From an uncultured Pelagibacteraceae bacterium (GTDB lineage Bacteria; Pseudomonadota; Alphaproteobacteria; Pelagibacterales; Pelagibacteraceae): DNA of 64,000 bases. Numbering within the stretch: position 1 is the first letter of the stretch; every line of letters starts with the position of its first letter. Of this stretch, positions 1 to 64,000 are shown piece after piece. The translations under genes and the position numbers were made by a program. The notes under the pieces are model-generated. The model searched no databases and was not told the origin of the DNA. It saw nothing but the letters and a program-made list of their open reading frames with translations. The stretch is taken from contig CACMYJ010000002.1 in assembly GCA_902617895.1 (NCBI GenBank), positions 62,001-126,000 on the forward strand, in the 5' to 3' direction.

Positions 1-1
1 T

Positions 2-454
2 CTATCTATAGTTAAATCAACAATTAACGCTAATGACAATAGGTACAAATATTTATTAGCCAAAATTAGAGAAATATTGAATAATAATCTAAAAAGTAAG
101 AAAATCACTTTTTTAGGCGTTACTTTTAAGGCTGGTACTGACGATATGAGAGACTCAGCATCTCTAAAATTAATTCCATATTTGATCAAAAAAGGATCCA
201 AAGTTTCATATTATGAACCTACTGGAATTAAAAATGATTTTGATAAAAAAAAAGTAAACTATTTTAATAATATTAAAGATGCATGTAAAAATAGTGATCT
301 TCTGATTATACATACAGAGTGGAATGAGTTTAAGCAGTTAAACTTTAAAAAGTTGAATAACAAAAAGAAATTTAAGATTTATGATTTAAGAAATTTATAT
401 TCACCCTCAAAAATGAAAAGTAAAAATATCGAATATTATAGTATAGGTAGATAA
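2..454 (+). CDS. UDP-glucose 6-dehydrogenase, C-terminal part (5' end outside window)
   Basis: The open frame continues to the left edge, so this is the C-terminal part of a longer gene. It matches the C-terminal UDP-binding domain of the UDP-glucose/GDP-mannose dehydrogenase family: a helix rich in N and K, then the strand-turn ITFLGVTFKAGTDDMRDSAS, which corresponds to the family's 'lGltFKpnTDDmReSps' signature. These enzymes oxidise UDP-glucose to UDP-glucuronate for polysaccharide or lipid decoration. A UDP-mannosaminuronate dehydrogenase is possible, since the NAD-binding half that would discriminate is not visible. It ends 3 bases before the convergent ridA-like gene. Confidence 0.85.
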   Translation, partial: LSIVKSTINANDNRYKYLLAKIREILNNNLKSKKITFLGVTFKAGTDDMRDSASLKLIPYLIKKGSKVSYYEPTGIKNDFDKKKVNYFNNIKDACKNSDLLIIHTEWNEFKQLNFKKLNNKKKFKIYDLRNLYSPSKMKSKNIEYYSIGR

Positions 455-457
455 CTA

Positions 458-916
458 TTAAATCTCGAATATTGCGTCAACTTCAACCGCTACACCTAAA
501 GGCAAACTATTAGTACTTACAGCAGCACGTGTATGTGTAAACTTATCCCCAAAGAGATCTTTAATTAAATCTGATGCACCATTTATTACTTTTGGTTGTT
601 CAATAAAATCATCTGTAGAATTAACAAAACCTGTTAATTTGACACATGATTTAATTTTTGATAAATCGTCTGAACAGGCCTTTTTAGCTTGAGCAATTAT
701 ATTTAATGCGCATCTTTGTGCAGCTTTGTAAGCCTCTTCTGTATTAAAATCTTTTCCAACTTTCCCTTTAATTAATTTTCCATTTACATCGATTGATATT
801 TGTCCTGAAATATAAAGTAAATTGCCAGAAATTTTTGTGGCAACATATGAACCAACTGGGTCAGTTGCTTTAGGTAAAACTAAACCCATTTCTTTTAATT
901 TTGCATCAATAGACAT
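458..916 (-). CDS. RidA/YjgF-family protein
   Basis: This 152-residue protein of the YjgF/YER057c/UK114 family shows the typical core: 'LLYISGQISID' near residue 35 and a C-terminal 'RAAVSTNSLPLGVAVEVDAIFEI' type strand pair (AAV..LP.G..VEV). It belongs to the longer subgroup with an extra N-terminal segment ('KLKEMGLVLPKA'), which is often annotated as endoribonuclease L-PSP. Classical RidA deaminates reactive enamine/imine intermediates from PLP enzymes; the role of this subgroup is less certain. Its start codon overlaps the topA stop codon by one base, so it is probably co-transcribed with topA. Confidence 0.85.
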   Translation of the reverse strand: MSIDAKLKEMGLVLPKATDPVGSYVATKISGNLLYISGQISIDVNGKLIKGKVGKDFNTEEAYKAAQRCALNIIAQAKKACSDDLSKIKSCVKLTGFVNSTDDFIEQPKVINGASDLIKDLFGDKFTHTRAAVSTNSLPLGVAVEVDAIFEI

Positions 917-3477
917 TATTTACCTTTCTTTTTCTTTTTATTCTTATCGTACTCTTTTCTTTTCTCAATTAAAATAAGAGCTTCTTCCATTGTTAATTCA
1001 ATTGGGTCTTTTTCCTCAGGTATAGTAGCGTTTAATGACTTGTATTTAATATAAGGCCCATATTGACCTTTCATAATTCTTACTGGTTTTTTATCCTCAG
1101 GATGTTCACCGAGATCTTTAATCAAAGATGATGAAATTCTTCCAGGTTTTGCCTCAGCTATTAGAGTTACGGCTCTATTAAGACCAATGCTAAATATTTC
1201 TTCAACATTCTCTAAACGTGCAGATTTATTTTCACACTTTAAATAAGGCCCAAAACGACCAATATTTACAGTAATATCTTTATCATTTTCTGGATTTTTA
1301 CCTAAACTTATTGGAAGTGAACATAAATACTTAGCTCTATCTAAATCTATACTTTTAATATCAATTCCCTTGGGGATAGATACATTTTTCATATTATTAT
1401 CTTCTTTTTTTATTTTTTTCTTTTTCTTTTTTTCTTCTTCAACATTATCAATTTCTTTTTCATATTGTAGATAGGGACCAAATCTTCCATTTTTTAAATA
1501 TATGTCTTTACCTATATCATTTTGACCAATTAATTTTGGTTCAGCCAAAGTTAATTGTTGAGCTGCTTTTGACTTTGAAAGAGGTCGTGTAAATTTACAA
1601 TCTGGATAATTTGAACATCCAATAAAAGCACCACCACGAAAACTATTTTTTAAACTTAATTGACCACTTTCACATAATTTGCATTTTCTGTTAATTTTTC
1701 CATCTTTATCGACCTCAAATATTAATGAGCCTAAACTCTCATTAAGCATATCTAAGACTTCTCTAGTACGTTTTTCTTTAACTTCTGATACATTCAAATT
1801 AAAATCTCTCCAAAATTCCTCCAAGACTTTAATCCAATTTTCTTTGCCAGCTGTAATATCGTCTAATTGATCTTCCAATTTTGCGGTAAAATCATAATCA
1901 ACATATTTTGAAAATAATTTTTCAAGAAAAGCAGAGAGTAACTTACCTCTATCTGTTGGAAAAAATCTTTTGTTATCTATATCCGCATAACCTCTATTTG
2001 AGATTACTGATATGATACTAGCATATGTTGAAGGTCGTCCAATTCCTAATTCTTCTAACTTTTTAACAAGACTTGCTTCTGAATATCTTGGTGGTGGCTG
2101 AGTAAAATGTTGTTCATCCGTAAAGTCATTAAACTCTACTTCACCTTTGCCAACTTCTGGCAATATATTTTCATCATCTTTATTTTCATCTAATCTTGAA
2201 ACCTTTAAAAAACCGTCAAATTTTAAAGTTGAACCACTAGCTTTACATATATTTTTATTATCTTCAGATGTTATTGTTATAGTTTTTCTATCAAATTTTG
2301 CTGATTCCATTTGTGAGGATAATGATCTTGACCATATTAAGTTGTAAAGTTTGTATTGATCTGTACTTAAATATTTTTTCATATCCTCAGGGACTCTACC
2401 AATTTCTGTTGGTCTGATAGCTTCATGAGCTTCTTGCGCATTTTTGGCTTTTTTACCTGAATAATTTAAAGGGGCAGGTGGCAAATATATTTCGCCATAA
2501 TTTTGAGTAATGAAATCTCTAAAAGAAGCTACAGCATCTTTTGATATATTAGTTCCATCTGTACGCATATAAGTAATTAATCCAACAGTTTCTCCATCAA
2601 TATCAATACCTTGATAAAGTCTTTGGGCGATTTGCATTGTTCTAGAGGCTCCAAAACCCAGTTTACTTGATGAAGTTTGCTGTAAAGTGGAAGTTGTAAA
2701 AGGACCAGATGGGTTTCGTGTATAAATTTTAGATATTATATCTGTAATATTATATTTTTTATTTTTAATAAAATCTAAAGCATTATTAATATCTTCTTTA
2801 TTTTTAAATGAAAATTTTTCAATTTTTTTATCATCTAGTTGAGTAATAGATGTATTTATATTTAGATTTTCTTTTGTTAAAAAATTTAAGTTAAGTGTCC
2901 AAAACTCCTCTGGTTTAAAAACTTCAATTTCATGTTCTCTTTCTGTTAATAATCTAAGAGCAACAGACTGAACTCTTCCGGCTGACTTAGATCCTGGTAA
3001 TTTTGTCCATAAAATTGGTGATATATTAAAACCTACTAAATAGTCTAGCGCTCTTCTTGCCATATATGCATCAACAAGTTCATTTTCTATATTCCTTGGA
3101 TTGTCTATACCGTTTGTTACAGCTGTTTTTGTTATTTCATTAAAAACTACACGTTCTACTTTTTTATCTTTAAGAAGTTTTTTTTCATTTAAAAACTCTT
3201 TTACATGCCAAGCTATTGCTTCACCTTCTCGATCAGGATCAGTAGCAAGGATAATTTTTTCTGAGTTTCTAGCAGTATCTGTAATTTCTTTTAAATATTT
3301 TTTTGAGAAACTGTCTATTTCCCAGATCATTTTAAAAGAATTTTCTGGATCAACAGAACCATTTTTTGAAGGAAGATCTCTAATATGACCATAACTTGCT
3401 AACACGGTGTAATCTGAACCTAGATATTTATTTATAGTTTTAGCTTTTGCTGGACTTTCAACAATTACAAGATTCAT
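916..3477 (-). CDS. topA: DNA topoisomerase I
   Basis: This 853-residue type IA topoisomerase relaxes negative supercoils through a 5'-phosphotyrosine intermediate. The Toprim domain begins at residue 3 (VIVESPAKAKTI) and contains 'ATDPDREGEAIAWH'. The catalytic tyrosine is Tyr303 in 'ITYMRTDGTNIS'. A single four-cysteine zinc ribbon follows at about residue 600 (CKLCESG...GCSNYPDC). After it come three copies of a G-R/Q-F/Y-GPY repeat (GRFGPYLQ, GRFGPYLK, GQYGPYIK) typical of alphaproteobacterial TopA, and a lysine-rich tail. It is followed without a gap by the ridA-like gene. Confidence 0.97.
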   Translation of the reverse strand: MNLVIVESPAKAKTINKYLGSDYTVLASYGHIRDLPSKNGSVDPENSFKMIWEIDSFSKKYLKEITDTARNSEKIILATDPDREGEAIAWHVKEFLNEKKLLKDKKVERVVFNEITKTAVTNGIDNPRNIENELVDAYMARRALDYLVGFNISPILWTKLPGSKSAGRVQSVALRLLTEREHEIEVFKPEEFWTLNLNFLTKENLNINTSITQLDDKKIEKFSFKNKEDINNALDFIKNKKYNITDIISKIYTRNPSGPFTTSTLQQTSSSKLGFGASRTMQIAQRLYQGIDIDGETVGLITYMRTDGTNISKDAVASFRDFITQNYGEIYLPPAPLNYSGKKAKNAQEAHEAIRPTEIGRVPEDMKKYLSTDQYKLYNLIWSRSLSSQMESAKFDRKTITITSEDNKNICKASGSTLKFDGFLKVSRLDENKDDENILPEVGKGEVEFNDFTDEQHFTQPPPRYSEASLVKKLEELGIGRPSTYASIISVISNRGYADIDNKRFFPTDRGKLLSAFLEKLFSKYVDYDFTAKLEDQLDDITAGKENWIKVLEEFWRDFNLNVSEVKEKRTREVLDMLNESLGSLIFEVDKDGKINRKCKLCESGQLSLKNSFRGGAFIGCSNYPDCKFTRPLSKSKAAQQLTLAEPKLIGQNDIGKDIYLKNGRFGPYLQYEKEIDNVEEEKKKKKKIKKEDNNMKNVSIPKGIDIKSIDLDRAKYLCSLPISLGKNPENDKDITVNIGRFGPYLKCENKSARLENVEEIFSIGLNRAVTLIAEAKPGRISSSLIKDLGEHPEDKKPVRIMKGQYGPYIKYKSLNATIPEEKDPIELTMEEALILIEKRKEYDKNKKKKKGK

Positions 3478-3514
3478 AATTAGTCAAACTACTTATAACT
3501 ATTAATCTGTCAAA

Positions 3515-4090
3515 TTAATAAATTTTACTCTTAGTTTCTTCTTTGTTTATTAATCTTTTTATATTTTCTCTATGTGTATAAAAAATTAGAACAAACATAA
3601 TGATGAAAAAAATTATGTTACTTTGATTAATGATTAGTAGATAGATTGGAATTGAAATTGAAGCAAATAATGATGATAGAGATGAATATCTTGATATTAA
3701 AAAAGTTAAAGCCCAAACAATGCCAAAAACTAGTGCGTAATAAATATTTATAGAAATCAAAATCCCAACAAAAGTTGCTACACCTTTGCCACCTTTAAAT
3801 TTTAGCCAAATTGGAAATAAATGTCCTAAAAATGCACAAAGTGCTGATATATAAACTAGATCAGGATAATTGAACTTTATATAGATAACAGGCACAACAG
3901 CCTTTGCTATATCTAAAATAAGAGTTAGATAACCCAATGACTTATTGCCAGTTCTTAAAACATTTGTAGCGCCAATATTTCCTGATCCTATATTTCTAAT
4001 ATCTTTTTTAAGTAAAATTTTTGTGAATAGATATCCGAAAGGAATAGAGCCAAATAAATAAGACATTAAAGCTGTTAATATATAATCCAT
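3515..4090 (-). CDS. plsY: Glycerol-3-phosphate acyltransferase PlsY
   Basis: This 191-residue integral membrane enzyme transfers the acyl group from acyl-phosphate to glycerol-3-phosphate, the first step of phospholipid synthesis. All three family loops are visible: GSIPFGY near residue 14, GSGNIGATNVLR near residue 37, and HLFPIWLKFKGGKGVATF near residue 90. Five hydrophobic segments surround them. The start codon overlaps the last base of the pyrC-like gene, and topA follows after 37 bases. The acyl-phosphate donor is made by PlsX, which is also encoded in this window. Confidence 0.96.
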   Translation of the reverse strand: MDYILTALMSYLFGSIPFGYLFTKILLKKDIRNIGSGNIGATNVLRTGNKSLGYLTLILDIAKAVVPVIYIKFNYPDLVYISALCAFLGHLFPIWLKFKGGKGVATFVGILISINIYYALVFGIVWALTFLISRYSSLSSLFASISIPIYLLIINQSNIIFFIIMFVLIFYTHRENIKRLINKEETKSKIY

Positions 4091-5379
4091 TATTCAGATT
4101 TAAATAATTCTTCACCATTAACAAATGTATTTAATACTTTGCCTTGAAGTTTTTTATCCTCAATAGGGGTATTTTTTGATTTTGATATTAATTTATCTTT
4201 TCTAACAACCCAAGGTTTATTTATATCTACAATACAAAAATCAGCATCGTTACCTATTGATAAATTACCTTTATTTATTTTAAGTATTTCAGCTGGTTTT
4301 GATGTTAAGGCTTCTATTATAGTTTCTAAGTCCACTGATCCATTATGATATAGTTCTAAGCTTAATGGTAATAAAGTTTCTATACCTGATGCACCTGTTT
4401 CTGCTTGAGCAAAAGTTAATCTTTTATTTTCTTCATCTTCTGGTTTGTGATCAGAAACAATAACGTCAATTGTTTTATCATTTAATCCCTGAACTAAAGC
4501 AGTTCTATCGGTTTCTGTTCTTAAAGGTGGTGATAATTTTAAAAAAGTTTTAAAATCACCAATATCATTTTCATTTAAGGATAAATTATTTATAGAAACA
4601 CCGCAACTGAAGTTTACTTTATTTTTTCTTTCTCTGATTATATCTACAGAATTTGCGGATGAAATCTGGGCAATATGATACCTACAATTATTATATTCTA
4701 ACAATGTTAAATCTCTCTCTATAATTAATAATTCAGCACTTATTGGAATTCCTTGAAGACCAAGTTTTGTAGCTATGATACCATCATTAATCATTCCATC
4801 TTTTGATAACTCTGCATCCTCAGCATGTTGTATTATTAAAGATTTCAAGTCTGACGCTGAATTCATAATCCTATTCATAATTCTGGGATTTTGAATTGTT
4901 TTTACTCCATCAGTAAAACCAATTATTCCTTTGCTCTGTAATAATCCAAATTCAGTCATATTTTCTCCTTCTGCTTTTACTGTTAATGCAGCTGTTGGAT
5001 AAATATTAATTTTTGATTTATCTCTTCCTCTTCTTTTAAGAAAATCAACTATTGAAACATTATCTATTACTGGATTTGTATTTGGCATTGTAACTACTGA
5101 TGTTACACCACCAGACAAAGCAGCTTCACTAAGTGTTCTAAAATTTTCTTTATATTCATATCCTGGTTCACCAACAAAAACTCGCATATCTACAATACCT
5201 GGAAATATGTATTTCCCTTTTAAATCTATTATCTTTTCTCTAGATGGAATGTTATTGGTATTTACTTTTTTTCCGGCAGCTTCAATTTTTCCATTTTCTC
5301 CGATTATTATTCCTCCAATTTCATTTAAGGAATTATGAGGGTCAATTATATTTGCATTTATAAAGTATTTTTTTTTCAT
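4090..5379 (-). CDS. pyrC: Dihydroorotase-like protein (PyrC/PyrX type, metal site incomplete)
   Basis: This 429-residue amidohydrolase-fold protein of the type I dihydroorotase family is encoded directly after pyrB. The diagnostic D-x-H-x-H metal motif near residue 64 is replaced: the sequence reads DMRVFVGEPG, with Arg66 and Phe68 at the histidine positions. Later family positions are retained (His185 in 'QHAED', His235 in 'YHIAQ', Asp310 in 'SDHKPE'). Loss of the HxH pair argues for a non-catalytic, PyrX-like partner of aspartate transcarbamoylase, as known for pseudo-dihydroorotases encoded beside pyrB in other proteobacteria. A separate active dihydroorotase would then be needed elsewhere. 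Confidence 0.88.
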   Translation of the reverse strand: MKKKYFINANIIDPHNSLNEIGGIIIGENGKIEAAGKKVNTNNIPSREKIIDLKGKYIFPGIVDMRVFVGEPGYEYKENFRTLSEAALSGGVTSVVTMPNTNPVIDNVSIVDFLKRRGRDKSKINIYPTAALTVKAEGENMTEFGLLQSKGIIGFTDGVKTIQNPRIMNRIMNSASDLKSLIIQHAEDAELSKDGMINDGIIATKLGLQGIPISAELLIIERDLTLLEYNNCRYHIAQISSANSVDIIRERKNKVNFSCGVSINNLSLNENDIGDFKTFLKLSPPLRTETDRTALVQGLNDKTIDVIVSDHKPEDEENKRLTFAQAETGASGIETLLPLSLELYHNGSVDLETIIEALTSKPAEILKINKGNLSIGNDADFCIVDINKPWVVRKDKLISKSKNTPIEDKKLQGKVLNTFVNGEELFKSE

Positions 5380-6321
5380 TTATTCACAAAAAATCTTTAA
5401 GCAGGCCATCCTTATTGCTACGCCTAATTCAACTTGTTCTTTTATTACACTTTTGTTTATATCGTCTGCTAAGTTCGTATCAATTTCAATTCCTCTATTC
5501 ATTGGTCCTGGATGCATTATTAAAGCATCCTCTTTAGCATATTGGATTTTATCAGGTGTTAAGCCATAATACTCATAGTATTCTCTGTTAGATGATAGAA
5601 ACGAGCTTGTCATTCTTTCATTTTGTAATCTTAACATCATTACTATGTCACAATCTTTAACACCTTTTTTCATATCGGAAAAAATATTTACACCAAATTT
5701 TTCAATTTCATTTGGCATCAAGTTTGTTGGTGCAACGATATTTACTTCTGCACCCAACATGTTTAGAAGATAAATATTTGATCTTGCTACTCTTGAATGT
5801 AGTATATCTCCACATATCGCAATTTTAAGACCTTCTATTTTTTTTTTTCTATTTATAATTGTTAAAGCGTCTAATAATGCCTGCGTTGGATGCTCTCTTC
5901 TACCATCACCTGCGTTTAGTACTGCACAATTAACTTTTTGAGATAGAAGGTTACAAGCTCCTGAGTCTTGATGTCTTATTACAATAATGTCTGGATGCAT
6001 TGCATTTAATGTCATAGCAGTGTCTATTAACGTTTCACCTTTTTTGATAGCAGAATTTGTAATATTCATTGACATTACATCCGCACCTAATCTTTTTCCT
6101 GCTAATTCGAACGAGCTCTGTGTTCTTGTTGATGGTTCAAAAAATAAATTAATTTGAGTTTTCCCTTTTAAAATATCAATTTTTTTATTTTTGCTTTTAT
6201 TTAATTCTATGAATTTAGAGGCTTCATTCAGGATAGTGGTAACATCGCTAACGGATAAATCCTGAATACCTAATAAATGTTTTTGAGATATTTTAATAGC
6301 TTTTTTTGATTTAGTTGCCAT
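5380..6321 (-). CDS. pyrB: Aspartate carbamoyltransferase catalytic subunit
   Basis: This 313-residue enzyme condenses carbamoyl phosphate with aspartate, the committed step of pyrimidine synthesis. The carbamoyl-phosphate loop [13 protein letters not shown] is at about residues 60-73, with STRT at 64-67. '[12 protein letters not shown]', '[10 protein letters not shown]' and the aspartate-side motif '[12 protein letters not shown]' are all present. The pyrC-like gene starts immediately after its stop codon, consistent with an ATCase-pseudoDHOase complex. No regulatory PyrI subunit is adjacent. Confidence 0.97.
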
Positions 6322-6363
6322 TAAAATTAACTCTATAACTATATAGGATTAACTATGCAACCA

Positions 6364-6819
6364 TTAATTTTGAATAAAATCTAAAGCACCTTGTAAAATA
6401 AAAGCTGCTGCAAACTTATCAATATCTTTCTTTCTTTTACTGACATTTATATCTAATTCACTTGATAAATTGAAAGCACCAACAGTAGATAGTCTTTCAT
6501 CCCACAAAGACACAGGAATATCAATTTTATTTGAAATATTGATTGCTATATCTTGTGCTGATTGTGAAGATTTTCCGTAGGTGCCATCCATATTTATTGG
6601 ATTACCTATAATAATTCCTTTGATGTCATATTCTGTAATAATACTTTCTAGTTCATCAATTAATTTACCTTGTTTAGATTTATCTAGGGTTTGAAGGGGA
6701 GTGGCAATTTTTTGATTATAATCACTTATTGCAATTCCAATCCTTTTTGTGCCTAAATCTATACCCAATAATCTTGAACCACTTGATAATTTTTTTTTGA
6801 ATTCATTAATTGTGATCAT
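6364..6819 (-). CDS. ruvX: Putative pre-16S rRNA nuclease / RuvX (YqgF) family
   Basis: This 151-residue RNase H-fold protein shows 'LLGIDLGTKRIGIAISD' (first catalytic Asp) near residue 17, 'GIIIGNPINMDGTYGKSS' in the middle and 'LWDERLSTVGA' with the conserved acid near residue 106. YqgF proteins process the 5' end of 16S rRNA, and earlier work named them Holliday-junction resolvases. The gene lies 42 bases upstream of pyrB on the same strand and is divergent from gatC, with about 50 bases between the two starts. Confidence 0.92.
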   Translation of the reverse strand: MITINEFKKKLSSGSRLLGIDLGTKRIGIAISDYNQKIATPLQTLDKSKQGKLIDELESIITEYDIKGIIIGNPINMDGTYGKSSQSAQDIAINISNKIDIPVSLWDERLSTVGAFNLSSELDINVSKRKKDIDKFAAAFILQGALDFIQN

Positions 6820-6869
6820 ATTGTATATTTTTAACTTAAGTGGTACTTTGCGACATTATTTTTTACCAT

Positions 6870-7157
6870 ATGACAATAGATCTTAAAACTGTAAAACACA
6901 TATCAAAATTAGCAAGGATCTCACTTGAAGAGAAAAAAGCTGAAAAATTGGCAGATGATATGAATTCTATATTTGAATTTATTGAAAAATTAAACGAACT
7001 AAAAACTGAGAATGTTGATCCATTAACCTCTATAGCTGAAACAACTTTACGGTTCAGAGATGACAAAATTACTAGCGATAACATAAGAGAAAAGATTCTT
7101 AAAAATTCTCCTGAAAAAAATGATGATTTTTTTGTTGTGCCGAAAGTAGTTGAGTAA
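6870..7157 (+). CDS. gatC: Asp-tRNA(Asn)/Glu-tRNA(Gln) amidotransferase subunit C
   Basis: This 95-residue small subunit of GatCAB wraps the A and B subunits. It shows the family pattern '[20 protein letters not shown]' near residue 6 and the C-terminal 'LRFRDDKI'. The open frame extends upstream to a GTG at 6840, but homologues begin at the ATG at 6870, which gives the standard length. The stop codon overlaps the gatA start by one base (TAATG). Confidence 0.95.
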
Positions 7158-8614
7158 TGACAGAAATAACATCCTTAAGCCTTTTTGAATTAATTAAAAA
7201 TATTAAAGAAAAGAAAATATCATCAAATGAAGTCACAAAATCTTTTGTTGATAGATCTCAAAAGTCAAAAAAACTAAATACATATGTAACTGAAAATTTT
7301 GAAAATTGTCTTAAACTTTCAAAAGAGTTTGACAATAAACCAAATTTTGATTTAAAACTTCCAGGAATTCCAATTGCTGTAAAAGATCTATTTTGTACAA
7401 ATGAAGTAAGAACAACAGCCGGAAGCAATATCTTAAATAATTTTGTCCCAGGCTATGAGTCTACTGTAACGCAAAATATATGGAATGAAGGTGGAATATT
7501 ACTTGGTAAACTTAATTGTGATGAATTTGCAATGGGCTCATCCAATGAAACAAGTTTTTTTGGTAATGTTCAAAATCCAATTGCAAAAGATTTAGTTCCA
7601 GGTGGGTCATCTGGTGGTTCTTCATCGGCATTAGCAGCTAATTTAACACCTGTAACAATAGGTACTGACACTGGAGGATCTATTAGGCAGCCAGCTTCCT
7701 TTACTGGAACTGTAGGGCTAAAACCTACTTATGGAAGTTGTTCAAGATATGGAATTGTTGCTTTTGCATCATCTCTAGATCAAGCAGGTCCGATGAGTAA
7801 AGATGTCAAAGATAGCTCCATTCTTTTAGAAGTGATCTCATCATTTGATAAAAAAGATTCAACTTCAATAGATTTTAAAAGAAATAATTATTCATCAGAG
7901 CTAACTAGAAATATCAAAGGTATAAAAATTGGAATCCCAAAAGAATATAGAGTTGATGGTATGCCAGGCGAAATTGAGAATCTTTGGAAAAAAGGAATTG
8001 AGTATGCAAAAGATTGTGGAGCTGAAATAATTGATATTTCTTTACCTCATACAAGTTATGCTTTGCCCACTTATTATATTGTAGCGCCAGCTGAAGCATC
8101 ATCTAATTTAGCAAGATATGATGGTGTTAAATATGGTTTAAGATCCTCTGGGGAAAGTTTAATTGATATGTATGAAAAAACTAGATCAGAAGGTTTCGGA
8201 GAAGAAGTAAAGAGAAGGATAATGATAGGCACATATGTTTTGTCTTCTGGATATTATGATGCTTACTATCTTAAAGCCCAAAAAGTAAGGCAGTTAATTA
8301 AAAAAGATTTTGATGATGCTTATAATAAAGTTGATGCTATTTTAACACCTTCAACGCCTAGTTCTGCATTTAAAATAGGAGAAAAATCTAATGATCCAGT
8401 TTCAATGTATTTAAATGATATATTTACTGTTCCAGTAAACCTTGCAGGATTACCTGGGATTTCAATACCAGCAGGTAGGGATAAAAATAATTATCCATTA
8501 GGTTTGCAAATAATAGGTAAACCTTTTGATGAACAAACAGTTTTAAATATTGCTTATTCAATGGAGGAAAAAATCAATTATAAAAATAATATAACTGATT
8601 GGTGGATGGAATAA
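7157..8614 (+). CDS. gatA: Asp-tRNA(Asn)/Glu-tRNA(Gln) amidotransferase subunit A
   Basis: This 485-residue amidase-signature subunit releases ammonia from glutamine for tRNA-dependent amidation. The catalytic Lys lies in '[11 protein letters not shown]' near residue 77. The Gly/Ser-rich amidase loop '[15 protein letters not shown]' is near residue 150, and the serine nucleophile stretch '[13 protein letters not shown]' near residue 172. It is translationally coupled to gatC and gatB through one-base stop/start overlaps on both sides. Confidence 0.97.
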
Positions 8615-10089
8615 TGTCTAAAAATAATTCGGAATATTTAATAGAAAGAAATGATAATATTTATGAAGTTGTTATAGGACTTGAAGTTCATGCTCAAGTA
8701 ACATCAAATTCAAAACTTTTTTCGTCTTCTTCTACAAAATTTGGCGCTGAACCTAACACTCAAGTAAGTTTAGTTGATGCAGCATTTCCAGGAATGCTTC
8801 CAGTAATTAATGAATATTGTGTTAAACAGGCAATAAAAACTGGTATTGGCTTAAAAGCTAAGATCAATAATAAGTCTGTTTTCGATAGAAAAAATTATTT
8901 TTATGCTGATTTACCTCAGGGGTATCAAATTTCACAATATAAATACCCAATTGTGGGTGAGGGCAATGTTATTTTGGATATGCCTGAAGGTCAAAAACAA
9001 GTTGGAATAGAAAGATTACATTTAGAGCAGGATGCAGGAAAAAGTATTCATGATATTGATCCGAGTAACACACTAGTTGATCTAAATAGATCGGGTGTAG
9101 CTTTAATGGAGATTGTTAGTAAGCCTGATCTAAGATCACCAGATGAAGTAAATATTTATATAAAAAAACTTAGATCTATTATGCGATATTTAGGAACCTG
9201 CGATGGTAACATGCAAGAGGGATCATTGAGAGCAGATGTTAATGTGTCTGTAAGATTAAAAGGCTCTAAAGAATTAGGAACAAGATGTGAAATAAAAAAT
9301 GTTAATTCTATAAAGTTCATGCAAATGGCAATTATTTATGAAGCAAATAGACAAGTTGATTTAATAGAAGAAGGTGAGGAAATAGATCAAGAAACAAGAC
9401 TTTTTGATACAAAAAAAAATGAAACAAGGTCAATGAGGTCAAAAGAAGATGCTCATGATTATAGATACTTTCCAGATCCAGATTTACTTCCACTAGAAAT
9501 TACGGATGAATTTATTGATCAATTAAAATCTGAAATCCCTGAATTACCAGATGATAAAAAGAAAAGGTTTATTGATGAGTTTAAAATTTCTCCTTATGAA
9601 GCAACTATATTAGTCTCTGATATTGATACAGCTAAATATTTTGAAGAAGTTGTTGCTAAAATGGGCAAAAACCGTGATATGAAATTAGCTGTAAATTGGA
9701 TTACAGGAGAATTATTTGCTGTTTTAAATAATAAAAATATTGAAATTGCTCATAGTCCAATAAGTGCAAAAAATTTAGCAAAATTGATTAATTTAATTAA
9801 AAACGGAACTATTTCAGGTAAAATTGCTAAGACAGTATTTGAATTAATGATGGATGGTGACATAGACCCTCAAATAATTGTTGAGGAAAAAGGGTTAAAG
9901 CAACAAAGTGATCCAAAAGCACTAGAGGCATTAATTGATAAAATAATCAACGATAACAGAGAAAAAGCCATTGAATATAAACAAGGAAAAGAAAAGCTAT
10001 TCGGTTTTTTTGTTGGGCAAGCAATGAAAGTTTCGGGTGGAAAAGCTAACCCTCAATTAATTAATGAAATATTAAAGAAGAAACTTTAA
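8614..10089 (+). CDS. gatB: Asp-tRNA(Asn)/Glu-tRNA(Gln) amidotransferase subunit B
   Basis: This 491-residue subunit activates the tRNA-bound Glu/Asp and binds tRNA. '[20 protein letters not shown]' and '[20 protein letters not shown]' mark the catalytic cradle, '[12 protein letters not shown]' follows, and a helical YqeY-like tail ends in '[18 protein letters not shown]'. The ATG at 8614 shares its A with the gatA stop; an in-frame TTG 15 bases upstream lies inside gatA and was not chosen. Confidence 0.97.
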
Positions 10090-10127
10090 TTTTAACGAAA
10101 CCTATAGTCATAATATATTTAAAATAA

Positions 10128-10778
10128 ATGGGTAACAACATTGAAATTTCTGAAAAAATTGAAAGATATATTAATAATTTTAGTTTTAAACTAAGCCCAG
10201 TTCAAAAAGAAATTATAGATTATAATAATACACTTGGAAATGAAAAGAGAATGCAAATAGCGATATCTCAATGTTATTTTCTCCATTTAATAATAAAAAT
10301 ATCTAATATAAAAAATGTGCTTGAGATTGGAACTTTTACTGGTTTAAGTGCACTTTCTATTGCTATTGCACTTCCAGAGGATGGAAAACTTACTGCACTT
10401 GATAAAAATAAAGAGACAAGCAAGATTGCAGTAAGTTTTTTTAAGAAAGCCAAACAAGATAAAAAAATTCAAACGATTGTAAAACCTGCACTAGATAGTT
10501 TAGATGAATTAAAAAACCTAAAATATGATATGGTTTTTATTGATGCAGATAAGCTCAACTATAAAGAATATTATGAAAAATCAATTAAGATGATTAATAA
10601 AGGTGGTTTAATCATCATTGATAATGTTTTATGGCGTGGTGAGGTCGCAGATGAAGATAAAATGGATAAATTTACATTAAATATAAGAGAATTAAATGAG
10701 TACGTTTCAAGTGATGAAAGGGTAGAACAAATAATTATCCCATTGGGAGATGGAATGACTGTTTGTAGAGTTTTATAA
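10128..10778 (+). CDS. SAM-dependent O-methyltransferase (caffeoyl-CoA/COMT type)
   Basis: This 216-residue class I methyltransferase is of the catechol/caffeoyl-CoA O-methyltransferase family. The SAM-binding motif I is 'VLEIGTFTGLSALSIA' near residue 64. 'YDMVFIDADKLNYKEYY' near residue 128 and 'GGLIIIDNVLWRGEVAD' near residue 158 are the family motifs that hold the divalent metal. The substrate cannot be read from the sequence. Its stop overlaps the start of trhO by one base. Confidence 0.9.
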   Translation: MGNNIEISEKIERYINNFSFKLSPVQKEIIDYNNTLGNEKRMQIAISQCYFLHLIIKISNIKNVLEIGTFTGLSALSIAIALPEDGKLTALDKNKETSKIAVSFFKKAKQDKKIQTIVKPALDSLDELKNLKYDMVFIDADKLNYKEYYEKSIKMINKGGLIIIDNVLWRGEVADEDKMDKFTLNIRELNEYVSSDERVEQIIIPLGDGMTVCRVL

Positions 10779-11680
10779 TGTATAATATTTTTGGTTTTTA
10801 TAAATTTAAAAAAATTAATAATCTAAAAAAATTAAAAAAAAAGATAGAGAATAATCTAAAAGATTATGGAATTAGTGGAACAATAATTATTTCATCAGAG
10901 GGTGTAAATGGAACAATTTCAGCCAAAAATAATAACCTTTTAAAATTTAATAAACTTTTAAAAAAAACATTATCTATTAAAAAATATAATTCAGAAAATA
11001 ATTCTAATAGTAAATTTAATCCATTTCATAAACCAAAAGTTAAAATTAAAAAAGAGGTTGTTCCAATGGGTTTTAAAGTTAGAAACTATAAATTTCCCAA
11101 GAACAACCTTAATCCAAGAGAATGGAATAACATAATTAAAAAAAATGATACAGTTTTGATTGATGCACGGAAATCTTTTGAGTATGATGTAGGGACTTTT
11201 AAAAAATCTTTAAATCCAAATGTAGAAAACTTTCGTCAATTTCCTAAATATTTAAATCAATTTAAAAAAAGTGAAAATATAGCAATGTTTTGCACTGGTG
11301 GTATCAGATGCGAAAAAGCAAATATTTATTTAAAAAAAAAAGGTTTTAAAAATGTATATGTTTTAAAAGGTGGAATTATTAATTATCTGAATAATATTGA
11401 TAAAAAAAATAGTCAATGGAGTGGTGAATGTTTTGTTTTTGACAATAGAGTTTCAATAAAACATGGTTTAAAGCAGGGCAGTTATTCAGTTTGTAGTGGA
11501 TGCAGAAAACCTCTTTCTGTTAAAGAAAAAAAATCTTCTAAATATTTGGAAGGTATTCATTGTCCAAAATGTCACGATCACTTAACAGATGATCAAAAAT
11601 CAAGATTTGCAATGAGACAAAAACAAATAATACTTGCAAAAAAAACTAGCAAGAGACATATCTTTAAAAAAGAATATTAA
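10778..11680 (+). CDS. trhO: tRNA uridine(34) hydroxylase, rhodanese-type
   Basis: This 300-residue protein combines an N-terminal ferredoxin-like domain ('GTIIISSEGVNGTIS'), a central rhodanese domain with 'VLIDARKSFEYDVGTF' and the catalytic-loop Cys in 'MFCTGGIRCEKA' near residue 173, and a C-terminal cysteine-rich tail ('CSGCRKPLS', 'HCPKCHDHL'). This is the YceA/TrhO architecture, which hydroxylates U34 of certain tRNAs to ho5U in an oxygen-dependent manner. It overlaps the preceding methyltransferase gene by one base. Confidence 0.93.
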   Translation: MYNIFGFYKFKKINNLKKLKKKIENNLKDYGISGTIIISSEGVNGTISAKNNNLLKFNKLLKKTLSIKKYNSENNSNSKFNPFHKPKVKIKKEVVPMGFKVRNYKFPKNNLNPREWNNIIKKNDTVLIDARKSFEYDVGTFKKSLNPNVENFRQFPKYLNQFKKSENIAMFCTGGIRCEKANIYLKKKGFKNVYVLKGGIINYLNNIDKKNSQWSGECFVFDNRVSIKHGLKQGSYSVCSGCRKPLSVKEKKSSKYLEGIHCPKCHDHLTDDQKSRFAMRQKQIILAKKTSKRHIFKKEY

Positions 11681-11695
11681 TTAAATTATAACTTT

Positions 11696-13057
11696 ATGGA
11701 TTTGCTAAAAGAAAATATACCTTTACTTGTTAGAAAACTCGCAATACCAGCAAGTGTAGGCACACTTTTTCAAACCTTATACAATATTGTTGATACTTTT
11801 TATTCAGGATTAATCTCACCAGAAGCACTTTCGGCTCTTAGTAAATCATTTCCAATCTATTTTATAATTGTAGCAACATCTATTGGAGTTACAGTTGGTG
11901 GAACCTCATTAATAGGTAATAGTATTGGTGAAAAAAATGAAAAAAATGTCTCTTATTATTTTACCCACATTATTATCTATGGACTGATCATATCAGTTTT
12001 TATTACAGGCATAGGTTTATATTTTGCTGAAAGAGTTTTTAACATAATGGGTTCGACTGAAGAAATTACAAATTTAGGGCTACAATATACAAATATTATG
12101 TTTTATGGATCATTTCTTTTTTTCCTTGTTGTATCACTTAACTCTTTATTGCATGCAGAAGGAGATACTAAAACATACAGAAATGTTTTGATTTTAAGTT
12201 TTCTTCTAAATATAATTTTAAATCCAGTACTAATATTTGGTTTTCTATTCATTCCTGCTTTTGGTATGATGGGAATAGGTCTATCAACAATTATAGCCCA
12301 ATTTATAGCATTCGCGATTATTCTATATAAAGTCCTGCAAAATCCAAGAGTAAAAAAAATTACCAAGGAATTTTTTATAATTAAATTAACATTCTTAAAA
12401 AATATATTTTTTCAATCAATGCCAATATCAATTGCCATATGTGGATATGCAGTTGCTGCTACATTTATATTTACTTATGTTGGCCAAACTAGTGAATTGG
12501 CAGTAGCTGGTTATGGTGCTGCTACGAGAATAGAGCAAGTTGTTTTACTTCCCATATTAGGAATTAATACTGCAATTATCTCAATTATAGCTCAAAATTA
12601 TGGTGCTAATCACTTCGAGAGAGTGAAAGAGACTTATTTTGTATCAGTTAAATATGGACTTTTATTAATGATTTTTTCTGGAATATTAGTTTATTTCACA
12701 GCAGATATAATACCAAGGCTTTTCTCTAATGATGAAACTGTTTTAGAATATGGACGTAGATACTTAAAAATTGCAGCATTTATTTTACCCGCATATCCAA
12801 TTTTCTTTTTATCAAATGGTTTTTTTATGGGATTAAAAAAATCTAATTATGCAATGATAAATAATATGTTAAGAAATGTTCTTGTTCCAATATGTGTTTT
12901 TTATTTAGCCAAATATCTATCTGCAGATTTTGATAGTTTTTTTTGGTTGTGGTTTATTTTTCAATGGACGCTTTCGATACTATTATTTAGTTATGTAAGT
13001 TATTATATAAAAAAAAAATTAGATAAACCTAGCGCTATCCTTAATCCACAACCATAA
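11696..13057 (+). CDS. MATE family multidrug/toxin efflux transporter
   Basis: This 453-residue protein has about 12 hydrophobic segments in the two-half MATE arrangement. Typical features are 'LAIPASVGTLFQTLYNIVDTFYSG' in the first helix (read in two parts) and 'SLNSLLHAEGDTKTYRN' near residue 145. Such carriers export cationic compounds in exchange for Na+ or H+. The substrate is unknown. The 3' end overlaps the convergent soxG by 39 bases. Confidence 0.92.
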   Translation: MDLLKENIPLLVRKLAIPASVGTLFQTLYNIVDTFYSGLISPEALSALSKSFPIYFIIVATSIGVTVGGTSLIGNSIGEKNEKNVSYYFTHIIIYGLIISVFITGIGLYFAERVFNIMGSTEEITNLGLQYTNIMFYGSFLFFLVVSLNSLLHAEGDTKTYRNVLILSFLLNIILNPVLIFGFLFIPAFGMMGIGLSTIIAQFIAFAIILYKVLQNPRVKKITKEFFIIKLTFLKNIFFQSMPISIAICGYAVAATFIFTYVGQTSELAVAGYGAATRIEQVVLLPILGINTAIISIIAQNYGANHFERVKETYFVSVKYGLLLMIFSGILVYFTADIIPRLFSNDETVLEYGRRYLKIAAFILPAYPIFFLSNGFFMGLKKSNYAMINNMLRNVLVPICVFYLAKYLSADFDSFFWLWFIFQWTLSILLFSYVSYYIKKKLDKPSAILNPQP

Positions 13058-13564
13058 ATCTTCTGAGAATGATCTTCTCACAAAAAGATTTATTTCATTT
13101 ATTTCAGTATGATGAATAATTACATCTGTATGATTTAGCAATGTTTGTGTTAGAGAGTTTTTAGTATTTTTAAAATTATTGAAGTTAAAAGGAGACCCTG
13201 ATGAAAGTAAATCAAAAGTCTTTTTGCCCTTTATATTAATACATATCCATTGATTAGAAACATCAACTATTGAGCCAAAATTTAATTTAGAAATTTCGTT
13301 AAAAAGATTATTGTAAACATTGTTATTCTCTTCATTAAAATATACTAACCATTCATCTGGACTTAGCCAAAGAGCATTAAATTGCTGGTTTGATGAACTA
13401 GTATTTGGTTCAATTGGTAAGATAATTGATAAAATCTTTCCAACTTTTGTGAAAAATTCCTTTTTTTTTCCTCTAATATTTATTTTTTTAACTGGCTCAG
13501 ATAATGCTAAATCAAGATCATCTAATGATTTTCTTTCAAGGTTAGGATATTCTGGATTAAGCAT
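13019..13564 (-). CDS. soxG: Sarcosine oxidase gamma subunit
   Basis: This 181-residue subunit of heterotetrameric sarcosine oxidase is recognised by a GcvT-like fold fragment ('LWLSPDEWLVYF', 'IVDVSNQWICINIKGKKTFDLLSSG', read as shorter pieces) and by its position at the end of the soxB-D-A-G operon. It starts 8 bases inside the soxA 3' end and overlaps the convergent MATE gene by 39 bases. The gamma subunit has no cofactor of its own and is the least conserved of the four. Confidence 0.88.
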   Translation of the reverse strand: MLNPEYPNLERKSLDDLDLALSEPVKKINIRGKKKEFFTKVGKILSIILPIEPNTSSSNQQFNALWLSPDEWLVYFNEENNNVYNNLFNEISKLNFGSIVDVSNQWICINIKGKKTFDLLSSGSPFNFNNFKNTKNSLTQTLLNHTDVIIHHTEINEINLFVRRSFSEDLWLWIKDSARFI

Positions 13565-16559
13565 TGATCCTCTTGTTTTCTTTATCTAAAAAAATAAAAT
13601 CTGAAACTGTTACATTTATATTTTTGTTTTCCATAGGAACAAAAAGTTTTTGACCCTTCATCTTTTTTCCACCTTTAACAACTGCTAGTGCAATCGATTT
13701 ATTCAAATTAGGGCTAAAATAACTTGACGTTACATGTCCAATCATTTCGACAGGTTTCTTATCTAATTCAGAAACTATCTGAGCACCTTCTTCTAATATT
13801 TCATTGGGGTCATCTGTAAGCAATCCAACAAGCTGTTTTCTATCCTCTCTTATTGTATCACTTCTATAAAGTGATCTTTTACCTATAAAGTCATATTTTT
13901 TTTTACTAACTATCCAATCCATTTGAAGATCAATTGGCGTCATAGTTCCATCTGTGTCTTGACCAACAATAATAAATCCCTTTTCAGCCCTTAATAAATG
14001 CATTGTTTCTGTTCCATAAGGAGTAATTTTGTATTCTTCTCCTGCCTTGATACAGTTTTCCCACAATGATTTACCATATTTTGACTCTATATTAATTTCA
14101 TAACTAAGTTCTCCTGTGAAACTTATTCTCATTATTCTACATTCAATTTTGTCAATTATTGCGTCTTGGTAAGACATGTGGGGAAAGGCTTCATCACTAA
14201 AATCTTTATTAGGAAATAATTTTTTCAATATTTTTTTTGAATTTGGACCACAAATACTCGCTGTAGAATAGTGATCAGTAACAGACGTTAAATAAACATC
14301 TAATTCTGGCCATTCTGTTTGTAAATAGTCCTCAAGCTTAGAAAGCACATTTGCTGCGCCACCAGTAGTTGTGGTCATTAAATAATGATTTTCACCCAAT
14401 CTTGTGGTTACACCATCATCATAAACCATACCATCTTCATTTAACATTAAACCATATCGGCATTTCCCAATTCCTAATTTTGACCATGCATTTGTATAAA
14501 CTCTATTTAAAAATTCAGAAGCATCAGATCCCTGAATATCTATTTTTCCTAATGTAGAAGCATCTAAAATTCCAGCACTATCTCTTGCAGTTTTACTTTC
14601 TCTTTGAACTGCTTCATGAAGATTTTCATTATTAATAGGGTAGTACCATGGTCTTTTCCATTGCCCGACGTTTTCAAACTTTGCATTATTTTGAACGTGC
14701 CATTCATGAATTGAAGTTTTTCTCACAACATCAAAAAATTTTCCAACACTTCTTCCTACAATTGCTCCAAAAGTTAGTGGTGTAAATGGTGGTCTAAAAG
14801 TAGTTGTACCTAAAGTACCCATTTTTACTCCAGCTGTGTCAGCAATAATCCCCAGAGCATGCATATTCGATAATTTACCTTGATCTGTAGCCATTCCAGT
14901 TGTTGTATATCTCTTTACATGTTCTATTGATTTAAAACCTTCTCTAAGTGCTAACTTTATATCTTTCGCTGTCGAATCATTTTGAAAATCTATAAAAGAT
15001 TTAGTTTTACTCTCTGATATAGTATTTGGTAACAGCCATATGTTTTTCTTCTCTAACTCTTTTGAACATAAAACTGAAATTTTATCAAAACCACTTTTAC
15101 TAATGTTTAAAAATTTTTTAACTTTATTATTTGTATTTTTAACTATTTCTTCTAATTCAAAATCACCGTTACATGATCCAACATTTATATGATTTTCACT
15201 TTTTTCACTTGGAACAAATACTTGATCTATTTCTCTAAAATCTAATTTTCCTCCTGATTGTGTATGCATATGCACCATTGGTGTCCAACCCCCACTTATT
15301 GATAAACAATCACACTGAATTTTATGTTTATTTCCAGTAACATTTGATCCATCTTCTGACAAATTCATAATTTCTATTGATTTTATCTTTTTGTAGCCAA
15401 AAGTATTTACCACTGTAGAGTTCCAATATATTCTAATTCCTAGGTCTTCAGCATTTTTAACAATATTTGATGAAGATTTTTTTCTAATATCAATAATCTT
15501 TACTGATATTCCTTTTTCAAATAATGACACTGCAGTTTCGTAAGCACTATCATTGTTAGTAAAAATAATATTATTTAATCCAGTAGAGACGCCATAAAAA
15601 TCTAAATATCTTTTAACAGAGTTAGCAAGCATAATTCCTGGTCTATCATTGTTGTTGAATATAAGAGGTCTTTCTATTGCACCTGCAGCAACAATTACTT
15701 TATCTGCTCTTATTTTCCATAATCTCTGTCTTATATCGCCATTTTTTTTATCTAATGGCAAATGATCTGATATATTTTCTTTGGCCAAAAGGTAGTTATA
15801 ACTATGAAAAGCGGCCAAACTTGTTCTAGTTTTTATTATTAAATTATCTAATTTTTCTAATTCTGATATTTCATTCATTAACCATTCATTTGATTTTTTA
15901 TTATCTATTATAAAATTTTTATTATTTTGATAGATTGTGGATCCACCAAGTATATTTTTGTCCTCAATTAAGATTGTCTTTAAATTATTTTTTGCTGCTA
16001 TTTTAGCTGATATAATACCTGAAATCCCTCCTCCAATAATTAATACATCACAATGCTCATGTTTATGGTCATATATGTCTGGATCAGGTTGTGAAGGTGA
16101 TTTACCAAGGCCTGCAGACAATCTTATTAATGGTTCATAAATTTTTTTCCAAAAACTTTTAGGCCACATAAAAGTCTTATAATAAAAACCTGCCGGTATA
16201 AATGGTGATATTAAGTTATTAATACCTCCTATGTCAAAGTTAAGACTTGGCCAACAATTTTGACTAGATGCTCTCAAGCCTTCGTAAAGTTCTACTTCTG
16301 TAGCTCTTACATTTGGTTCTGTTAAATTTGTATCAGCATTTATTTGGCATATTGCGTTAGGTTCTTCAGACCCACATGACATTATACCTCTTGGACGATG
16401 GTACTTAAAACTTCTACCAACTAAATGAATGCCATTTGAAAGAAGTGCTGAGGCTAGGGTATCACCCTTAAAACCATGATATTCTTTACAGTCAAAAGTA
16501 AATGAAACAGTTTTTGTTTGATCAACAAATCTTGTTTTATTAATTCTATATTTGGTCAT
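13557..16559 (-). CDS. soxA: Sarcosine oxidase alpha subunit
   Basis: This 1000-residue subunit has an N-terminal ferredoxin-like segment ('FKGDTLASALLSNG', 'RPRGIMSCGSEEPNA'). A pyridine-nucleotide/FAD domain follows ('CDVLIIGGGISGIISAKIA' at about residue 170, 'VIVAAGAIERPLIF' at about 290). The C-terminal part is an aminomethyltransferase (GcvT-like) folate domain from about residue 610. The complex oxidatively demethylates sarcosine to glycine and passes the C1 unit to tetrahydrofolate as 5,10-methylene-THF. The start is 1 base after the soxD stop. Confidence 0.97.
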   Translation of the reverse strand: MTKYRINKTRFVDQTKTVSFTFDCKEYHGFKGDTLASALLSNGIHLVGRSFKYHRPRGIMSCGSEEPNAICQINADTNLTEPNVRATEVELYEGLRASSQNCWPSLNFDIGGINNLISPFIPAGFYYKTFMWPKSFWKKIYEPLIRLSAGLGKSPSQPDPDIYDHKHEHCDVLIIGGGISGIISAKIAAKNNLKTILIEDKNILGGSTIYQNNKNFIIDNKKSNEWLMNEISELEKLDNLIIKTRTSLAAFHSYNYLLAKENISDHLPLDKKNGDIRQRLWKIRADKVIVAAGAIERPLIFNNNDRPGIMLANSVKRYLDFYGVSTGLNNIIFTNNDSAYETAVSLFEKGISVKIIDIRKKSSSNIVKNAEDLGIRIYWNSTVVNTFGYKKIKSIEIMNLSEDGSNVTGNKHKIQCDCLSISGGWTPMVHMHTQSGGKLDFREIDQVFVPSEKSENHINVGSCNGDFELEEIVKNTNNKVKKFLNISKSGFDKISVLCSKELEKKNIWLLPNTISESKTKSFIDFQNDSTAKDIKLALREGFKSIEHVKRYTTTGMATDQGKLSNMHALGIIADTAGVKMGTLGTTTFRPPFTPLTFGAIVGRSVGKFFDVVRKTSIHEWHVQNNAKFENVGQWKRPWYYPINNENLHEAVQRESKTARDSAGILDASTLGKIDIQGSDASEFLNRVYTNAWSKLGIGKCRYGLMLNEDGMVYDDGVTTRLGENHYLMTTTTGGAANVLSKLEDYLQTEWPELDVYLTSVTDHYSTASICGPNSKKILKKLFPNKDFSDEAFPHMSYQDAIIDKIECRIMRISFTGELSYEINIESKYGKSLWENCIKAGEEYKITPYGTETMHLLRAEKGFIIVGQDTDGTMTPIDLQMDWIVSKKKYDFIGKRSLYRSDTIREDRKQLVGLLTDDPNEILEEGAQIVSELDKKPVEMIGHVTSSYFSPNLNKSIALAVVKGGKKMKGQKLFVPMENKNINVTVSDFIFLDKENKRINA

Positions 16560-16835
16560 TTAAATTACTGGAGGTTTTTCACCCATTTTGTAAACTGCAT
16601 GTATTTTGTCATTTGATGTATCCCTAACCATGTTAAACCATTTTCTACATCCATGAGCATGGTTCCATCTTTCAAACTGAACACCTTTAATATTCTTTCT
16701 CATAAATAAATATTCTGCCCATTCATCATCACTTAGCTCTGTAGGTTGTTTTGGTCTTACAATGTGTGCTTCGCCACCACATGAAAACTCACTCTGGTCT
16801 CTTTCTCCACAATATGGGCAATTTATAACAAACAT
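16560..16835 (-). CDS. soxD: Sarcosine oxidase delta subunit
   Basis: This 91-residue zinc-binding subunit has cysteines in 'CPYCGERDQSEFSCGGEAH' at residues 6-24 and a downstream His/Cys pair in 'WNHAHGCRKWFN', the classical SoxD pattern. It is a structural part of the heterotetrameric enzyme. It shares one base with the soxB stop and directly abuts soxA, so the four subunits are translationally coupled. Confidence 0.96.
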   Translation of the reverse strand: MFVINCPYCGERDQSEFSCGGEAHIVRPKQPTELSDDEWAEYLFMRKNIKGVQFERWNHAHGCRKWFNMVRDTSNDKIHAVYKMGEKPPVI

Positions 16836-18088
16836 TAGTGTGCTACAGCAGCTGCACCATGTTCATCAACAAGATCTCCACTTACAAATCTGTTAAGATT
16901 AAATGCTGCATTTAATTTATGTGGCTCATCATTAGCAATTGTGTGAGCAAATAAATCACCAGATCCAGGTGTTGCTTTAAAACCTCCTGTTCCCCATCCA
17001 CAGTTAAAATAAAGACCTTTTATATTTGTTTTGCTAATGATTGGACTTGCATCCGGGCAAATATCAACAATACCACCCCATTGTCTTAGCATCTTCATTC
17101 TACTAAAAATAGGGTACAGCTCTAATATAGCTTTTAAGGTACCTTCTATTACATCATGACTTCCTCTTTGTGTATAAGATATGTAAGCATCTGTTCCAGC
17201 ACCAATTACTAATTCACCTTTGTCAGATTGACTAACATATGCATGGACAGCATTAGACATTACAACTGTATCTATTATTGGTTTGACTGGTTCTGATACT
17301 AATGCTTGTAGTGGTTTACTTTCAAGTGGTAATTTTAAGCCTGCCATATTAGCAATTACACTCGAATGACCTGCGGCTACAACACCAATTTTTTTTGTTT
17401 TGATAAATCCTTTTGTTGTATCAAGTCCTTCAACTTGGTCACCATTTCTTTTTATTCCTTTAACTTCACAATTTTGAATTATATCTACACCCATTTCATC
17501 TGCACCTCTTGCATAACCCCATGCAACAGCATCATGTCTTGCAGTTCCAGCTCTTCTTTGTAAAGTTCCACCAAGTACAGGATATCTTATATCTTGAGAA
17601 ATATTTATTATTGGACAAAATTCCTTAACTTGTTTTGTGTCTAACCAAACAGCATCAATTCCATTTAATCTATTTGCATGAGTTCTTCTTTTTAAATCTC
17701 TAACGTCTTGAAGGTTATGAGCTAAGTTCATAACTCCACGTTGACTAAACATTATATTATAATTTAACTCTTGAGACAAATTTTCCCAAATTTTTAAAGC
17801 ATGGTCATACAATCCAGCGCTAGCATCCCATAAATAATTTGATCTTATGATTGTTGTATTTCTCCCGGTATTACCTCCACCAATCCAACCTTTTTCTAAA
17901 ACCGCAATATTTTTCATGTTATGTTTTTTTGCAAGATAGTATGCCGTAGCTAGTCCATGCCCACCACCTCCAACAATTACTGCTTCGTATTCTTTTTTAG
18001 GCTCAGGATTGCCCCAGGCTTGTTTCCAGTTTTCATGCTGCGAAAAAGCATTTTTTATAAGTGAAAAAATTGAATATTTGTTTTTCAT
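16835..18088 (-). CDS. soxB: Sarcosine oxidase beta subunit
   Basis: This 417-residue FAD-dependent oxidoreductase of the DAO family carries the sarcosine-oxidising site. The FAD motif '[20 protein letters not shown]' is at about residues 36-55, '[20 protein letters not shown]' at about 65-84, and the C-terminal flavin-closing motif '[19 protein letters not shown]' at about 358. It is the first gene of soxB-D-A-G. Upstream lie a perfect 14-bp palindrome (18114-18127) and then the divergent tRNA-Ser, so its promoter must be confined to about 60 bases. Confidence 0.97.
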
Positions 18089-18113
18089 ATTTGCAAGAAA
18101 TTACTTGATTAAT

Positions 18114-18127
18114 ATTGAATATTCAAT
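18114..18127. promoter_or_regulatory. 14-bp perfect palindrome upstream of soxB (possible operator)
   Basis: ATTGAATATTCAAT is a perfect inverted repeat centred about 32 bases before the soxB start, inside the only non-coding gap between the sox operon and tRNA-Ser. Its place and symmetry suit a dimeric regulator site. In such AT-rich DNA a 14-bp palindrome can also arise by chance, and no regulator gene is adjacent. Confidence 0.35.
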
Positions 18128-18152
18128 GATTTCAAGTTACACATGTATCAAC

Positions 18153-18243
18153 GGAAGAGTGGGTGAGTTGGCTTAAACCAGCAGTTTGCTAAATTGCCGA
18201 AGGAGCAATCCTTCCAAGGGTTCGAATCCCTTCTCTTCCGCCA
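18153..18243 (+). tRNA. tRNA-Ser(GCT)
   Basis: The acceptor stem GGAAGAG pairs with CTCTTCC (18233-18239), followed by discriminator G and an encoded CCA (18241-18243). The anticodon loop TTGCTAA carries GCT, and a long variable arm (CGAAGGA/TCCTTC type) is present, as expected for a class II serine tRNA. The T arm contains TTCGAAT. It reads AGC/AGU codons. The slt stop codon lies one base beyond the CCA on the opposite strand. Confidence 0.97.
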
Positions 18244-18244
18244 T

Positions 18245-20431
18245 TTAATACAAGTTATGATTTTTAAAGAAATCTCTCAGGTAAATTGGCTTTTGAGACA
18301 AAATGTACCTGTAAACATTGTAATTTTCTAAAACTCTTTGCACGTAATTTCTTGTTTCTTTAAACTTAATAAGTTCAATCCAATCAACATAGTCAATCTG
18401 TTTTTTTTGAGGATCCTTATTAATTTTTTTCCAATACTTTACTCTCTTAGGTCCAGCATTGTATGCGGCTGTAGCAAAAGGGTAGGAACCTTTATATTGA
18501 TTAATTAATCCTGCAATATAATGAGATCCTAAATTAATATTATATTCTGGGTCAGTTGTTAATTTAGATTTCGAGTATCCTAACTTTGCTTGTTTTGATA
18601 CAGTCTTAGCTGTATAAGGCATAAGTTGCATTAATCCTTTAGCACCAACTCTACTTCTAGCAGAGGTATCAAATTCACTTTCTTGTCTGATAATAGATAA
18701 TATTAATGCTGGATCAGGAATTTTTCTTCCTCCTACAAATTTTGGTACACTCATTATTGGATAATTAAATTGGTTATGAAATCTTTTTTGATATGAGGCA
18801 ATTTTAGAAACTTGTATAGCAAAATCAAAACGTGATATATCTGAAGCTAATTTAGCAGCTAAAGCCTCACTGCCTTTTTCTACATTATCATTTGCGAGAA
18901 ATCTTAATATATGTTTTGTGTATTTATCTTTATTTAAATAATCAAGCAAATCTACAATTGCGACGAGTTTTTTTGAGTAAAACTCTTGTTCATAATCATC
19001 ATCTACAAACATTAGTTTATCTAATTCAAATTTCTCTTGAGGTTTTACTTTCATATGTGAGAGTTGACCATAGTAGGTTGTTAAATATTTTGATCCCTCC
19101 AAGAACCACTTATTTGAGTTTTCTGTATCCCCAATTTTTTCATATGTTTTTCCCAACCAATATGAACCTCTTGATAAACTGATTGGATAACTAACATTCT
19201 TATAAAAATTTAAAAAATGATTTTCTGCTTGTTGTGCATTTTTTAAAAAACTTAGTGCTATCCAGCCGCTCATCCACTCAGCCTCGGCATAGTCTGCACC
19301 TTCTGTCATTGCGTGATTTGAAACAATTTTATAAGCAGTTTTATATTTTTTTTTATAAATTAAGGATCTTCCAATTATTGACCTTTCTTTCCACCATTTT
19401 TCTGGTCTTACTAAATATTCTTCGGTATTATTTATTTTATTAAGAATTTCTAGCGAGCTATCTATGCGTCCTTTTTTTCTTCTCCATTTTAATCTATCAT
19501 AATTTAAACCAGCATCATTCTTAAAGTTTTTTGGTACTTTTTTTATCGCTTCATCAACCCCATATCCTCTGCTTATTAATATTTGTCTTGCTGTGTAAAG
19601 TAATTGATACTCACTAGGAAGGTATCTAATAACCCTTTTAAGATCCCAATGTTTACCCTCCCAAGCATAATAATCAGCTCTATTTATATAATCAGAGGCA
19701 TCTAAAATATTTTTAAATTTTTTTCTGAAATATTTTAAATTATTTGTATTTAGATCTGCATTTATAAACCCCTCTTTTATTAATTTTATACCATCGCCAG
19801 ACTTTCCAGTTTTAATAAAACTCTCACCTAGCATCATTTTACCATATCCACTTAATGGTTCATTGCCTTGAAACCAATTAATTATTTCAGTAGGAGAATG
19901 GTTTTGTAAATTTATTTTGTGTTCTGCAAGATATTTAATTCTATTAAATCTTGGATAATCTTTAACTCTTTCGATAAACCTTTTGTATTCAGAAAAAGTT
20001 GCTTTATTTCCTGATGTAAGAAGATGCCTCCACTCTATAAAATCATATATTGATTGAGCTCTTGCTTTTTTTGCAGTATTTTTTGCATCTTTCCAATTAG
20101 ATTTTTCCATAAATCTAATTGCTTGTTTTGCGAATTCAAAATCTCTTTCACTATAATATCTGGTTTTTTTAACGGTCCTTAATGTTTGTTTTTTTACTAT
20201 AAGTGGTTTTTTGGGAGGTAGCAGAATTCCAAAGATCTCTTTAGGTAAATCTTTATCACTCTTTAAACTTTGTTTTTCATTAAATGTTCCAGGTTTAAGG
20301 GGAGGTACTACTACCTGACTTTTAAACGCAGGTTTTTTCTTAGGTATTATTATTTCATTCGAATATGATGATTGAAAAAAGCTTAAAAAAAATATAGTTG
20401 TTAATAGTAATTTAGATTTTCTAAAAATCAT
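18245..20431 (-). CDS. slt: Soluble lytic murein transglycosylase
   Basis: This 728-residue periplasmic protein has an N-terminal signal peptide (hydrophobic 'LLLTTIFFLSFFQSSYS'), a long alpha-helical superhelix of tetratricopeptide-like segments, and a C-terminal lysozyme-like SLT domain. In that domain 'IIRQESEFDTSARS' holds the catalytic Glu, followed by 'GAKGLMQLMPYTAK' and 'AAYNAGPKRVKYW'. It cleaves peptidoglycan to 1,6-anhydro-muropeptides. Its start is only 27 bases from the divergent dapA start, so at least one of the two promoters must lie inside the other gene's coding region. Confidence 0.95.
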   Translation of the reverse strand: MIFRKSKLLLTTIFFLSFFQSSYSNEIIIPKKKPAFKSQVVVPPLKPGTFNEKQSLKSDKDLPKEIFGILLPPKKPLIVKKQTLRTVKKTRYYSERDFEFAKQAIRFMEKSNWKDAKNTAKKARAQSIYDFIEWRHLLTSGNKATFSEYKRFIERVKDYPRFNRIKYLAEHKINLQNHSPTEIINWFQGNEPLSGYGKMMLGESFIKTGKSGDGIKLIKEGFINADLNTNNLKYFRKKFKNILDASDYINRADYYAWEGKHWDLKRVIRYLPSEYQLLYTARQILISRGYGVDEAIKKVPKNFKNDAGLNYDRLKWRRKKGRIDSSLEILNKINNTEEYLVRPEKWWKERSIIGRSLIYKKKYKTAYKIVSNHAMTEGADYAEAEWMSGWIALSFLKNAQQAENHFLNFYKNVSYPISLSRGSYWLGKTYEKIGDTENSNKWFLEGSKYLTTYYGQLSHMKVKPQEKFELDKLMFVDDDYEQEFYSKKLVAIVDLLDYLNKDKYTKHILRFLANDNVEKGSEALAAKLASDISRFDFAIQVSKIASYQKRFHNQFNYPIMSVPKFVGGRKIPDPALILSIIRQESEFDTSARSRVGAKGLMQLMPYTAKTVSKQAKLGYSKSKLTTDPEYNINLGSHYIAGLINQYKGSYPFATAAYNAGPKRVKYWKKINKDPQKKQIDYVDWIELIKFKETRNYVQRVLENYNVYRYILSQKPIYLRDFFKNHNLY

Positions 20432-20458
20432 TTTTAATAACTTATGATATAAATATTT

Positions 20459-21346
20459 ATGTTTAAAGGTTCAAATGTAGCTTTAGTAACACCATTTAAA
20501 GGCAATAGCCTTGATGAGGAAACCTATATAAAAATTATTAATTTTCATTTAGAAAATGGAACAAATGGACTTGTGCCAGCAGGCACAACTGGTGAGTCTC
20601 CAACACTATCACATAAAGAACATGAGAAAGTTATAGAGCTCTGTATTCAAGAAGCTAAAGGAAAAATTCCTGTAATTGCAGGCACCGGATCCAATTCTAC
20701 TACAGAAGCTATATCACTCACAGAGCACGCTGAAAAAGCTGGAGCTGACGGGGCCTTGATAGTGACACCTTATTATAACAAACCCACTCAGGAGGGCTTA
20801 TATCAGCATTACAAGGCTATAAATGACAAATGTAGCATACCAATCATAATTTATAATATTCCTGGCAGATCAGTTATCGATATGACAGTAGATACTATGG
20901 CAAGATTATTTGAGCTTAAGAACATTGTTGGTGTTAAAGATGCAACTGGCGATTTGAATAGAGTAGATGAGACTTTCAAAAAAATTGGTAATGAATTTAT
21001 CCAACTAACAGGTGAGGATGGTCTTGCTTATGAATATAATAAGAGAGGTGGAGTAGGGTGTATTTCTGTTACAGCCAACATAGCTCCTAAAATGTGTTCT
21101 GACATGCAAAAATTTTCAAAATCTCAAGATAAAGATGAACAAAAAAAGGCTGAAGAAATAGATAAAATACTTCAACCTGTTCATAAATCTTTATTTATAG
21201 AGAGCAATCCATCACCAGTTAAATACGCAGCGAAACTGATTGGTCTCTGTGATGATAATGTGAGATTGCCCTTAGTAACAGTTTTAGATGAGACAAAAGC
21301 TGAGGTAAAAAAAGCTCTTATATCTGCCAAATTAATTAATGAATAA
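20459..21346 (+). CDS. dapA: 4-hydroxy-tetrahydrodipicolinate synthase
   Basis: This 295-residue class I aldolase-fold enzyme condenses pyruvate with aspartate semialdehyde in lysine/diaminopimelate synthesis. The Schiff-base lysine is Lys160 ('VGVKDATGD'). Tyr132 ('[10 protein letters not shown]') and Thr43-Thr44 ('PAGTTGES') form the proton relay. It is first in the overlapping dapA-smpB-folK run; smpB starts 8 bases before its end. Confidence 0.97.
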
Positions 21347-21809
21347 AAAAACCATTTCTGGTTTAAAAATTATTACAATTAATAGAAAAGCATCTTTTAA
21401 TTATTTTTTTAAAGAGATATTTGAAGCAGGTATAGTTTTAAAGGGGTCTGAAATAAAATCAGTGAGATTAGGCAAAGTAAATATAGCAGATTCTTATGCT
21501 GTAGATAAAGATGGAGAAATTTTTTTGATTAATTCACATATACCTATTTATAAACAAGCTAGTTATTCAAATCATAATCCTTATTCAGAAAGAAAACTTT
21601 TATTGAATAAAAGAGAAATTAATAAAATTATTGGTAGAATTAATGAAGACGGCTTAACTATTGTGCCAACAAAAATGTATTTCAAAAAAGGGAAGGCAAA
21701 ATTAGAAATTGCAGTAGCCAAAGGTAAAAAACAATTTGATAAAAGACTGACAAAGAAAACAAGAGACTGGAACCGTGAAAAAGCAAGATATATTAGAAAA
21801 TCAAGTTAA
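21339..21809 (+). CDS. smpB: SsrA-binding protein SmpB
   Basis: This 156-residue tmRNA-binding beta-barrel protein is needed for trans-translation. It shows '[20 protein letters not shown]', '[20 protein letters not shown]' and the basic C-terminal tail '[20 protein letters not shown]' that enters the ribosomal A site. It overlaps dapA by 8 bases and folK by 35 bases. No tmRNA gene could be recognised in this window. Confidence 0.97.
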
Positions 21810-22305
21810 TTTTGTATACCTGGCATTAGGTTCTAATCTTGGAGACAAGAAAAATAATCTAAATAAAAGTATAGATTTAATCCAAAAAGAGGGAATTTTT
21901 ATAAAGAAAAGATCAAAATTTTATATTACAAAATCTTGGCCAAATGAAAATTTTCCAAATTTTATTAATTCTATCATATTGATTGAAACAAAATTAAATA
22001 TAACTGAATTATTTTTAAAAATTAAAAAAATTGAAAAAAAATTGGGAAGAACAAACTCAAAAAGAAATCATCCAAGAATATGTGATATTGATATAGTTGA
22101 TTATAATGGTGAAATAATCCATAGAAAACTTGGAAATCATAAACTTAATACTCCGCATAAAAGAATGCATAATAGAAATTTTGTTCTCTTTCCTTTATAT
22201 GAATTAGATAAAGATTGGGTACACCCTAAACTTAATAAAAATATAGTCATTTTAATGGCAAATTTAACCTCAGATCAGTTATTGGGTATTAAAATTGCTC
22301 AATAA
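21775..22305 (+). CDS. folK: 2-amino-4-hydroxy-6-hydroxymethyldihydropteridine pyrophosphokinase
   Basis: This 176-residue HPPK enzyme transfers pyrophosphate from ATP to the pterin in folate synthesis. The signature '[20 protein letters not shown]' begins near residue 14, '[20 protein letters not shown]' is in the middle, and '[20 protein letters not shown]' carries the pterin-site residues. The GTG at 21775, inside smpB, is the best in-frame start because no later ATG/GTG/TTG precedes the conserved core. The folB and folP genes are not adjacent. Confidence 0.93.
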
Positions 22306-22321
22306 AATGATATAAATAGTA

Positions 22322-24064
22322 ATGCTTAAATCTGAAGAATTAATTAATAAGGTAAAAAATTATAACAAGTTTCTTAATCCAGAAACTTTATCAAAAGCCT
22401 ATGATTTTGCTTTAAAGGCCCATGAAAAACAAAAAAGAGATGAGGGCTCACCTTATATTATTCACCCGATTGCAGTTGCAAATATTTTAACTGAGTTAAA
22501 GCTAGACAGTGCAACTATAGCTACCGGTTTACTTCATGATACAATAGAAGATACTCATGCAACTTATAATACAATAGAAGCAGAATTTGGAAAAGAGGTT
22601 GCTGATTTAGTTGACGGTGTTACAAAAATTTCTGAGTTTGAAAATCAAGCAATATCAAACTCTAAAGCAGAAAATTTTAGAAAATTAATATTAGCAACAT
22701 CAAAAGACATCCGAGTTTTATTGGTGAAACTCGCTGATAGACTACACAATATGCGTACCATTAAAGTTGTTGATAAAGAAAAGCAAATTAGAAAAGCAAA
22801 AGAAACAATGGAAATTTATGCGCCACTCGCAGATAGGATGGGCATGCATCGTATAAGAGATGAATTAGAAGACCTTTCTTTTGAAGTTTTAAATGAAGAT
22901 GCAAGAAAATTGATAAAAGACAGATTAGACAAAATTAAAGAAAATAATCTAATTAACTTTAATAATATTTCTGATGAGTTCTTTGAAATACTTAAAATCA
23001 AAAATATAGAACCAAAAATTGTTGGAAGAGAGAAAACTCCTTTTTCAATTTGGAGAAAAATCCAAAAAAAAAGAACTTCTCTTGAACAAATAACAGACAT
23101 TATTGGGTTTAGAATTATTTTAGATAATATTGAGGATTGTTATAAAGCTTTAGGAATTTTCCATAGTAAATGGAATTGTATACCAGGTAAATTTAAAGAT
23201 TATATTTCATCGCCAAAAATCAATAAATATCAATCATTACACACAGCTATTATTGGACCAAATAAAAGACCAATTGAAATCCAGTTAAGAACAAAGCAAA
23301 TGCATGAGTTTGCAGAAAGAGGTATTGCTTCTCATTGGAAATATAAATCATCAGAAAAATTTAATTCTTTAACTTGGAAGGAGTATGATTGGTTAGCAGA
23401 TTTGGTTGAAATTATTGATAAAAATGAGAATCCAGATGACTCTTATGAATATACAAAACTGCAAATGTTTCAGGAAAACGCCTTTTGTTTCACACCAAAA
23501 GGATCAATTATAAAACTACCTAAAAATGCTACACCAATAGATTTTGCATATGCGGTCCATACTCAAATCGGAGATGCTGCTGTTGGTTGTGAAATAAATG
23601 GAAATGAAAGCGCATTGCAATCTATATTGAGAAATGGGGATGTAGTTAATATTATCACCTCTAAAAAAGCCTCCCCCTCATTACATTGGTTAACAAGCAC
23701 CAAAACAGGGAAAGCTCGTGCAGCAATTAGACGTTATTGGCAGTACCGTGAAAACAGTAAACCGATTAAGGAAAAAAGATATAATACTACACTTTGGATT
23801 TCTCTACCTGACGAACCAGGAAAAATGGGTGATGTAACAACCATGATTGGTGAAAACTTTGTTAATATTTCAAGTGTAGAAATGGTAGAAAAACTCAATG
23901 GAAAGATTAATTTCAAATTTAATTTAATCATCCATGACCTTAAGAACTTTACAAAATTGATAAGTGAACTAAAACAAAAAGAATATAAATTTAAAATTAT
24001 AAGACACAAAAATAAAAAATATGCTTTCTTTAAAAAACTCTTTAGCAGTTTTAAGAAAAACTAA
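22322..24064 (+). CDS. Bifunctional (p)ppGpp synthetase/hydrolase, compact Rsh
   Basis: This 580-residue RelA/SpoT homologue has four parts. The hydrolase HD domain shows 'HDTIEDT' at residues 72-78 and 'LADRLHNMRT'. The synthetase domain is at about residues 230-350 ('FSIWRKIQKKRTSLEQITDI', 'YISSPKINKYQSLHTAII'). A TGS domain lies at about 385-445 and a short C-terminal ACT-like domain at about 500-575. Relatives are usually 700 residues or more; the helical and zinc-finger section between TGS and ACT is largely missing. pyrE begins 44 bases before its end. The alphaproteobacterial neighbour rpoZ is absent upstream. Confidence 0.93.
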   Translation: MLKSEELINKVKNYNKFLNPETLSKAYDFALKAHEKQKRDEGSPYIIHPIAVANILTELKLDSATIATGLLHDTIEDTHATYNTIEAEFGKEVADLVDGVTKISEFENQAISNSKAENFRKLILATSKDIRVLLVKLADRLHNMRTIKVVDKEKQIRKAKETMEIYAPLADRMGMHRIRDELEDLSFEVLNEDARKLIKDRLDKIKENNLINFNNISDEFFEILKIKNIEPKIVGREKTPFSIWRKIQKKRTSLEQITDIIGFRIILDNIEDCYKALGIFHSKWNCIPGKFKDYISSPKINKYQSLHTAIIGPNKRPIEIQLRTKQMHEFAERGIASHWKYKSSEKFNSLTWKEYDWLADLVEIIDKNENPDDSYEYTKLQMFQENAFCFTPKGSIIKLPKNATPIDFAYAVHTQIGDAAVGCEINGNESALQSILRNGDVVNIITSKKASPSLHWLTSTKTGKARAAIRRYWQYRENSKPIKEKRYNTTLWISLPDEPGKMGDVTTMIGENFVNISSVEMVEKLNGKINFKFNLIIHDLKNFTKLISELKQKEYKFKIIRHKNKKYAFFKKLFSSFKKN

Positions 24065-24611
24065 TGCTTTGTTAGATGGACATTTTGTATTGTCATCTGG
24101 ACTACATTCACCTTCCTATGTGCAATGTGCAAAATTATTAAGCTTTCCAAACAAATCTGAAAAATTTACAAAATCTTTAGCAGGTAAAATAAAAAAAACA
24201 TTTAAAAATATTGATTTAATTCTTTCACCAGCAATGGGTGGAATTGTAATTGGTTATGAAATCGGGAGAGTTTTAAAAAAAGAAACAATTTTTTGTGAAC
24301 GAGTTGAGGGAAATTTTAAGTTAAGAAGAGGTTTTTATATAAAAAAAAAATCAAGAGTTTTAATTATTGAAGATGTTATAACTACTGGAAAATCAAGTTT
24401 AGAGTGTGCTAAATTAATAAAAAAATCTGGCGCAATTTTATTAGGATTTGCGTGTTTAATTGATAGATCTAATAAGCAAACTTTAAAAATAAAAAGAAAA
24501 AATATAATTTCACAAGTAAAATTAAAAATTCCAACTTTTAAAAAAAAAAATATTCCAGAAAGTCTAAAAAAAATTCCAATTACCAAACCTGGAAGTAGAT
24601 TTCTAAAATGA
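24021..24611 (+). CDS. pyrE: Orotate phosphoribosyltransferase
   Basis: This 196-residue PRTase converts orotate and PRPP to OMP. The PRPP loop is 'RVLIIEDVITTGKSSLE' near residue 112, 'LILSPAMGGIVIGYEIGR' contains the flexible-loop side, and the N-terminal hood has 'GHFVLSSGLHSPSYVQC'. The ATG lies inside the rsh gene (44-base overlap), and pdxJ starts 4 bases before the pyrE stop. It follows pyrB in the pathway but lies in a different operon. Confidence 0.95.
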   Translation: MLSLKNSLAVLRKTNALLDGHFVLSSGLHSPSYVQCAKLLSFPNKSEKFTKSLAGKIKKTFKNIDLILSPAMGGIVIGYEIGRVLKKETIFCERVEGNFKLRRGFYIKKKSRVLIIEDVITTGKSSLECAKLIKKSGAILLGFACLIDRSNKQTLKIKRKNIISQVKLKIPTFKKKNIPESLKKIPITKPGSRFLK

Positions 24612-25327
24612 AAAAGAGACTAGGGGTTAATATTGACCATGTTGCAACGTTGAGAAATGCTAGAGGTGAAAAACATCCTGATCCCTATACTGTAGCTTTA
24701 GATGTTTTAAAGGCTGGCGCAGACTCTATTACCGTTCATTTAAGAGAGGATAGGCGACATATTAATGATATGGATTTAAAAATTCTCTCATCAGATAAAT
24801 CAATCCCTATTAATTTGGAAATAGCTTCAGATCCAAAAATGATTAATATTGCATTAAAAAATAAACCTTCTTTTATTTGTCTTGTTCCTGAAAAAAGAAA
24901 TGAAGTTACTACTGAAGGAGGATTAAATTTGAAAAAGAATAAAAATAAAATCAAAAAAATATTAGAAATTTTTAATAAAAATAATATTAGAACAAGCTTA
25001 TTTATAAATCCATCTCTGCAAGATATAAAATTGTCAAAAAACTTAGGAAGCAAATGTATAGAAATACATACAGGTAAGATTTCTAACCAAATAAAACAAA
25101 AAAAAAATTATAATAAAGAGCTAAATAAAATTAAAAAATGTGCCTTTTATGGAAATAAAATAGGTTTAGAGGTTCATGCTGGACATGGTATGGATTATAA
25201 GACAACAAAAATACTAAATAAGATAAAACATATTGAGGAATTTAACATAGGCCATTTTATAATTGGAGAGTCTGTCTCACATAGCATTTCAAAAGTAGTT
25301 AAACAATTTATTAAAATATTAAAATAA
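24608..25327 (+). CDS. pdxJ: Pyridoxine 5'-phosphate synthase
   Basis: This 239-residue TIM-barrel enzyme makes pyridoxine 5'-phosphate from 3-amino-2-oxopropyl phosphate and deoxyxylulose 5-phosphate. The N-terminal 'LGVNIDHVATLRNARG' and 'ADSITVHLREDRRHI' are diagnostic, and 'GLEVHAGHGMDYKTT' and 'FNIGHFIIGESVSH' line the phosphate site. It overlaps pyrE by 4 bases and acpS by one base, the same pdxJ-acpS-lepB order as other Alphaproteobacteria. Confidence 0.97.
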   Translation: MKKRLGVNIDHVATLRNARGEKHPDPYTVALDVLKAGADSITVHLREDRRHINDMDLKILSSDKSIPINLEIASDPKMINIALKNKPSFICLVPEKRNEVTTEGGLNLKKNKNKIKKILEIFNKNNIRTSLFINPSLQDIKLSKNLGSKCIEIHTGKISNQIKQKKNYNKELNKIKKCAFYGNKIGLEVHAGHGMDYKTTKILNKIKHIEEFNIGHFIIGESVSHSISKVVKQFIKILK

Positions 25328-25716
25328 TGCATATAATAGGTAATGGTGTTGATATTATTAAAAACAGTAGAATAAATAATTCATTAAAAATTAAAGGTTT
25401 CTTAAATAGAATTTTTACAGAAAAAGAAATTCAACAAGGAAAAAAATTAAAAAATAAAATTAATTTTTATGCAAAAAGATTTGCTGCAAAAGAGGCATTT
25501 GTTAAGGCAATTGGAACCGGCTTTAGGTCAGATATAAATTTTATAGATATTGAAATTAAGAATTACAAGAATGGAAAGCCGTATATTTCACTATCAAAAA
25601 AATTAAACAACTTTTTGCAAAAAAAATTCAAAATACAAAAATATAAAGTCTTTTTATCGCTTTCTGATGAAAAAGATTATTCAATAGCGTTTGTTGTTAT
25701 AGATAAAAAAATATGA
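25327..25716 (+). CDS. acpS: Holo-[acyl-carrier-protein] synthase
   Basis: This 129-residue phosphopantetheinyl transferase activates acyl carrier protein. 'IIGNGVDIIKNSRI' with the Mg-binding Asp at residue 8 and 'YAKRFAAKEAFVKAIGTGF' with the second Glu near residue 58 are both clear. It overlaps pdxJ by one base and lepB by 4 bases. Confidence 0.95.
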   Translation: MHIIGNGVDIIKNSRINNSLKIKGFLNRIFTEKEIQQGKKLKNKINFYAKRFAAKEAFVKAIGTGFRSDINFIDIEIKNYKNGKPYISLSKKLNNFLQKKFKIQKYKVFLSLSDEKDYSIAFVVIDKKI

Positions 25717-26441
25717 AAAAAATAATTATTGAAAATCTTAAAACTATAATTTATGCACTTATCATTGCAGTTTTAATTAGATCAATTTTGTTGCAACCTT
25801 TTTATATTCCTTCATCTTCGATGGAACCTAATTTATTAGTTGGGGATAGACTTTTTGTAACTAAATTCACATATGGTTATAGCAAGCATTCCTTCCCATT
25901 TAGTCCACCTATTTTTGAAAATCGTATTTTTAAAGATAATCCTAAAAGAGGTGATGTTGCTGTATTTAAAACTCCAGCCGATAATAGAACAGATTATATA
26001 AAGCGTGTTATTGGTTTACCAGGAGATACGATTCAGTTTATTAATGGCGATCTTTACCTTAATGGAAATCAAATTTTAAAAACAATTAAATCAAAAAATA
26101 TCACTAATTATTGTGGAAAATCAAAAATAAAAGTTAACACATTTGAGGAAAGGCTACCAAACGGTAAAGTTTATTTGGCATCATACAGAACTGATATTAC
26201 TTTCGCTGAATCAGATAAATACCTTGTTCCAAAAGATCATTTATTTTTCTTAGGAGATAATAGGGATTGTTCAAAAGATAGTAGATTTTTATCTGAAGTC
26301 GGATATGTTCATAAAAATAATCTTGTAGGTAAAGCTCAAATATTATTTTTTTCATCAGATCCATTTGTAGGAAGTATTGTTAAATTTTGGAAATGGAATG
26401 AAATATTAAGGTTAAATAGATTTTTTAAATTAATTGATTAA
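25713..26441 (+). CDS. lepB: Signal peptidase I
   Basis: This 242-residue inner-membrane serine/lysine protease removes signal peptides. One N-terminal membrane segment (about residues 10-28) precedes the nucleophile Ser36 in 'IPSSSMEPN'; the general base is Lys97 in 'DYIKRVIGLPGD'; 'FFLGDNRDCSKDSR' is box E. The alphaproteobacterial lepB-rnc order is conserved. It overlaps acpS by 4 bases. Confidence 0.96.
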   Translation: MKKIIIENLKTIIYALIIAVLIRSILLQPFYIPSSSMEPNLLVGDRLFVTKFTYGYSKHSFPFSPPIFENRIFKDNPKRGDVAVFKTPADNRTDYIKRVIGLPGDTIQFINGDLYLNGNQILKTIKSKNITNYCGKSKIKVNTFEERLPNGKVYLASYRTDITFAESDKYLVPKDHLFFLGDNRDCSKDSRFLSEVGYVHKNNLVGKAQILFFSSDPFVGSIVKFWKWNEILRLNRFFKLID

Positions 26442-26443
26442 TT

Positions 26444-27109
26444 ATGAGCACTCTAAAAAACCTTCAAAAAAAGATTAAAATAAACTTCAAAAATGAAAAA
26501 ATCCTCTTAAAAGCCATCACTCACAAAAGTTATGATCCAAATAATAATTATGAAAATCTTGAATTTTTAGGTGATAGAGTACTAGGACTTGTTGTTTCAA
26601 AAAAATTGTATGAACTTTATCCGAACGAAAAAGTAGGGTCATTAGATAAAAAATTAGCCTCTTTAGTTAATAAAAATAAATGTCTAGAAATTGGAAATTC
26701 ATTAAACCTTAAAAAATTTGTAATTACAGGTAATTCCAAAACGAGAAATAATATAGTTGAAAATAAGATTATCTCAGATTGTTGTGAAGCATTAATTGGA
26801 GCTATTTATTTAGATAAAGGTTTTGAAGTTTCTAAAAGTTTTATCCTTAAACTATGGAAAAATTTAATAAACGATTCAGAAACTACCTTTATTGATGCTA
26901 AAACACAACTTCAAGAATACTCTTTGAAAAATTATAAAATATTGCCTATTTATAAATTAATCTCTAATACAGGTCCAAGACATAAACCAAATTTTAAAGT
27001 TGGTGTTAAACTTAAAAATAGTACATATGTTTACGCAATAGGATCTTCAAAAAAAAATGCAGAGCAATCTGCAGCTTCAGAACTCCTTAAAAAAATTAAT
27101 CAAAAATGA
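26444..27109 (+). CDS. rnc: Ribonuclease III
   Basis: This 221-residue double-strand-specific endoribonuclease has the catalytic signature 'NLEFLGDRVLGLVVS' near residue 38 and the second acidic site 'DCCEALIGAIYLDKG' near residue 110. A C-terminal double-stranded RNA-binding domain follows at about residues 150-220. It processes rRNA and structured transcripts. recO starts 4 bases before its end; the era GTPase gene that normally sits between them is absent. Confidence 0.95.
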   Translation: MSTLKNLQKKIKINFKNEKILLKAITHKSYDPNNNYENLEFLGDRVLGLVVSKKLYELYPNEKVGSLDKKLASLVNKNKCLEIGNSLNLKKFVITGNSKTRNNIVENKIISDCCEALIGAIYLDKGFEVSKSFILKLWKNLINDSETTFIDAKTQLQEYSLKNYKILPIYKLISNTGPRHKPNFKVGVKLKNSTYVYAIGSSKKNAEQSAASELLKKINQK

Positions 27110-27780
27110 ATTGGCAAGATAAAGGTTACTTATTATCTTTAAATAAATATAATGAAAATTCTTCAATAGCTGAATTCTACACTAAAAATAATGGAAAAAT
27201 AGTTGGTGTTATTTTTGGATCTACATCAAAAAAGATTAAGAGCTATTTATTAATTGGTAATAAATTTCATATCAATTCAAAACTAAGAGAAGATGGTAGG
27301 CTTGGATATCTAAAAGTTGAGATTGATGAAATTAAAACACCTGTTTATTTAGAAAATAAAAAAAAATTGTTTTGTATTATTTATTGCATGAATTTAATTA
27401 AAATTCTTACAGTTGAAAATGAGAATAATGTTGAAATATATAATCTTTTAGAAAAATTATTCAAAATAATTGAACTTGATAATTGGCTAGTTGAATTTTT
27501 GTATTTAGAACTAAATATATTAAAGTCTGTAGGATACGATATTAACTTTAAAGATTACGTGGTTGATAAAAGCATAAATGGTCAAACCAAATATATTGTG
27601 GACTCAAGTCAAAAAATCATACCCAATTTTTTAGTAGATAAAAATATTGGTCCTGAAAATTTAAATGATATATATAGTGGCTTCTCTATAGTTGGAGATT
27701 TTTTGGATAAAACAATTATCAAACCTAATAATAAGAATTATCCTTCTTCAAGAAATGATTTTATTAATTTGTTAAAATAA
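27106..27780 (+). CDS. recO: DNA repair protein RecO
   Basis: This 224-residue recombination mediator of the RecF pathway has an N-terminal OB fold ('DKGYLLSLNKYNENSSIAEF', 'GKIVGVIFGSTSKK') followed by a helical domain. It loads RecA onto gapped DNA together with RecR. The zinc-finger cysteines seen in many RecO proteins are not evident in the C-terminal half, so the identification rests on the N-terminal domain and the rnc-recO position. It is convergent with hemB and abuts its stop codon. Confidence 0.87.
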   Translation: MNWQDKGYLLSLNKYNENSSIAEFYTKNNGKIVGVIFGSTSKKIKSYLLIGNKFHINSKLREDGRLGYLKVEIDEIKTPVYLENKKKLFCIIYCMNLIKILTVENENNVEIYNLLEKLFKIIELDNWLVEFLYLELNILKSVGYDINFKDYVVDKSINGQTKYIVDSSQKIIPNFLVDKNIGPENLNDIYSGFSIVGDFLDKTIIKPNNKNYPSSRNDFINLLK

Positions 27781-28761
27781 TTAAAGATCAATTTGATCGG
27801 CAAAATAAGTTACAATACCGTTTGCTCCAGCTCTTTTAAACGAAATAAGAGTCTCTTTTATTGAGGCTTTATCTATTAATTTTTTATTAATTCCATTCAT
27901 TATCAAACTGTATTCGCCAGAAACTTGGTATGCAAATACTGGTATTTTGAAATTATCCTTTACTTTTTTTATTATATCAAGATAGGGCATACCAGGTTTA
28001 ACCATGACCATATCAGCACCTTCTTTTATATCTAATGAAACTTCTCTCAAACATTCATCTGAATTTCTAAAATCCATTTGGTATGTTTTTTTATCACCTT
28101 TAAGTAATTTTTTTGATCCAACAGCATCTCTAAATGGTCCATAAAAGCTAGATGAAAATTTAACTGCATATGATAATATTTGCACATCATTTAAATTATT
28201 TTTATCTAATGCTGATCGAATTTTACCAATTCTGCCATCCATCATATCTGAGGGTGCAATAACATCACATCCCATTTTGGCTTGCAGCACCGCTTGTTTG
28301 GTAAGTATTTCTATAGTTTTATCATTTAGAATATTATTTTTCTTTAATAATCCATCATGTCCATGAGAAGTGTAAGGATCTAGGGCCACATCACACATAA
28401 TGCCAATTTTATTCTGAAATTTTTTTTTTATGAATTTTATCCCTCTACAAACTAAATTATCTGGATTTAATGCTTCAGAACCATTTGCATCTTTTTTTGT
28501 TATGCTTATGTATGGAAATAAAGCAACCATAGGTATCCCTTTTTTAATTGCTTTACCTACAGCTATATTCAGTTTGTCTACACTATACCTAAATACATTT
28601 GGCATAGATTTTATTGATTCTTTTTTATTTTTTCCTTCAATCAAGAAAATTGGCAGGATCAAATCACTATAAGATAAAGAACTTTCTTGGACTAGTTTCC
28701 TAGACCAAGCATATTTTCTTGATCTTCTAAGCCTTAAATTTGGATATTTACCTGTAATCAT
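27781..28761 (-). CDS. hemB: Delta-aminolevulinic acid dehydratase (porphobilinogen synthase)
   Basis: This 326-residue TIM-barrel enzyme condenses two 5-aminolevulinate molecules to porphobilinogen. The Schiff-base lysine is in 'ADMVMVKPGMPYLDII'. 'GIMCDVALDPYTSHGHDG' is the metal-site loop; it has Asp/Ala/Asp where zinc enzymes have three cysteines, so an Mg-type enzyme is likely. 'SPSDMMDGRIG'-like 'APSDMMDGRIGKIR' is also present. An upstream in-frame ATG at 28824 exists, but the ATG at 28761 (MITGKYPNLRLRR) matches the usual N-terminus. Confidence 0.95.
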   Translation of the reverse strand: MITGKYPNLRLRRSRKYAWSRKLVQESSLSYSDLILPIFLIEGKNKKESIKSMPNVFRYSVDKLNIAVGKAIKKGIPMVALFPYISITKKDANGSEALNPDNLVCRGIKFIKKKFQNKIGIMCDVALDPYTSHGHDGLLKKNNILNDKTIEILTKQAVLQAKMGCDVIAPSDMMDGRIGKIRSALDKNNLNDVQILSYAVKFSSSFYGPFRDAVGSKKLLKGDKKTYQMDFRNSDECLREVSLDIKEGADMVMVKPGMPYLDIIKKVKDNFKIPVFAYQVSGEYSLIMNGINKKLIDKASIKETLISFKRAGANGIVTYFADQIDL

Positions 28762-28829
28762 ATTGTATTTTATTATGCGACAAAATCTATTATACAAATA
28801 TATATATAAATGAGTAGAAAACAATCTTC

Positions 28830-29474
28830 ATGATGGACAATAGAGATAAAATCGTAAAATTTAACTTACACAATCAAACTGATAGAGTTTTAGACTTTAG
28901 TGATTTTCAAAAACAGACTATACAATTTGATATTGATAAGCTTCAAGATGCTTATAACCAAATTATACAAATTAAAAAATTTGATGATGGAGGTGGTGTA
29001 ACTAACTTTGGTGCAATTTCTTTAACACAAATACCAGGAGACCCAGACTCAATAAAAGGTAGTAAAGCTCGAGGTGTTTATTGGACTAAACCGGATAAGT
29101 CTGGGAAAGAAGTTTCAAGGGATGTCGATATAGATGAGTCTAAGTACAGTGAATTTATAAAAGATTACGAAAATACTTATTTTAAAGAAGTTTATGATGT
29201 TCTTTCATCAAAATATAAATTAGGCAGAGTAAGAATTTTATTAAAAGAACCAAGATCAACATTAAGCTGGCATAGAGATCCAGAACCTAGATTGCATATA
29301 CCAATTATAACAAACCCTGGATGCTTGATGGTTATTGATAATGTAGCTAAGCATATGCCTGCTGATGGATCAGTTTGGGTTACCAACAATACAAAATATC
29401 ATAATGCATTTAATGGTGGAGAAGAAAATAGAATACACCTCGTTGCATGTGTTTTAGATTATAAATTTAATTAA
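28830..29474 (+). CDS. Putative 2-oxoglutarate/Fe(II)-dependent oxygenase-like protein
   Basis: This 214-residue protein of unknown substrate has a jelly-roll type iron site: His148-x-Asp150 in 'LSWHRDPEPRLHIPI' and His191 in 'NNTKYHNAFNGGEENRIHLV', with Arg201 placed to bind 2-oxoglutarate. The layout resembles the aspartyl/asparaginyl beta-hydroxylase and related dioxygenase families. It is divergent from hemB and lies one base upstream of rpiB, so it is probably co-transcribed with rpiB-glyA. Function unassigned; a role in protein or small-molecule hydroxylation is only inference. Confidence 0.7.
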   Translation: MMDNRDKIVKFNLHNQTDRVLDFSDFQKQTIQFDIDKLQDAYNQIIQIKKFDDGGGVTNFGAISLTQIPGDPDSIKGSKARGVYWTKPDKSGKEVSRDVDIDESKYSEFIKDYENTYFKEVYDVLSSKYKLGRVRILLKEPRSTLSWHRDPEPRLHIPIITNPGCLMVIDNVAKHMPADGSVWVTNNTKYHNAFNGGEENRIHLVACVLDYKFN

Positions 29475-29475
29475 T

Positions 29476-29895
29476 TTGAAAAAAATTTATATCGCATCTG
29501 ATCACGCTGGATTTAATTTAAAAGAGAGTATTAAAAAGAAATTTTCTTCAAAATTTGAAGTTTTAGATTTAGGTCCAGAGCATTCAAAGAAATCAGTAAA
29601 CTATCCAGATTATGCCCATAAATTATCAAAAAAGATAAAAAAAGAGAATATTGGTATTTTAGTATGTGGTTCGGGTATGGGTATGGCAATCACAGCTAAT
29701 AAACATAAAAATATAAGAGCGGCATTATGTTATTCGGTAAAAAACGCCAAATTATCTAGATTGCATAATGATGCAAATGTTATTACATTAGGAGAAAGGT
29801 TGATTAGTAAAAATTTAGCCTTTAAATGTATAAATGCATTCTTAAATACCAAGTTTGAGGGTGGAAGACACTTAAAAAGAGTTAAAAAAATATAA
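29476..29895 (+). CDS. rpiB: Ribose-5-phosphate isomerase B
   Basis: This 139-residue RpiB/LacA/LacB isomerase interconverts ribose 5-phosphate and ribulose 5-phosphate. '[16 protein letters not shown]' starts at residue 4, '[17 protein letters not shown]' carries the catalytic Cys near residue 68, and '[14 protein letters not shown]' is the C-terminal motif. It begins with TTG at 29476, since no ATG or GTG lies before the conserved SDHAG. glyA starts 5 bases downstream. Confidence 0.95.
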
Positions 29896-29900
29896 AAATT

Positions 29901-31211
29901 ATGTCAAGTGAAACAAAATATTTAAATAGTGAGTACAAAGACTTCTTTGAAAAAAGTTTATTAGATAGTGATCCTGAAATTTATAAAGCCATTAATGATG
30001 AGTTGGTTCGTCAACAAAATCATATTGAATTAATTGCATCTGAAAATATTGTATCTCAAGCAGTCCTTGAAGCTCAAGGTTCAGTATTAACAAATAAGTA
30101 TGCCGAAGGCTATCCAGGTAAAAGATACTATAATGGTTGTGAACATGTGGATGTAGCTGAGCAATTAGCTATAGATAGACTTAAAGAATTATTTAATTGT
30201 AAATTTGCCAACGCTCAACCTCATTCGGGAGCGCAGGCAAACGGAGCTGTGTTTTTAGCTTTGTTAAAACCCGGTGATACTTTTATGGGAATGAGCTTGA
30301 ATTCAGGAGGTCATATTACTCATGGTTTAAAAATTTCTATGTCAGGAAAATGGTTTAATGCAATTGGATATGAAGTTGATAAAGAATCTGAACTTATTGA
30401 TTATGATAATGTTGAAAAACTTGCACTTGAACACAAACCTAAACTTATAATTGCTGGCGGTAGTGCTTATTCAAGGGTGATTGACTTTAAAAGATTTAGA
30501 GAAATAGCTGATAAAGTTGGAGCATACTTAATGGTTGATATGGCTCATTTTTCTGGTTTGGTTGCTGGTAAGGGATATCCAAATCCATGCGACTATGCCC
30601 ATGTAGTCACATCTACTACTCATAAAGTTTTTAGAAGTGCGAGGGGTGGTATCATATTAACTAATCATGAAGACTTATCTAAAAAATTTAATACAGCAGT
30701 TTTTCCTGGATACCAAGGAGGACCACTTATGCATATTATAGCAGCAAAAGCTGTTGGATTTAAAGAGGCATTAAAACCTGAATTTAAAGATTATATTAAA
30801 ACTGTTTTAGCAAACGCAAAAATTTTAGCTGAGACTTTAAAAAATAATGGTTTTAAAATTTATTCAGGTGGGACGGATACACATCTGATGTTAGTTGACT
30901 TAAGACCTTTTAATGTAAAAGGTAACGTCGCTGCAGAAAGCCTTTCTAGAGCTAATATTACATGTAATAAAAATGGTATTCCGTTTGACAGTGAAAGCCC
31001 AATGATAACTTCTGGAATAAGACTTGGATCGCAAGCAGCAACAACAAGAGGATTTGGATTAAAAGAATTTCAAATAGTAGCTGATTTAATAACAAAAACT
31101 ATAAAAGGGTTAGCCGAAAACCCTGAAGATAACTCTAAAACTGAAGATGAAGTAAGAAAAGAAGTTGTAAGCCTTTGTTCTAATTTCCCTATCTATAAAC
31201 ACTTAGGCTAA
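29901..31211 (+). CDS. glyA: Serine hydroxymethyltransferase
   Basis: This 436-residue PLP enzyme interconverts serine plus THF and glycine plus 5,10-methylene-THF. The PLP lysine lies in '[15 protein letters not shown]', '[11 protein letters not shown]' holds the cofactor Asp, and '[20 protein letters not shown]' is the conserved substrate loop. It provides the serine-glycine link for the methylene-THF and glycine produced by the sarcosine oxidase encoded about 12 kb upstream. It is followed 8 bases later by nrdR. Confidence 0.98.
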
Positions 31212-31219
31212 ATTAATTT

Positions 31220-31678
31220 ATGATTTGTCCATGCAGCAAAAAAGGTGACACTTCAGTTGTTGATTCAAGACCCACAGAAGATGGAACGGCAATTAGAAGA
31301 AGAAGACTATGTAGCTGCGGTGAGAGGTTCACAACATTTGAAAGAGTTCAATTTAGAGAACTTACTGTAGTTAAAAAAAATGGAAGAAAATCATCTTTTG
31401 ATAGGGAAAAACTTTCAAAATCAATTTATGTCGCTTTAAAGAAAAGACCTATTGATACTGAGACAGCAGAAAAATTTATCTCAAAAATTAGTAGATCATT
31501 AGAAGAATTAGGTCAAAGTGAAATTTCATCTAATACTATTGGAACAATGGTTATGGAGGGCTTAAAAGAACTTGATCCTGTAGCATATGTCAGATTTGCA
31601 TCAGTATATAGAAACTTCAGAGAAGAAAAAGACTTTGTTCAATTTGTGGATAGAATTGATGTCTTTAAAAAAAGATAA
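31220..31678 (+). CDS. nrdR: Transcriptional repressor NrdR (variant zinc knuckles)
   Basis: This 152-residue regulator of ribonucleotide reductase genes has an N-terminal zinc ribbon, '[15 protein letters not shown]' and '[11 protein letters not shown]', then an ATP-cone domain (about residues 49-139). Both zinc knuckles read C-x-C (CPC at residues 3-5; LCSCG after the arginine run) instead of the usual C-x-x-C. The rest is standard, and the glyA-nrdR-ribD order is common in Alphaproteobacteria. ribD starts within its 3' end. Confidence 0.93.
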
Positions 31679-32756
31679 TTATAAATCATCAGATAAAAAA
31701 ATTATGAACTTTGCTATAAGATTAGCAGAGAATAATAAGTATTTAACTGGCACAAATCCATCAGTTGGATGTGTAATTGTAAAAAACAATGAAATCTTAT
31801 CTTTTGCAACTACTAATAATGGTGGTAGACCACATGCAGAAAGCATTGCTTTAAACAAAAATAGGTATAATAAAGGAACATCGCTTTACTCGACACTTGA
31901 GCCTTGTTCTCATCACGGGGTAACACCTCCTTGCACAAATGCAATAATAAAAAATAAAGTTAAGAAAGTGTATTACTCAATTGAGGATAAAGATTTACGA
32001 ACATTTAATAAAACTAAAAAGATTTTAAAGTCAAAAAAAATAGTTGCAATATCAGGCCTTCAAAAACTAAACGTTAAGAATCTTTATAAAGAATATAATT
32101 ATATAAAATCTAATAAAGCCCCTTATGTAATTGGAAAAATTGCATCTTCATCAAATTTAAATATTTTAAGAAACAATTCTTTTATAACAAACGAACATTC
32201 AAGAAGAGTTTCACATATTTTAAGATTTCAAAATCACGCAATATTAACTTCCTACAAAACAATAAATACAGACAACCCTAAACTTAATTGTAGATTAAAT
32301 GGATTAGAGAAATTTTCACCTACCGTAGTTGTTATAGATAAGAATTTAAAAATAAAAATTAACTCTTATGTGATTAAAAATTCAACAAATAGTAATTTAA
32401 TTATATTTCATTGTTCTCAAAATAACTCAAAGATTAAATTGCTAAAAAATATGGGTGTTAAACTTATTTATCAAAAACTTGTAAATAATACTAATTTTAA
32501 TCTTAGAAGTATCACTCAAAAACTTTATACATTAGGACTTCATAGGCTATTGGTGGAATCAGGTAAGAATTTAATGACTAATTTTCTTAATGAAAATTTA
32601 TTAAATGAATTTTACTTTTTTAAAAGCGACAAAATAATCTCAAATAGAGATAAAATTAATATATCTTCATTAGTAAAAATGATTAATAAAAACTACAAAA
32701 ATAAAAAAAAAATAAACACATATTTAGATAAAGATACACTTACTCACTATTATTAA
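31659..32756 (+). CDS. ribD: Riboflavin biosynthesis deaminase/reductase RibD
   Basis: This is a two-domain protein of about 365 residues. The deaminase domain has '[10 protein letters not shown]' and '[19 protein letters not shown]' with the zinc His and Cys ligands. The C-terminal RibD reductase domain starts near residue 145 ('[12 protein letters not shown]') and ends with '[16 protein letters not shown]'. Its usual 'S-x-D-G' nucleotide-site motif is degraded. The ATG at 31659 overlaps nrdR by 20 bases; a second ATG at 31704, just before '[10 protein letters not shown]', is an alternative start. Confidence 0.9.
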
Positions 32757-32757
32757 A

Positions 32758-33351
32758 ATGTTTAATGGAATTATATTTAATAAAGGCACAATTAACGAAA
32801 TCAAAAAAAGACAAAAGGGAGTTAATTTATTTGTAAAATCTTCTTTGAAAGTTTCAAATAAAAACCTTGGTATTTCAATTTCTTGTGATGGAGTTTGTCT
32901 TACTTTAATTTCTTACAAGAATAAAACTTTAGAATTCTATCTTTCAAATGAAACTTTGGCTAAATCCAAATTTAGAAACATTAAAATTGGAGATGAAATT
33001 AATTTAGAAAAACCGTTAAAATTTGGTGACAATATTTCAGGACATATTTGCCAAGGTCATGTTGATACCGTTTGTTCTATTAAAAGTATTAAGAAAGTTG
33101 ATAAATCAAATATTTTTGAATTTAAATTAACAAAATCACTTAAGAAGCAATTAGTAGAAAAAGCTTCTATATTAATAAATGGAGTATCACTAACAATATC
33201 AAAAATTAAAAAGAATTCTTTTGAAATATGGATTATACCTCACACATTAAAATTAACTAACTTAATCACTCTAAAAAAAAATGATTTGGTCAATGTTGAG
33301 ATTGATATTATGTCAAAATATGTAAAGAAATTTATCAATGAAAAAAAGTAA
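32758..33351 (+). CDS. ribE: Riboflavin synthase alpha chain
   Basis: This 197-residue enzyme has two tandem lumazine-binding barrels. It dismutates two 6,7-dimethyl-8-ribityllumazine molecules to riboflavin. The N-terminal 'MFNGII', the first-repeat 'ISCDGVCLTLISY', the linker 'GDNISGHICQGHVDTVC' and the second-repeat 'SILINGVSLTISKI' are all present. It starts one base after ribD ends and overlaps the next gene by 14 bases. Confidence 0.95.
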   Translation: MFNGIIFNKGTINEIKKRQKGVNLFVKSSLKVSNKNLGISISCDGVCLTLISYKNKTLEFYLSNETLAKSKFRNIKIGDEINLEKPLKFGDNISGHICQGHVDTVCSIKSIKKVDKSNIFEFKLTKSLKKQLVEKASILINGVSLTISKIKKNSFEIWIIPHTLKLTNLITLKKNDLVNVEIDIMSKYVKKFINEKK

Positions 33352-34453
33352 TTTTAGCTCAATAGAAAGTATCATTAAGACAGTTAAAAAAAATGGAATG
33401 TTTATTCTTGTTGACGATGAGAGCAAACATGAAGAAATGGAAAATGAAGGTGATTTAGTAATTTCCACATCGGCTGTTAATCCTAATCATATTAATTTCA
33501 TGGCCAAACATGCAAGAGGATTAATATGTTTAGCAATGGATAATGCACAATCCAATAAAATTGGATTAACTTTAGCTTCACCAATAAATCAATCCAGAAG
33601 CAAAACTGCTTTTACTTATTCTATAGAGGCTAAAAAAGGTATTACAACAGGTATATCTGCCTATGATCGTGCTAGAACAATTAAAGCTGCATCAAATAAA
33701 AACGCAAAAAAAAACGATATTGTGTCTCCAGGGCATGTTTTTCCAGTTATAGCAAGAGATGGAGGTGTACTTGTTAGAGCAGGGCATACAGAGGCTTCAG
33801 TTGATATATCAAAACTTGCAAAAAAAAATAATTCAGCCGTTATTTGTGAAATTATGGCAGATGATGGAAAAATGGCGACAGGCAAAACATTATTTAATTT
33901 TGCTAAAAAACATAAACTTAAAATTGGCAAGATTGAAGATTTAATTGCTTATAGGTTAAAAAGAGAGAAACTTGTTAAATTAAAAAAAACTTCTTCAATA
34001 ATTGTTCAAAAACAAAAATTTAAAATAAAAGTATTTGAAAATGTATTAGATGGGTCAGAAAACTTTGCACTGATAAAAGGAACTTTAAAGAAAGGAGTTG
34101 TTCCTAGATTAAGAGTAATATCTTCTAACGTAGTTCAAAATTATTTAATTAATCAAAAACTGCCGAATTCATTTGATAAAACAATCTCATATTTCAAAAA
34201 ATATAATAATTGTGTTCTTGTGTTTATAAGAGACCCCAATTTAAAATCCGTAACTCAAACACTTAAGCAGTACAAAAGTAAAATTTTTTATAAAAAAGGT
34301 CATGATAAATTGATTAGAAACTATGGTATAGGAGCTCAAATTATTAAATCATTAAATATTAAAAATATGATACTTGTTACTAGATCTAAAAAAAAAGTGA
34401 TAGGTTTAGAAGGTTATGGAATAAAAATAAAAAAACAGGAAATTATAAAGTGA
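33338..34453 (+). CDS. ribB: 3,4-dihydroxy-2-butanone 4-phosphate synthase with degenerate GTP cyclohydrolase II domain (RibBX type)
   Basis: This 371-residue protein has two parts. Residues 1-205 are a canonical DHBP synthase ('DDESKHEEMENEGDLV', 'ARGLICLAM', 'TGISAYDRARTI', 'GHVFPVIARDGGVLVRAGHT'). Residues 215-371 align in position with GTP cyclohydrolase II, but the zinc-cysteine and GTP motifs ('H-S-E-C...GS-x-x-C-D-C') are absent; the place reads 'LRVISSNVVQNYLINQ'. 'RNYGIGAQIIKSLNIKNM' keeps the C-terminal scaffold. This matches the RibBX class, in which the C-terminal half lacks cyclohydrolase activity. A genuine RibA would have to be elsewhere. Confidence 0.92.
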   Translation: MKKSNFSSIESIIKTVKKNGMFILVDDESKHEEMENEGDLVISTSAVNPNHINFMAKHARGLICLAMDNAQSNKIGLTLASPINQSRSKTAFTYSIEAKKGITTGISAYDRARTIKAASNKNAKKNDIVSPGHVFPVIARDGGVLVRAGHTEASVDISKLAKKNNSAVICEIMADDGKMATGKTLFNFAKKHKLKIGKIEDLIAYRLKREKLVKLKKTSSIIVQKQKFKIKVFENVLDGSENFALIKGTLKKGVVPRLRVISSNVVQNYLINQKLPNSFDKTISYFKKYNNCVLVFIRDPNLKSVTQTLKQYKSKIFYKKGHDKLIRNYGIGAQIIKSLNIKNMILVTRSKKKVIGLEGYGIKIKKQEIIK

Positions 34454-34836
34454 AAAAAAAAATTTTAATTGTTGTTGCAAATTATTATGAGAATATTGCT
34501 AGGTCTTTATTAAACAGTGCAAAAAATAAAATTAAAGACAAATATAGTGTAAAGGTGATTTACGTGCCTGGTGCATTTGAAATACCTGTAACAATATCAA
34601 AAAACTTAAATAAATTTAATGGATTCATTGCTCTAGGATGTGTGATTAAAGGTCAAACGCCTCATTTTGATTTTATATCAAAAGCAACCACTGACGCATT
34701 GATGACATTATCTTTAACTTCTATGAAACCTGTAGGTAACGGAGTAATTACCTGCTTGAACAGAAAACAAGCTATTGCTCGTGGAAAGAAAGGCTCAGAA
34801 GCAGCAGAAGCAGTTTTGTCAGTTCTTTCACAATAA
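34450..34836 (+). CDS. ribH: 6,7-dimethyl-8-ribityllumazine synthase
   Basis: This 128-residue enzyme condenses the ribityl-pyrimidine with dihydroxybutanone phosphate. 'VPGAFEIPVTI' lies at residues 39-49, and the catalytic His72 in 'KGQTPHFDFIS' is conserved. 'GSEAAEAVLSVL' ends the protein. It is some 20 residues shorter than typical RibH at the N-terminus. It starts with GTG at 34450, overlapping the ribB stop by 4 bases; nusB follows. Confidence 0.95.
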   Translation: MKKKILIVVANYYENIARSLLNSAKNKIKDKYSVKVIYVPGAFEIPVTISKNLNKFNGFIALGCVIKGQTPHFDFISKATTDALMTLSLTSMKPVGNGVITCLNRKQAIARGKKGSEAAEAVLSVLSQ

Positions 34837-34842
34837 ATAATT

Positions 34843-35247
34843 ATGACAGTTCAATTTTCTCCAAAAAGAAACCCTAGAGTAATAATTATACAAAAACTTT
34901 ATGGAAAGCTCTTTAACAATGAAGAAAATATAATTTTTCCAAAACATAGGTTTAAAAAATTTATTAAAGACATTGTTAACGGTACTATCGAAAGAGAAGA
35001 GTTAATAAATGCAGAGATAAATAATCATTTAGATCAAGATCTAAAAATTAAAAATATGGATAAAGTTTTTCAAATAATTATAAAAAGTGCAATTTTTGAA
35101 TTTTTATATAAACCAAATACATCAATTAAGATTATTATAAATGAGTATTTAAAAGCATCAAATTTTTTTATTGATGACTCGCAAACTAGATATCTAAATG
35201 CCTTATTAGATAAAATTTCAAAAAAAATTAGAATTAGAAATGAATGA
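34843..35247 (+). CDS. nusB: Transcription antitermination factor NusB
   Basis: This 134-residue all-helical protein is weakly conserved at sequence level. It begins with 'RNPRVIIIQKLYG', followed by the helix pattern of NusB and the typical C-terminal 'IIINEYLKASNFFIDDSQTR'-like segment in which F/Y-D and N-x-x-L-D-K are visible. NusB binds boxA RNA with NusE/S10 during rRNA transcription. The ribH-nusB-thiL order is an alphaproteobacterial signature that supports the call. Confidence 0.88.
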   Translation: MTVQFSPKRNPRVIIIQKLYGKLFNNEENIIFPKHRFKKFIKDIVNGTIEREELINAEINNHLDQDLKIKNMDKVFQIIIKSAIFEFLYKPNTSIKIIINEYLKASNFFIDDSQTRYLNALLDKISKKIRIRNE

Positions 35248-36199
35248 ATTTGCTCTAATTCAAAAGTACTTTAAAAAATTAACTAATAATAATCCTTCAG
35301 CATTAGAATTAAATGATGATGTATTTTTTGATAAAAAACATAAAGTGGTTGTTTCTATTGATAATTATGTAGAAAATGTTCACTTTCTAAATTTTAGAAA
35401 TCCTGATTTAGTAATTAAAAAAATTTTAAGATCTTCAATATCAGATTTGTATTGTAAGGGAGTAAAACCAAAATTTATTTTTCTAGGTGCTAGTGGAAAT
35501 AAAAAATCATTTTCAAGTAAAAATCTTAATCTAATATTTAAAAGCCTAAAAGAAGAGCAAAATAAATATGGTATAAAATTATCTGGAGGTGATACCACAA
35601 AGTCAAAAAAATTAACTTTTTCAATCACTACATTAGGCTATTCAAAAAGAATAATAAAAAGAAATAAGTGCAAAAATGGTGATGATATATATGTAACAGG
35701 TAATATTGGAGATTGCTATTTAGGACTACAGATTTTAAAAAAAAGAGTTTCCTTAAACTTAAAGACAAATAAGTATTTTATTAAAAAATATTATCTACCT
35801 AACTTACCAATTCAAATTAGCTCTAAACTTTTAGAAATAGCCAACTCAGCAATAGATGTGTCTGATGGACTATTTGGAGATTTGAGCAAATTGATTAATA
35901 AAACTAAATTATTTTACAAAATTGATTTAAAAAAGATTCCAATTTCACCAAATTTAAAGAAGTATCTTAAAAAATCTAAAGAAAAGAAGATTAACTACAT
36001 TTCAAAAGGTGATGATTATCAAATTATATTTACATCCCCAAAGTCAAATAGAAATTATATAAAAAAATTATTCAAGAAGATGAATCAGAAAGTAACACTA
36101 ATTGGCAATTTAACTAAATATGCAAAAAAAAATGAAATTATAGATGGTGATAAACGAATAAAACATGCATTTAATGAAGGATATTCGCATAATTTCTAA
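35240..36199 (+). CDS. thiL: Thiamine-monophosphate kinase
   Basis: This 319-residue PurM/ThiL-fold kinase phosphorylates thiamine monophosphate to the diphosphate cofactor. 'NDDVFFDKKHKVVVSIDNYV' and 'VHFLNF' form the N-terminal Mg/ATP site, 'SISDLYCKGVKPKF' and 'SGGDTTKSKKLTFSIT' follow, and 'AIDVSDGLFGDLSKL' plus 'ISKGDDYQIIFT' complete the active site. It overlaps nusB by 8 bases. A thiamine salvage role fits marine bacteria that depend on precursors. Confidence 0.93.
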   Translation: MNEFALIQKYFKKLTNNNPSALELNDDVFFDKKHKVVVSIDNYVENVHFLNFRNPDLVIKKILRSSISDLYCKGVKPKFIFLGASGNKKSFSSKNLNLIFKSLKEEQNKYGIKLSGGDTTKSKKLTFSITTLGYSKRIIKRNKCKNGDDIYVTGNIGDCYLGLQILKKRVSLNLKTNKYFIKKYYLPNLPIQISSKLLEIANSAIDVSDGLFGDLSKLINKTKLFYKIDLKKIPISPNLKKYLKKSKEKKINYISKGDDYQIIFTSPKSNRNYIKKLFKKMNQKVTLIGNLTKYAKKNEIIDGDKRIKHAFNEGYSHNF

Positions 36200-36273
36200 T
36201 AAAGTTAAATATTGCGTTTTATATCATATTTTGTATTACATATTTTTCAAAAGTTTAATTAACAAAGGAACCA

Positions 36274-38379
36274 ATGAACACATCAACTGAAACAATAATG
36301 TATTATATTATAGCGGCTGGAATATTATCCATCGTTTATGGTTTTATTACTGGAAGAAATATTTTAAATTCAAGCTCAGGTAATGCTAAAATGCTTGAAA
36401 TTGCATCTGCAATTCAAGAAGGAGCTAGAGCATATTTAAATAGACAATATAAAACGATAGCAATAGTTGGTGTGGTAGTCCTTATAATTATTACAATTTT
36501 ATTTAGTCCTTTAGTTGGTTTAGGTTATTTAATTGGAGCAACTTTATCAGGTATAGCTGGCTATGTTGGTATGCTTGTGTCAGTACAAGCTAATGTTAGA
36601 ACAGCTGAAGCATCAAGAAAAAGTTTAGCAAGTGGTTTGTCAATAGCATTTAAATCAGGAGCAGTAACTGGAATGTTGGTTGCTGGTCTGGCATTACTTT
36701 CAATAGCTGTATATTATTATTTTTTAGTAAAAAATGGAGTTGATGAGAGAGAAATAGTTAATGCTTTAGTTGCATTAGGTTTTGGTGCTTCATTAATCTC
36801 AATTTTTGCAAGACTGGGTGGAGGAATTTTTACAAAGGGAGCAGACGTTGGTGCCGATTTAGTAGGTAAGGTTGAAGCTGGTATACCAGAGGACGATCCA
36901 AGAAATCCAGCTGTCATAGCTGACAATGTTGGTGATAATGTTGGAGATTGTGCAGGTATGGCAGCAGATCTTTTTGAAACTTACGCAGTTACAATTGTTG
37001 CTACAATGGTACTTTCGTCTATTTTCTTTGTAAATGATTTTAATATGATGATCTATCCTTTAGCAATTGGCGGTGCTTGTATTTTAACGTCAATTCTTGG
37101 AACTTTTTTCGTTACTCTTGGTAGTGATAAAAATATTATGAAGGCAATGTATAAAGGATTTGTGATAACAGCTATTAGTTCATTGGTAGTTCTATTTCCA
37201 ATAACTAAGCATGTTATAGGCTTTACAACAGAATATGTGGCTAATGGAAAGTCATTCAGTGGTTTAAGTCTTTATTTTTGTGGAATCATTGGTTTAGTAA
37301 TAACAGGATTAATAATTTGGATTACAGAATATTATACGGGAACTGATTACAGACCTGTTAAAAGTGTTGCTCAATCATCAACAACAGGACATGGTACAAA
37401 CGTTATTCAAGGTTTAGCGGTCTCTATGGAGGCTACTGCTGTTCCAGCATTAATAATTGTTGGTGGAATTTTATGGACTAACCATATAGCAGGCCTTTAT
37501 GGTATTGCTATTGCTGTAACTACAATGCTTGCACTAGCAGGTATGGTTGTTGCTTTAGATGCTTATGGGCCTGTTACAGATAATGCTGGCGGTATAGCTG
37601 AAATGTCAAATCTTCCAAAAAATGTACGTAAAACAACGGATGCCCTTGATGCAGTCGGTAATACAACAAAAGCGGTAACAAAAGGTTATGCAATAGGTTC
37701 AGCGGGTCTTGGTGCGTTAGTTCTTTTTGCTGCATATACAGAAGATATAAAACATTTTTCAAAAGTTGCTGGATCAAATTTAGAGGGCATAGCTGTTACT
37801 TTTGATTTGTCAAATCCGTACGTAGTTGTAGGACTTCTAATTGGTGGCATGCTTCCTTATCTATTTGGATCAATGGGAATGCAAGCAGTAGGTAGAGCGG
37901 GTGGTGCCGTTGTTATTGAAGTTAGAAGGCAATTTAAAAAAATACCTGGTATAATGAAAAGGAAAGCTAGACCTGATTATGGTAAACTTGTTGATTTGCT
38001 AACAAGAGCTGCAATTAAAGAAATGGTAGTTCCATCATTATTACCAATTTTATCTCCAATTGTTTTATACATAGTAATTTATTTTATCGGAGGACAAGTT
38101 GCTGCATTATCGTCTCTTGGAGCAATGTTACTTGGAGTTATTATAACTGGATTATTTGTTGCCGTTTCTATGACAGCAGGAGGTGGTGCTTGGGATAATG
38201 CTAAAAAATATATTGAAGATGGTAAATTTGGTGGAAAAGGTTCTGAAGCACATAAAGCAGCTGTAACAGGTGATACAGTTGGTGATCCTTATAAAGATAC
38301 AGCAGGACCTGCGGTGAATCCAATGATAAAAATTACAAATATTGTAGCTTTATTATTATTGGCTGTTATTGCTGGATAA
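36274..38379 (+). CDS. hppA: Membrane proton-translocating pyrophosphatase, K+-independent type
   Basis: This 701-residue polytopic membrane enzyme couples PPi hydrolysis to proton export. The substrate-binding loop '[19 protein letters not shown]' and '[20 protein letters not shown]' lie near residues 190-230, and '[19 protein letters not shown]' near the C-terminus. The residue that predicts potassium need is Lys466 in '[10 protein letters not shown]'; lysine here, rather than alanine, marks the K+-independent subgroup. An AAAGGA ribosome-binding site precedes the ATG by about 5 bases. Confidence 0.97.
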
Positions 38380-38437
38380 ATTTAATTTATTATAATACCT
38401 AGATTTATTCATCATAAGGATAAATAATCCTCATTAA

Positions 38438-38719
38438 ATGAGATTTCATGTTTACATGATTATTACAAAGAAAATCGGTAGATATACTACTTATGTTGGT
38501 TACTCAAAAAATATTGAAAAAAGACTTTTATTACATAATAGTTCTAAAGGAGCTAAATTTACAAAAGGAAATTATTGGAAGATTATTTATAAAAAAAAAT
38601 ATAATTCTAAATCAGAGGCTATGAGAGCTGAAAATAAATTAAAAAAAAATTATAAATTGAGATTAAAATTAAAAAATAAACATATTAGAGATGAAAATAT
38701 CAATATTACTTCCTTATAA
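38438..38719 (+). CDS. GIY-YIG domain protein
   Basis: This 93-residue single-domain protein of the UvrC/GIY-YIG nuclease superfamily shows a 'VYMIITKK..RYTTYVGYSKNIEKRLLLHN' layout, in which the Y-x-Y and V-G-Y elements replace the canonical GIY and YIG. 'GAKFTKGNYWKIIYKKKY' and 'SEAMRAENKLKK' are typical of the short YhbQ-like subgroup. These are putative nucleases of unclear cellular role. The 3' end overlaps the downstream glycosyltransferase by 29 bases. Confidence 0.85.
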   Translation: MRFHVYMIITKKIGRYTTYVGYSKNIEKRLLLHNSSKGAKFTKGNYWKIIYKKKYNSKSEAMRAENKLKKNYKLRLKLKNKHIRDENINITSL

Positions 38720-40799
38720 AGAAGATTACACACAAAAATATTCAGGCGCTGTATCTATACATGTTTCAAATCTTTTTAAGCATTCATATTACAAGAGGTA
38801 TTCATATGTGTATGGAAATACTAAAAGAAAACAATTTTTATCTAAAAATTTTATTAATATAAAAATTAATTCAAATATTCTTTCAAGTAATAATAGGAAA
38901 TATTTAGCAAAATTTATTAATTTAAACATAAATAATATACCAGATATTATTGAGATACATAATAGACCATCTTATGTAGAAACAATCAAAAAAAAATTAA
39001 ACTCAAGAATAATTTTATATTTTCATAACAACCCTTTAACAATATCTGGTTCTAAAAATAGAAGCGATAGACTCAAAATTTTAGATGATTGTGAGCACAT
39101 ATTTTTTAATAGTCTTTGGACGAAAAACCAATTTTTTAAGGATATAAATCAATCAAATTATTTGAATAAATTTAGTATATGTTATCAATCAACGAAAAGG
39201 CGAAAAATTGATATTTCAAAGAAAGAAAAAATTATCACGTTTGTAGGAAAATTAAATTCTGCAAAGGGTTATGATATTTTTGGTCAGTCCGTAATTAAAA
39301 TTTTAAATAAGTATAAAGATTGGAAATGTATTGTTGTTGGAGATGAACCTAGAGAAAAACATTTCTTTCAGCATAAAAATTTAAAAGTCTATAACTTTAA
39401 AGAAAACAATTTTGTTTTAGACTTACTTAAAAAAGCAAGCATATCTGTTGCATGTTCACGTTGGGAAGAGCCGTTTGGTAGAAGTAGTCTTGAAGCATGT
39501 AGCATGGGATGTGCAACTATTATTACTGATAGGGGTGGACTTCTTGAGACTACAAGACATCCCATAATACTTAAAAATTTAGATAGCGCCTCTCTCTTTA
39601 AAAAAATTGAGGAACTAATAATTAACAAAAAATATAGAGTGCATATGCAAAAGCTTAACTACAATTCATTTTTTTTATCACATCAATATGTTTCTAAAAT
39701 AATTGATAATATTAGAAAAAAAATATTTTTTAATAATGTCTCAAAATTTAATATAAATAAAAAATCTAAATTAAAAATTATACATGTAACAAATTTTAAT
39801 TATAGGTATCATGGGCGTTTGCAGTATAATACTGGTATTAGAATAAATAATGGATTCATTAGACAAGGTCATAATGTTTTGAGTTTATCAGATAGAGATT
39901 TAATAAGTTTCTCAAAATCAATAAGAGATCCATCTGGAGGTAACTATTTAAATAATTTAATTAGTAAAACTGTTGATAATTTCAAACCTAATCTATTAGT
40001 ACTTGGCCATGCAGATAAAGTTAGCTCAGATAATCTGCAGAATTTAAAGAATAAACATAAAAATATGCGCGTAACACAATGGTTTTTAGATCCTTTATCT
40101 AAAAAAGGGCCAGACTATGTAAAAAATAAAGATCGTATTTTAAATAAAAATAAAGCTTGTGATAGTTCGTTTATAACAACAGACCCCAAAGCGTTAGATT
40201 TTAAAATTAAAAACGTTTTCTACATGCCTAATCCATGCGATAAATCAATTGATCATCTTGAAAATTTTAATGATACACAAATTTATGATATTTTTTATGC
40301 AATTAGTCATGGTGTTCATAGTGGTATTTTAAGACCTGGTAAACTAGATGAACGTGAAATATTCATAAAAAATTTAATGAAAAAATGTAAAGGTATTAAA
40401 TTTGATACATATGGTATGTTTGGTAGACAGCCTGTATGGGGTAATGATTTTTTAAATCAGATATCAAATTCAAAAATGTCATTAAATTTAAGTAGGGGAC
40501 AACCTGTAAAGTATTATAGCAGTGATAGAATTGCTCAATTAATGGGCAATGGACTTTTAACGTTCATCGATAAACGTACACAATTTAGCGACTTTTTTAA
40601 CGACAAAGAAATGGTTTTTTATAAAAATGTGGACGAATTGTCAGAAAAAATAAAAAAATATTCAAGAGATGATAAAGAAAGGAAAATTGTTGCCAAAAAT
40701 GGACATACCAAATATCACAAATTTTTTAATTCAGATGTTGTTGCTCAGTTCATAATAAATAGAACATTTGGACTAAACTCAAAAAATTATTGGGAATAA
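38691..40799 (+). CDS. Tandem two-domain glycosyltransferase
   Basis: This 702-residue protein appears to join two glycosyltransferase units. Residues 1-350 form a GT4/GT-B unit with 'KIITFVGKLNSAKGYDIFG' and the nucleotide-sugar motif 'EEPFGRSSLEACSMG'. From about residue 365 ('KLKIIHVTNFNYRYHGRLQY') a second GT-B-like unit begins, resembling CgeB-type transferases ('DIFYAISHGVH', 'LNLSRGQPVKYYSSDRIAQL'). It probably builds surface glycan or lipid-linked sugar. Acceptor and donor are unknown. Its start lies inside the GIY-YIG gene. Confidence 0.8.
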   Translation: MKISILLPYKEDYTQKYSGAVSIHVSNLFKHSYYKRYSYVYGNTKRKQFLSKNFINIKINSNILSSNNRKYLAKFINLNINNIPDIIEIHNRPSYVETIKKKLNSRIILYFHNNPLTISGSKNRSDRLKILDDCEHIFFNSLWTKNQFFKDINQSNYLNKFSICYQSTKRRKIDISKKEKIITFVGKLNSAKGYDIFGQSVIKILNKYKDWKCIVVGDEPREKHFFQHKNLKVYNFKENNFVLDLLKKASISVACSRWEEPFGRSSLEACSMGCATIITDRGGLLETTRHPIILKNLDSASLFKKIEELIINKKYRVHMQKLNYNSFFLSHQYVSKIIDNIRKKIFFNNVSKFNINKKSKLKIIHVTNFNYRYHGRLQYNTGIRINNGFIRQGHNVLSLSDRDLISFSKSIRDPSGGNYLNNLISKTVDNFKPNLLVLGHADKVSSDNLQNLKNKHKNMRVTQWFLDPLSKKGPDYVKNKDRILNKNKACDSSFITTDPKALDFKIKNVFYMPNPCDKSIDHLENFNDTQIYDIFYAISHGVHSGILRPGKLDEREIFIKNLMKKCKGIKFDTYGMFGRQPVWGNDFLNQISNSKMSLNLSRGQPVKYYSSDRIAQLMGNGLLTFIDKRTQFSDFFNDKEMVFYKNVDELSEKIKKYSRDDKERKIVAKNGHTKYHKFFNSDVVAQFIINRTFGLNSKNYWE

Positions 40800-40813
40800 T
40801 TTGAATAAAACTA

Positions 40814-41794
40814 ATGAATATTTGTTTTGTTGATAATACACAATTTAAATATGATGGTAATTCAATATATTCTCACAAACTAAGAGGTGCTGAAAGTGTA
40901 ATAATCAATTTATCAAAATCATTGTATAGTTTGGGACACAAAGTTTCAGTAATTAATAATTGTGAAAATTCTAAAGAGATAAACGGTGTTAATTGGATTA
41001 ATATAAAAACCTTAACAAATATTGGTGAATATGATTTTGCTGTAGCTAATGGTGACTGTCGATTATTCAAGTACGTGAAATCAAATAACAATATTCTTTT
41101 TTCACATAGCCTTCAAAGTATTGAAAAATTTTTAAGAAAAGGTCAACTTATTTCATATTTAAAATATAAACCTAAAGTTTGTTTTTTAAGCAATTACCAC
41201 AAAAAAAATAGATCAAAACTTTTATATTTATTTGGTTCTATAAATTTGAGGTGGTCTGTAGATAATTTATTTTTAAATACTTTACCTAAAGATAATATTG
41301 ATAACGATCTTGCAATTTTTACTTCAAGACCAGACAGAAATTTAAAAATGTTGATAGATATATGGAATGAATTAATAATTTCAAAAAATGAAAATTTAAA
41401 ATTATTAGTAACTGAAAATGATTATTCATATAATGAAAAATCAATAATACAAAGAAGTTTAGGAAATCAAATTAAACTAAAAGATGATCTTTTGTCTGCA
41501 CGTTTATGTTTATTGCCAGGTCATAAAGCAGAATTATTTTGTATTGCTGCTGAGGAAGCAAGTGAATTATGCGTTCCAATTGTTACTTTAGGTATTGGAA
41601 GTCTGGCAGAAAGAGTAGAACATAATGTTTCTGGATTTATAGCCAAAAATAAATTTGAATATGCTTATTATACTTTAAAATTATTTTCAGATGATAATTT
41701 ATGGCAAAAACAAAGAAATAATCTTATTAAAAGAAAGAAAAGAAATACCTGGACAAAAGTTGCTGAAGAACTATTAAGACAAGTTATTGACTAA
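40814..41794 (+). CDS. Glycosyltransferase (GT4-like)
   Basis: This 326-residue GT-B type protein has an N-terminal 'RGAESVIINLSKSLYSLGHK' typical of the donor/acceptor loop of GT4 enzymes, 'LAIFTSRPDRNLKMLIDIW' in the middle, and a diverged E-x7-E region 'AELFCIAAEEASELCVPIVT' near residue 240. It is somewhat short for the family. It follows the tandem glycosyltransferase after 14 bases on the same strand and is likely part of the same surface-glycan function. Confidence 0.78.
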   Translation: MNICFVDNTQFKYDGNSIYSHKLRGAESVIINLSKSLYSLGHKVSVINNCENSKEINGVNWINIKTLTNIGEYDFAVANGDCRLFKYVKSNNNILFSHSLQSIEKFLRKGQLISYLKYKPKVCFLSNYHKKNRSKLLYLFGSINLRWSVDNLFLNTLPKDNIDNDLAIFTSRPDRNLKMLIDIWNELIISKNENLKLLVTENDYSYNEKSIIQRSLGNQIKLKDDLLSARLCLLPGHKAELFCIAAEEASELCVPIVTLGIGSLAERVEHNVSGFIAKNKFEYAYYTLKLFSDDNLWQKQRNNLIKRKKRNTWTKVAEELLRQVID

Positions 41795-41902
41795 TAAATT
41801 TGATTATAAAAGTCTTTTTGTATCAATCTAGAATTTTTATATAAGTTAACCTTTTGAGAATTCTTTTAGTAATTAAAACAATTGAAACTATTTTTTAATT
41901 AA

Positions 41903-42661
41903 TTATTTATAATTTATTTTTAAAAGTTTTGAGTCTTTTTTCACAAATACACAATCAACTTGTAGTAAAAAAGATTTTTCATTTCCTGTTCTTTTGAAAT
42001 CAAATAAATCGTATAAAGTATAGTTTTTATTATTCATGTACTCAATTATTTCGTTAAATAATGGTGCGTTTTTATTATATTTATGAATTGAAGTTTCCAT
42101 AATAATTATTTCAAAATGATTTAATATGTTGCCTAATCCATCCAAGATTTTTAATTCTGAACCTTGAACATCTAATTTAATCAAATTATTATTTTCAGTT
42201 GTTACTATCTCTGGCAAAACATCAGATAATTTTTTAGACTTTAGTTCTACAGTTTCTCTTTTATGGTTAGTTTGTTCTTCAAAAATTGAAGACCCATATC
42301 CCATTTTAAAAAATTTGTAACTTTGATTATCATCTGTGAGCAAATTAATTTGATAGGATATATTTTTATTTTTTTCACATAATTTTTCTAATTTTTGTTT
42401 ATTATCCTCATTTGCATCATAAAGAAAATAATTTGAATTTGGGAAATATTTAATCATTTTTTTTGTCCATTCACCATAACCACAGCCTACATCTACTATA
42501 AATTTCGGATTAAAATTTTTTGATTGTAATGAATGTAATATAAAATTTGTATTTACTATTTGGTTTTTATTTTGATACTTATGATTAAGTTTATGCTTAT
42601 TACTAATAAAATATCTAAACAAACTTGATAATACTTCAAAAGATTTGTTGATATAGTACAT
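41903..42661 (-). CDS. FkbM-family methyltransferase
   Basis: This 252-residue SAM-dependent methyltransferase shows motif I 'FIVDVGCGYGEWTKKMI' near residue 55, the acidic post-I residue in 'NYFLYDANEDNKQKL', and the FkbM hallmark 'LIKLDVQGSELKILDGLG' near residue 165, followed by 'IIIMETS'. FkbM-type enzymes often O-methylate sugars of surface polysaccharides, which fits the adjacent glycosyltransferases. It faces them convergently and lies 5 bases downstream of the integrase. Confidence 0.88.
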   Translation of the reverse strand: MYYINKSFEVLSSLFRYFISNKHKLNHKYQNKNQIVNTNFILHSLQSKNFNPKFIVDVGCGYGEWTKKMIKYFPNSNYFLYDANEDNKQKLEKLCEKNKNISYQINLLTDDNQSYKFFKMGYGSSIFEEQTNHKRETVELKSKKLSDVLPEIVTTENNNLIKLDVQGSELKILDGLGNILNHFEIIIMETSIHKYNKNAPLFNEIIEYMNNKNYTLYDLFDFKRTGNEKSFLLQVDCVFVKKDSKLLKINYK

Positions 42662-42666
42662 TATTT

Positions 42667-43620
42667 TTATATTTTTACATTGTTTAATGCATTATTTTTA
42701 AAAATATTTGCCTCTCTAATATATCTTCTTACCATTTGTGTTGATTTATGACCAGTCATAGCCATTATACTTCTCTCATCGGCACCTGACTCGGCTGCAA
42801 CTGTTGCAAAACCAGATCTTAAACTATGACCAGAAAAATTTCTATTTTCAATACCTGCTAAATTCAAGTATTCTTTCATTAACAAAACTACAGATTGATC
42901 AGTTAATCTTTTATCTGTTAATGATAAACCTTTCGAAAATCTTCTAAAAACAGGTCCAGACTTAATTTTAGAAATTTCTAACCATTTTTTTAAGTTTTTT
43001 ACTGGACAGTAAATATCATTGCTGAAGTAGGGTAGTCCTTTCATCATTCCTTCACCTAATTGATCAGTTTTTGATTTTTTTATAATGACTTTAAGACCTT
43101 CAGGAACAAATTCTAAATCTTCATAATCAATAGAGGTTAATTCACTTCTTCTGAAACCTCCACCAAATCCAATTAAAATTATTGATTTATCTCTGAGTTT
43201 TTTTATTTCCTTAATTTTTTGATCATTTATTACATTAATAATTGATTTTAAGTGATTGATTAATATAGGTTTTTTACCTTTCTGAATACTCCCTTTTACC
43301 CTTCTAATTCCCATTAAATTTTCAACTATAATAGGATGTTTGGTGTCTAAATAATGTCCTTTTAACTTATGAACCATACTTATTGACACCAACCTTCGTC
43401 TTAAAGTGCTTATTTTTGAGCTTTTAGAAAGATGTGTTAAATATAAAGAAACTATTTTTGGCTCTGTTGGCAAGGAATTCAGAGCATGGTTTGCACAAAA
43501 AATTTCGAAGTCTTTAAAATCAGATTTATAGGCTCTTAAAGTGTTATTTGCTTTAGAACTTTTAAGATTATTTAAAGTTGCTTCATGTAGCGATTTTAGT
43601 TCTGTGGTCAGCTCATTCAT
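42667..43620 (-). CDS. Tyrosine recombinase / site-specific integrase
   Basis: This 317-residue tyrosine recombinase has a complete active site: Arg157 in 'GGGFRRSELTSI', His265 and Arg268 in 'FSGHSLRSGFAT', His291 in 'MTGHKSTQ' and nucleophile Tyr300 in 'MVRRYIREA'. The N-terminal SAM-like/core-binding domain spans about residues 10-100 ('NTLRAYKSDFKDFEIFC'). It is neither obviously XerC nor XerD. No excisionase, phage structural or transposition gene is adjacent, so it may be a stand-alone or relic integrase within a variable region. Confidence 0.9.
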   Translation of the reverse strand: MNELTTELKSLHEATLNNLKSSKANNTLRAYKSDFKDFEIFCANHALNSLPTEPKIVSLYLTHLSKSSKISTLRRRLVSISMVHKLKGHYLDTKHPIIVENLMGIRRVKGSIQKGKKPILINHLKSIINVINDQKIKEIKKLRDKSIILIGFGGGFRRSELTSIDYEDLEFVPEGLKVIIKKSKTDQLGEGMMKGLPYFSNDIYCPVKNLKKWLEISKIKSGPVFRRFSKGLSLTDKRLTDQSVVLLMKEYLNLAGIENRNFSGHSLRSGFATVAAESGADERSIMAMTGHKSTQMVRRYIREANIFKNNALNNVKI

Positions 43621-43631
43621 ATTATTGCTAT

Positions 43632-43650
43632 TGATAACAATTAATTATCA
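43632..43650. repeat. Short inverted repeat upstream of the integrase
   Basis: TGATAA and TTATCA flank a 7-base spacer about 12 bases upstream of the integrase start. The geometry (short arms around a 6-8 base centre) is that of an autoregulatory or recombination core site, but the arms are short and AT-rich, so chance is a real possibility. Confidence 0.25.
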
Positions 43651-43705
43651 CTAGTAATAATATAACTCATTTAACAAGTCAAGCATTTAATGTAGAAGAA
43701 TATTT

Positions 43706-43870
43706 ATGCCTAAATATGTCTTAATTGGATTAATTGTTGTTATTGGAACATTCTTAATAATGAATTATTGGCCAAAACTAAAAGAACAAACAAAAAATCG
43801 AATATTAATGGTTATTTTCGGTATATTTTTTATAAGCATATTTGTTTTATTATTTTTATTAATGTTTTGA
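43706..43870 (+). CDS. Small two-helix membrane protein, 54 aa
   Basis: ATG at 43706 to TGA at 43870 encodes a 54-residue protein with two hydrophobic helices (about residues 4-20 and 33-54) and a short charged loop containing 'NYWPKLKEQTKNR'. It is divergent from the integrase and 6 bases upstream of the DUF2938-type gene, so the two may be co-transcribed. No family is recognised. Coding is supported by the clean frame and two-helix logic only. Confidence 0.55.
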   Translation: MPKYVLIGLIVVIGTFLIMNYWPKLKEQTKNRILMVIFGIFFISIFVLLFLLMF

Positions 43871-43876
43871 GGTTAT

Positions 43877-44350
43877 TTGATAGATATAATTAGTATTTTA
43901 GTTGCTGGAGTATTTTCTTGCATAATTCTTGATATTCTGGGTTATTTACTCAAATTGATGGGTATTCCAGAACCATCATGGGGAATTGTTGGAAGATGGA
44001 CCTATTATATGCTTAAAAATGCTACTTTTTATAACCCAAATATTGCTCAAATGCCAAATTTTAGGTATGAAATCTTACTAGGTTGGATTTTTCACTATTA
44101 TGTATCGATTTGCTGGGCTGTAATTTATTATTTTTGTTTTTTAATGGTAGGTCTAAAAATGACATATTTTTCAGGCTTTATATTTGGAGCTTTTACAACT
44201 CTAGCTCCATTAATGATATTTCTACCGTTTACAGGTCAGGGCGTTTTTGCAAATAAGACTGGAATACCCGTTAAAACATCAATTATGTTTTTAATTAGAC
44301 ACTCAATTTACGGAATTGCAATGTATGAGGGTTTTAGATGGTTTACTTAA
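43877..44350 (+). CDS. DUF2938-family membrane protein
   Basis: This 157-residue membrane protein has about four hydrophobic segments. 'GVFSCIILDILGYLLKLMGI' and 'WGIVGRWTYYMLKNATFYNP' at the N-terminus, 'LLGWIFHYYVSICWAVIYY' in the middle and 'PVKTSIMFLIRHSIYGIAMY' near the end resemble the DUF2938 family. The function is unknown. The first usable start is TTG at 43877; the 54-residue gene ends 6 bases upstream. Confidence 0.75.
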   Translation: MIDIISILVAGVFSCIILDILGYLLKLMGIPEPSWGIVGRWTYYMLKNATFYNPNIAQMPNFRYEILLGWIFHYYVSICWAVIYYFCFLMVGLKMTYFSGFIFGAFTTLAPLMIFLPFTGQGVFANKTGIPVKTSIMFLIRHSIYGIAMYEGFRWFT

Positions 44351-44428
44351 AGCTTTAGATTAAGTTATCCCCACTATCCCCACCTGTTAAAAACTAGATA
44401 TATTCAACGATAAAGTGATACATACAAC

Positions 44429-44641
44429 CTACTCTATCTGATATTGTTGTAAATGAATTAAGAGGCAACTCTTAACTGACCAGCTAGGGAAAAACCGAGA
44501 GGTTCAAGCCTAGAGGGCAGAAAGCTCTACAGAGTAGCGCTAAAATTGTAGGGTGGACGGCATGGCGGTAGCGCATACAACGACGTGCCAAAAACTACTG
44601 TTCTTTGTACCTGAAAAGGTGCAAGGAAACAGGGTTTTTTT
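44429..44641 (+). ncRNA. Structured non-coding RNA of unassigned family (or structured leader of the alkyltransferase gene)
   Basis: A block roughly half G+C by eye, far richer than its surroundings, contains consecutive helices. CTACTCT (44429-44435) pairs with AGAGTAG (44531-44537) and encloses three hairpins: TTAAGAG/GCAA/CTCTTAA (44458-44475), CTAGG...CCTAG with inner AACC/GAGA/GGTT (44484-44513), and AGGGC/GCTCT (44514-44528). Downstream TTGTA (44546)/TACAA (44576) and GGCA (44559)/TGCC (44586) interleave as a possible pseudoknot. It ends in a strong intrinsic terminator. No RNase P, SRP or tmRNA signature is recognisable. The 5' end is not known. Confidence 0.7.
44598..44641 (+). terminator. 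Intrinsic terminator of the structured RNA
   Basis: CTGTTCTTTGTACCT (44598-44612) pairs with AGGTGCAAGGAAACAG (44617-44632) around a GAAA tetraloop, with one wobble and a small mismatch, and is followed by seven T residues (44635-44641). It is the clearest Rho-independent terminator in the window. It lies 6 bases before the alkyltransferase start codon. Confidence 0.9.
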
Positions 44642-44647
44642 CTGTTT

Positions 44648-44923
44648 ATGATCATAAAAGGCACTAAATTTCAGCTAAAAGTTTGGAAATACTTAAAAAC
44701 TATACCAAAAGGTAAACTAAGGACTTATTCTCAGGTAGCAAAAGCAATTAAAAAACCAAAAGCAGTAAGAGCTGTAGCAAATGCCATAGGAAAAAATCCT
44801 TATGCTCCCAAAATACCTTGTCACCGGGTAATAAGATCAGATGGTTCTCTAGGTGGTTATTCGGGAAAAGGTGGAATAAATACCAAGAAAAAACTACTAA
44901 AATTAGAGGGTGTTTTACTCTAA
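44648..44923 (+). CDS. Minimal MGMT-family protein (methylated-DNA-protein cysteine methyltransferase domain)
   Basis: This 91-residue protein consists only of the DNA-binding/active-site domain of O6-alkylguanine-DNA alkyltransferases. 'FQLKVWKYLKTIPKGKLRTY' starts near residue 8, and the acceptor Cys58 is in 'KIPCHRVIRSDGSLGGYSG'. Having Cys, it is not an alkyltransferase-like (ATL) protein, which has Trp there, but it lacks the N-terminal domain of Ogt/Ada. It directly follows the structured RNA and its terminator, so its expression may depend on read-through or an internal start. Confidence 0.87.
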   Translation: MIIKGTKFQLKVWKYLKTIPKGKLRTYSQVAKAIKKPKAVRAVANAIGKNPYAPKIPCHRVIRSDGSLGGYSGKGGINTKKKLLKLEGVLL

Positions 44924-45449
44924 AAGCTTTAAATACCAACGTTTTTTGATTAATATACAATATTTGGTATTTATTTTTTAATATCACCTATAAGTTGCAG
45001 TATAAAATTGCAAACACTTAAAATAGACCCTATTATGGGCTTTTAAACGGCATATTCGAATATTGCAGAGCTATTTCAAAATCAGCTTTTTTCTCCTAAA
45101 AATTTAATTTTAATTTTTTAAACAAACTATATTAATATGTACTTGAAACATGTAATTATCAAAATAACGGCATATTTGCTTGTTTTTTAAGTTATTTATC
45201 ACCAAGTTTTAGTAATTCTAATTTTATTTATAAACTGGTATTTATTCCCCACTCTATTTTCATCAGATCTTGCCTAATCAAGAAAAAAATTACAAATAAA
45301 TTTATTAAAAATAAGACTTTTTTTATGATATTAATTATTAAAATAAATAAATGGAAAATATTCTATAATTTTATTGATTTAAAAAAAATATTAAATTACA
45401 ATAGTATATAATACATATTTAAAGTATTAAATTAATATATTAGTAAGCA
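44924..45449. other. AT-rich intergenic region, 526 bases
   Basis: This is the longest gene-free stretch in the window. It contains an inverted repeat (44931-44972), an 11-base direct repeat AACGGCATATT (45046-45056 and 45166-45176), and the perfect palindrome ATATTCGAATAT (45052-45063), which overlaps the first repeat copy. I see no convincing reading frame, tRNA or second structured RNA. It separates the accessory block from the minus-strand transporter/hom/argC operon. Confidence 0.7.
44931..44972. terminator. Inverted repeat after the MGMT gene, possible terminator
   Basis: AAATACCAA (44931-44939) and TTGGTATTT (44964-44972) are perfect 9-base arms around a 24-base loop, followed by ATTTTTTA. 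It lies 8 bases after the MGMT stop codon. The large loop and AT-rich arms make it a weak terminator candidate. Confidence 0.35.
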
Positions 45450-46310
45450 TTACTTACCTAGATAGACTCTTGATAAATAATATTCTCTTCTAGATATATA
45501 AATACCACAAAGGACTATTAAACAGAGACCTAAATATGTCCAATTATCTGGCAATTCTTTAAATATATAGTAACTGAGAAAAATATTAGTAATAATTTCA
45601 GTATAGCCAAGGGGAGCTAATTTAGAAGCATCAGCGTATTTAAGAGACAAAATGATAAAAAAATGGGCAATAGCAGCTATAAAGCCAATTAAAGCCATCA
45701 TAATCCACTGACTATTTGATGGCTGTATCCAAACACCGGGCATAAATAAAGACATGACAATAGTCCCTACTGTTCCAGCAAATAATAAAGTTAATAGAGA
45801 GTTATCAGAGTTACTTAATTTTTTTGTAAAAATTAAGTAAAATCCATAACAAATACCATTACCCAGGGCTGCTAATGTAGCTAAATTAATATCTATAAAT
45901 CCAGGTCTAATAACAATTAAGGTACCAATAAAACCTATGGATACTGCTGTCCACCTTCTTAAGCCTACTTTCTCGTTTAAAAAAAAGGGGGACATTGAAG
46001 TTACACAAATTGGGGCAACAAATGCTAGAGCTAAGGCCTTGGGTAAAGAAATCTCAGATATTGCAAAAAAAAATAAATATGTTGAAAATACAAAAATCAA
46101 TCCTCTTATCAATTGAAGCATAGGTTTTTTGCTCCAAACCAAGGATTTTCTATCAAAAAAAAACATTATTGAGAGTGCAAAGACAACTGTAAAGAAATAT
46201 CTAGCCCAAGTAATTTGCAAAACATCCATAGATGAACTTAAATATTTTGCCAAAGCATCCATAAATGGAACAATCATCCAAGCTGAAGCATTGAGAATAA
46301 CAGCCTTCAT
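45450..46310 (-). CDS. DMT (EamA) family transporter
   Basis: This 286-residue polytopic membrane protein has ten predicted helices in two EamA repeats. The first ends near 'GFIGTLIVIRPG' (about residue 125) and the second near 'YLGLCLIVLCGIYIS' (about residue 265). Features include 'LQITWARYFFTVVF' and 'ALAFVAPICVTSMSPFFLNE', typical of drug/metabolite exporters. The substrate is not predictable. It is the last gene of a minus-strand run after an AEC transporter and hom, which might suggest amino-acid related export; that is inference. Confidence 0.88.
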   Translation of the reverse strand: MKAVILNASAWMIVPFMDALAKYLSSSMDVLQITWARYFFTVVFALSIMFFFDRKSLVWSKKPMLQLIRGLIFVFSTYLFFFAISEISLPKALALAFVAPICVTSMSPFFLNEKVGLRRWTAVSIGFIGTLIVIRPGFIDINLATLAALGNGICYGFYLIFTKKLSNSDNSLLTLLFAGTVGTIVMSLFMPGVWIQPSNSQWIMMALIGFIAAIAHFFIILSLKYADASKLAPLGYTEIITNIFLSYYIFKELPDNWTYLGLCLIVLCGIYISRREYYLSRVYLGK

Positions 46311-46326
46311 ATAGAAATCTTATCTC

Positions 46327-47226
46327 TTAATTAAAGTATTTTAAAGCAAAGAATACAGTTATGGGTACAGTTACAAGAGACATTAAAGTTGAAACAACTA
46401 TTGTGCTAGATATGTTATCAACAATTTCATTAGGTGAATACATTGAAGCAACAAGATAACAAAGTATTGCACTTGGCATAGATGACTGAATTAAAAGAAC
46501 ACCAGCAGCAAACCCAGATAGGTTAAAAAAAGAGATCAGCGAAAAACCAATTAGTGGCCCTATAATAACTCTTCCAGTAGATGTAATTAGAGCATCCTTA
46601 AAGGAAAAAACTTTCATTTGTGTTAATGAAACACCTAAAGACATTAAAATCATTACTATCATTCCATAAGCAAGAAGCATAACAGTATTCAATACAAATA
46701 TTGGCAAAGGTATTTCGTAATATAGAAAAATAATGGTAGCAATTATTGCATAAAATGATGGACTTTTTATTATAACCTTTAAATCAAACTCACGTTTAGC
46801 TAAAAAAATATTAAGAGTAAAATGAAGAAGAACGACCAAAGAAGATATAGCTGCCGCAATACCCATACCCAATTTACCATATGCAAATAAGCATATTGGA
46901 ATACCCATATTACCTGTATTAGGTAAAAAAAATGTTGGTAGTTCTCTCAAATAATCTTTCTTCATCAAAATTAAAAAAATTAGCCCAACAATTAAAAAAG
47001 AGGATAAAAGAATTACTGCATATAAAAAATACTCTGAAAACATTGCAAAAGTTACACCACTTGCCGAAATAGAGAATATTACTATAGATGGCGTTCCAAA
47101 ATTAGCAGAATAAGTAGTTATAAATGATGTATCAAAATTTGGATTTTTTTTACCTAAAAAATATCCAATACCAACTATAAAAAAAACTGGAAAAAGAACT
47201 TCAAATAATTTTATATAAAGTTCCAT
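46327..47226 (-). CDS. AEC family transporter (auxin efflux carrier type)
   Basis: This 299-residue protein has about ten hydrophobic segments. The N-terminal 'VLFPVFFIVGIGYFLGKKNP' and the discontinuous helix 'LPNTGNMGIPICLFAYGKLG' near residue 105 are characteristic of AEC carriers, which export small organic anions. The C-terminal half repeats the fold ('IQSSMPSAILCYLVASMY'). It starts on the last base of hom, so translational coupling is likely. Confidence 0.9.
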   Translation of the reverse strand: MELYIKLFEVLFPVFFIVGIGYFLGKKNPNFDTSFITTYSANFGTPSIVIFSISASGVTFAMFSEYFLYAVILLSSFLIVGLIFLILMKKDYLRELPTFFLPNTGNMGIPICLFAYGKLGMGIAAAISSLVVLLHFTLNIFLAKREFDLKVIIKSPSFYAIIATIIFLYYEIPLPIFVLNTVMLLAYGMIVMILMSLGVSLTQMKVFSFKDALITSTGRVIIGPLIGFSLISFFNLSGFAAGVLLIQSSMPSAILCYLVASMYSPNEIVDNISSTIVVSTLMSLVTVPITVFFALKYFN

Positions 47227-48515
47227 TAAAATAATCGAATAAGAACAGGATTTTTAATAATATTTTTATTTGATTTAAATGATTTAATACATCTTTGAGC
47301 GTCTAATTCAATTGCATTATGAGTAATAAGAACAATCGAAGCTGTCTTACTTTTATGATCAGGTATTTGTATTAATCTTTGAATAGAAATTTTATACTTC
47401 GCCAGAATCTTAGTTATAGAAGATAAAACGCCTGGTTTATCCTTAACTTCTAATCTTAAATAAAGAGAATTTGATGATTGGTCTTTATTAAATATTTTAG
47501 GTTTTAATCTTTTATTTTTAGATATACCAAAAGGATATTTTATATTTCCTCTCAATATAGATAATAAATCAGACATCAAAGCAGAGGATGTTGGTCCTGG
47601 TCCAGCCCCCTCCCCTTGCAATACAGACTCTCCAATAGGTGAACCATTTAATATAACAGCATTCATTACACCATCTACATTTCCTATATAAGAATCTTTT
47701 TTAACTAAACATGGATGAACTCTTTCAAAAATACTATTATTTATAATCTCAGTTATACCTAATAATTTTATTCTAAAATCTAACTGATCAGCAATTTTAA
47801 TATCTGCATAATCGATGTTTTCAATACCTTCCATTAAACATTCAGATTTTGAAATTTTCTTATTGAAAGCTAATGATGTCAAAATTTTTATTTTAGCTAA
47901 CGCATCATAACCATTAAGATCTAATTTTGGATTTCCAGGTTCAGCATAACCTAGTTTCTGTGCCATCTTCAGAACATTTTTGAAACTATCTTTAGTTCTC
48001 TCCATTTCTGACATGATGTAGTTACAAGTACCGTTAAGTATGCCATAAACTTTTGTAATTTTATTTGTGGCCAAACCTTCTTTGATTGTTCTTACAATAG
48101 GAATACCGCCTGCAACAGATGCCTCAAATTCTAAATTGACTTTGTTTTTTTCAGCTAATTCTCCCAGTTTGTCACCATGTTTTGAAATTAATGCTTTATT
48201 TGGAGTTATAACATGAATTTTATTTTTAAGAGCTGTTTCAATAATTTTTTTTGAAATACCATCTGATAAACCTATAGCTTCGATTACTATATCTAAGTTT
48301 TTAATCTTCAAAATATCTAGAGGATTTGAATAAAAAATTTTCTTATTAATTTTAAATTTTCTTTTTTTATTTTTATTTTTAGCCGATATAGCTATAACTT
48401 TAATTCTCTTTCCAGTTTTAGTTTCAATATCTTTCTTTTTTGTATTTAACTCATTTAGAACATATGATCCAATTTGACCAAGTCCAATAACAGCAATATT
48501 TATATTTTTATTCAT
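47226..48515 (-). CDS. hom: Homoserine dehydrogenase
   Basis: This 429-residue enzyme reduces aspartate semialdehyde to homoserine, the branch to threonine and methionine. The N-terminal Rossmann motif 'IAVIGLGQIGSYVLNEL' starts at residue 7. The catalytic domain contains 'EASVAGGIPIVRTIKEGLAT' and 'ILNGTCNYIMSEME', with 'LDLNGYDALAKIKILTSLAF' near residue 205. A C-terminal ACT domain (about 350-429, 'LRLEVKDKPGVLSSITKIL') indicates allosteric control, commonly by threonine. Homoserine feeds the MetY-type enzymes encoded 2 kb away. Confidence 0.96.
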   Translation of the reverse strand: MNKNINIAVIGLGQIGSYVLNELNTKKKDIETKTGKRIKVIAISAKNKNKKRKFKINKKIFYSNPLDILKIKNLDIVIEAIGLSDGISKKIIETALKNKIHVITPNKALISKHGDKLGELAEKNKVNLEFEASVAGGIPIVRTIKEGLATNKITKVYGILNGTCNYIMSEMERTKDSFKNVLKMAQKLGYAEPGNPKLDLNGYDALAKIKILTSLAFNKKISKSECLMEGIENIDYADIKIADQLDFRIKLLGITEIINNSIFERVHPCLVKKDSYIGNVDGVMNAVILNGSPIGESVLQGEGAGPGPTSSALMSDLLSILRGNIKYPFGISKNKRLKPKIFNKDQSSNSLYLRLEVKDKPGVLSSITKILAKYKISIQRLIQIPDHKSKTASIVLITHNAIELDAQRCIKSFKSNKNIIKNPVLIRLF

Positions 48516-48519
48516 TAAA

Positions 48520-48726
48520 TTAATCTAATTTAGGAAAGTCGCTGATCTTACCATATTGAATAACATTTTTTTTAAATTCTTCAAAAGATGTCTCATTATC
48601 AAAGTTTAATTTCGAAATATCTTTGTCAGTACTATCGTCCTCAATATTCCACATAGAAACAGGATGATTTAGTGAACAATGTGATAATGAAAATATTAAA
48701 AAAATTATATAAATATATTTAAACAT
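48520..48726 (-). CDS. Small putative lipoprotein, 68 aa
   Basis: This 68-residue protein has an N-terminal hydrophobic signal and a lipobox 'FSLSHC' with Cys17, then an acidic tail ('NIEDDSTDKDISKLNFDNE'). It is encoded between argC, overlapped by 8 bases, and hom. No family is recognised. The signal/lipobox arrangement and operon packing support a real gene, probably an outer- or inner-membrane anchored lipoprotein. Confidence 0.7.
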   Translation of the reverse strand: MFKYIYIIFLIFSLSHCSLNHPVSMWNIEDDSTDKDISKLNFDNETSFEEFKKNVIQYGKISDFPKLD

Positions 48727-49744
48727 TTAGACCTTCACTCTGATCAAAGCCATAATAATTATTCATATTTTGTACAGCTTGACCTCCACCACCTTTAATC
48801 AAATTATCAATTGCAGACAATATTATTATTTTATCTTTATATTTGCTTTTACATACAGAAATTAAGCAATTATTAGTGTTGATCACATCGTTAGTGCTTA
48901 AGAAAGTATTTATTTTAGTAATTTTTATGAATTTTTGACTCTTATATTGGATATTAAGAACCTTAATAATTTTGTTTATGTTACTACCCTTTTTTAAATC
49001 AACATAAATAGTGCTTAAAATACCTCTAAACATCGGAGTAAGATGAGGTGTAAAATGAAATTTATTTTTTTTGCCAGTTTTTTGATCAAGCTCTTGCTGA
49101 ATTTCAGAATTATGCCTATGATTTGCTAATCCATAAGCACTTAAAGACTCATATAAATTTTTATCTTTATATTTTTTATGTACTCCTCTACCTGCTCCTG
49201 AATAACCAGATTTTGAGTCAATAATAATTGTTTGATTATTAATTAAGTTTTTTTTTATTAAGGGGATTAATGGAATTAATACAGATGTAGGGTAGCATCC
49301 AGGACATGATATTATCTGAAATTTTTTAATTAATTGTCCACTAATTTCAGGAATAGAATAAATACTTTTTTTAATTTGATATGATGCTTTGTGTTTAATT
49401 TTATACCATTTTTCATACTCTTTTTTATTTTTAAGTCTAAAATCAGCTGCTAGATCTATTAGTAAATTATTTTTATTTAAAAATTTTGAAATAGATTGTG
49501 CTTCACCATTTGGCAATGCTGTAAATATTATATCCACATCTGATAAAAATTCTTTTTTAAATTGTGAAATTTTTGGCAGCTTATATTTTTTTAATTTCTG
49601 TTCATAGGTATCTATTTTTTTTCCAACAGAAGTACTTCCACACAAATATTTAATATTTATGTTTTTATGTTTACATAGAAGTTTAGTTAGTTGTAATCCT
49701 ATATATCCAGTAGCACCATATATAAGAACATTTTTCTTGCCCAT
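48719..49744 (-). CDS. argC: N-acetyl-gamma-glutamyl-phosphate reductase
   Basis: This 341-residue arginine-pathway enzyme reduces N-acetylglutamyl phosphate to the semialdehyde. 'VLIYGATGYIGLQLTKLL' is the NADP motif at residue 5, the catalytic Cys is in 'IISCPGCYPTSVLIPLIPL' near residue 148, and 'YGLANHRHNSEIQQEL' and 'FTPHLTPMFRGILSTIYV' are family motifs. It follows rpsI after 33 bases, the common rplM-rpsI-argC order. Confidence 0.96.
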   Translation of the reverse strand: MGKKNVLIYGATGYIGLQLTKLLCKHKNINIKYLCGSTSVGKKIDTYEQKLKKYKLPKISQFKKEFLSDVDIIFTALPNGEAQSISKFLNKNNLLIDLAADFRLKNKKEYEKWYKIKHKASYQIKKSIYSIPEISGQLIKKFQIISCPGCYPTSVLIPLIPLIKKNLINNQTIIIDSKSGYSGAGRGVHKKYKDKNLYESLSAYGLANHRHNSEIQQELDQKTGKKNKFHFTPHLTPMFRGILSTIYVDLKKGSNINKIIKVLNIQYKSQKFIKITKINTFLSTNDVINTNNCLISVCKSKYKDKIIILSAIDNLIKGGGGQAVQNMNNYYGFDQSEGLNV

Positions 49745-49777
49745 AATTTAATATAACAGTTGAAATTTAAAAAGAAA

Positions 49778-50209
49778 TTATCTTTTAGAAAACTGGTAGC
49801 TTTTTCTAGCTTTTGCTCTACCTGGTTTTTTTCTCTCTACAGATCTTGAATCTCTTGTAGTAAGTTTTTCTTTTCGTAAGGTTGATTTTAAAGTTTCATC
49901 AAATTTTAGTAAAGCTCTTGAAATACCATGTACTAAGGCACCAGCTTGACCAGTTTGCCCTCCTCCAACAACTTTAGATCTAACATCGTAATCAGTTGAC
50001 TGATTAATTATTTCAAAAGGTCTTAAAATTTGCATTACATGATTAGCTCTTGGAAAATAGTCGTTTAAGGATTTGCCATTTACATAAAATTTTCCCGAAC
50101 CTTTCTTCAACCAAACTTTAGCTACAGATTTTTTTCTTCTACCTGTTGCATATTTACTATCTTTAAAGTCTAATTTTATTTTCGGTGAAGAATTTTGGGA
50201 AGTTTCCAT
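49778..50209 (-). CDS. rpsI: Ribosomal protein S9
   Basis: This 143-residue 30S protein has a short extra N-terminus before 'YATGRRKKSVAKVWLKKGSG'. The core 'GGGQTGQAGALVHGISRALL' and the C-terminal 'DSRSVERKKPGRAKARKSYQ' with the terminal FSKR tail that reaches the P-site tRNA are canonical. It starts one base after rplM ends. Confidence 0.98.
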   Translation of the reverse strand: METSQNSSPKIKLDFKDSKYATGRRKKSVAKVWLKKGSGKFYVNGKSLNDYFPRANHVMQILRPFEIINQSTDYDVRSKVVGGGQTGQAGALVHGISRALLKFDETLKSTLRKEKLTTRDSRSVERKKPGRAKARKSYQFSKR

Positions 50210-50210
50210 A

Positions 50211-50669
50211 TTAATTTCTTACAATATTTTTTTGATTAAGTTTACCAATTTCAATTATTTTTGGATTTTGTGCTGTGTGTGGGTGCTCTTCTCCAGAATA
50301 AATTTTTAGTTTAGTTAATTGTTTTTTTCCAAGCGCACCTGAAGGTAACATTCTTTTAACAGCTAACTTTAATACTTCACCAGGTTTTTTTTCATTCAAC
50401 TTTTCGGGAGTAATTTCTTTAATACCACCAGGGTATCCAGTATGTCTATAATATTTTTTATTTTGAAATTTATTTCCCGTAAATTTAATTTGATCTACAT
50501 TTTTAATAACAACAAAATCTCCATGGTCCATATGAGGGGTATATGTTGTTTTATTCTTACCTCTTATGATTTTAGATACAACTGTTGCTAGTCTACCGAC
50601 AACTGCACCTTTAGCATCGATTTCAAACCATTCGCTATTTATCTCATCTTTTTTAACAAACTTTGTCAT
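50211..50669 (-). CDS. rplM: Ribosomal protein L13
   Basis: This 152-residue 50S protein is an early assembly component. 'WFEIDAKGAVVGRLATVVSK' is at residues 14-33, 'HMDHGDFVVIKN' follows, and 'HTGYPGGIKE' and 'AVKRMLPSGALGKKQLTKLK' are diagnostic. An upstream in-frame ATG at 50708 would add 13 hydrophobic residues; the ATG at 50669 (MTKFVKKDE) matches family length. It leads the rplM-rpsI-argC transcript and diverges from the first metY gene. Confidence 0.97.
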   Translation of the reverse strand: MTKFVKKDEINSEWFEIDAKGAVVGRLATVVSKIIRGKNKTTYTPHMDHGDFVVIKNVDQIKFTGNKFQNKKYYRHTGYPGGIKEITPEKLNEKKPGEVLKLAVKRMLPSGALGKKQLTKLKIYSGEEHPHTAQNPKIIEIGKLNQKNIVRN

Positions 50670-50730
50670 AACTGCGGGATTAATACTTATAATTACATAT
50701 ATTGTCAAATTATTATATTTTTTTGGACTG

Positions 50731-50815
50731 AATGGTTGATTGAATTATGACCATTTATTAGTAATAATAACATTGATAAAAACGAATTCATTAAATTATA
50801 AATTAAAGGAGCCTA
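50731..50815 (+). promoter_or_regulatory. Candidate SAM-II/SAM-V-like pseudoknot leader of the first metY gene
   Basis: AATGGT (50731-50736) and ACCATT (50750-50755) form a stem whose loop begins TGATTG. Loop bases TGAATT (50741-50746) can pair with AATTCA (50785-50790), giving an H-type pseudoknot. A strong AAAGGAG site (50805-50811) follows 4 bases before the ATG. SAM-II aptamers have a stem, a loop starting UGAUU and a pseudoknot just before the ribosome site, but their GCUAAA element is not seen here. Confidence 0.3.
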
Positions 50816-52147
50816 ATGAGTGATAAAAAAAAAGAATTAAAACCAAATACATATAAATTTGATACCCTTAGTTTGCATGCTGGTTATCAGCCACACAAAA
50901 ATGCTGGCTCAAGACAAGTACCAATATATCAAACCACATCTTACCTTTTTGATGATGTCGATCACGCAGCTGCTCTTTTTAATTTAGAAAGAGGTGGACA
51001 TATTTATAGTAGAATTTCTAACCCAACAGTTGGTGTATTAGAAGAGAGAGTTGCTTCACTTGAGGGTGGTACAGCAGCATTGGCTACATCCTCAGGAATG
51101 AGCGCAATATTTTTGACAGTAATGACGTTATGTGAAGCAGGTGACCATTTAGTTGTATCATCCCAACTTTACGGAGGTACTGTAAACTTATTTAGATTAA
51201 CTTTACCTAAATTTGGAATTAAATGTACATTTGTTAAACCGAGAGATACTGAGGGATTTAAAAAAGCCATTCAAAAGAATACAAAAGGTATTTTTGGAGA
51301 ACTCGTTGGAAATCCAGGTAACGAAATAATGAACATGCCTGAAATTGCTAAAATTGCTCATGATGCTGGAATTCCATTAATGGTTGATGCAACTTATCAA
51401 ACTCCTTATTTATGTAAACCATTTGAGCATGGTGCTGATATAGTAATACATTCGCTTACAAAATGGATGGCAGGACATGGATCTTCAATGGCAGGAATAT
51501 TAGTTGAAGGTGGAAAATTTGATTGGATGCAAAATGATAAATTTCCAACTATGACAAAACCTTATGATGGATATCATGGATTATCTTTTGCCGAAGAATT
51601 TGGCCCAACAGCTTTTACAATGAAAGCTAGAGCTGAGGGCATGAGAGACTTTGGTCCTTGTTTAAGTCCTCAAAATGCATGGAATGTTTTGCAAGGTATA
51701 GAAACTTTGTCAGTAAGAATGAAAAAACATTGTTCTAATGCAGAAGAAATGGTTAAATATTTATCAAACCATGAAAGTGTTGCTTGGGTATCACATCCAA
51801 GTGTCCCAGATCATCCAGATCATGAATTAGCAAAAAAACTTTTGCCAAATGGAAGAGGTTCAATGATTGCGTTTGGTATCAAAGGTGGGAAAGATGCTGG
51901 TGTTGCATTTATTAATAATGTAAAATTAGCATCACATTTGGCAAATGTAGGGGATACAAGAACTTTAGTTATCCATCCTGCATCTGGAACCCATTCACAA
52001 ATGGATGAGGCAACTTTGAAGTTTGCTGGGTTGTCCCACGACATGATTAGATTATCAGTAGGTATTGAGGACATTGATGATATAAAAAATGATTTCGAGA
52101 TTGGTTTTAGAGCATCAAGAAAACCAAGACTTGTTTCAAATCAATGA
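50816..52147 (+). CDS. O-acetylhomoserine aminocarboxypropyltransferase / cysteine synthase family (MetY type), copy 1
   Basis: This 443-residue PLP enzyme of the Cys/Met metabolism family (cystathionine gamma-synthase fold) contains 'VPIYQTTSYLFDD', 'IYSRISNPTVGVLEERVASL', and the PLP lysine Lys216 in 'VIHSLTKWMAGHG'. The C-terminal 'HPASGTHSQMDEATLKFAGL' and 'IRLSVGIEDIDDIKNDFE' are typical of direct sulfhydrylation enzymes. It probably makes homocysteine from O-acylhomoserine and sulfide or methanethiol. A divergent paralog lies 0.9 kb downstream, so substrate roles may have split. Confidence 0.92.
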   Translation: MSDKKKELKPNTYKFDTLSLHAGYQPHKNAGSRQVPIYQTTSYLFDDVDHAAALFNLERGGHIYSRISNPTVGVLEERVASLEGGTAALATSSGMSAIFLTVMTLCEAGDHLVVSSQLYGGTVNLFRLTLPKFGIKCTFVKPRDTEGFKKAIQKNTKGIFGELVGNPGNEIMNMPEIAKIAHDAGIPLMVDATYQTPYLCKPFEHGADIVIHSLTKWMAGHGSSMAGILVEGGKFDWMQNDKFPTMTKPYDGYHGLSFAEEFGPTAFTMKARAEGMRDFGPCLSPQNAWNVLQGIETLSVRMKKHCSNAEEMVKYLSNHESVAWVSHPSVPDHPDHELAKKLLPNGRGSMIAFGIKGGKDAGVAFINNVKLASHLANVGDTRTLVIHPASGTHSQMDEATLKFAGLSHDMIRLSVGIEDIDDIKNDFEIGFRASRKPRLVSNQ

Positions 52148-52962
52148 AATTCAAAGTAAATGGGCATGAGGTTTTCGCCTCTACTGGTGGAAGGCCGTTT
52201 GATAAAAAAAAACCACTAATTATATTTGTTCATGGTAGTGGCTTAACCCATATGACCTGGGTTCTTCAAACAAGATATTTTGCATTTCATGGATATAACT
52301 CTTTAGCAATTGATCTTCCCGGACATGGCTTGTCTAGCGGTAAAAGTCTTAAATCAATTGAGGATATGGCAGATTGGGTAAGCGATGTAATTGATGCTGT
52401 TGGTCATAAAGAAGCTTCCTTGGTAGGACACTCACAAGGATGTTTGGTAACAGTGGAATGCACTGCAAGGTATCCTAACAAAATTAAAACTTTAAGTTTG
52501 ATGGGTGGAGCTGGTGCTATACCAATGAACCCAGAGCTACTTTCATTAGCTGAAAATAATGATCCTAAAGCAGTAGACTTAATGATGGATTGGGCACATG
52601 GTCCAGCTGGTCACTTTGGCGGTCATCCAGTACCTGGACTTTACCATATCAACACAGGAACAATGCTTGCAAAATCTAGAACAATACAGAATACATTAGG
52701 TGTAGACTTTCGAGCTTGCGATAATTACAAAAATGGTTTTGAGGCCGCAAAAAAAATTAAATGTCCTACTCTATCAATTTTAGCAACTGATGACAAAATG
52801 TGTCCTGTTAAAGAGGGAAAAAAATTAGCTTCGTTAATAGACGGTAGTCAAGTTGATATAATTGATAACTGTGGTCACATGATGTTATTAGAAGAAGCAG
52901 ACAGAGTATTAACTGTACTTAAAAAATTTATAACCACAAATTATCCCCCATTATCAAGTTAA
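52144..52962 (+). CDS. Alpha/beta hydrolase
   Basis: This 272-residue alpha/beta-hydrolase fold protein has the oxyanion region 'IIFVHGSGLTHMTW' near residue 28, the nucleophile Ser97 in 'SLVGHSQGCLVTVE', a late Asp in 'LSILATDDKMCPVKEG', and a catalytic His in 'NCGHMMLLEEADRVL'. Its start overlaps the metY copy 1 stop by 4 bases (ATGA), and metY copy 2 follows after 61 bases. It is too short and lacks the motif for MetX; an esterase or thioesterase acting in the same sulfur pathway is inference. Confidence 0.88.
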   Translation: MKFKVNGHEVFASTGGRPFDKKKPLIIFVHGSGLTHMTWVLQTRYFAFHGYNSLAIDLPGHGLSSGKSLKSIEDMADWVSDVIDAVGHKEASLVGHSQGCLVTVECTARYPNKIKTLSLMGGAGAIPMNPELLSLAENNDPKAVDLMMDWAHGPAGHFGGHPVPGLYHINTGTMLAKSRTIQNTLGVDFRACDNYKNGFEAAKKIKCPTLSILATDDKMCPVKEGKKLASLIDGSQVDIIDNCGHMMLLEEADRVLTVLKKFITTNYPPLSS

Positions 52963-52964
52963 AT

Positions 52965-53023
52965 TTAAGCTTGATTGTATTTTTTCATTTTAGTTTAATG
53001 CATATTTAAACAGAAGGGGAAAT
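52965..53023 (+). promoter_or_regulatory. Candidate SAM-II/SAM-V-like leader of the second metY gene
   Basis: TTAAGCT (52965-52971) pairs with AGTTTAA (52992-52998), with one G-T wobble, around a 20-base loop that begins TGATTG, as in the other metY leader. Loop bases TTTTTTC (52980-52986) could pair with GGGGAAA (53016-53022), which covers the ribosome site GAAGGGG. A competing hairpin GTTTAA/TTAAAC overlaps the 3' arm. Such mutually exclusive folds near the start codon suit translational control, but the AT-rich arms permit chance pairing. Confidence 0.35.
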
Positions 53024-54349
53024 ATGAGTAAAAATAAACATCCAGAAACAATCGCATTACATGGTGGAGATTACAGAAGTGATCCAGCTACAACAGCAGT
53101 AGCAGTACCGCTATACAGAACAACATCTTATCAATTTAATGATACAGATCATGCAGCAAATTTATTTGCACTAAAAGAATTTGGAAACATATACACAAGA
53201 ATTATGAATCCAACAAATGATGTACTTGAAAAAAGAGTTGCAGCTCTTGAAGGTGGGCTTGCAGCAGTAACCGTTGGTTCAGGACAAGCAGCATCAACAT
53301 TTGCAATAATGAATGTTTGTCAATCAGGTGATAACTTTATAAGTTCAACTGATTTATATGGAGGAACTGTTAATTTATTTACTCATACACTTAAAAAATT
53401 AGGTATCGAGTGTAGATATGCAGATCCCTCAGATCCAAGTAATTTTGAAAAATTAATTGATGATAAAACGAGATGTTTTTATGCAGAGACCTTACCCAAT
53501 CCATACTTAAGAGTATTTCCAATTAAAGAGGTTTCAGACATAGGCAGAAAACATAATATTCCATTAATAATGGATAATACTGCAGCACCTGTAATTTGTA
53601 AGCCTTTAGAACATGGGGCTGCTGTTGTAGTTCACTCACTAACAAAGTTTATTGGAGGCCACGGAACAGTAATTGGTGGAGCTCTTGTAGACGGTGGGAA
53701 TTTCGACTGGACAAAAGATCCAAAAAGACAACCATTATTTAATGAGCCTGATGCAAGTTATGGGGGAGCAAAATGGGGTGAAGTGGTACCTCAGTTAACA
53801 GGTGCAAATGTTTCATTTGCTGTAAGAGCAAGAGTATGTCTTCTCAGAGATTTAGGAGCTCCATTAGCACCAGATAATGCATGGGGAATAATCCAAGGTC
53901 TAGAAACTGTACCATTAAGAATGAAACAACATTGTTCTAATGCAGAAAAAGCTGTTGCATTTTTACAAAAACATAAGAATGTAGAAAGAGTCATCTACCC
54001 TACTCTTCATAAAGGAGAAATTGCTGAAAGATCTAAAAAATATATGAAGGGTGGTAATGGAGCACTTGTAGGTATTGAGGTTAAAGGTGGCGTAGAAGCA
54101 GGTAAAAAATTTATTGAGTCATTAAAAATGTTTTACCATGTTGCAAATATTGGAGATGCACGAAGTTTAGCTATACATCCTGCAACTACTACTCACAGTC
54201 AATTAACTGAAGAGGAACTTTTAGCAGCAGGTGTAACACCTGGATATGTAAGGTTATCAATAGGCATTGAGCACCCAGACGATATTATAGCTGATCTAGA
54301 TCAAGCCTTAGGAGCTTCTGGAAAACCTAGTTTGAAAGCTGTAAGTTAG
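53024..54349 (+). CDS. O-acetylhomoserine/O-succinylhomoserine sulfhydrylase family (MetY type), copy 2
   Basis: This 441-residue PLP enzyme of the same family as the gene at 50816 contains 'AVPLYRTTSYQFNDTDHAA', 'NIYTRIMNPTNDVLEKRVAA', and the PLP lysine Lys208 in 'VVHSLTKFIGGHGTVIGG'. The C-terminal 'IHPATTTHSQLTEEELLAAG' and 'YVRLSIGIEHPDDIIADL' are canonical for O-acetylhomoserine sulfhydrylases. It resembles bona fide MetY more closely than copy 1. A GAAGGGG ribosome site precedes it. The 3' end overlaps convergent ctaA by 23 bases. Confidence 0.95.
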   Translation: MSKNKHPETIALHGGDYRSDPATTAVAVPLYRTTSYQFNDTDHAANLFALKEFGNIYTRIMNPTNDVLEKRVAALEGGLAAVTVGSGQAASTFAIMNVCQSGDNFISSTDLYGGTVNLFTHTLKKLGIECRYADPSDPSNFEKLIDDKTRCFYAETLPNPYLRVFPIKEVSDIGRKHNIPLIMDNTAAPVICKPLEHGAAVVVHSLTKFIGGHGTVIGGALVDGGNFDWTKDPKRQPLFNEPDASYGGAKWGEVVPQLTGANVSFAVRARVCLLRDLGAPLAPDNAWGIIQGLETVPLRMKQHCSNAEKAVAFLQKHKNVERVIYPTLHKGEIAERSKKYMKGGNGALVGIEVKGGVEAGKKFIESLKMFYHVANIGDARSLAIHPATTTHSQLTEEELLAAGVTPGYVRLSIGIEHPDDIIADLDQALGASGKPSLKAVS

Positions 54350-55358
54350 ACTTTGTATTTATAAATAAAAAATAGATACATGACGCAACTAAAAAAATAG
54401 AACTTATTTGGTGCATAGATGCAATTAATATCTGTGCGCCATATAGTAAAGTAAATATTCCTAAAACAATCTGTAAAGTTATAAAAATGCCTAAAATATT
54501 AATTGACAAATATAAGTCAGTCTTTTTATTTCTGTAAATATAAAATAATAAATAGAGATAAAATAATCCTATTATATAAGCTAATTTTCTATGTATAAAT
54601 TGTACCAGAGATGGATCACTAAAAGCAGAAAATTTAAATAAATTAACAATACTATTATCATCTGGAAAAATTGAGTTACCCATTAACGGCCAGGAATTAT
54701 AAATTTTGCCTGCATCCATTCCTGAAACAAATGCACCAATAGTAATTTGCAAGAAGACTAAAAAAAGAAAACTAAATGGAAAAATTATATTAATTGTATT
54801 TTGAGAGTTTTTTTTAAATTTAATTTTTAAATAATTCCAAAAAATTAAAGATAAAATAAAAAAAGCTATTAGCAAATGTATTGATAATCTAAAATGACTA
54901 ACATCTATTCTATCAATTAGACCGCTACTTACCATATACCACCCTATAAACCCTTGGAAGCATATTAAAGCAAAGATGAAATAAAGGTTTATTAATTTTT
55001 TAAATTTAATTTTAAAGCTAAAATATATTAGTGGTATTAGAAAAGCTAAGCCTATTAATCTTCCCATAAATCTATGAGCCCATTCCCACCAAAAGATAAC
55101 TTTAAATTCTTGCATTTTCATATCGTAATTTTGCAATTTAAATTCTGGTATCTGTTTATATAAATCAAAATACATAATCCATTCTGAATTATTAAGTGGA
55201 GGTAAGAAACCAGAAAATAATTGCCATTGGGTAATTGACAAACCAGAATCAGTTAATCTTGTTAAACCACCAACAACAATCATGGCAGAAATAATCCAAA
55301 ACATAGTGATAAGCCATATTGAAATTTGATTATTAACCTTTAGATTTTCACTATACAT
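54327..55358 (-). CDS. ctaA: Heme A synthase (COX15/CtaA)
   Basis: This 343-residue membrane enzyme has about eight helices and hydroxylates heme O to heme A for cytochrome c oxidase. 'VGGLTRLTDSGLSITQWQLF' near residue 30, 'FKVIFWWEWAHRFMGRLIG' near residue 85 and 'QFIHRKLAYIIGLFYLY' contain the heme-ligating histidines, and 'LIASMHQISSIFLV' holds the last one. It is typical of the alphaproteobacterial/mitochondrial type. The 3' end overlaps metY copy 2. Confidence 0.95.
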   Translation of the reverse strand: MYSENLKVNNQISIWLITMFWIISAMIVVGGLTRLTDSGLSITQWQLFSGFLPPLNNSEWIMYFDLYKQIPEFKLQNYDMKMQEFKVIFWWEWAHRFMGRLIGLAFLIPLIYFSFKIKFKKLINLYFIFALICFQGFIGWYMVSSGLIDRIDVSHFRLSIHLLIAFFILSLIFWNYLKIKFKKNSQNTINIIFPFSFLFLVFLQITIGAFVSGMDAGKIYNSWPLMGNSIFPDDNSIVNLFKFSAFSDPSLVQFIHRKLAYIIGLFYLYLLFYIYRNKKTDLYLSINILGIFITLQIVLGIFTLLYGAQILIASMHQISSIFLVASCIYFLFINTKSNLQLSN

Positions 55359-55401
55359 AGATGGATAAATATAATAATTTTTTAATTATCCAAATATATA
55401 A

Positions 55402-55695
55402 ATGTCGCCATTAAAAAAAGAAAAGCTTAGTAAAATAAGAAAAGAATTAGATAAATTAGACGATTCGTTAATAAAAATAATAAAGAGAAGAACCAACCTT
55501 GTTAAAAGAGTACTTGCGCTTAAAGAAAGAAAAAATCAAATAGTTGATCAAAAAAGAATTAGTTTAATTTTAAAAAATATAAAAAAAAAATCACTTAAGA
55601 ATAATATTGATCCAAAAATCACTAATAAGATTTGGAAAAACATGATCTATGCATATATAGATTTCGAACGAAGAAATTTTACTAAAAAAAGGTAA
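55402..55695 (+). CDS. Chorismate mutase (AroQ class)
   Basis: This 97-residue all-helical protein converts chorismate to prephenate for phenylalanine and tyrosine. The AroQ pattern is visible: 'LSKIRKELDKLDDSLIKIIK' near residue 8 with Arg12, 'RRTNLVKRVLALKERKNQI' with Arg/Lys of the active site, and 'QKRISLILKNI'. It stands alone between divergent ctaA and convergent rpmG, 1 base from the rpmG stop. Confidence 0.85.
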   Translation: MSPLKKEKLSKIRKELDKLDDSLIKIIKRRTNLVKRVLALKERKNQIVDQKRISLILKNIKKKSLKNNIDPKITNKIWKNMIYAYIDFERRNFTKKR

Positions 55696-55696
55696 A

Positions 55697-55888
55697 TTAT
55701 TTACTGTGGGGAGGAAGTTTTTTTTCTATAAAAACTTCATGTTTTCTTGTTGCTGGGTTATATTTTTTTGCTTTTAATTTAACTTTCGCTTTTTCACCAC
55801 CTGCAGGTTTTTTAACATAATAGAAAAAAGGGCTATCAGGTTTTGCCTCAGGAACTAATCTAACTTTTACGTGAGTTTTTTTTGCCAT
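55697..55888 (-). CDS. rpmG: Ribosomal protein L33
   Basis: This 63-residue 50S protein starts 'MAKKTHVKVRLVPEAK'. 'FFYYVKKPAG' and the C-terminal 'KAKKYNPATRKHEVFIEKKL' match the alphaproteobacterial L33 form without zinc cysteines. It has an insertion of a few residues and is slightly longer than the usual 55. It starts 29 bases before the end of the merR gene, so it is coupled to the plsX-ihfA-merR run. Confidence 0.95.
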   Translation of the reverse strand: MAKKTHVKVRLVPEAKPDSPFFYYVKKPAGGEKAKVKLKAKKYNPATRKHEVFIEKKLPPHSK

Positions 55889-56261
55889 TTTGACTCTTTA
55901 ATACATTTATTATGTTTTTAATGTTGTTAATTTTTGTTCTAATAACATTATTGTGTCTTATAGTCTTATTGTATATTTCGTCAATATCAGAATTTTCAGA
56001 ATTTAAAACTTTTTTAACTCCTATTAATGTCATACCCTTGTCTTTTAGAAGATATTTGATTTTTTTTAGAACATTTATTGAATTTTCATCATAATATCTT
56101 CTATTTCCTGAAAAAATTTTCGGTTTTATTTGTTTAAACTGTTTTTCCCAAAAGCGAATTGTATGTGTAGATAATGATCCTTTTTTTTTATCAATTAGAT
56201 TCAATATTTTAGCTACTTCCCCAATAGTTTTATATTTACTGTTTCCCCTTGAACTATGCAT
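55860..56261 (-). CDS. MerR-family transcriptional regulator
   Basis: This regulator of about 133 residues has an N-terminal winged helix-turn-helix: 'YKTIGEVAKILNLIDKKKGS' near residue 10, then 'STHTIRFWEKQFKQIKP' and 'GNRRYYDENSINVLKKIKYL'. A short coiled-coil tail follows. The effector is unknown; no cysteine-based metal site is evident. A gene of this type follows ihfA in many Alphaproteobacteria. The ATG at 56261 overlaps ihfA by 8 bases; an upstream in-frame start at 56312 lies deep in ihfA and was not chosen. Confidence 0.88.
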   Translation of the reverse strand: MHSSRGNSKYKTIGEVAKILNLIDKKKGSLSTHTIRFWEKQFKQIKPKIFSGNRRYYDENSINVLKKIKYLLKDKGMTLIGVKKVLNSENSDIDEIYNKTIRHNNVIRTKINNIKNIINVLKSQNGKKNSRKS

Positions 56262-56547
56262 CGTTGTTAATGAAATCTTTAAACTCCTTTGAAGCTTTAA
56301 AAAGAATAACATTCCTCTCAGAAATTATTTTTGTTTCCTTTGTTTTGGGATTTCTTCCTATTCTTTGTTTTTTTTTTCTTAATAAAAATGTACCGAATTT
56401 AGCAATCTTAACCTTATTATGTTTAATTATATTTTTCAGGATAATCTCAAAAATGTCTTCTAATAAAACTTCATTAATTTTTTTAGAAAAACCTATTTGC
56501 ATATAGATTGAATTTATAATTTCTTTTTTGGTTAAATTTGTTCTCAC
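56254..56547 (-). CDS. ihfA: Integration host factor alpha subunit
   Basis: This 97-residue DNA-bending protein of the HU/IHF family starts with GTG at 56547. 'NLTKKEIINSIYMQIGFSKK' is at the N-terminus, 'VKIAKFGTFLLRKKKQRIGR' forms the core, 'NPKTKE' contains the intercalating proline of the beta-arm, and 'FKASKEFKDFIN' ends the fold. The plsX-ihfA-merR order supports IhfA over HU. It abuts the plsX stop. Confidence 0.95.
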   Translation of the reverse strand: MRTNLTKKEIINSIYMQIGFSKKINEVLLEDIFEIILKNIIKHNKVKIAKFGTFLLRKKKQRIGRNPKTKETKIISERNVILFKASKEFKDFINNDA

Positions 56548-57555
56548 TTATAAAATATTTTGTTTTATTTGATCTATTAATTTACCTCTAATAGTTTTTT
56601 CACAAACTTTTAATGAATTTGCAAAACCAATTGAATCAGTTGCACCATGGCTCTTAATAACTGGTTTATCCAAACCAAGCAATATGGCTCCATTGTATAA
56701 TCTAGGATCTAATTTTTTCCTAAAAGAATTTAGATTTTTAAAATTTATTAAAGAAGATATCTTTCCAATTAAAGATGATGATAAAGCTGATTTTAATTCA
56801 CTTATTATAAAATTGGATGTACCTTCAGCAGTTTTTAGAGCAATATTTCCTGTAAATCCATCAGCGACTATTACATTTACGTCTCCATCCATTATATTAT
56901 TACCTTCTATATATCCCTTAAAACGAAAAAGTGAATATTTTTTGTCATTTAATAATTGATATGTTTCTTTAATTACTGCATTTCCTTTTAATTCTTCAGA
57001 TCCTATATTAAGCAATGCAACATTAATTTTTTCTTTATCAAATAATGCTTTGTGCAATGCAGAACCCATAATTGAAAAATCTACTAAATTTTTTGAGCTA
57101 CATTCAATATTAGCACCTAAATCCAAGACTACATTCATGCCTTTTCTGCTTGGCCAGAGTGCTGATAAAGCAGGCTTATCAATATTTTCAATCATATTAA
57201 GATTTAATTTTGAGATTAAAAAAAGTGCTCCTGTATTTCCAGCAGAAACTATGGCATGAGCTTCATCATGTTTTAAGGACTCGATTGATAGCCATAGACT
57301 TGTTTGCTTACCTCTCTTAGCAGCTGAAAGAGCAGTATCTTCACCTTGAACAACTTTATCTGTATGAATAATTTGAAACAGTTCACTTGAAATATTAAAT
57401 TTTTTAACAAGTGGATCGATTAGGTTTTTATTACCAAAAATTTTGTAATAGACATTATCACTTGTCCTTGAATGTATACTAATGCCTTTAATTATTTTAT
57501 GAGGAGAGTCATCACCGCCCATTGCGTCAATGGCGATTATTATTTTATTACTCAT
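56548..57555 (-). CDS. plsX: Phosphate acyltransferase PlsX
   Basis: This 335-residue enzyme converts acyl-ACP to acyl-phosphate, the donor used by PlsY. 'IIAIDAMGGDDSPHKIIKG' at residue 5, 'AIVSAGNTGALFLIS' near residue 100, 'VVLDLGANIECSSKNLVDFS' near 140, and 'DGFTGNIALKTAEGTSNFI' near 230 are family motifs. It starts 5 bases after rpmF ends, the usual rpmF-plsX-ihfA order. Confidence 0.97.
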   Translation of the reverse strand: MSNKIIIAIDAMGGDDSPHKIIKGISIHSRTSDNVYYKIFGNKNLIDPLVKKFNISSELFQIIHTDKVVQGEDTALSAAKRGKQTSLWLSIESLKHDEAHAIVSAGNTGALFLISKLNLNMIENIDKPALSALWPSRKGMNVVLDLGANIECSSKNLVDFSIMGSALHKALFDKEKINVALLNIGSEELKGNAVIKETYQLLNDKKYSLFRFKGYIEGNNIMDGDVNVIVADGFTGNIALKTAEGTSNFIISELKSALSSSLIGKISSLINFKNLNSFRKKLDPRLYNGAILLGLDKPVIKSHGATDSIGFANSLKVCEKTIRGKLIDQIKQNIL

Positions 57556-57560
57556 AAATA

Positions 57561-57740
57561 TTAATCTTTTGGATCTAAAACTTGTCTTCCTTTATAGAAA
57601 CCTGTCTTTAAATCTAAATGATGTGATAATCTATATTCACCAGACTTTTTATCCTCAACAATGTTCTTTGGAGAAACTTTTAAATGAGATCTCCTTTTAC
57701 CAGATCTTGATTTTGTAGTTTTACGTTTTGGTACAGCCAT
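57561..57740 (-). CDS. rpmF: Ribosomal protein L32
   Basis: This is a 59-residue 50S protein. It begins '[19 protein letters not shown]' and continues with '[20 protein letters not shown]' and '[13 protein letters not shown]', the alphaproteobacterial L32 form without zinc cysteines. The gene sits between plsX and the bc1-complex chaperone. The DUF177/YceD gene that usually precedes rpmF is missing: the chaperone stop is only 2 bases before the rpmF start. Confidence 0.97.
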
Positions 57741-57742
57741 AA

Positions 57743-58216
57743 TTAAAATTTAAGGTCTAATATATCTTTTGTAAAGATTTTTAAAGGATTATTTAATAAA
57801 AAATCTCTATATTTATCAAAATAACTAACAAAAAAATCACTATTATCTTTTATATTTATGAATTCATCAAACAAGGACATTTTAGATGATTTATCCATAT
57901 TATCCCAAGATTCAATTTTTTCTAAAATTAAGTAAAATAAATTAACATAATCTTTCATTTTTTTATTTACAGAAACATCGCCATAACCAATTTCACGAAT
58001 AGATAGTTCAATTTGCCTAATTATAAAATCAAACAAATCTTGAGATTCATCAATCGATATTTGACTTTTATAAAATTTAACAAAAAAACTGTAATGAAAC
58101 AAAAGAATAATTAATCTATCAGAAAATGTATCGTTATTTTTTAAATTTAGATAAAGATTTTTATTTCTAGTTAATTTAATTAAATTATTGTAAATGTTTA
58201 GATAATTACTTTTCAT
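57743..58216 (-). CDS. Ubiquinol-cytochrome c chaperone family protein (CBP3/UQCC1-like)
   Basis: This 157-residue helical protein carries the signature '[20 protein letters not shown]' near residue 92, matching the 'R-E-x-G-x-G-D-x-x-V-x-K-x-x-K' pattern of the ubiquinol-cytochrome c chaperone family. Its mitochondrial homologue helps cytochrome b synthesis and bc1 complex assembly. In Alphaproteobacteria this gene sits between bamE (divergent) and rpmF, as it does here. Confidence 0.78.
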
Positions 58217-58672
58217 ATGAAATATATTTTATATTTTTCAGTATTTTTGTTTACACTTAATTGTTCAATAAATAAAGTTTCAAATATACATGGTTTCAGA
58301 TCATTAGATACTAAGTCTGAAAAGATCCTGATATCCAAAACTAACAAAAATGATGTAAGAGACATTTTAGGACCCCCATCCTCTATAAGTAATTTTGATG
58401 ACATTTGGTTTTATATTGAAAGAAAAAAAACTAATCAACAAATTTTAAAGTTAGGTAAAAAAAAAATATCTAAAAATAATGTACTTTTATTAAAATTTGA
58501 TACTATGGGTTTGGTTGTTTCTAAAGAAATTATAGATATAGATGATATGAACGAAATAAAAATTGCTGAAAAAAAAACTACCAAAAAATTTAAACAAGAT
58601 AATACTATATACAACATATTCTCGACATTAAGAGAAAAAATAAATGCTCCTACTAGAAATAGAAAAAAATAA
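58217..58672 (+). CDS. bamE: Outer membrane protein assembly factor BamE
   Basis: This 151-residue lipoprotein has a hydrophobic N-terminus ending in the lipobox 'FTLNCS' (Cys16) and an SmpA/OmlA domain ('SKTNKNDVRDILGPPSSISN', 'DIWFYIERKK', 'LLLKFDTMGLVVSKEII'). BamE is an accessory part of the outer-membrane beta-barrel machinery. It is divergent from the chaperone gene, with start codons adjacent and no non-coding space, and its stop codon abuts the tRNA-Glu 3' end. Confidence 0.9.
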   Translation: MKYILYFSVFLFTLNCSINKVSNIHGFRSLDTKSEKILISKTNKNDVRDILGPPSSISNFDDIWFYIERKKTNQQILKLGKKKISKNNVLLLKFDTMGLVVSKEIIDIDDMNEIKIAEKKTTKKFKQDNTIYNIFSTLREKINAPTRNRKK

Positions 58673-58747
58673 TGGCGGTCCCTAGGGGAATCGAACCCCT
58701 CTTTCATGGATGAAAACCATGTGTCCTAACCGATAGACGAAGGGACC
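58673..58747 (-). tRNA. tRNA-Glu(TTC)
   Basis: On the minus strand the acceptor GGTCCCT (58741-58747) pairs with AGGGACC (58677-58683), followed by discriminator G and an encoded CCA (58673-58675). The anticodon loop TTTTCAT-type carries TTC, and the T arm GAGGGGTTCGATTCCCC is canonical. It is the charged substrate of translation and also, in its Gln isoacceptor counterpart, the partner of GatCAB. Confidence 0.96.
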
Positions 58748-58782
58748 AGTGGTGGATCTTTTATTGTAATTTTTTCAAATAA

Positions 58783-59727
58783 TCAAGTAAGTGAAACCTC
58801 TTTTTTTACTAGTTTTAATCCAGATTTATTATGAGTAATAATTGTCTCAGTAATGAACTTATTGTTTTCCTTAATTACACCATTCATTAAATCACCAGAA
58901 GTAATACCTGTTGCACAAAAAATACTTTCACCCTTGACTATTTCATTAATTTCATATTTTTTGCTTAAATCTTTTATACCCATTTTATAGGCTCGATTTT
59001 TGTCTTCTGCTGTTTTGAATAAGAATCTGCCTTGAAAATTGCAATTTAAAGAGTCTAAAGCTGCTGCCACTATAACTCCTTCTGGGCCTCCGCCAATACC
59101 CATAAAAATATCCACATTAAATTTTTTATCTGAAACAAGTAAAGCTCCAGAAACATCACCATCTGTTATAAATTTTATATTTACGTTAAGTCTTTTTAAC
59201 TCTTTAATAATTTCTTTATGTCTAGGTCTATCAAGAATGCATACTGTTATGTCTGAATTTTTTTTTTTTGAAATTTCTGAGTAAATATTAATATTTTTTT
59301 CTACTGTAAAATCAATATCTAAAGATCCTCTTGGAATATGGTTGCCAGTAACAATTTTATACATATATGTTTCTGGAGCGTTAATTAAACAATCCTTTTC
59401 TGCAACTGCTAATACAGACATTGAACCAGGAAGATTTTTTGCAACAAAATTTGTGCCTTCAACTGGATCTACAGCTATATCTATTTCAGGTCCATTTCCA
59501 TTTCCAAGTATTTCACCTATATAAAGCATTGGAGCTTCGTCAAGTTCTCCCTCGCCTATTACAACTTTACCATTTATATCTAATTTATTTAATTGATCTC
59601 TCATTACATCAGTTGCAGCTTTGTCTGCCAATATTTTTTCATTTTTGCCTATGTATGGGTAACAAGCTATTGCTGAATTTGAGGTTATTTCTATAAGATT
59701 ATTTAATAATTCTTGCGATAACTTCAT
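58783..59727 (-). CDS. glpX: Fructose-1,6-bisphosphatase class II
   Basis: This 314-residue GlpX-type phosphatase serves gluconeogenesis. 'GKNEKILADKAATDVMRDQL' is near residue 22, the metal site 'VVIGEGELDEAPMLYIGE' near residue 55, 'DIAVDPVEGTNFVAKNLPGS' near residue 80, and 'MGIGGGPEGVIVAAAL' near residue 210. No class I Fbp is nearby. It follows the SbmA-like gene by 3 bases on the same strand. Confidence 0.96.
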   Translation of the reverse strand: MKLSQELLNNLIEITSNSAIACYPYIGKNEKILADKAATDVMRDQLNKLDINGKVVIGEGELDEAPMLYIGEILGNGNGPEIDIAVDPVEGTNFVAKNLPGSMSVLAVAEKDCLINAPETYMYKIVTGNHIPRGSLDIDFTVEKNINIYSEISKKKNSDITVCILDRPRHKEIIKELKRLNVNIKFITDGDVSGALLVSDKKFNVDIFMGIGGGPEGVIVAAALDSLNCNFQGRFLFKTAEDKNRAYKMGIKDLSKKYEINEIVKGESIFCATGITSGDLMNGVIKENNKFITETIITHNKSGLKLVKKEVSLT

Positions 59728-59730
59728 TAA

Positions 59731-60732
59731 TTATGTTTTAAATTCACTTTCACTTTTTCCTTCTTCACTTTGTAATTTATATTCAAATTCTCTTAATCTT
59801 TTATAAACACTTGCTAATTCAATAATTGTTGGCCATGCTTTTAAAATATATTGCATTGAACCCTCTACACGACCAAAAGCTCTTATAATTTGTTGCATTA
59901 CTCCCAAAGTAACAGCTCCTGCTACTATTGCAGGGGCAAGAAAAACATACGCCGATAATACATTGGCCTGTAAGTAAGCTATTCTGCCTATATTAAAATA
60001 TAGATACCTTATATAACTTAAAAAATGAATACTTCTAACTCCATCAAATAATTCTTCGATGGATTTTGGTCTTACTGTTCCATCGTCTTCCGCTATTACC
60101 AAAATTTTCCTATAAGCTGCTTCTTTTTTTTGAAGATCATACTCCACACCGACTAATCTTAGAATTAAGCCTAGAATAATTAAAAAAATTGTACCACCAA
60201 TAGACCAAATAAGAGCTCCAACAATTAATCCATATTCCCAATCACCAAAAAAGAAAATTGGAATACCAATACTTAGTCCAAATAAAATTGGCATGAATTC
60301 AACTAATATCATTATTGCTTCTATTAAACTTGTTCCCAAAGACTCCATTATTCTAGAGAATTTTATCGTATCTTCTTGAACTCTTTGAGATGCTCCCTCA
60401 ATCTTACGAGCCTTTTCATATACGCTATGATAGTATTCGACCATAGCTGTTCTCCATCTAAATAAATAGTGTGACGTAAAATAGCTTACAATAACAGCTA
60501 CACCAACATACATTGCTGCAAGTACAATAAATGAAAACAAACTAGCCCAATATTCTTCTATAGTAATTGCATTTGGAGCCCCTAGTGCCTTCTGAATCAT
60601 ATCATAAAATTCACCAAACCACTCATTTATTTTAACATCAATTTTAACTTGAACCCATAGTGATGATAGAATTATCAATGACCCTATCCAAGACCATAGA
60701 TACCATTTTTTTATAGTAAAAAATCTAAACAT
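59731..60732 (-). CDS. SbmA/BacA-like peptide transporter family protein
   Basis: This 333-residue membrane protein has about six to seven helices. The family signature 'GASQRVQEDTIKFSRIMESL' lies near residue 113, with 'SHYLFRWRTAMVEYYHSVYE' just before and 'IIRAFGRVEGSMQYILKAWP' near residue 285. SbmA/BacA proteins import peptides and some antibiotics with the proton gradient and, in Alphaproteobacteria, affect very-long-chain fatty acid lipids. It begins one base inside the preceding NDUFS4-like gene. Confidence 0.92.
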   Translation of the reverse strand: MFRFFTIKKWYLWSWIGSLIILSSLWVQVKIDVKINEWFGEFYDMIQKALGAPNAITIEEYWASLFSFIVLAAMYVGVAVIVSYFTSHYLFRWRTAMVEYYHSVYEKARKIEGASQRVQEDTIKFSRIMESLGTSLIEAIMILVEFMPILFGLSIGIPIFFFGDWEYGLIVGALIWSIGGTIFLIILGLILRLVGVEYDLQKKEAAYRKILVIAEDDGTVRPKSIEELFDGVRSIHFLSYIRYLYFNIGRIAYLQANVLSAYVFLAPAIVAGAVTLGVMQQIIRAFGRVEGSMQYILKAWPTIIELASVYKRLREFEYKLQSEEGKSESEFKT

Positions 60733-61013
60733 TATTTTATAAAATTATCCGCATAAGATTTTTTAGTTATCTTTCTTTTTTGAGGTTCAATAACTTCAAA
60801 AAGAATATTATTTTTTTTTGCATACTCTATGGCTAAATCTTTTGATTTGAATTCTAAATTTAATTCTGAATAAGTATCGGATGAACTTTCCCATCCCATT
60901 AGTGGATTTTTGCCAGGATCTTCAGTTATAAATTCTATAATCCATTTATCAAACTTTTTAAGACCAGATTGCATGGCTGTTTTAGAAGGTTTGTAAATTT
61001 TTGCTTTTTTCAT
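60732..61013 (-). CDS. NDUFS4-like complex I accessory subunit
   Basis: This 93-residue protein is of the ETC complex I 18-kDa (NDUFS4/AQDQ) family. 'AKIYKPSKTAMQSG' starts the fold, 'WIIEFITED' follows, 'NPLMGWESSSDTYSELNLEF' is the central signature and 'AIEYAKKNNILFEV' the helix. Alphaproteobacterial complex I carries this subunit as mitochondria do. It is encoded between tRNA-Pro and the SbmA-like gene, away from the nuo operon. Confidence 0.9.
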   Translation of the reverse strand: MKKAKIYKPSKTAMQSGLKKFDKWIIEFITEDPGKNPLMGWESSSDTYSELNLEFKSKDLAIEYAKKNNILFEVIEPQKRKITKKSYADNFIK

Positions 61014-61019
61014 AAATAA

Positions 61020-61096
<77 letters not shown>

Positions 61097-61190
61097 ATTG
61101 GTGTACTAATACAGTAGATAAAAAAAAATTCAAAGTATAAAAACACGTTTTAAAAAGAATTTTAAACATTTATACTATATAAGAAGATTT

Positions 61191-61685
61191 ATGATCATTA
61201 ATTGTGAGTGTGGGAAAAAAAAATTTAATATTGATAGCAGTCTAATACCTGAAGAAGGTAGATTATTAAAGTGTGGGAGTTGCAGCAAAATTTGGCATTA
61301 TACGCCTGTTTTTGAAACTAAAAATGATGAAGATTTAGATGTTAAAATAGATGAAAATATTATTAAAAATGATGTGCATTCTAATGAAGTAATAAATAAT
61401 GAGAATTTTACTGATACCAATCAAGGTGTATTATCTGAAGAAAACACTGAAGATGAAAAAATAGATATAAAAGATGAAAAAGAAAATGAGAAAAAAGATG
61501 GAAAAATAAAAATTTTATTAATTTATTTTATTATAATTCTTATATCTTTATTAGGCTTTATATTTTTACTCGATACATTTAAGTCATATTTATTAAGTAT
61601 ATTTCCAGGTATAGCGCCTTTTTTTGATAGTTTTTATCAAACTGTTTTAGATTTTAAACTTTTTATAAAAGACCTTGTTAACTAA
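61191..61685 (+). CDS. Zinc-ribbon (MJ0042-type) single-pass membrane protein
   Basis: This 164-residue protein starts with a zinc ribbon: 'INCECGKKKFNIDSSLIPEE' then 'LLKCGSCSKIWHYTP', with two C-x-C/C-x-x-C knuckles as in MJ0042/YjbB-type N-terminal domains of alphaproteobacterial proteins. A long acidic stretch (about residues 42-110) and one membrane helix (about 108-128, 'ILLIYFIIILISLLGFIFL') follow. The function is unknown. nhaA follows after 2 bases, so they may share a transcript. Confidence 0.82.
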   Translation: MIINCECGKKKFNIDSSLIPEEGRLLKCGSCSKIWHYTPVFETKNDEDLDVKIDENIIKNDVHSNEVINNENFTDTNQGVLSEENTEDEKIDIKDEKENEKKDGKIKILLIYFIIILISLLGFIFLLDTFKSYLLSIFPGIAPFFDSFYQTVLDFKLFIKDLVN

Positions 61686-61687
61686 AT

Positions 61688-62860
61688 ATGATACAAAAAA
61701 TTACAAAAGGGTTTACATCATTTTTTAAACTTGAGGCGGCAAGTGGAATAGTACTTCTTTTTGCAGCTGTAATAGCATTGGTTATAAGTAATTCAGAACT
61801 ATCAAATCTATATTTTTCAACTTTAGAAAGATATTTATTTATTGGAATAAATAATTTTGGTCTTAAACTTTCTGTTCTGCACTGGATAAATGATGCATTA
61901 ATGGCAATCTTTTTCTTTTTTGTAACACTTGAAATTAAAAGGGAATTTTTACAAGGAGAGCTGTCTAATATTAAACAAGCTTTACTTCCTATAATTGCGG
62001 CAGTTGGTGGAATGGTAGTTCCAGCGTTAATATATGTATTTATAAACCTGGGAGATGGAGAAACATTGAAAGGTTGGGCAATACCTTCAGCTACAGATAT
62101 AGCTTTCTCATTAGGTGTATTATCATTATTGGGTAAGAGAGTGCCACTCTCACTAAAAGTTTTTCTAACAGCCTTAGCAATTATAGATGATTTAGGAGCA
62201 ATAGTTATAATAGCTCTATTCTATTCTGGTGATTTAAGTATTAAATATTTATCTTTAATGTTGTTAACATTTATTATTCTATTAGTTATTAATAAATTTA
62301 AAATAAAAAAATTTCTCCCTTATTTGATAGTTGGAATTTTCCTTTGGGATTTTACTCATAACTCAGGAATTCACGCAACTATAGCTGGTGTATTACTAGC
62401 AATGACAATTCCTCACAGAAAAAAAGATAAAGATTTTTCACTTTTGATTAAAGTAGAGCATGCAATAAGTCCTTATGTTGCATTTGGAATAATGCCTATT
62501 TTTGCTTTTGCAAATGCTGGCGTGTCTTTAGAGGGTTTATCTTTTTCGTCATTATTAGATAAAGTTCCATTAGGTATTGTTTTAGGGTTATTTGTTGGAA
62601 AACAATTAGGCGTTTTTGTTTTTTCATACATATCGATTAAATTAAAAATTGCCCAAATGCCTAGTAATACCAGCTGGTACAATTTTTATGGTGTCGGTGT
62701 TTTAACTGGAATTGGTTTTACAATGAGTTTATTTGTTGGAAATTTAGCGTTTGCAGAAAGTATGCAATACATGGATGGTGTAAAAATTGGGGTTCTAACT
62801 GGGTCATTATTATCCACTTTATTTGGGTACTTTTTAATACTACTTACACCAAATAAATAA
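61688..62860 (+). CDS. nhaA: Na+/H+ antiporter NhaA
   Basis: This 390-residue membrane antiporter has 12 helices. 'LEAASGIVLLFAAVIALVIS' is helix I, 'HWINDALMAIFFFFVTLEIK' helix II, 'GWAIPSATDIAFSLGVLSLL' the assembly region, and 'LTALAIIDDLGAIVIIALFY' contains the two essential aspartates of the ion site. 'GIHATIAGVLLAMTIP' and 'GIGFTMSLFVGNLAF' are also conserved. It expels sodium, consistent with a marine habitat. Confidence 0.97.
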   Translation: MIQKITKGFTSFFKLEAASGIVLLFAAVIALVISNSELSNLYFSTLERYLFIGINNFGLKLSVLHWINDALMAIFFFFVTLEIKREFLQGELSNIKQALLPIIAAVGGMVVPALIYVFINLGDGETLKGWAIPSATDIAFSLGVLSLLGKRVPLSLKVFLTALAIIDDLGAIVIIALFYSGDLSIKYLSLMLLTFIILLVINKFKIKKFLPYLIVGIFLWDFTHNSGIHATIAGVLLAMTIPHRKKDKDFSLLIKVEHAISPYVAFGIMPIFAFANAGVSLEGLSFSSLLDKVPLGIVLGLFVGKQLGVFVFSYISIKLKIAQMPSNTSWYNFYGVGVLTGIGFTMSLFVGNLAFAESMQYMDGVKIGVLTGSLLSTLFGYFLILLTPNK

Positions 62861-62868
62861 TTAAAATA

Positions 62869-63417
62869 ATGAAAAATCTTCTAGTAATTGTAGTAACTAT
62901 AGCTATGTTTTTTTTTAAAAATTCATCTCATGCTGATTATGAAAAAATCTTTTATGACTTCAAAATAAATAGTATTTCAGGCGACATAATTGATTTAAAT
63001 GACTTTAAAGGTAAACCTGTTTTAGTAGTGAATACTGCTAGTTATTGTGGATTTACAAAACAATATGATGACATGCAAGAGTTATGGGAAAGATATAAAG
63101 ATAAAGGGTTGATTGTGCTTGGCATACCATCAAATTCTTTTAATCAGGAAAAAAAAGTAAATAGTGAAGTAAAAAAATTTTGTGAGGTTAACTTTAATAT
63201 TAACTTTCCGCTTACTGAAATAACTGATGTAAAAGGTGATAATGCACATGAAATATATAAATGGGCCAAAGAAAACTACGGTAAATCTGCTGTACCGAAA
63301 TGGAATTTTTATAAAATTTTAATAAATAAAGAAGGTATAATTGAAGATACATATGCATCTTTAACTAACCCAACATCAAAAAAAATTACAAAAAAAATTG
63401 AAAGTTTATTAGATTAA
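62869..63417 (+). CDS. Glutathione peroxidase family protein (exported)
   Basis: This 182-residue protein has a signal peptide ('LLVIVVTIAMFFFKNSSHA') and a thioredoxin-fold GPx domain. The peroxidatic Cys60 is in 'NTASYCGFTKQYDDMQELWE', the family motif 'VLGIPSNSFNQE' follows (Ser/Asn in place of the usual C-N-Q-F arrangement), and 'PKWNFYKILINKEG' contains the conserved W-N-F. Many bacterial members use thioredoxin. It overlaps the convergent hydrolase gene by 9 bases. Confidence 0.9.
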   Translation: MKNLLVIVVTIAMFFFKNSSHADYEKIFYDFKINSISGDIIDLNDFKGKPVLVVNTASYCGFTKQYDDMQELWERYKDKGLIVLGIPSNSFNQEKKVNSEVKKFCEVNFNINFPLTEITDVKGDNAHEIYKWAKENYGKSAVPKWNFYKILINKEGIIEDTYASLTNPTSKKITKKIESLLD

Positions 63418-64000
63418 TACTGTTAATCCATCATGTGCGGGAATTACATTTTTGGGTAATTTTTTTTTTATTTCATTATAATCGATTTCATTACTTAAAT
63501 TTGTAAGAATTGCTTTCTGAGGTTTAACTTTTCTAATTAATTTTAGCACATCATCTAAATTAAAATGTGTTGGATGATAATTATATCTTAAACAATCAAT
63601 AATAAAATATTTTAAATTTTTTAAATATCTTAAATCTTTACTATCTATATAGTTAACATCAGGTGCATAAGCACATTTTCTATTAATGATATAACAAATA
63701 CTTTTTATTGACCCGTGATGAACCTTTAATGATTTAATAACAATCTTACTATTTTTATCATTTAATATGTGTTTATTCTTTAAAGTTTTTGCATCAAGTA
63801 TTGACGGATAATTTTTGTAATCTTCAAAACAATAACCAAAGGTATTTATAAGACTTCTTTTTGTGATTAAGTCAGCATAAATAGGTATTTTTTTTCTATT
63901 TTTTAATGAGAACACTCTTAATTCATTGATTCCATGTGTTTGATCTGCATGAGCATGTGTATAAAAAACTTTATCAATATTTTTAACTTTATTTGCTAAT
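63409..64000 (-). CDS. Metallo-beta-lactamase-fold hydrolase, PhnP-like (5' end outside window)
   Basis: The reading frame is open to the right edge, so the N-terminus is missing. The first visible residues include the metal motif 'YTHAHADQTHGI' (H-x-H-x-D-x-x-H), followed by 'IPIYADLITKRSL'. Further ligands are 'LKVHHGSIKS', 'CAYAPDVNYI' (diverged) and the terminal 'VIPAHDGLTVLI'. This matches the PhnP/RNase Z-like branch of MBL hydrolases that act on phosphodiesters. In several Alphaproteobacteria such a gene follows a TatD-type DNase, which may lie outside the window. Confidence 0.85.
   Translation of the reverse strand, partial: LANKVKNIDKVFYTHAHADQTHGINELRVFSLKNRKKIPIYADLITKRSLINTFGYCFEDYKNYPSILDAKTLKNKHILNDKNSKIVIKSLKVHHGSIKSICYIINRKCAYAPDVNYIDSKDLRYLKNLKYFIIDCLRYNYHPTHFNLDDVLKLIRKVKPQKAILTNLSNEIDYNEIKKKLPKNVIPAHDGLTVLI

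Follow-up and report, generated by a model that had tools for sequence, protein, structure and literature searches.

A stand-alone copy of the IMES-2 RNA gene in a Pelagibacteraceae genome: comparative evidence on its fold, its flanking signals and its relation to the neighbouring alkyltransferase gene

The window, a stretch of 64,000 nucleotides from the genome of an uncultured Pelagibacteraceae bacterium, contains a G+C-rich, strongly folding block at 44429-44641, followed closely by a gene for O6-methylguanine-DNA methyltransferase (MGMT). Within this block, positions 44451-44591 of the forward strand match the RNA family IMES-2 (RF02035) over its full length (cmscan, Rfam 15: score 160.9 bits, E 2.2e-42; gathering threshold 54.7), with model positions 1-141 of 141 covered and both ends complete. 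The match is the sole non-tRNA Rfam match in the whole window and the only IMES-2 match in the host genome (1.17 Mb in 22 contigs, 84% complete). The block is therefore not a new RNA family. The earlier note, which had recognised no known family here and had put the block forward as an undescribed element, is overturned on both counts by a match far above the gathering score, an outcome that it had itself named as refuting. The family was described by Weinberg et al. in 2009, who reportedly found IMES RNAs to be very abundant. The window copy shares with IMES-2 all 141 model positions, the helices, the conserved loops and a marine SAR11 host; nothing detected speaks against its membership, and it is a stand-alone copy of this catalogued RNA gene. 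The present comparison adds to the nested covariance model a kissing helix between the P4 and P5 loops, a promoter-like array, a 3' terminator hairpin and an account of the neighbouring genes. The identity of the block as IMES-2, together with the anatomy of the gene, is very nearly certain. The features are as follows, where the numbering P1-P5 is that of this analysis.

44365-44383, forward strand: tandem box TTATCCCCA CTATCCCCA, a putative activator site; approximate order-wide consensus TTATCCACA-CTATTCACAG
44414-44420, forward strand: AGTGATA element of the -35 region, its position kept across the upstream sequences
44439-44447, forward strand: probable extended -10, TG-A-TATTGT, read by eye
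44451-44591, forward strand: IMES-2 RNA (RF02035), covariance-model match
44458-44475, forward strand: P1, 7-bp hairpin with GCAA loop; 100% of alignment cells paired, double changes at 4 of 7 pairs
44476-44520, forward strand: P2/P3, two-step hairpin with 4x4 internal loop and GAGA loop; double changes at 9 of 11 P2 pairs and 3 of 4 P3 pairs
44524-44554, forward strand: P4, hairpin with 15-nt loop; double changes at 8 of 8 pairs
44537-44542, forward strand: P4-loop side of the proposed kissing helix, GCGCTA, from comparison
44559-44589, forward strand: P5, hairpin with 13-nt loop; double changes at 5 of 9 pairs
44569-44574, forward strand: P5-loop side of the proposed kissing helix, TAGCGC, from comparison
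44598-44641, forward strand: intrinsic terminator, hairpin 44598-44632 with T-run T7 at 44635-44641
44648-44923, forward strand: neighbouring MGMT gene, 91-aa O6-methylguanine-DNA methyltransferase domain with PCHR present (PF01035, E 2.5e-34; TIGR00589)

The compositional and folding character that first drew attention to the block was confirmed. G+C is 49% in the RF02035 match, as against 24-36% across the 2-kb bins of the window, and the minimum free energy of 44429-44641 is -76.3 kcal/mol, compared with a mean of -51.0 kcal/mol for shuffled sequences (z -5.86; none of 200 shuffles as low). Three of the helices that had been proposed from the single sequence, the GCAA hairpin, the two-step GAGA hairpin and the GGCA/TGCC helix, correspond to P1, P2/P3 and P5 of the Rfam model, and all of them covary. 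For the comparison, 115 loci were reduced to 92 unique cores by removal of duplicates, with locus L055, whose contig is cut inside the RNA, left out. When the Rfam helices and one extra helix are laid over these sequences, 94.6% of cells are paired, compared with 83.1% in shuffles, and the covariation score is 0.397, compared with 0.173 in shuffles and at most 0.098 when the helices are slid out of register, these controls taking no account of kinship among the sequences. The compensatory changes that the earlier note had suggested looking for in homologues are present, with both sides changed in 32 of the 45 pairs. RNAalifold, given no input structure, returned 36 pairs, 28 of them with double changes. 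The helices are not perfect throughout: one P2 pair is open in 51 of the 92 sequences, the innermost P4 pair is open in 26 of 92, and one of the nine P5 pairs is non-standard in all 92. Two further pairings of the earlier note found no such support. A full upstream complement of the 7-mer in the proposed long-range CUACUCU/AGAGUAG helix occurs at only 7 of 115 loci, the window included, and the upstream sequence is nearly identical in all seven. For the proposed TTGTA/TACAA pseudoknot, some 5-nt complement lies in the 30 nt before position 1 at 15 of 115 loci, in AT-rich DNA and not counting the window's own TTGTA, which straddles the edge of position 1. The upstream partners of both pairings read as parts of conserved promoter-like DNA.

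The helix added to the Rfam structure pairs GCGCUA of the P4 loop with UAGCGC of the P5 loop. Taken alone, it has 96.9% of its cells paired, compared with 94.6% in shuffles and at most 54% in slid versions. It contains 12 double-change cells, against a shuffle mean of 1.0 (none of 500 shuffles as high), and three pairs with double changes, a number matched in 4 of 500 shuffles; its five further pair types, compared with 3.9 in shuffles, are not unusual, being reached by 100 of 500. The 17 mismatched cells are spread over three of the six pairs, mostly at the helix ends. When alignment gaps are removed, the two loops carry matching segments in the same register, namely CAC against GUG in L102 and in the sequences of genera g2 and g8, GUGC against GCAC in L036, and UA against UA in L048 and L111. 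In L036, L102, L052-L054 and L056 the loops are complementary to each other and neither is self-complementary, which argues for pairing of the first loop with the second and against a dimer of like loops; the first loop is also self-complementary in most sequences, so that only those few separate the two pairings. An interaction in which the first loop pairs with the second loop of a separate molecule would look, in this comparison, just like an intramolecular kissing interaction. The comparison supports a loop-loop kissing interaction that would join the last two hairpins.

Upstream of the RNA lies a promoter-like array, made up of the tandem box, the AGTGATA element and the extended -10, that recurs in six genera regardless of the neighbouring gene. 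Among 113 unique upstream sequences (115 before removal of duplicates), an AGTGAT-like element stands 34-37 nt before Rfam position 1 in all 113, as against 41 of 2260 shuffles, a control that ignores kinship. The tandem box has a best match of at least 13 of 19 positions in 109 of the 113, compared with 42 of 2260 equal-length shuffles, where the consensus was drawn from the very sequences scored, themselves related. By eye, the extended -10 takes the form TGnTATnnT in the window's genus (g1) and TGATTTAAT in g5. In 46 of the 109 sequences, box and element are separated by 21-24 nt, and in the other 63 by 30-32 nt; the two classes differ by about one helical turn, which suggests that a regulator binds to a single face of the DNA. 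The tandem boxes resemble DnaA boxes. A replication origin at the locus was considered and rejected: exact copies of TTATCCACA are mostly scattered in seven genomes, where the closest spacings are two copies 145 bases apart in G013 and three within 5.4 kb in G011, and exact copies are absent at IMES-2 in the carriers G001, G007 and G015.

From the position of these elements, transcription would start at about 44455, and the RNA would end in the T-run, with a length of about 185 nt. The terminator that the earlier note described is real, a hairpin with T7 that ends 6 nt before the MGMT start codon at 44648. The 60 nt downstream of the RNA fold stably in each genus, and a hairpin followed by a T-run of at least five is present at 69 of 73 loci in g1, 6 of 7 in g6, 3 of 3 in g2, 1 of 1 in g8 and 1 of 1 in g9, but at only 3 of 30 in g5, where a clear T-run after the 3' hairpin is missing from 27 of the 30 loci.

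Farther upstream in the window, a near-palindrome at 43620-43662 (18-nt arms, 16 of 18 positions matching by eye, 7-nt spacer) precedes a lone XerC/XerD-like tyrosine recombinase gene at 42667-43620 on the reverse strand, whose NCBIfam scores lie below the equivalog cut-offs. The element was not listed by the repeat finder, which requires an exact 9-nt seed, and a similar palindrome was seen by eye before the same recombinase gene in several IMES-2-negative genomes. It could be a dif-type site for a single recombinase.

Of 397 genomes drawn from the order, 200 carry IMES-2, as do 75 of the 151 of good quality, with one match at E <= 0.001 in each positive genome and carriers in 6 of the 13 genera. 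None of 14 control genomes has a match, and of 385 genomes drawn across the class only three do, all in the window's family. A covariance model built here from the 92 unique sequences again found 200 of 397 genomes, making it unlikely that the absences are merely divergent copies; many genomes are incomplete, and some single absences may be assembly gaps. With no match in 197 of the 397, IMES-2 is not universally needed in the order. When 14 negative genomes were searched with laxer filters for overlooked divergent copies, G003 alone gave a hit up to E 1 (at E 0.67); additional weak hits, there and in positive genomes, reach at most 20 bits against the cut-off of 54.7. A pattern search of named genomes returned at least 119 stretches, 112 of them in Pelagibacter, Pelagibacteraceae or Pelagibacterales records; among the matches listed, all 112 of these match our model, and none of the 7 stretches from named non-SAR11 organisms does. 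IMES-1 (RF02034), tried as a possible substitute in IMES-2-negative genomes, has no match in any of the 397 genomes, and the controls likewise have none.

In two IMG/VR contigs, IMES-2 sequence is cut off by the end of the contig. One of them, L271, is a temperate-phage contig; the 10.4 of its 17.8 kb that were analysed encode two integrase-like proteins, a primase/helicase and a product with a weak match to CII. Its positions 10287-10360 correspond to IMES-2 model positions 45-118 with 80-97% similarity, beginning at the P3 hairpin, some 100 nt away from where the gene for a 335-aa integrase starts; model positions 1-44 align too, but poorly, and the contig ends before the end of the gene. 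This single case, of a phage contig ending in IMES-2 close to an integrase gene, suggests that the IMES-2 gene may serve as a phage attachment site. Genes for tRNA and tmRNA serve as phage attachment sites, and the arrangement in L271 would be of the same kind, differing in that it is known from one, truncated contig. A search for another viral relative of the L271 integrase found none. In the other contig, L281, a T4-like dam gene adjoins IMES-2 sequence that is the same as in cellular L118 along 102 nt, and the contig is probably an assembly chimera. Wider viral carriage was not borne out: a first pattern gave six matches, none of which matched the model, and a second gave 16, of which two were real; a third brought 52 new contigs, none significant (best E 0.057), a pattern for the 3' half found none, and a fifth brought 21 new contigs, again none significant (best E 3.1).

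The cellular setting of the RNA was surveyed in 40 SAR11 genomes, of which 22 carry IMES-2 and 18 lack it; completeness is at least 90% in 39. Matches to Hfq, to ProQ and to 6S RNA (RF00013) were each found in 0 of the 40, and no 6S match was found in 44351-44660 of the window at E up to 5. Among 14 named control genomes Hfq was found in five and ProQ in E. coli only, and both 6S RNA and Hfq were detected in Caulobacter and others. An Hfq- or ProQ-dependent small RNA is thus unlikely. Since 6S RNA and Hfq are missing from genomes both with and without IMES-2, there is no sign of IMES-2 as their replacement.

The gene beside IMES-2 depends on the genus. In g1, MGMT lies downstream at 46 of 47 loci, the remaining one being cut by a contig end, whereas at nine loci in five other genera MGMT is beside IMES-2 at none (flanks reaching at most 1.5 kb, and for L033 0.5 kb on the downstream side). 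Of seven longer stretches examined, six come from those genera, and in these six the downstream gene is convergent in five and an unrelated RmuC gene in one. The neighbours are SNase and SRAP in g2, SelO and RmuC/exonuclease genes in g8, and in g6 MnmA with a membrane-like protein that has no Pfam hit, a pair also seen by eye in g5 and g9. In L078 and L082, as in g1 with its MGMT, the RNA has genome-repair genes beside it (SRAP in g2, RmuC with an exonuclease in g8), which may be coincidence. Conversely, MGMT is kept in all 14 sampled IMES-2-negative genomes, picked among the most complete g1 genomes from the 197 without IMES-2, and there it lies close behind the upstream ORF; by eye both the RNA and the promoter array are absent from these 14 loci, which give no Rfam match. 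In an MGMT protein tree built from few columns the cassette changes state four times, at least two of these being forced by supported branches, so that loss, or gain, of the RNA cassette as a whole has probably happened on more than one occasion. Where IMES-2 is present, the MGMT start codon lies a few nt past the terminator; where it is missing, the gene closely follows other ORFs. The MGMT of the window, of L063-L075 and of L077 is reduced to the DNA-binding/active-site domain. As neighbours change between genera and MGMT stays when the cassette is missing, the comparison shows IMES-2 to be a free-standing RNA gene, of which MGMT is not a part. Of the two possibilities that the earlier note had left side by side, a free noncoding RNA is favoured by the conserved promoter-like array, the 3' hairpin, the heavy covariation and the differing neighbours; cis-regulation of the alkyltransferase as the main role is not supported, given the nine loci outside the genus and the 14 sampled RNA-less genomes that keep MGMT.

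The reading we favour, to which we give a probability of about three in four as a whole, is that IMES-2 is a free-standing noncoding RNA of about 185 nt, present once in this genome and equipped with a promoter and a terminator of its own. It would be transcribed from about 44455 and end in the T-run, and would fold into a compact structure locked by the kissing P4 and P5 loops. We infer that the RNA acts in trans, sequestering or scaffolding a bound protein in the manner of 6S or CsrB, and not by Hfq-assisted antisense pairing; protein binding as the mode of action is itself a tentative proposal, somewhat more doubtful than probable. In g1, MGMT may be expressed by read-through past the terminator as a side effect. 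In a rival view, IMES-2 would be a leader or attenuator of the alkyltransferase gene, sensing a signal while its terminator gates MGMT. The near-constant position of MGMT in g1 speaks for such a leader, as does the start codon a few nt past the T-run in the sequences read, from which MGMT probably needs either read-through or a start within the terminator. The leader is nevertheless very improbable, in view of the other genera, where MGMT is next door at 0 of 9 loci and the following gene is convergent or RmuC, of the 14 sampled RNA-less genomes in which MGMT sits close behind another ORF, and of a conserved structure that appears to offer no alternative terminator/antiterminator pairing.

Trans action could take other forms. 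IMES-2 might bind RNA polymerase and so do the work of 6S RNA, whose Rfam model matches 0 of 40 genomes of this order although it detects the RNA in Caulobacter; like 6S RNA it would be free-standing and of similar length, and the likeness would extend further if IMES-2 proves as abundant as IMES RNAs are reported to be by Weinberg et al. (2009). It differs in having no match to the 6S covariance model at E up to 5 and in its topology, a row of hairpins with kissing loops in place of a long hairpin with a central bubble. Both RNAs are missing from 18 of the 40 genomes, which leaves no pattern of replacement; 6S RNA may also simply go unrecognised. We regard the analogy as decidedly unlikely. 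An Hfq-independent antisense RNA that pairs with mRNAs through unpaired conserved segments fares only slightly better and is still unlikely: some single-stranded segments, among them the GAAA stretch in the P2-P4 linker, are invariant in the 92 sequences, but the large conserved loops appear to be engaged with each other, the 40 genomes have no Hfq or ProQ match, and it is the whole fold, rather than a seed, that is conserved. In the most far-reaching picture, a long shot, IMES-2, locked by its kissing loops, would be the core of an RNA-protein machine or a global regulator in bacteria with no recognised Hfq, ProQ or 6S RNA, its synthesis tied to replication or growth state by a promoter with helically phased DnaA-like boxes, its cassette lost whole in some lineages and its gene used as a phage attachment site.

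In the open-licence literature searched, IMES-2 is named in one paper, on the giant squid genome, which mentions it once as possible environmental contamination (PMC6962438). For P. ubique, Meyer et al. 2009 (PMC2704228) list tmRNA, SRP RNA and RNase P RNA, and their text does not contain the phrase '6S RNA'. Words beginning with IMES are absent from PMC5069720 and PMC2864571. A function for IMES-2 was not found in the open-licence literature.

SAR11 bacteria are among the most numerous in the sea. For their RNA IMES-2, the evidence argues against models based on Hfq, ProQ or MGMT. Among the parts that the comparison opens to testing are the loop-loop helix, the promoter and its likely regulator site, and a likely start and end of the transcript. 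It also provides natural pairs of genomes in which IMES-2 is present or absent at an otherwise intact locus.
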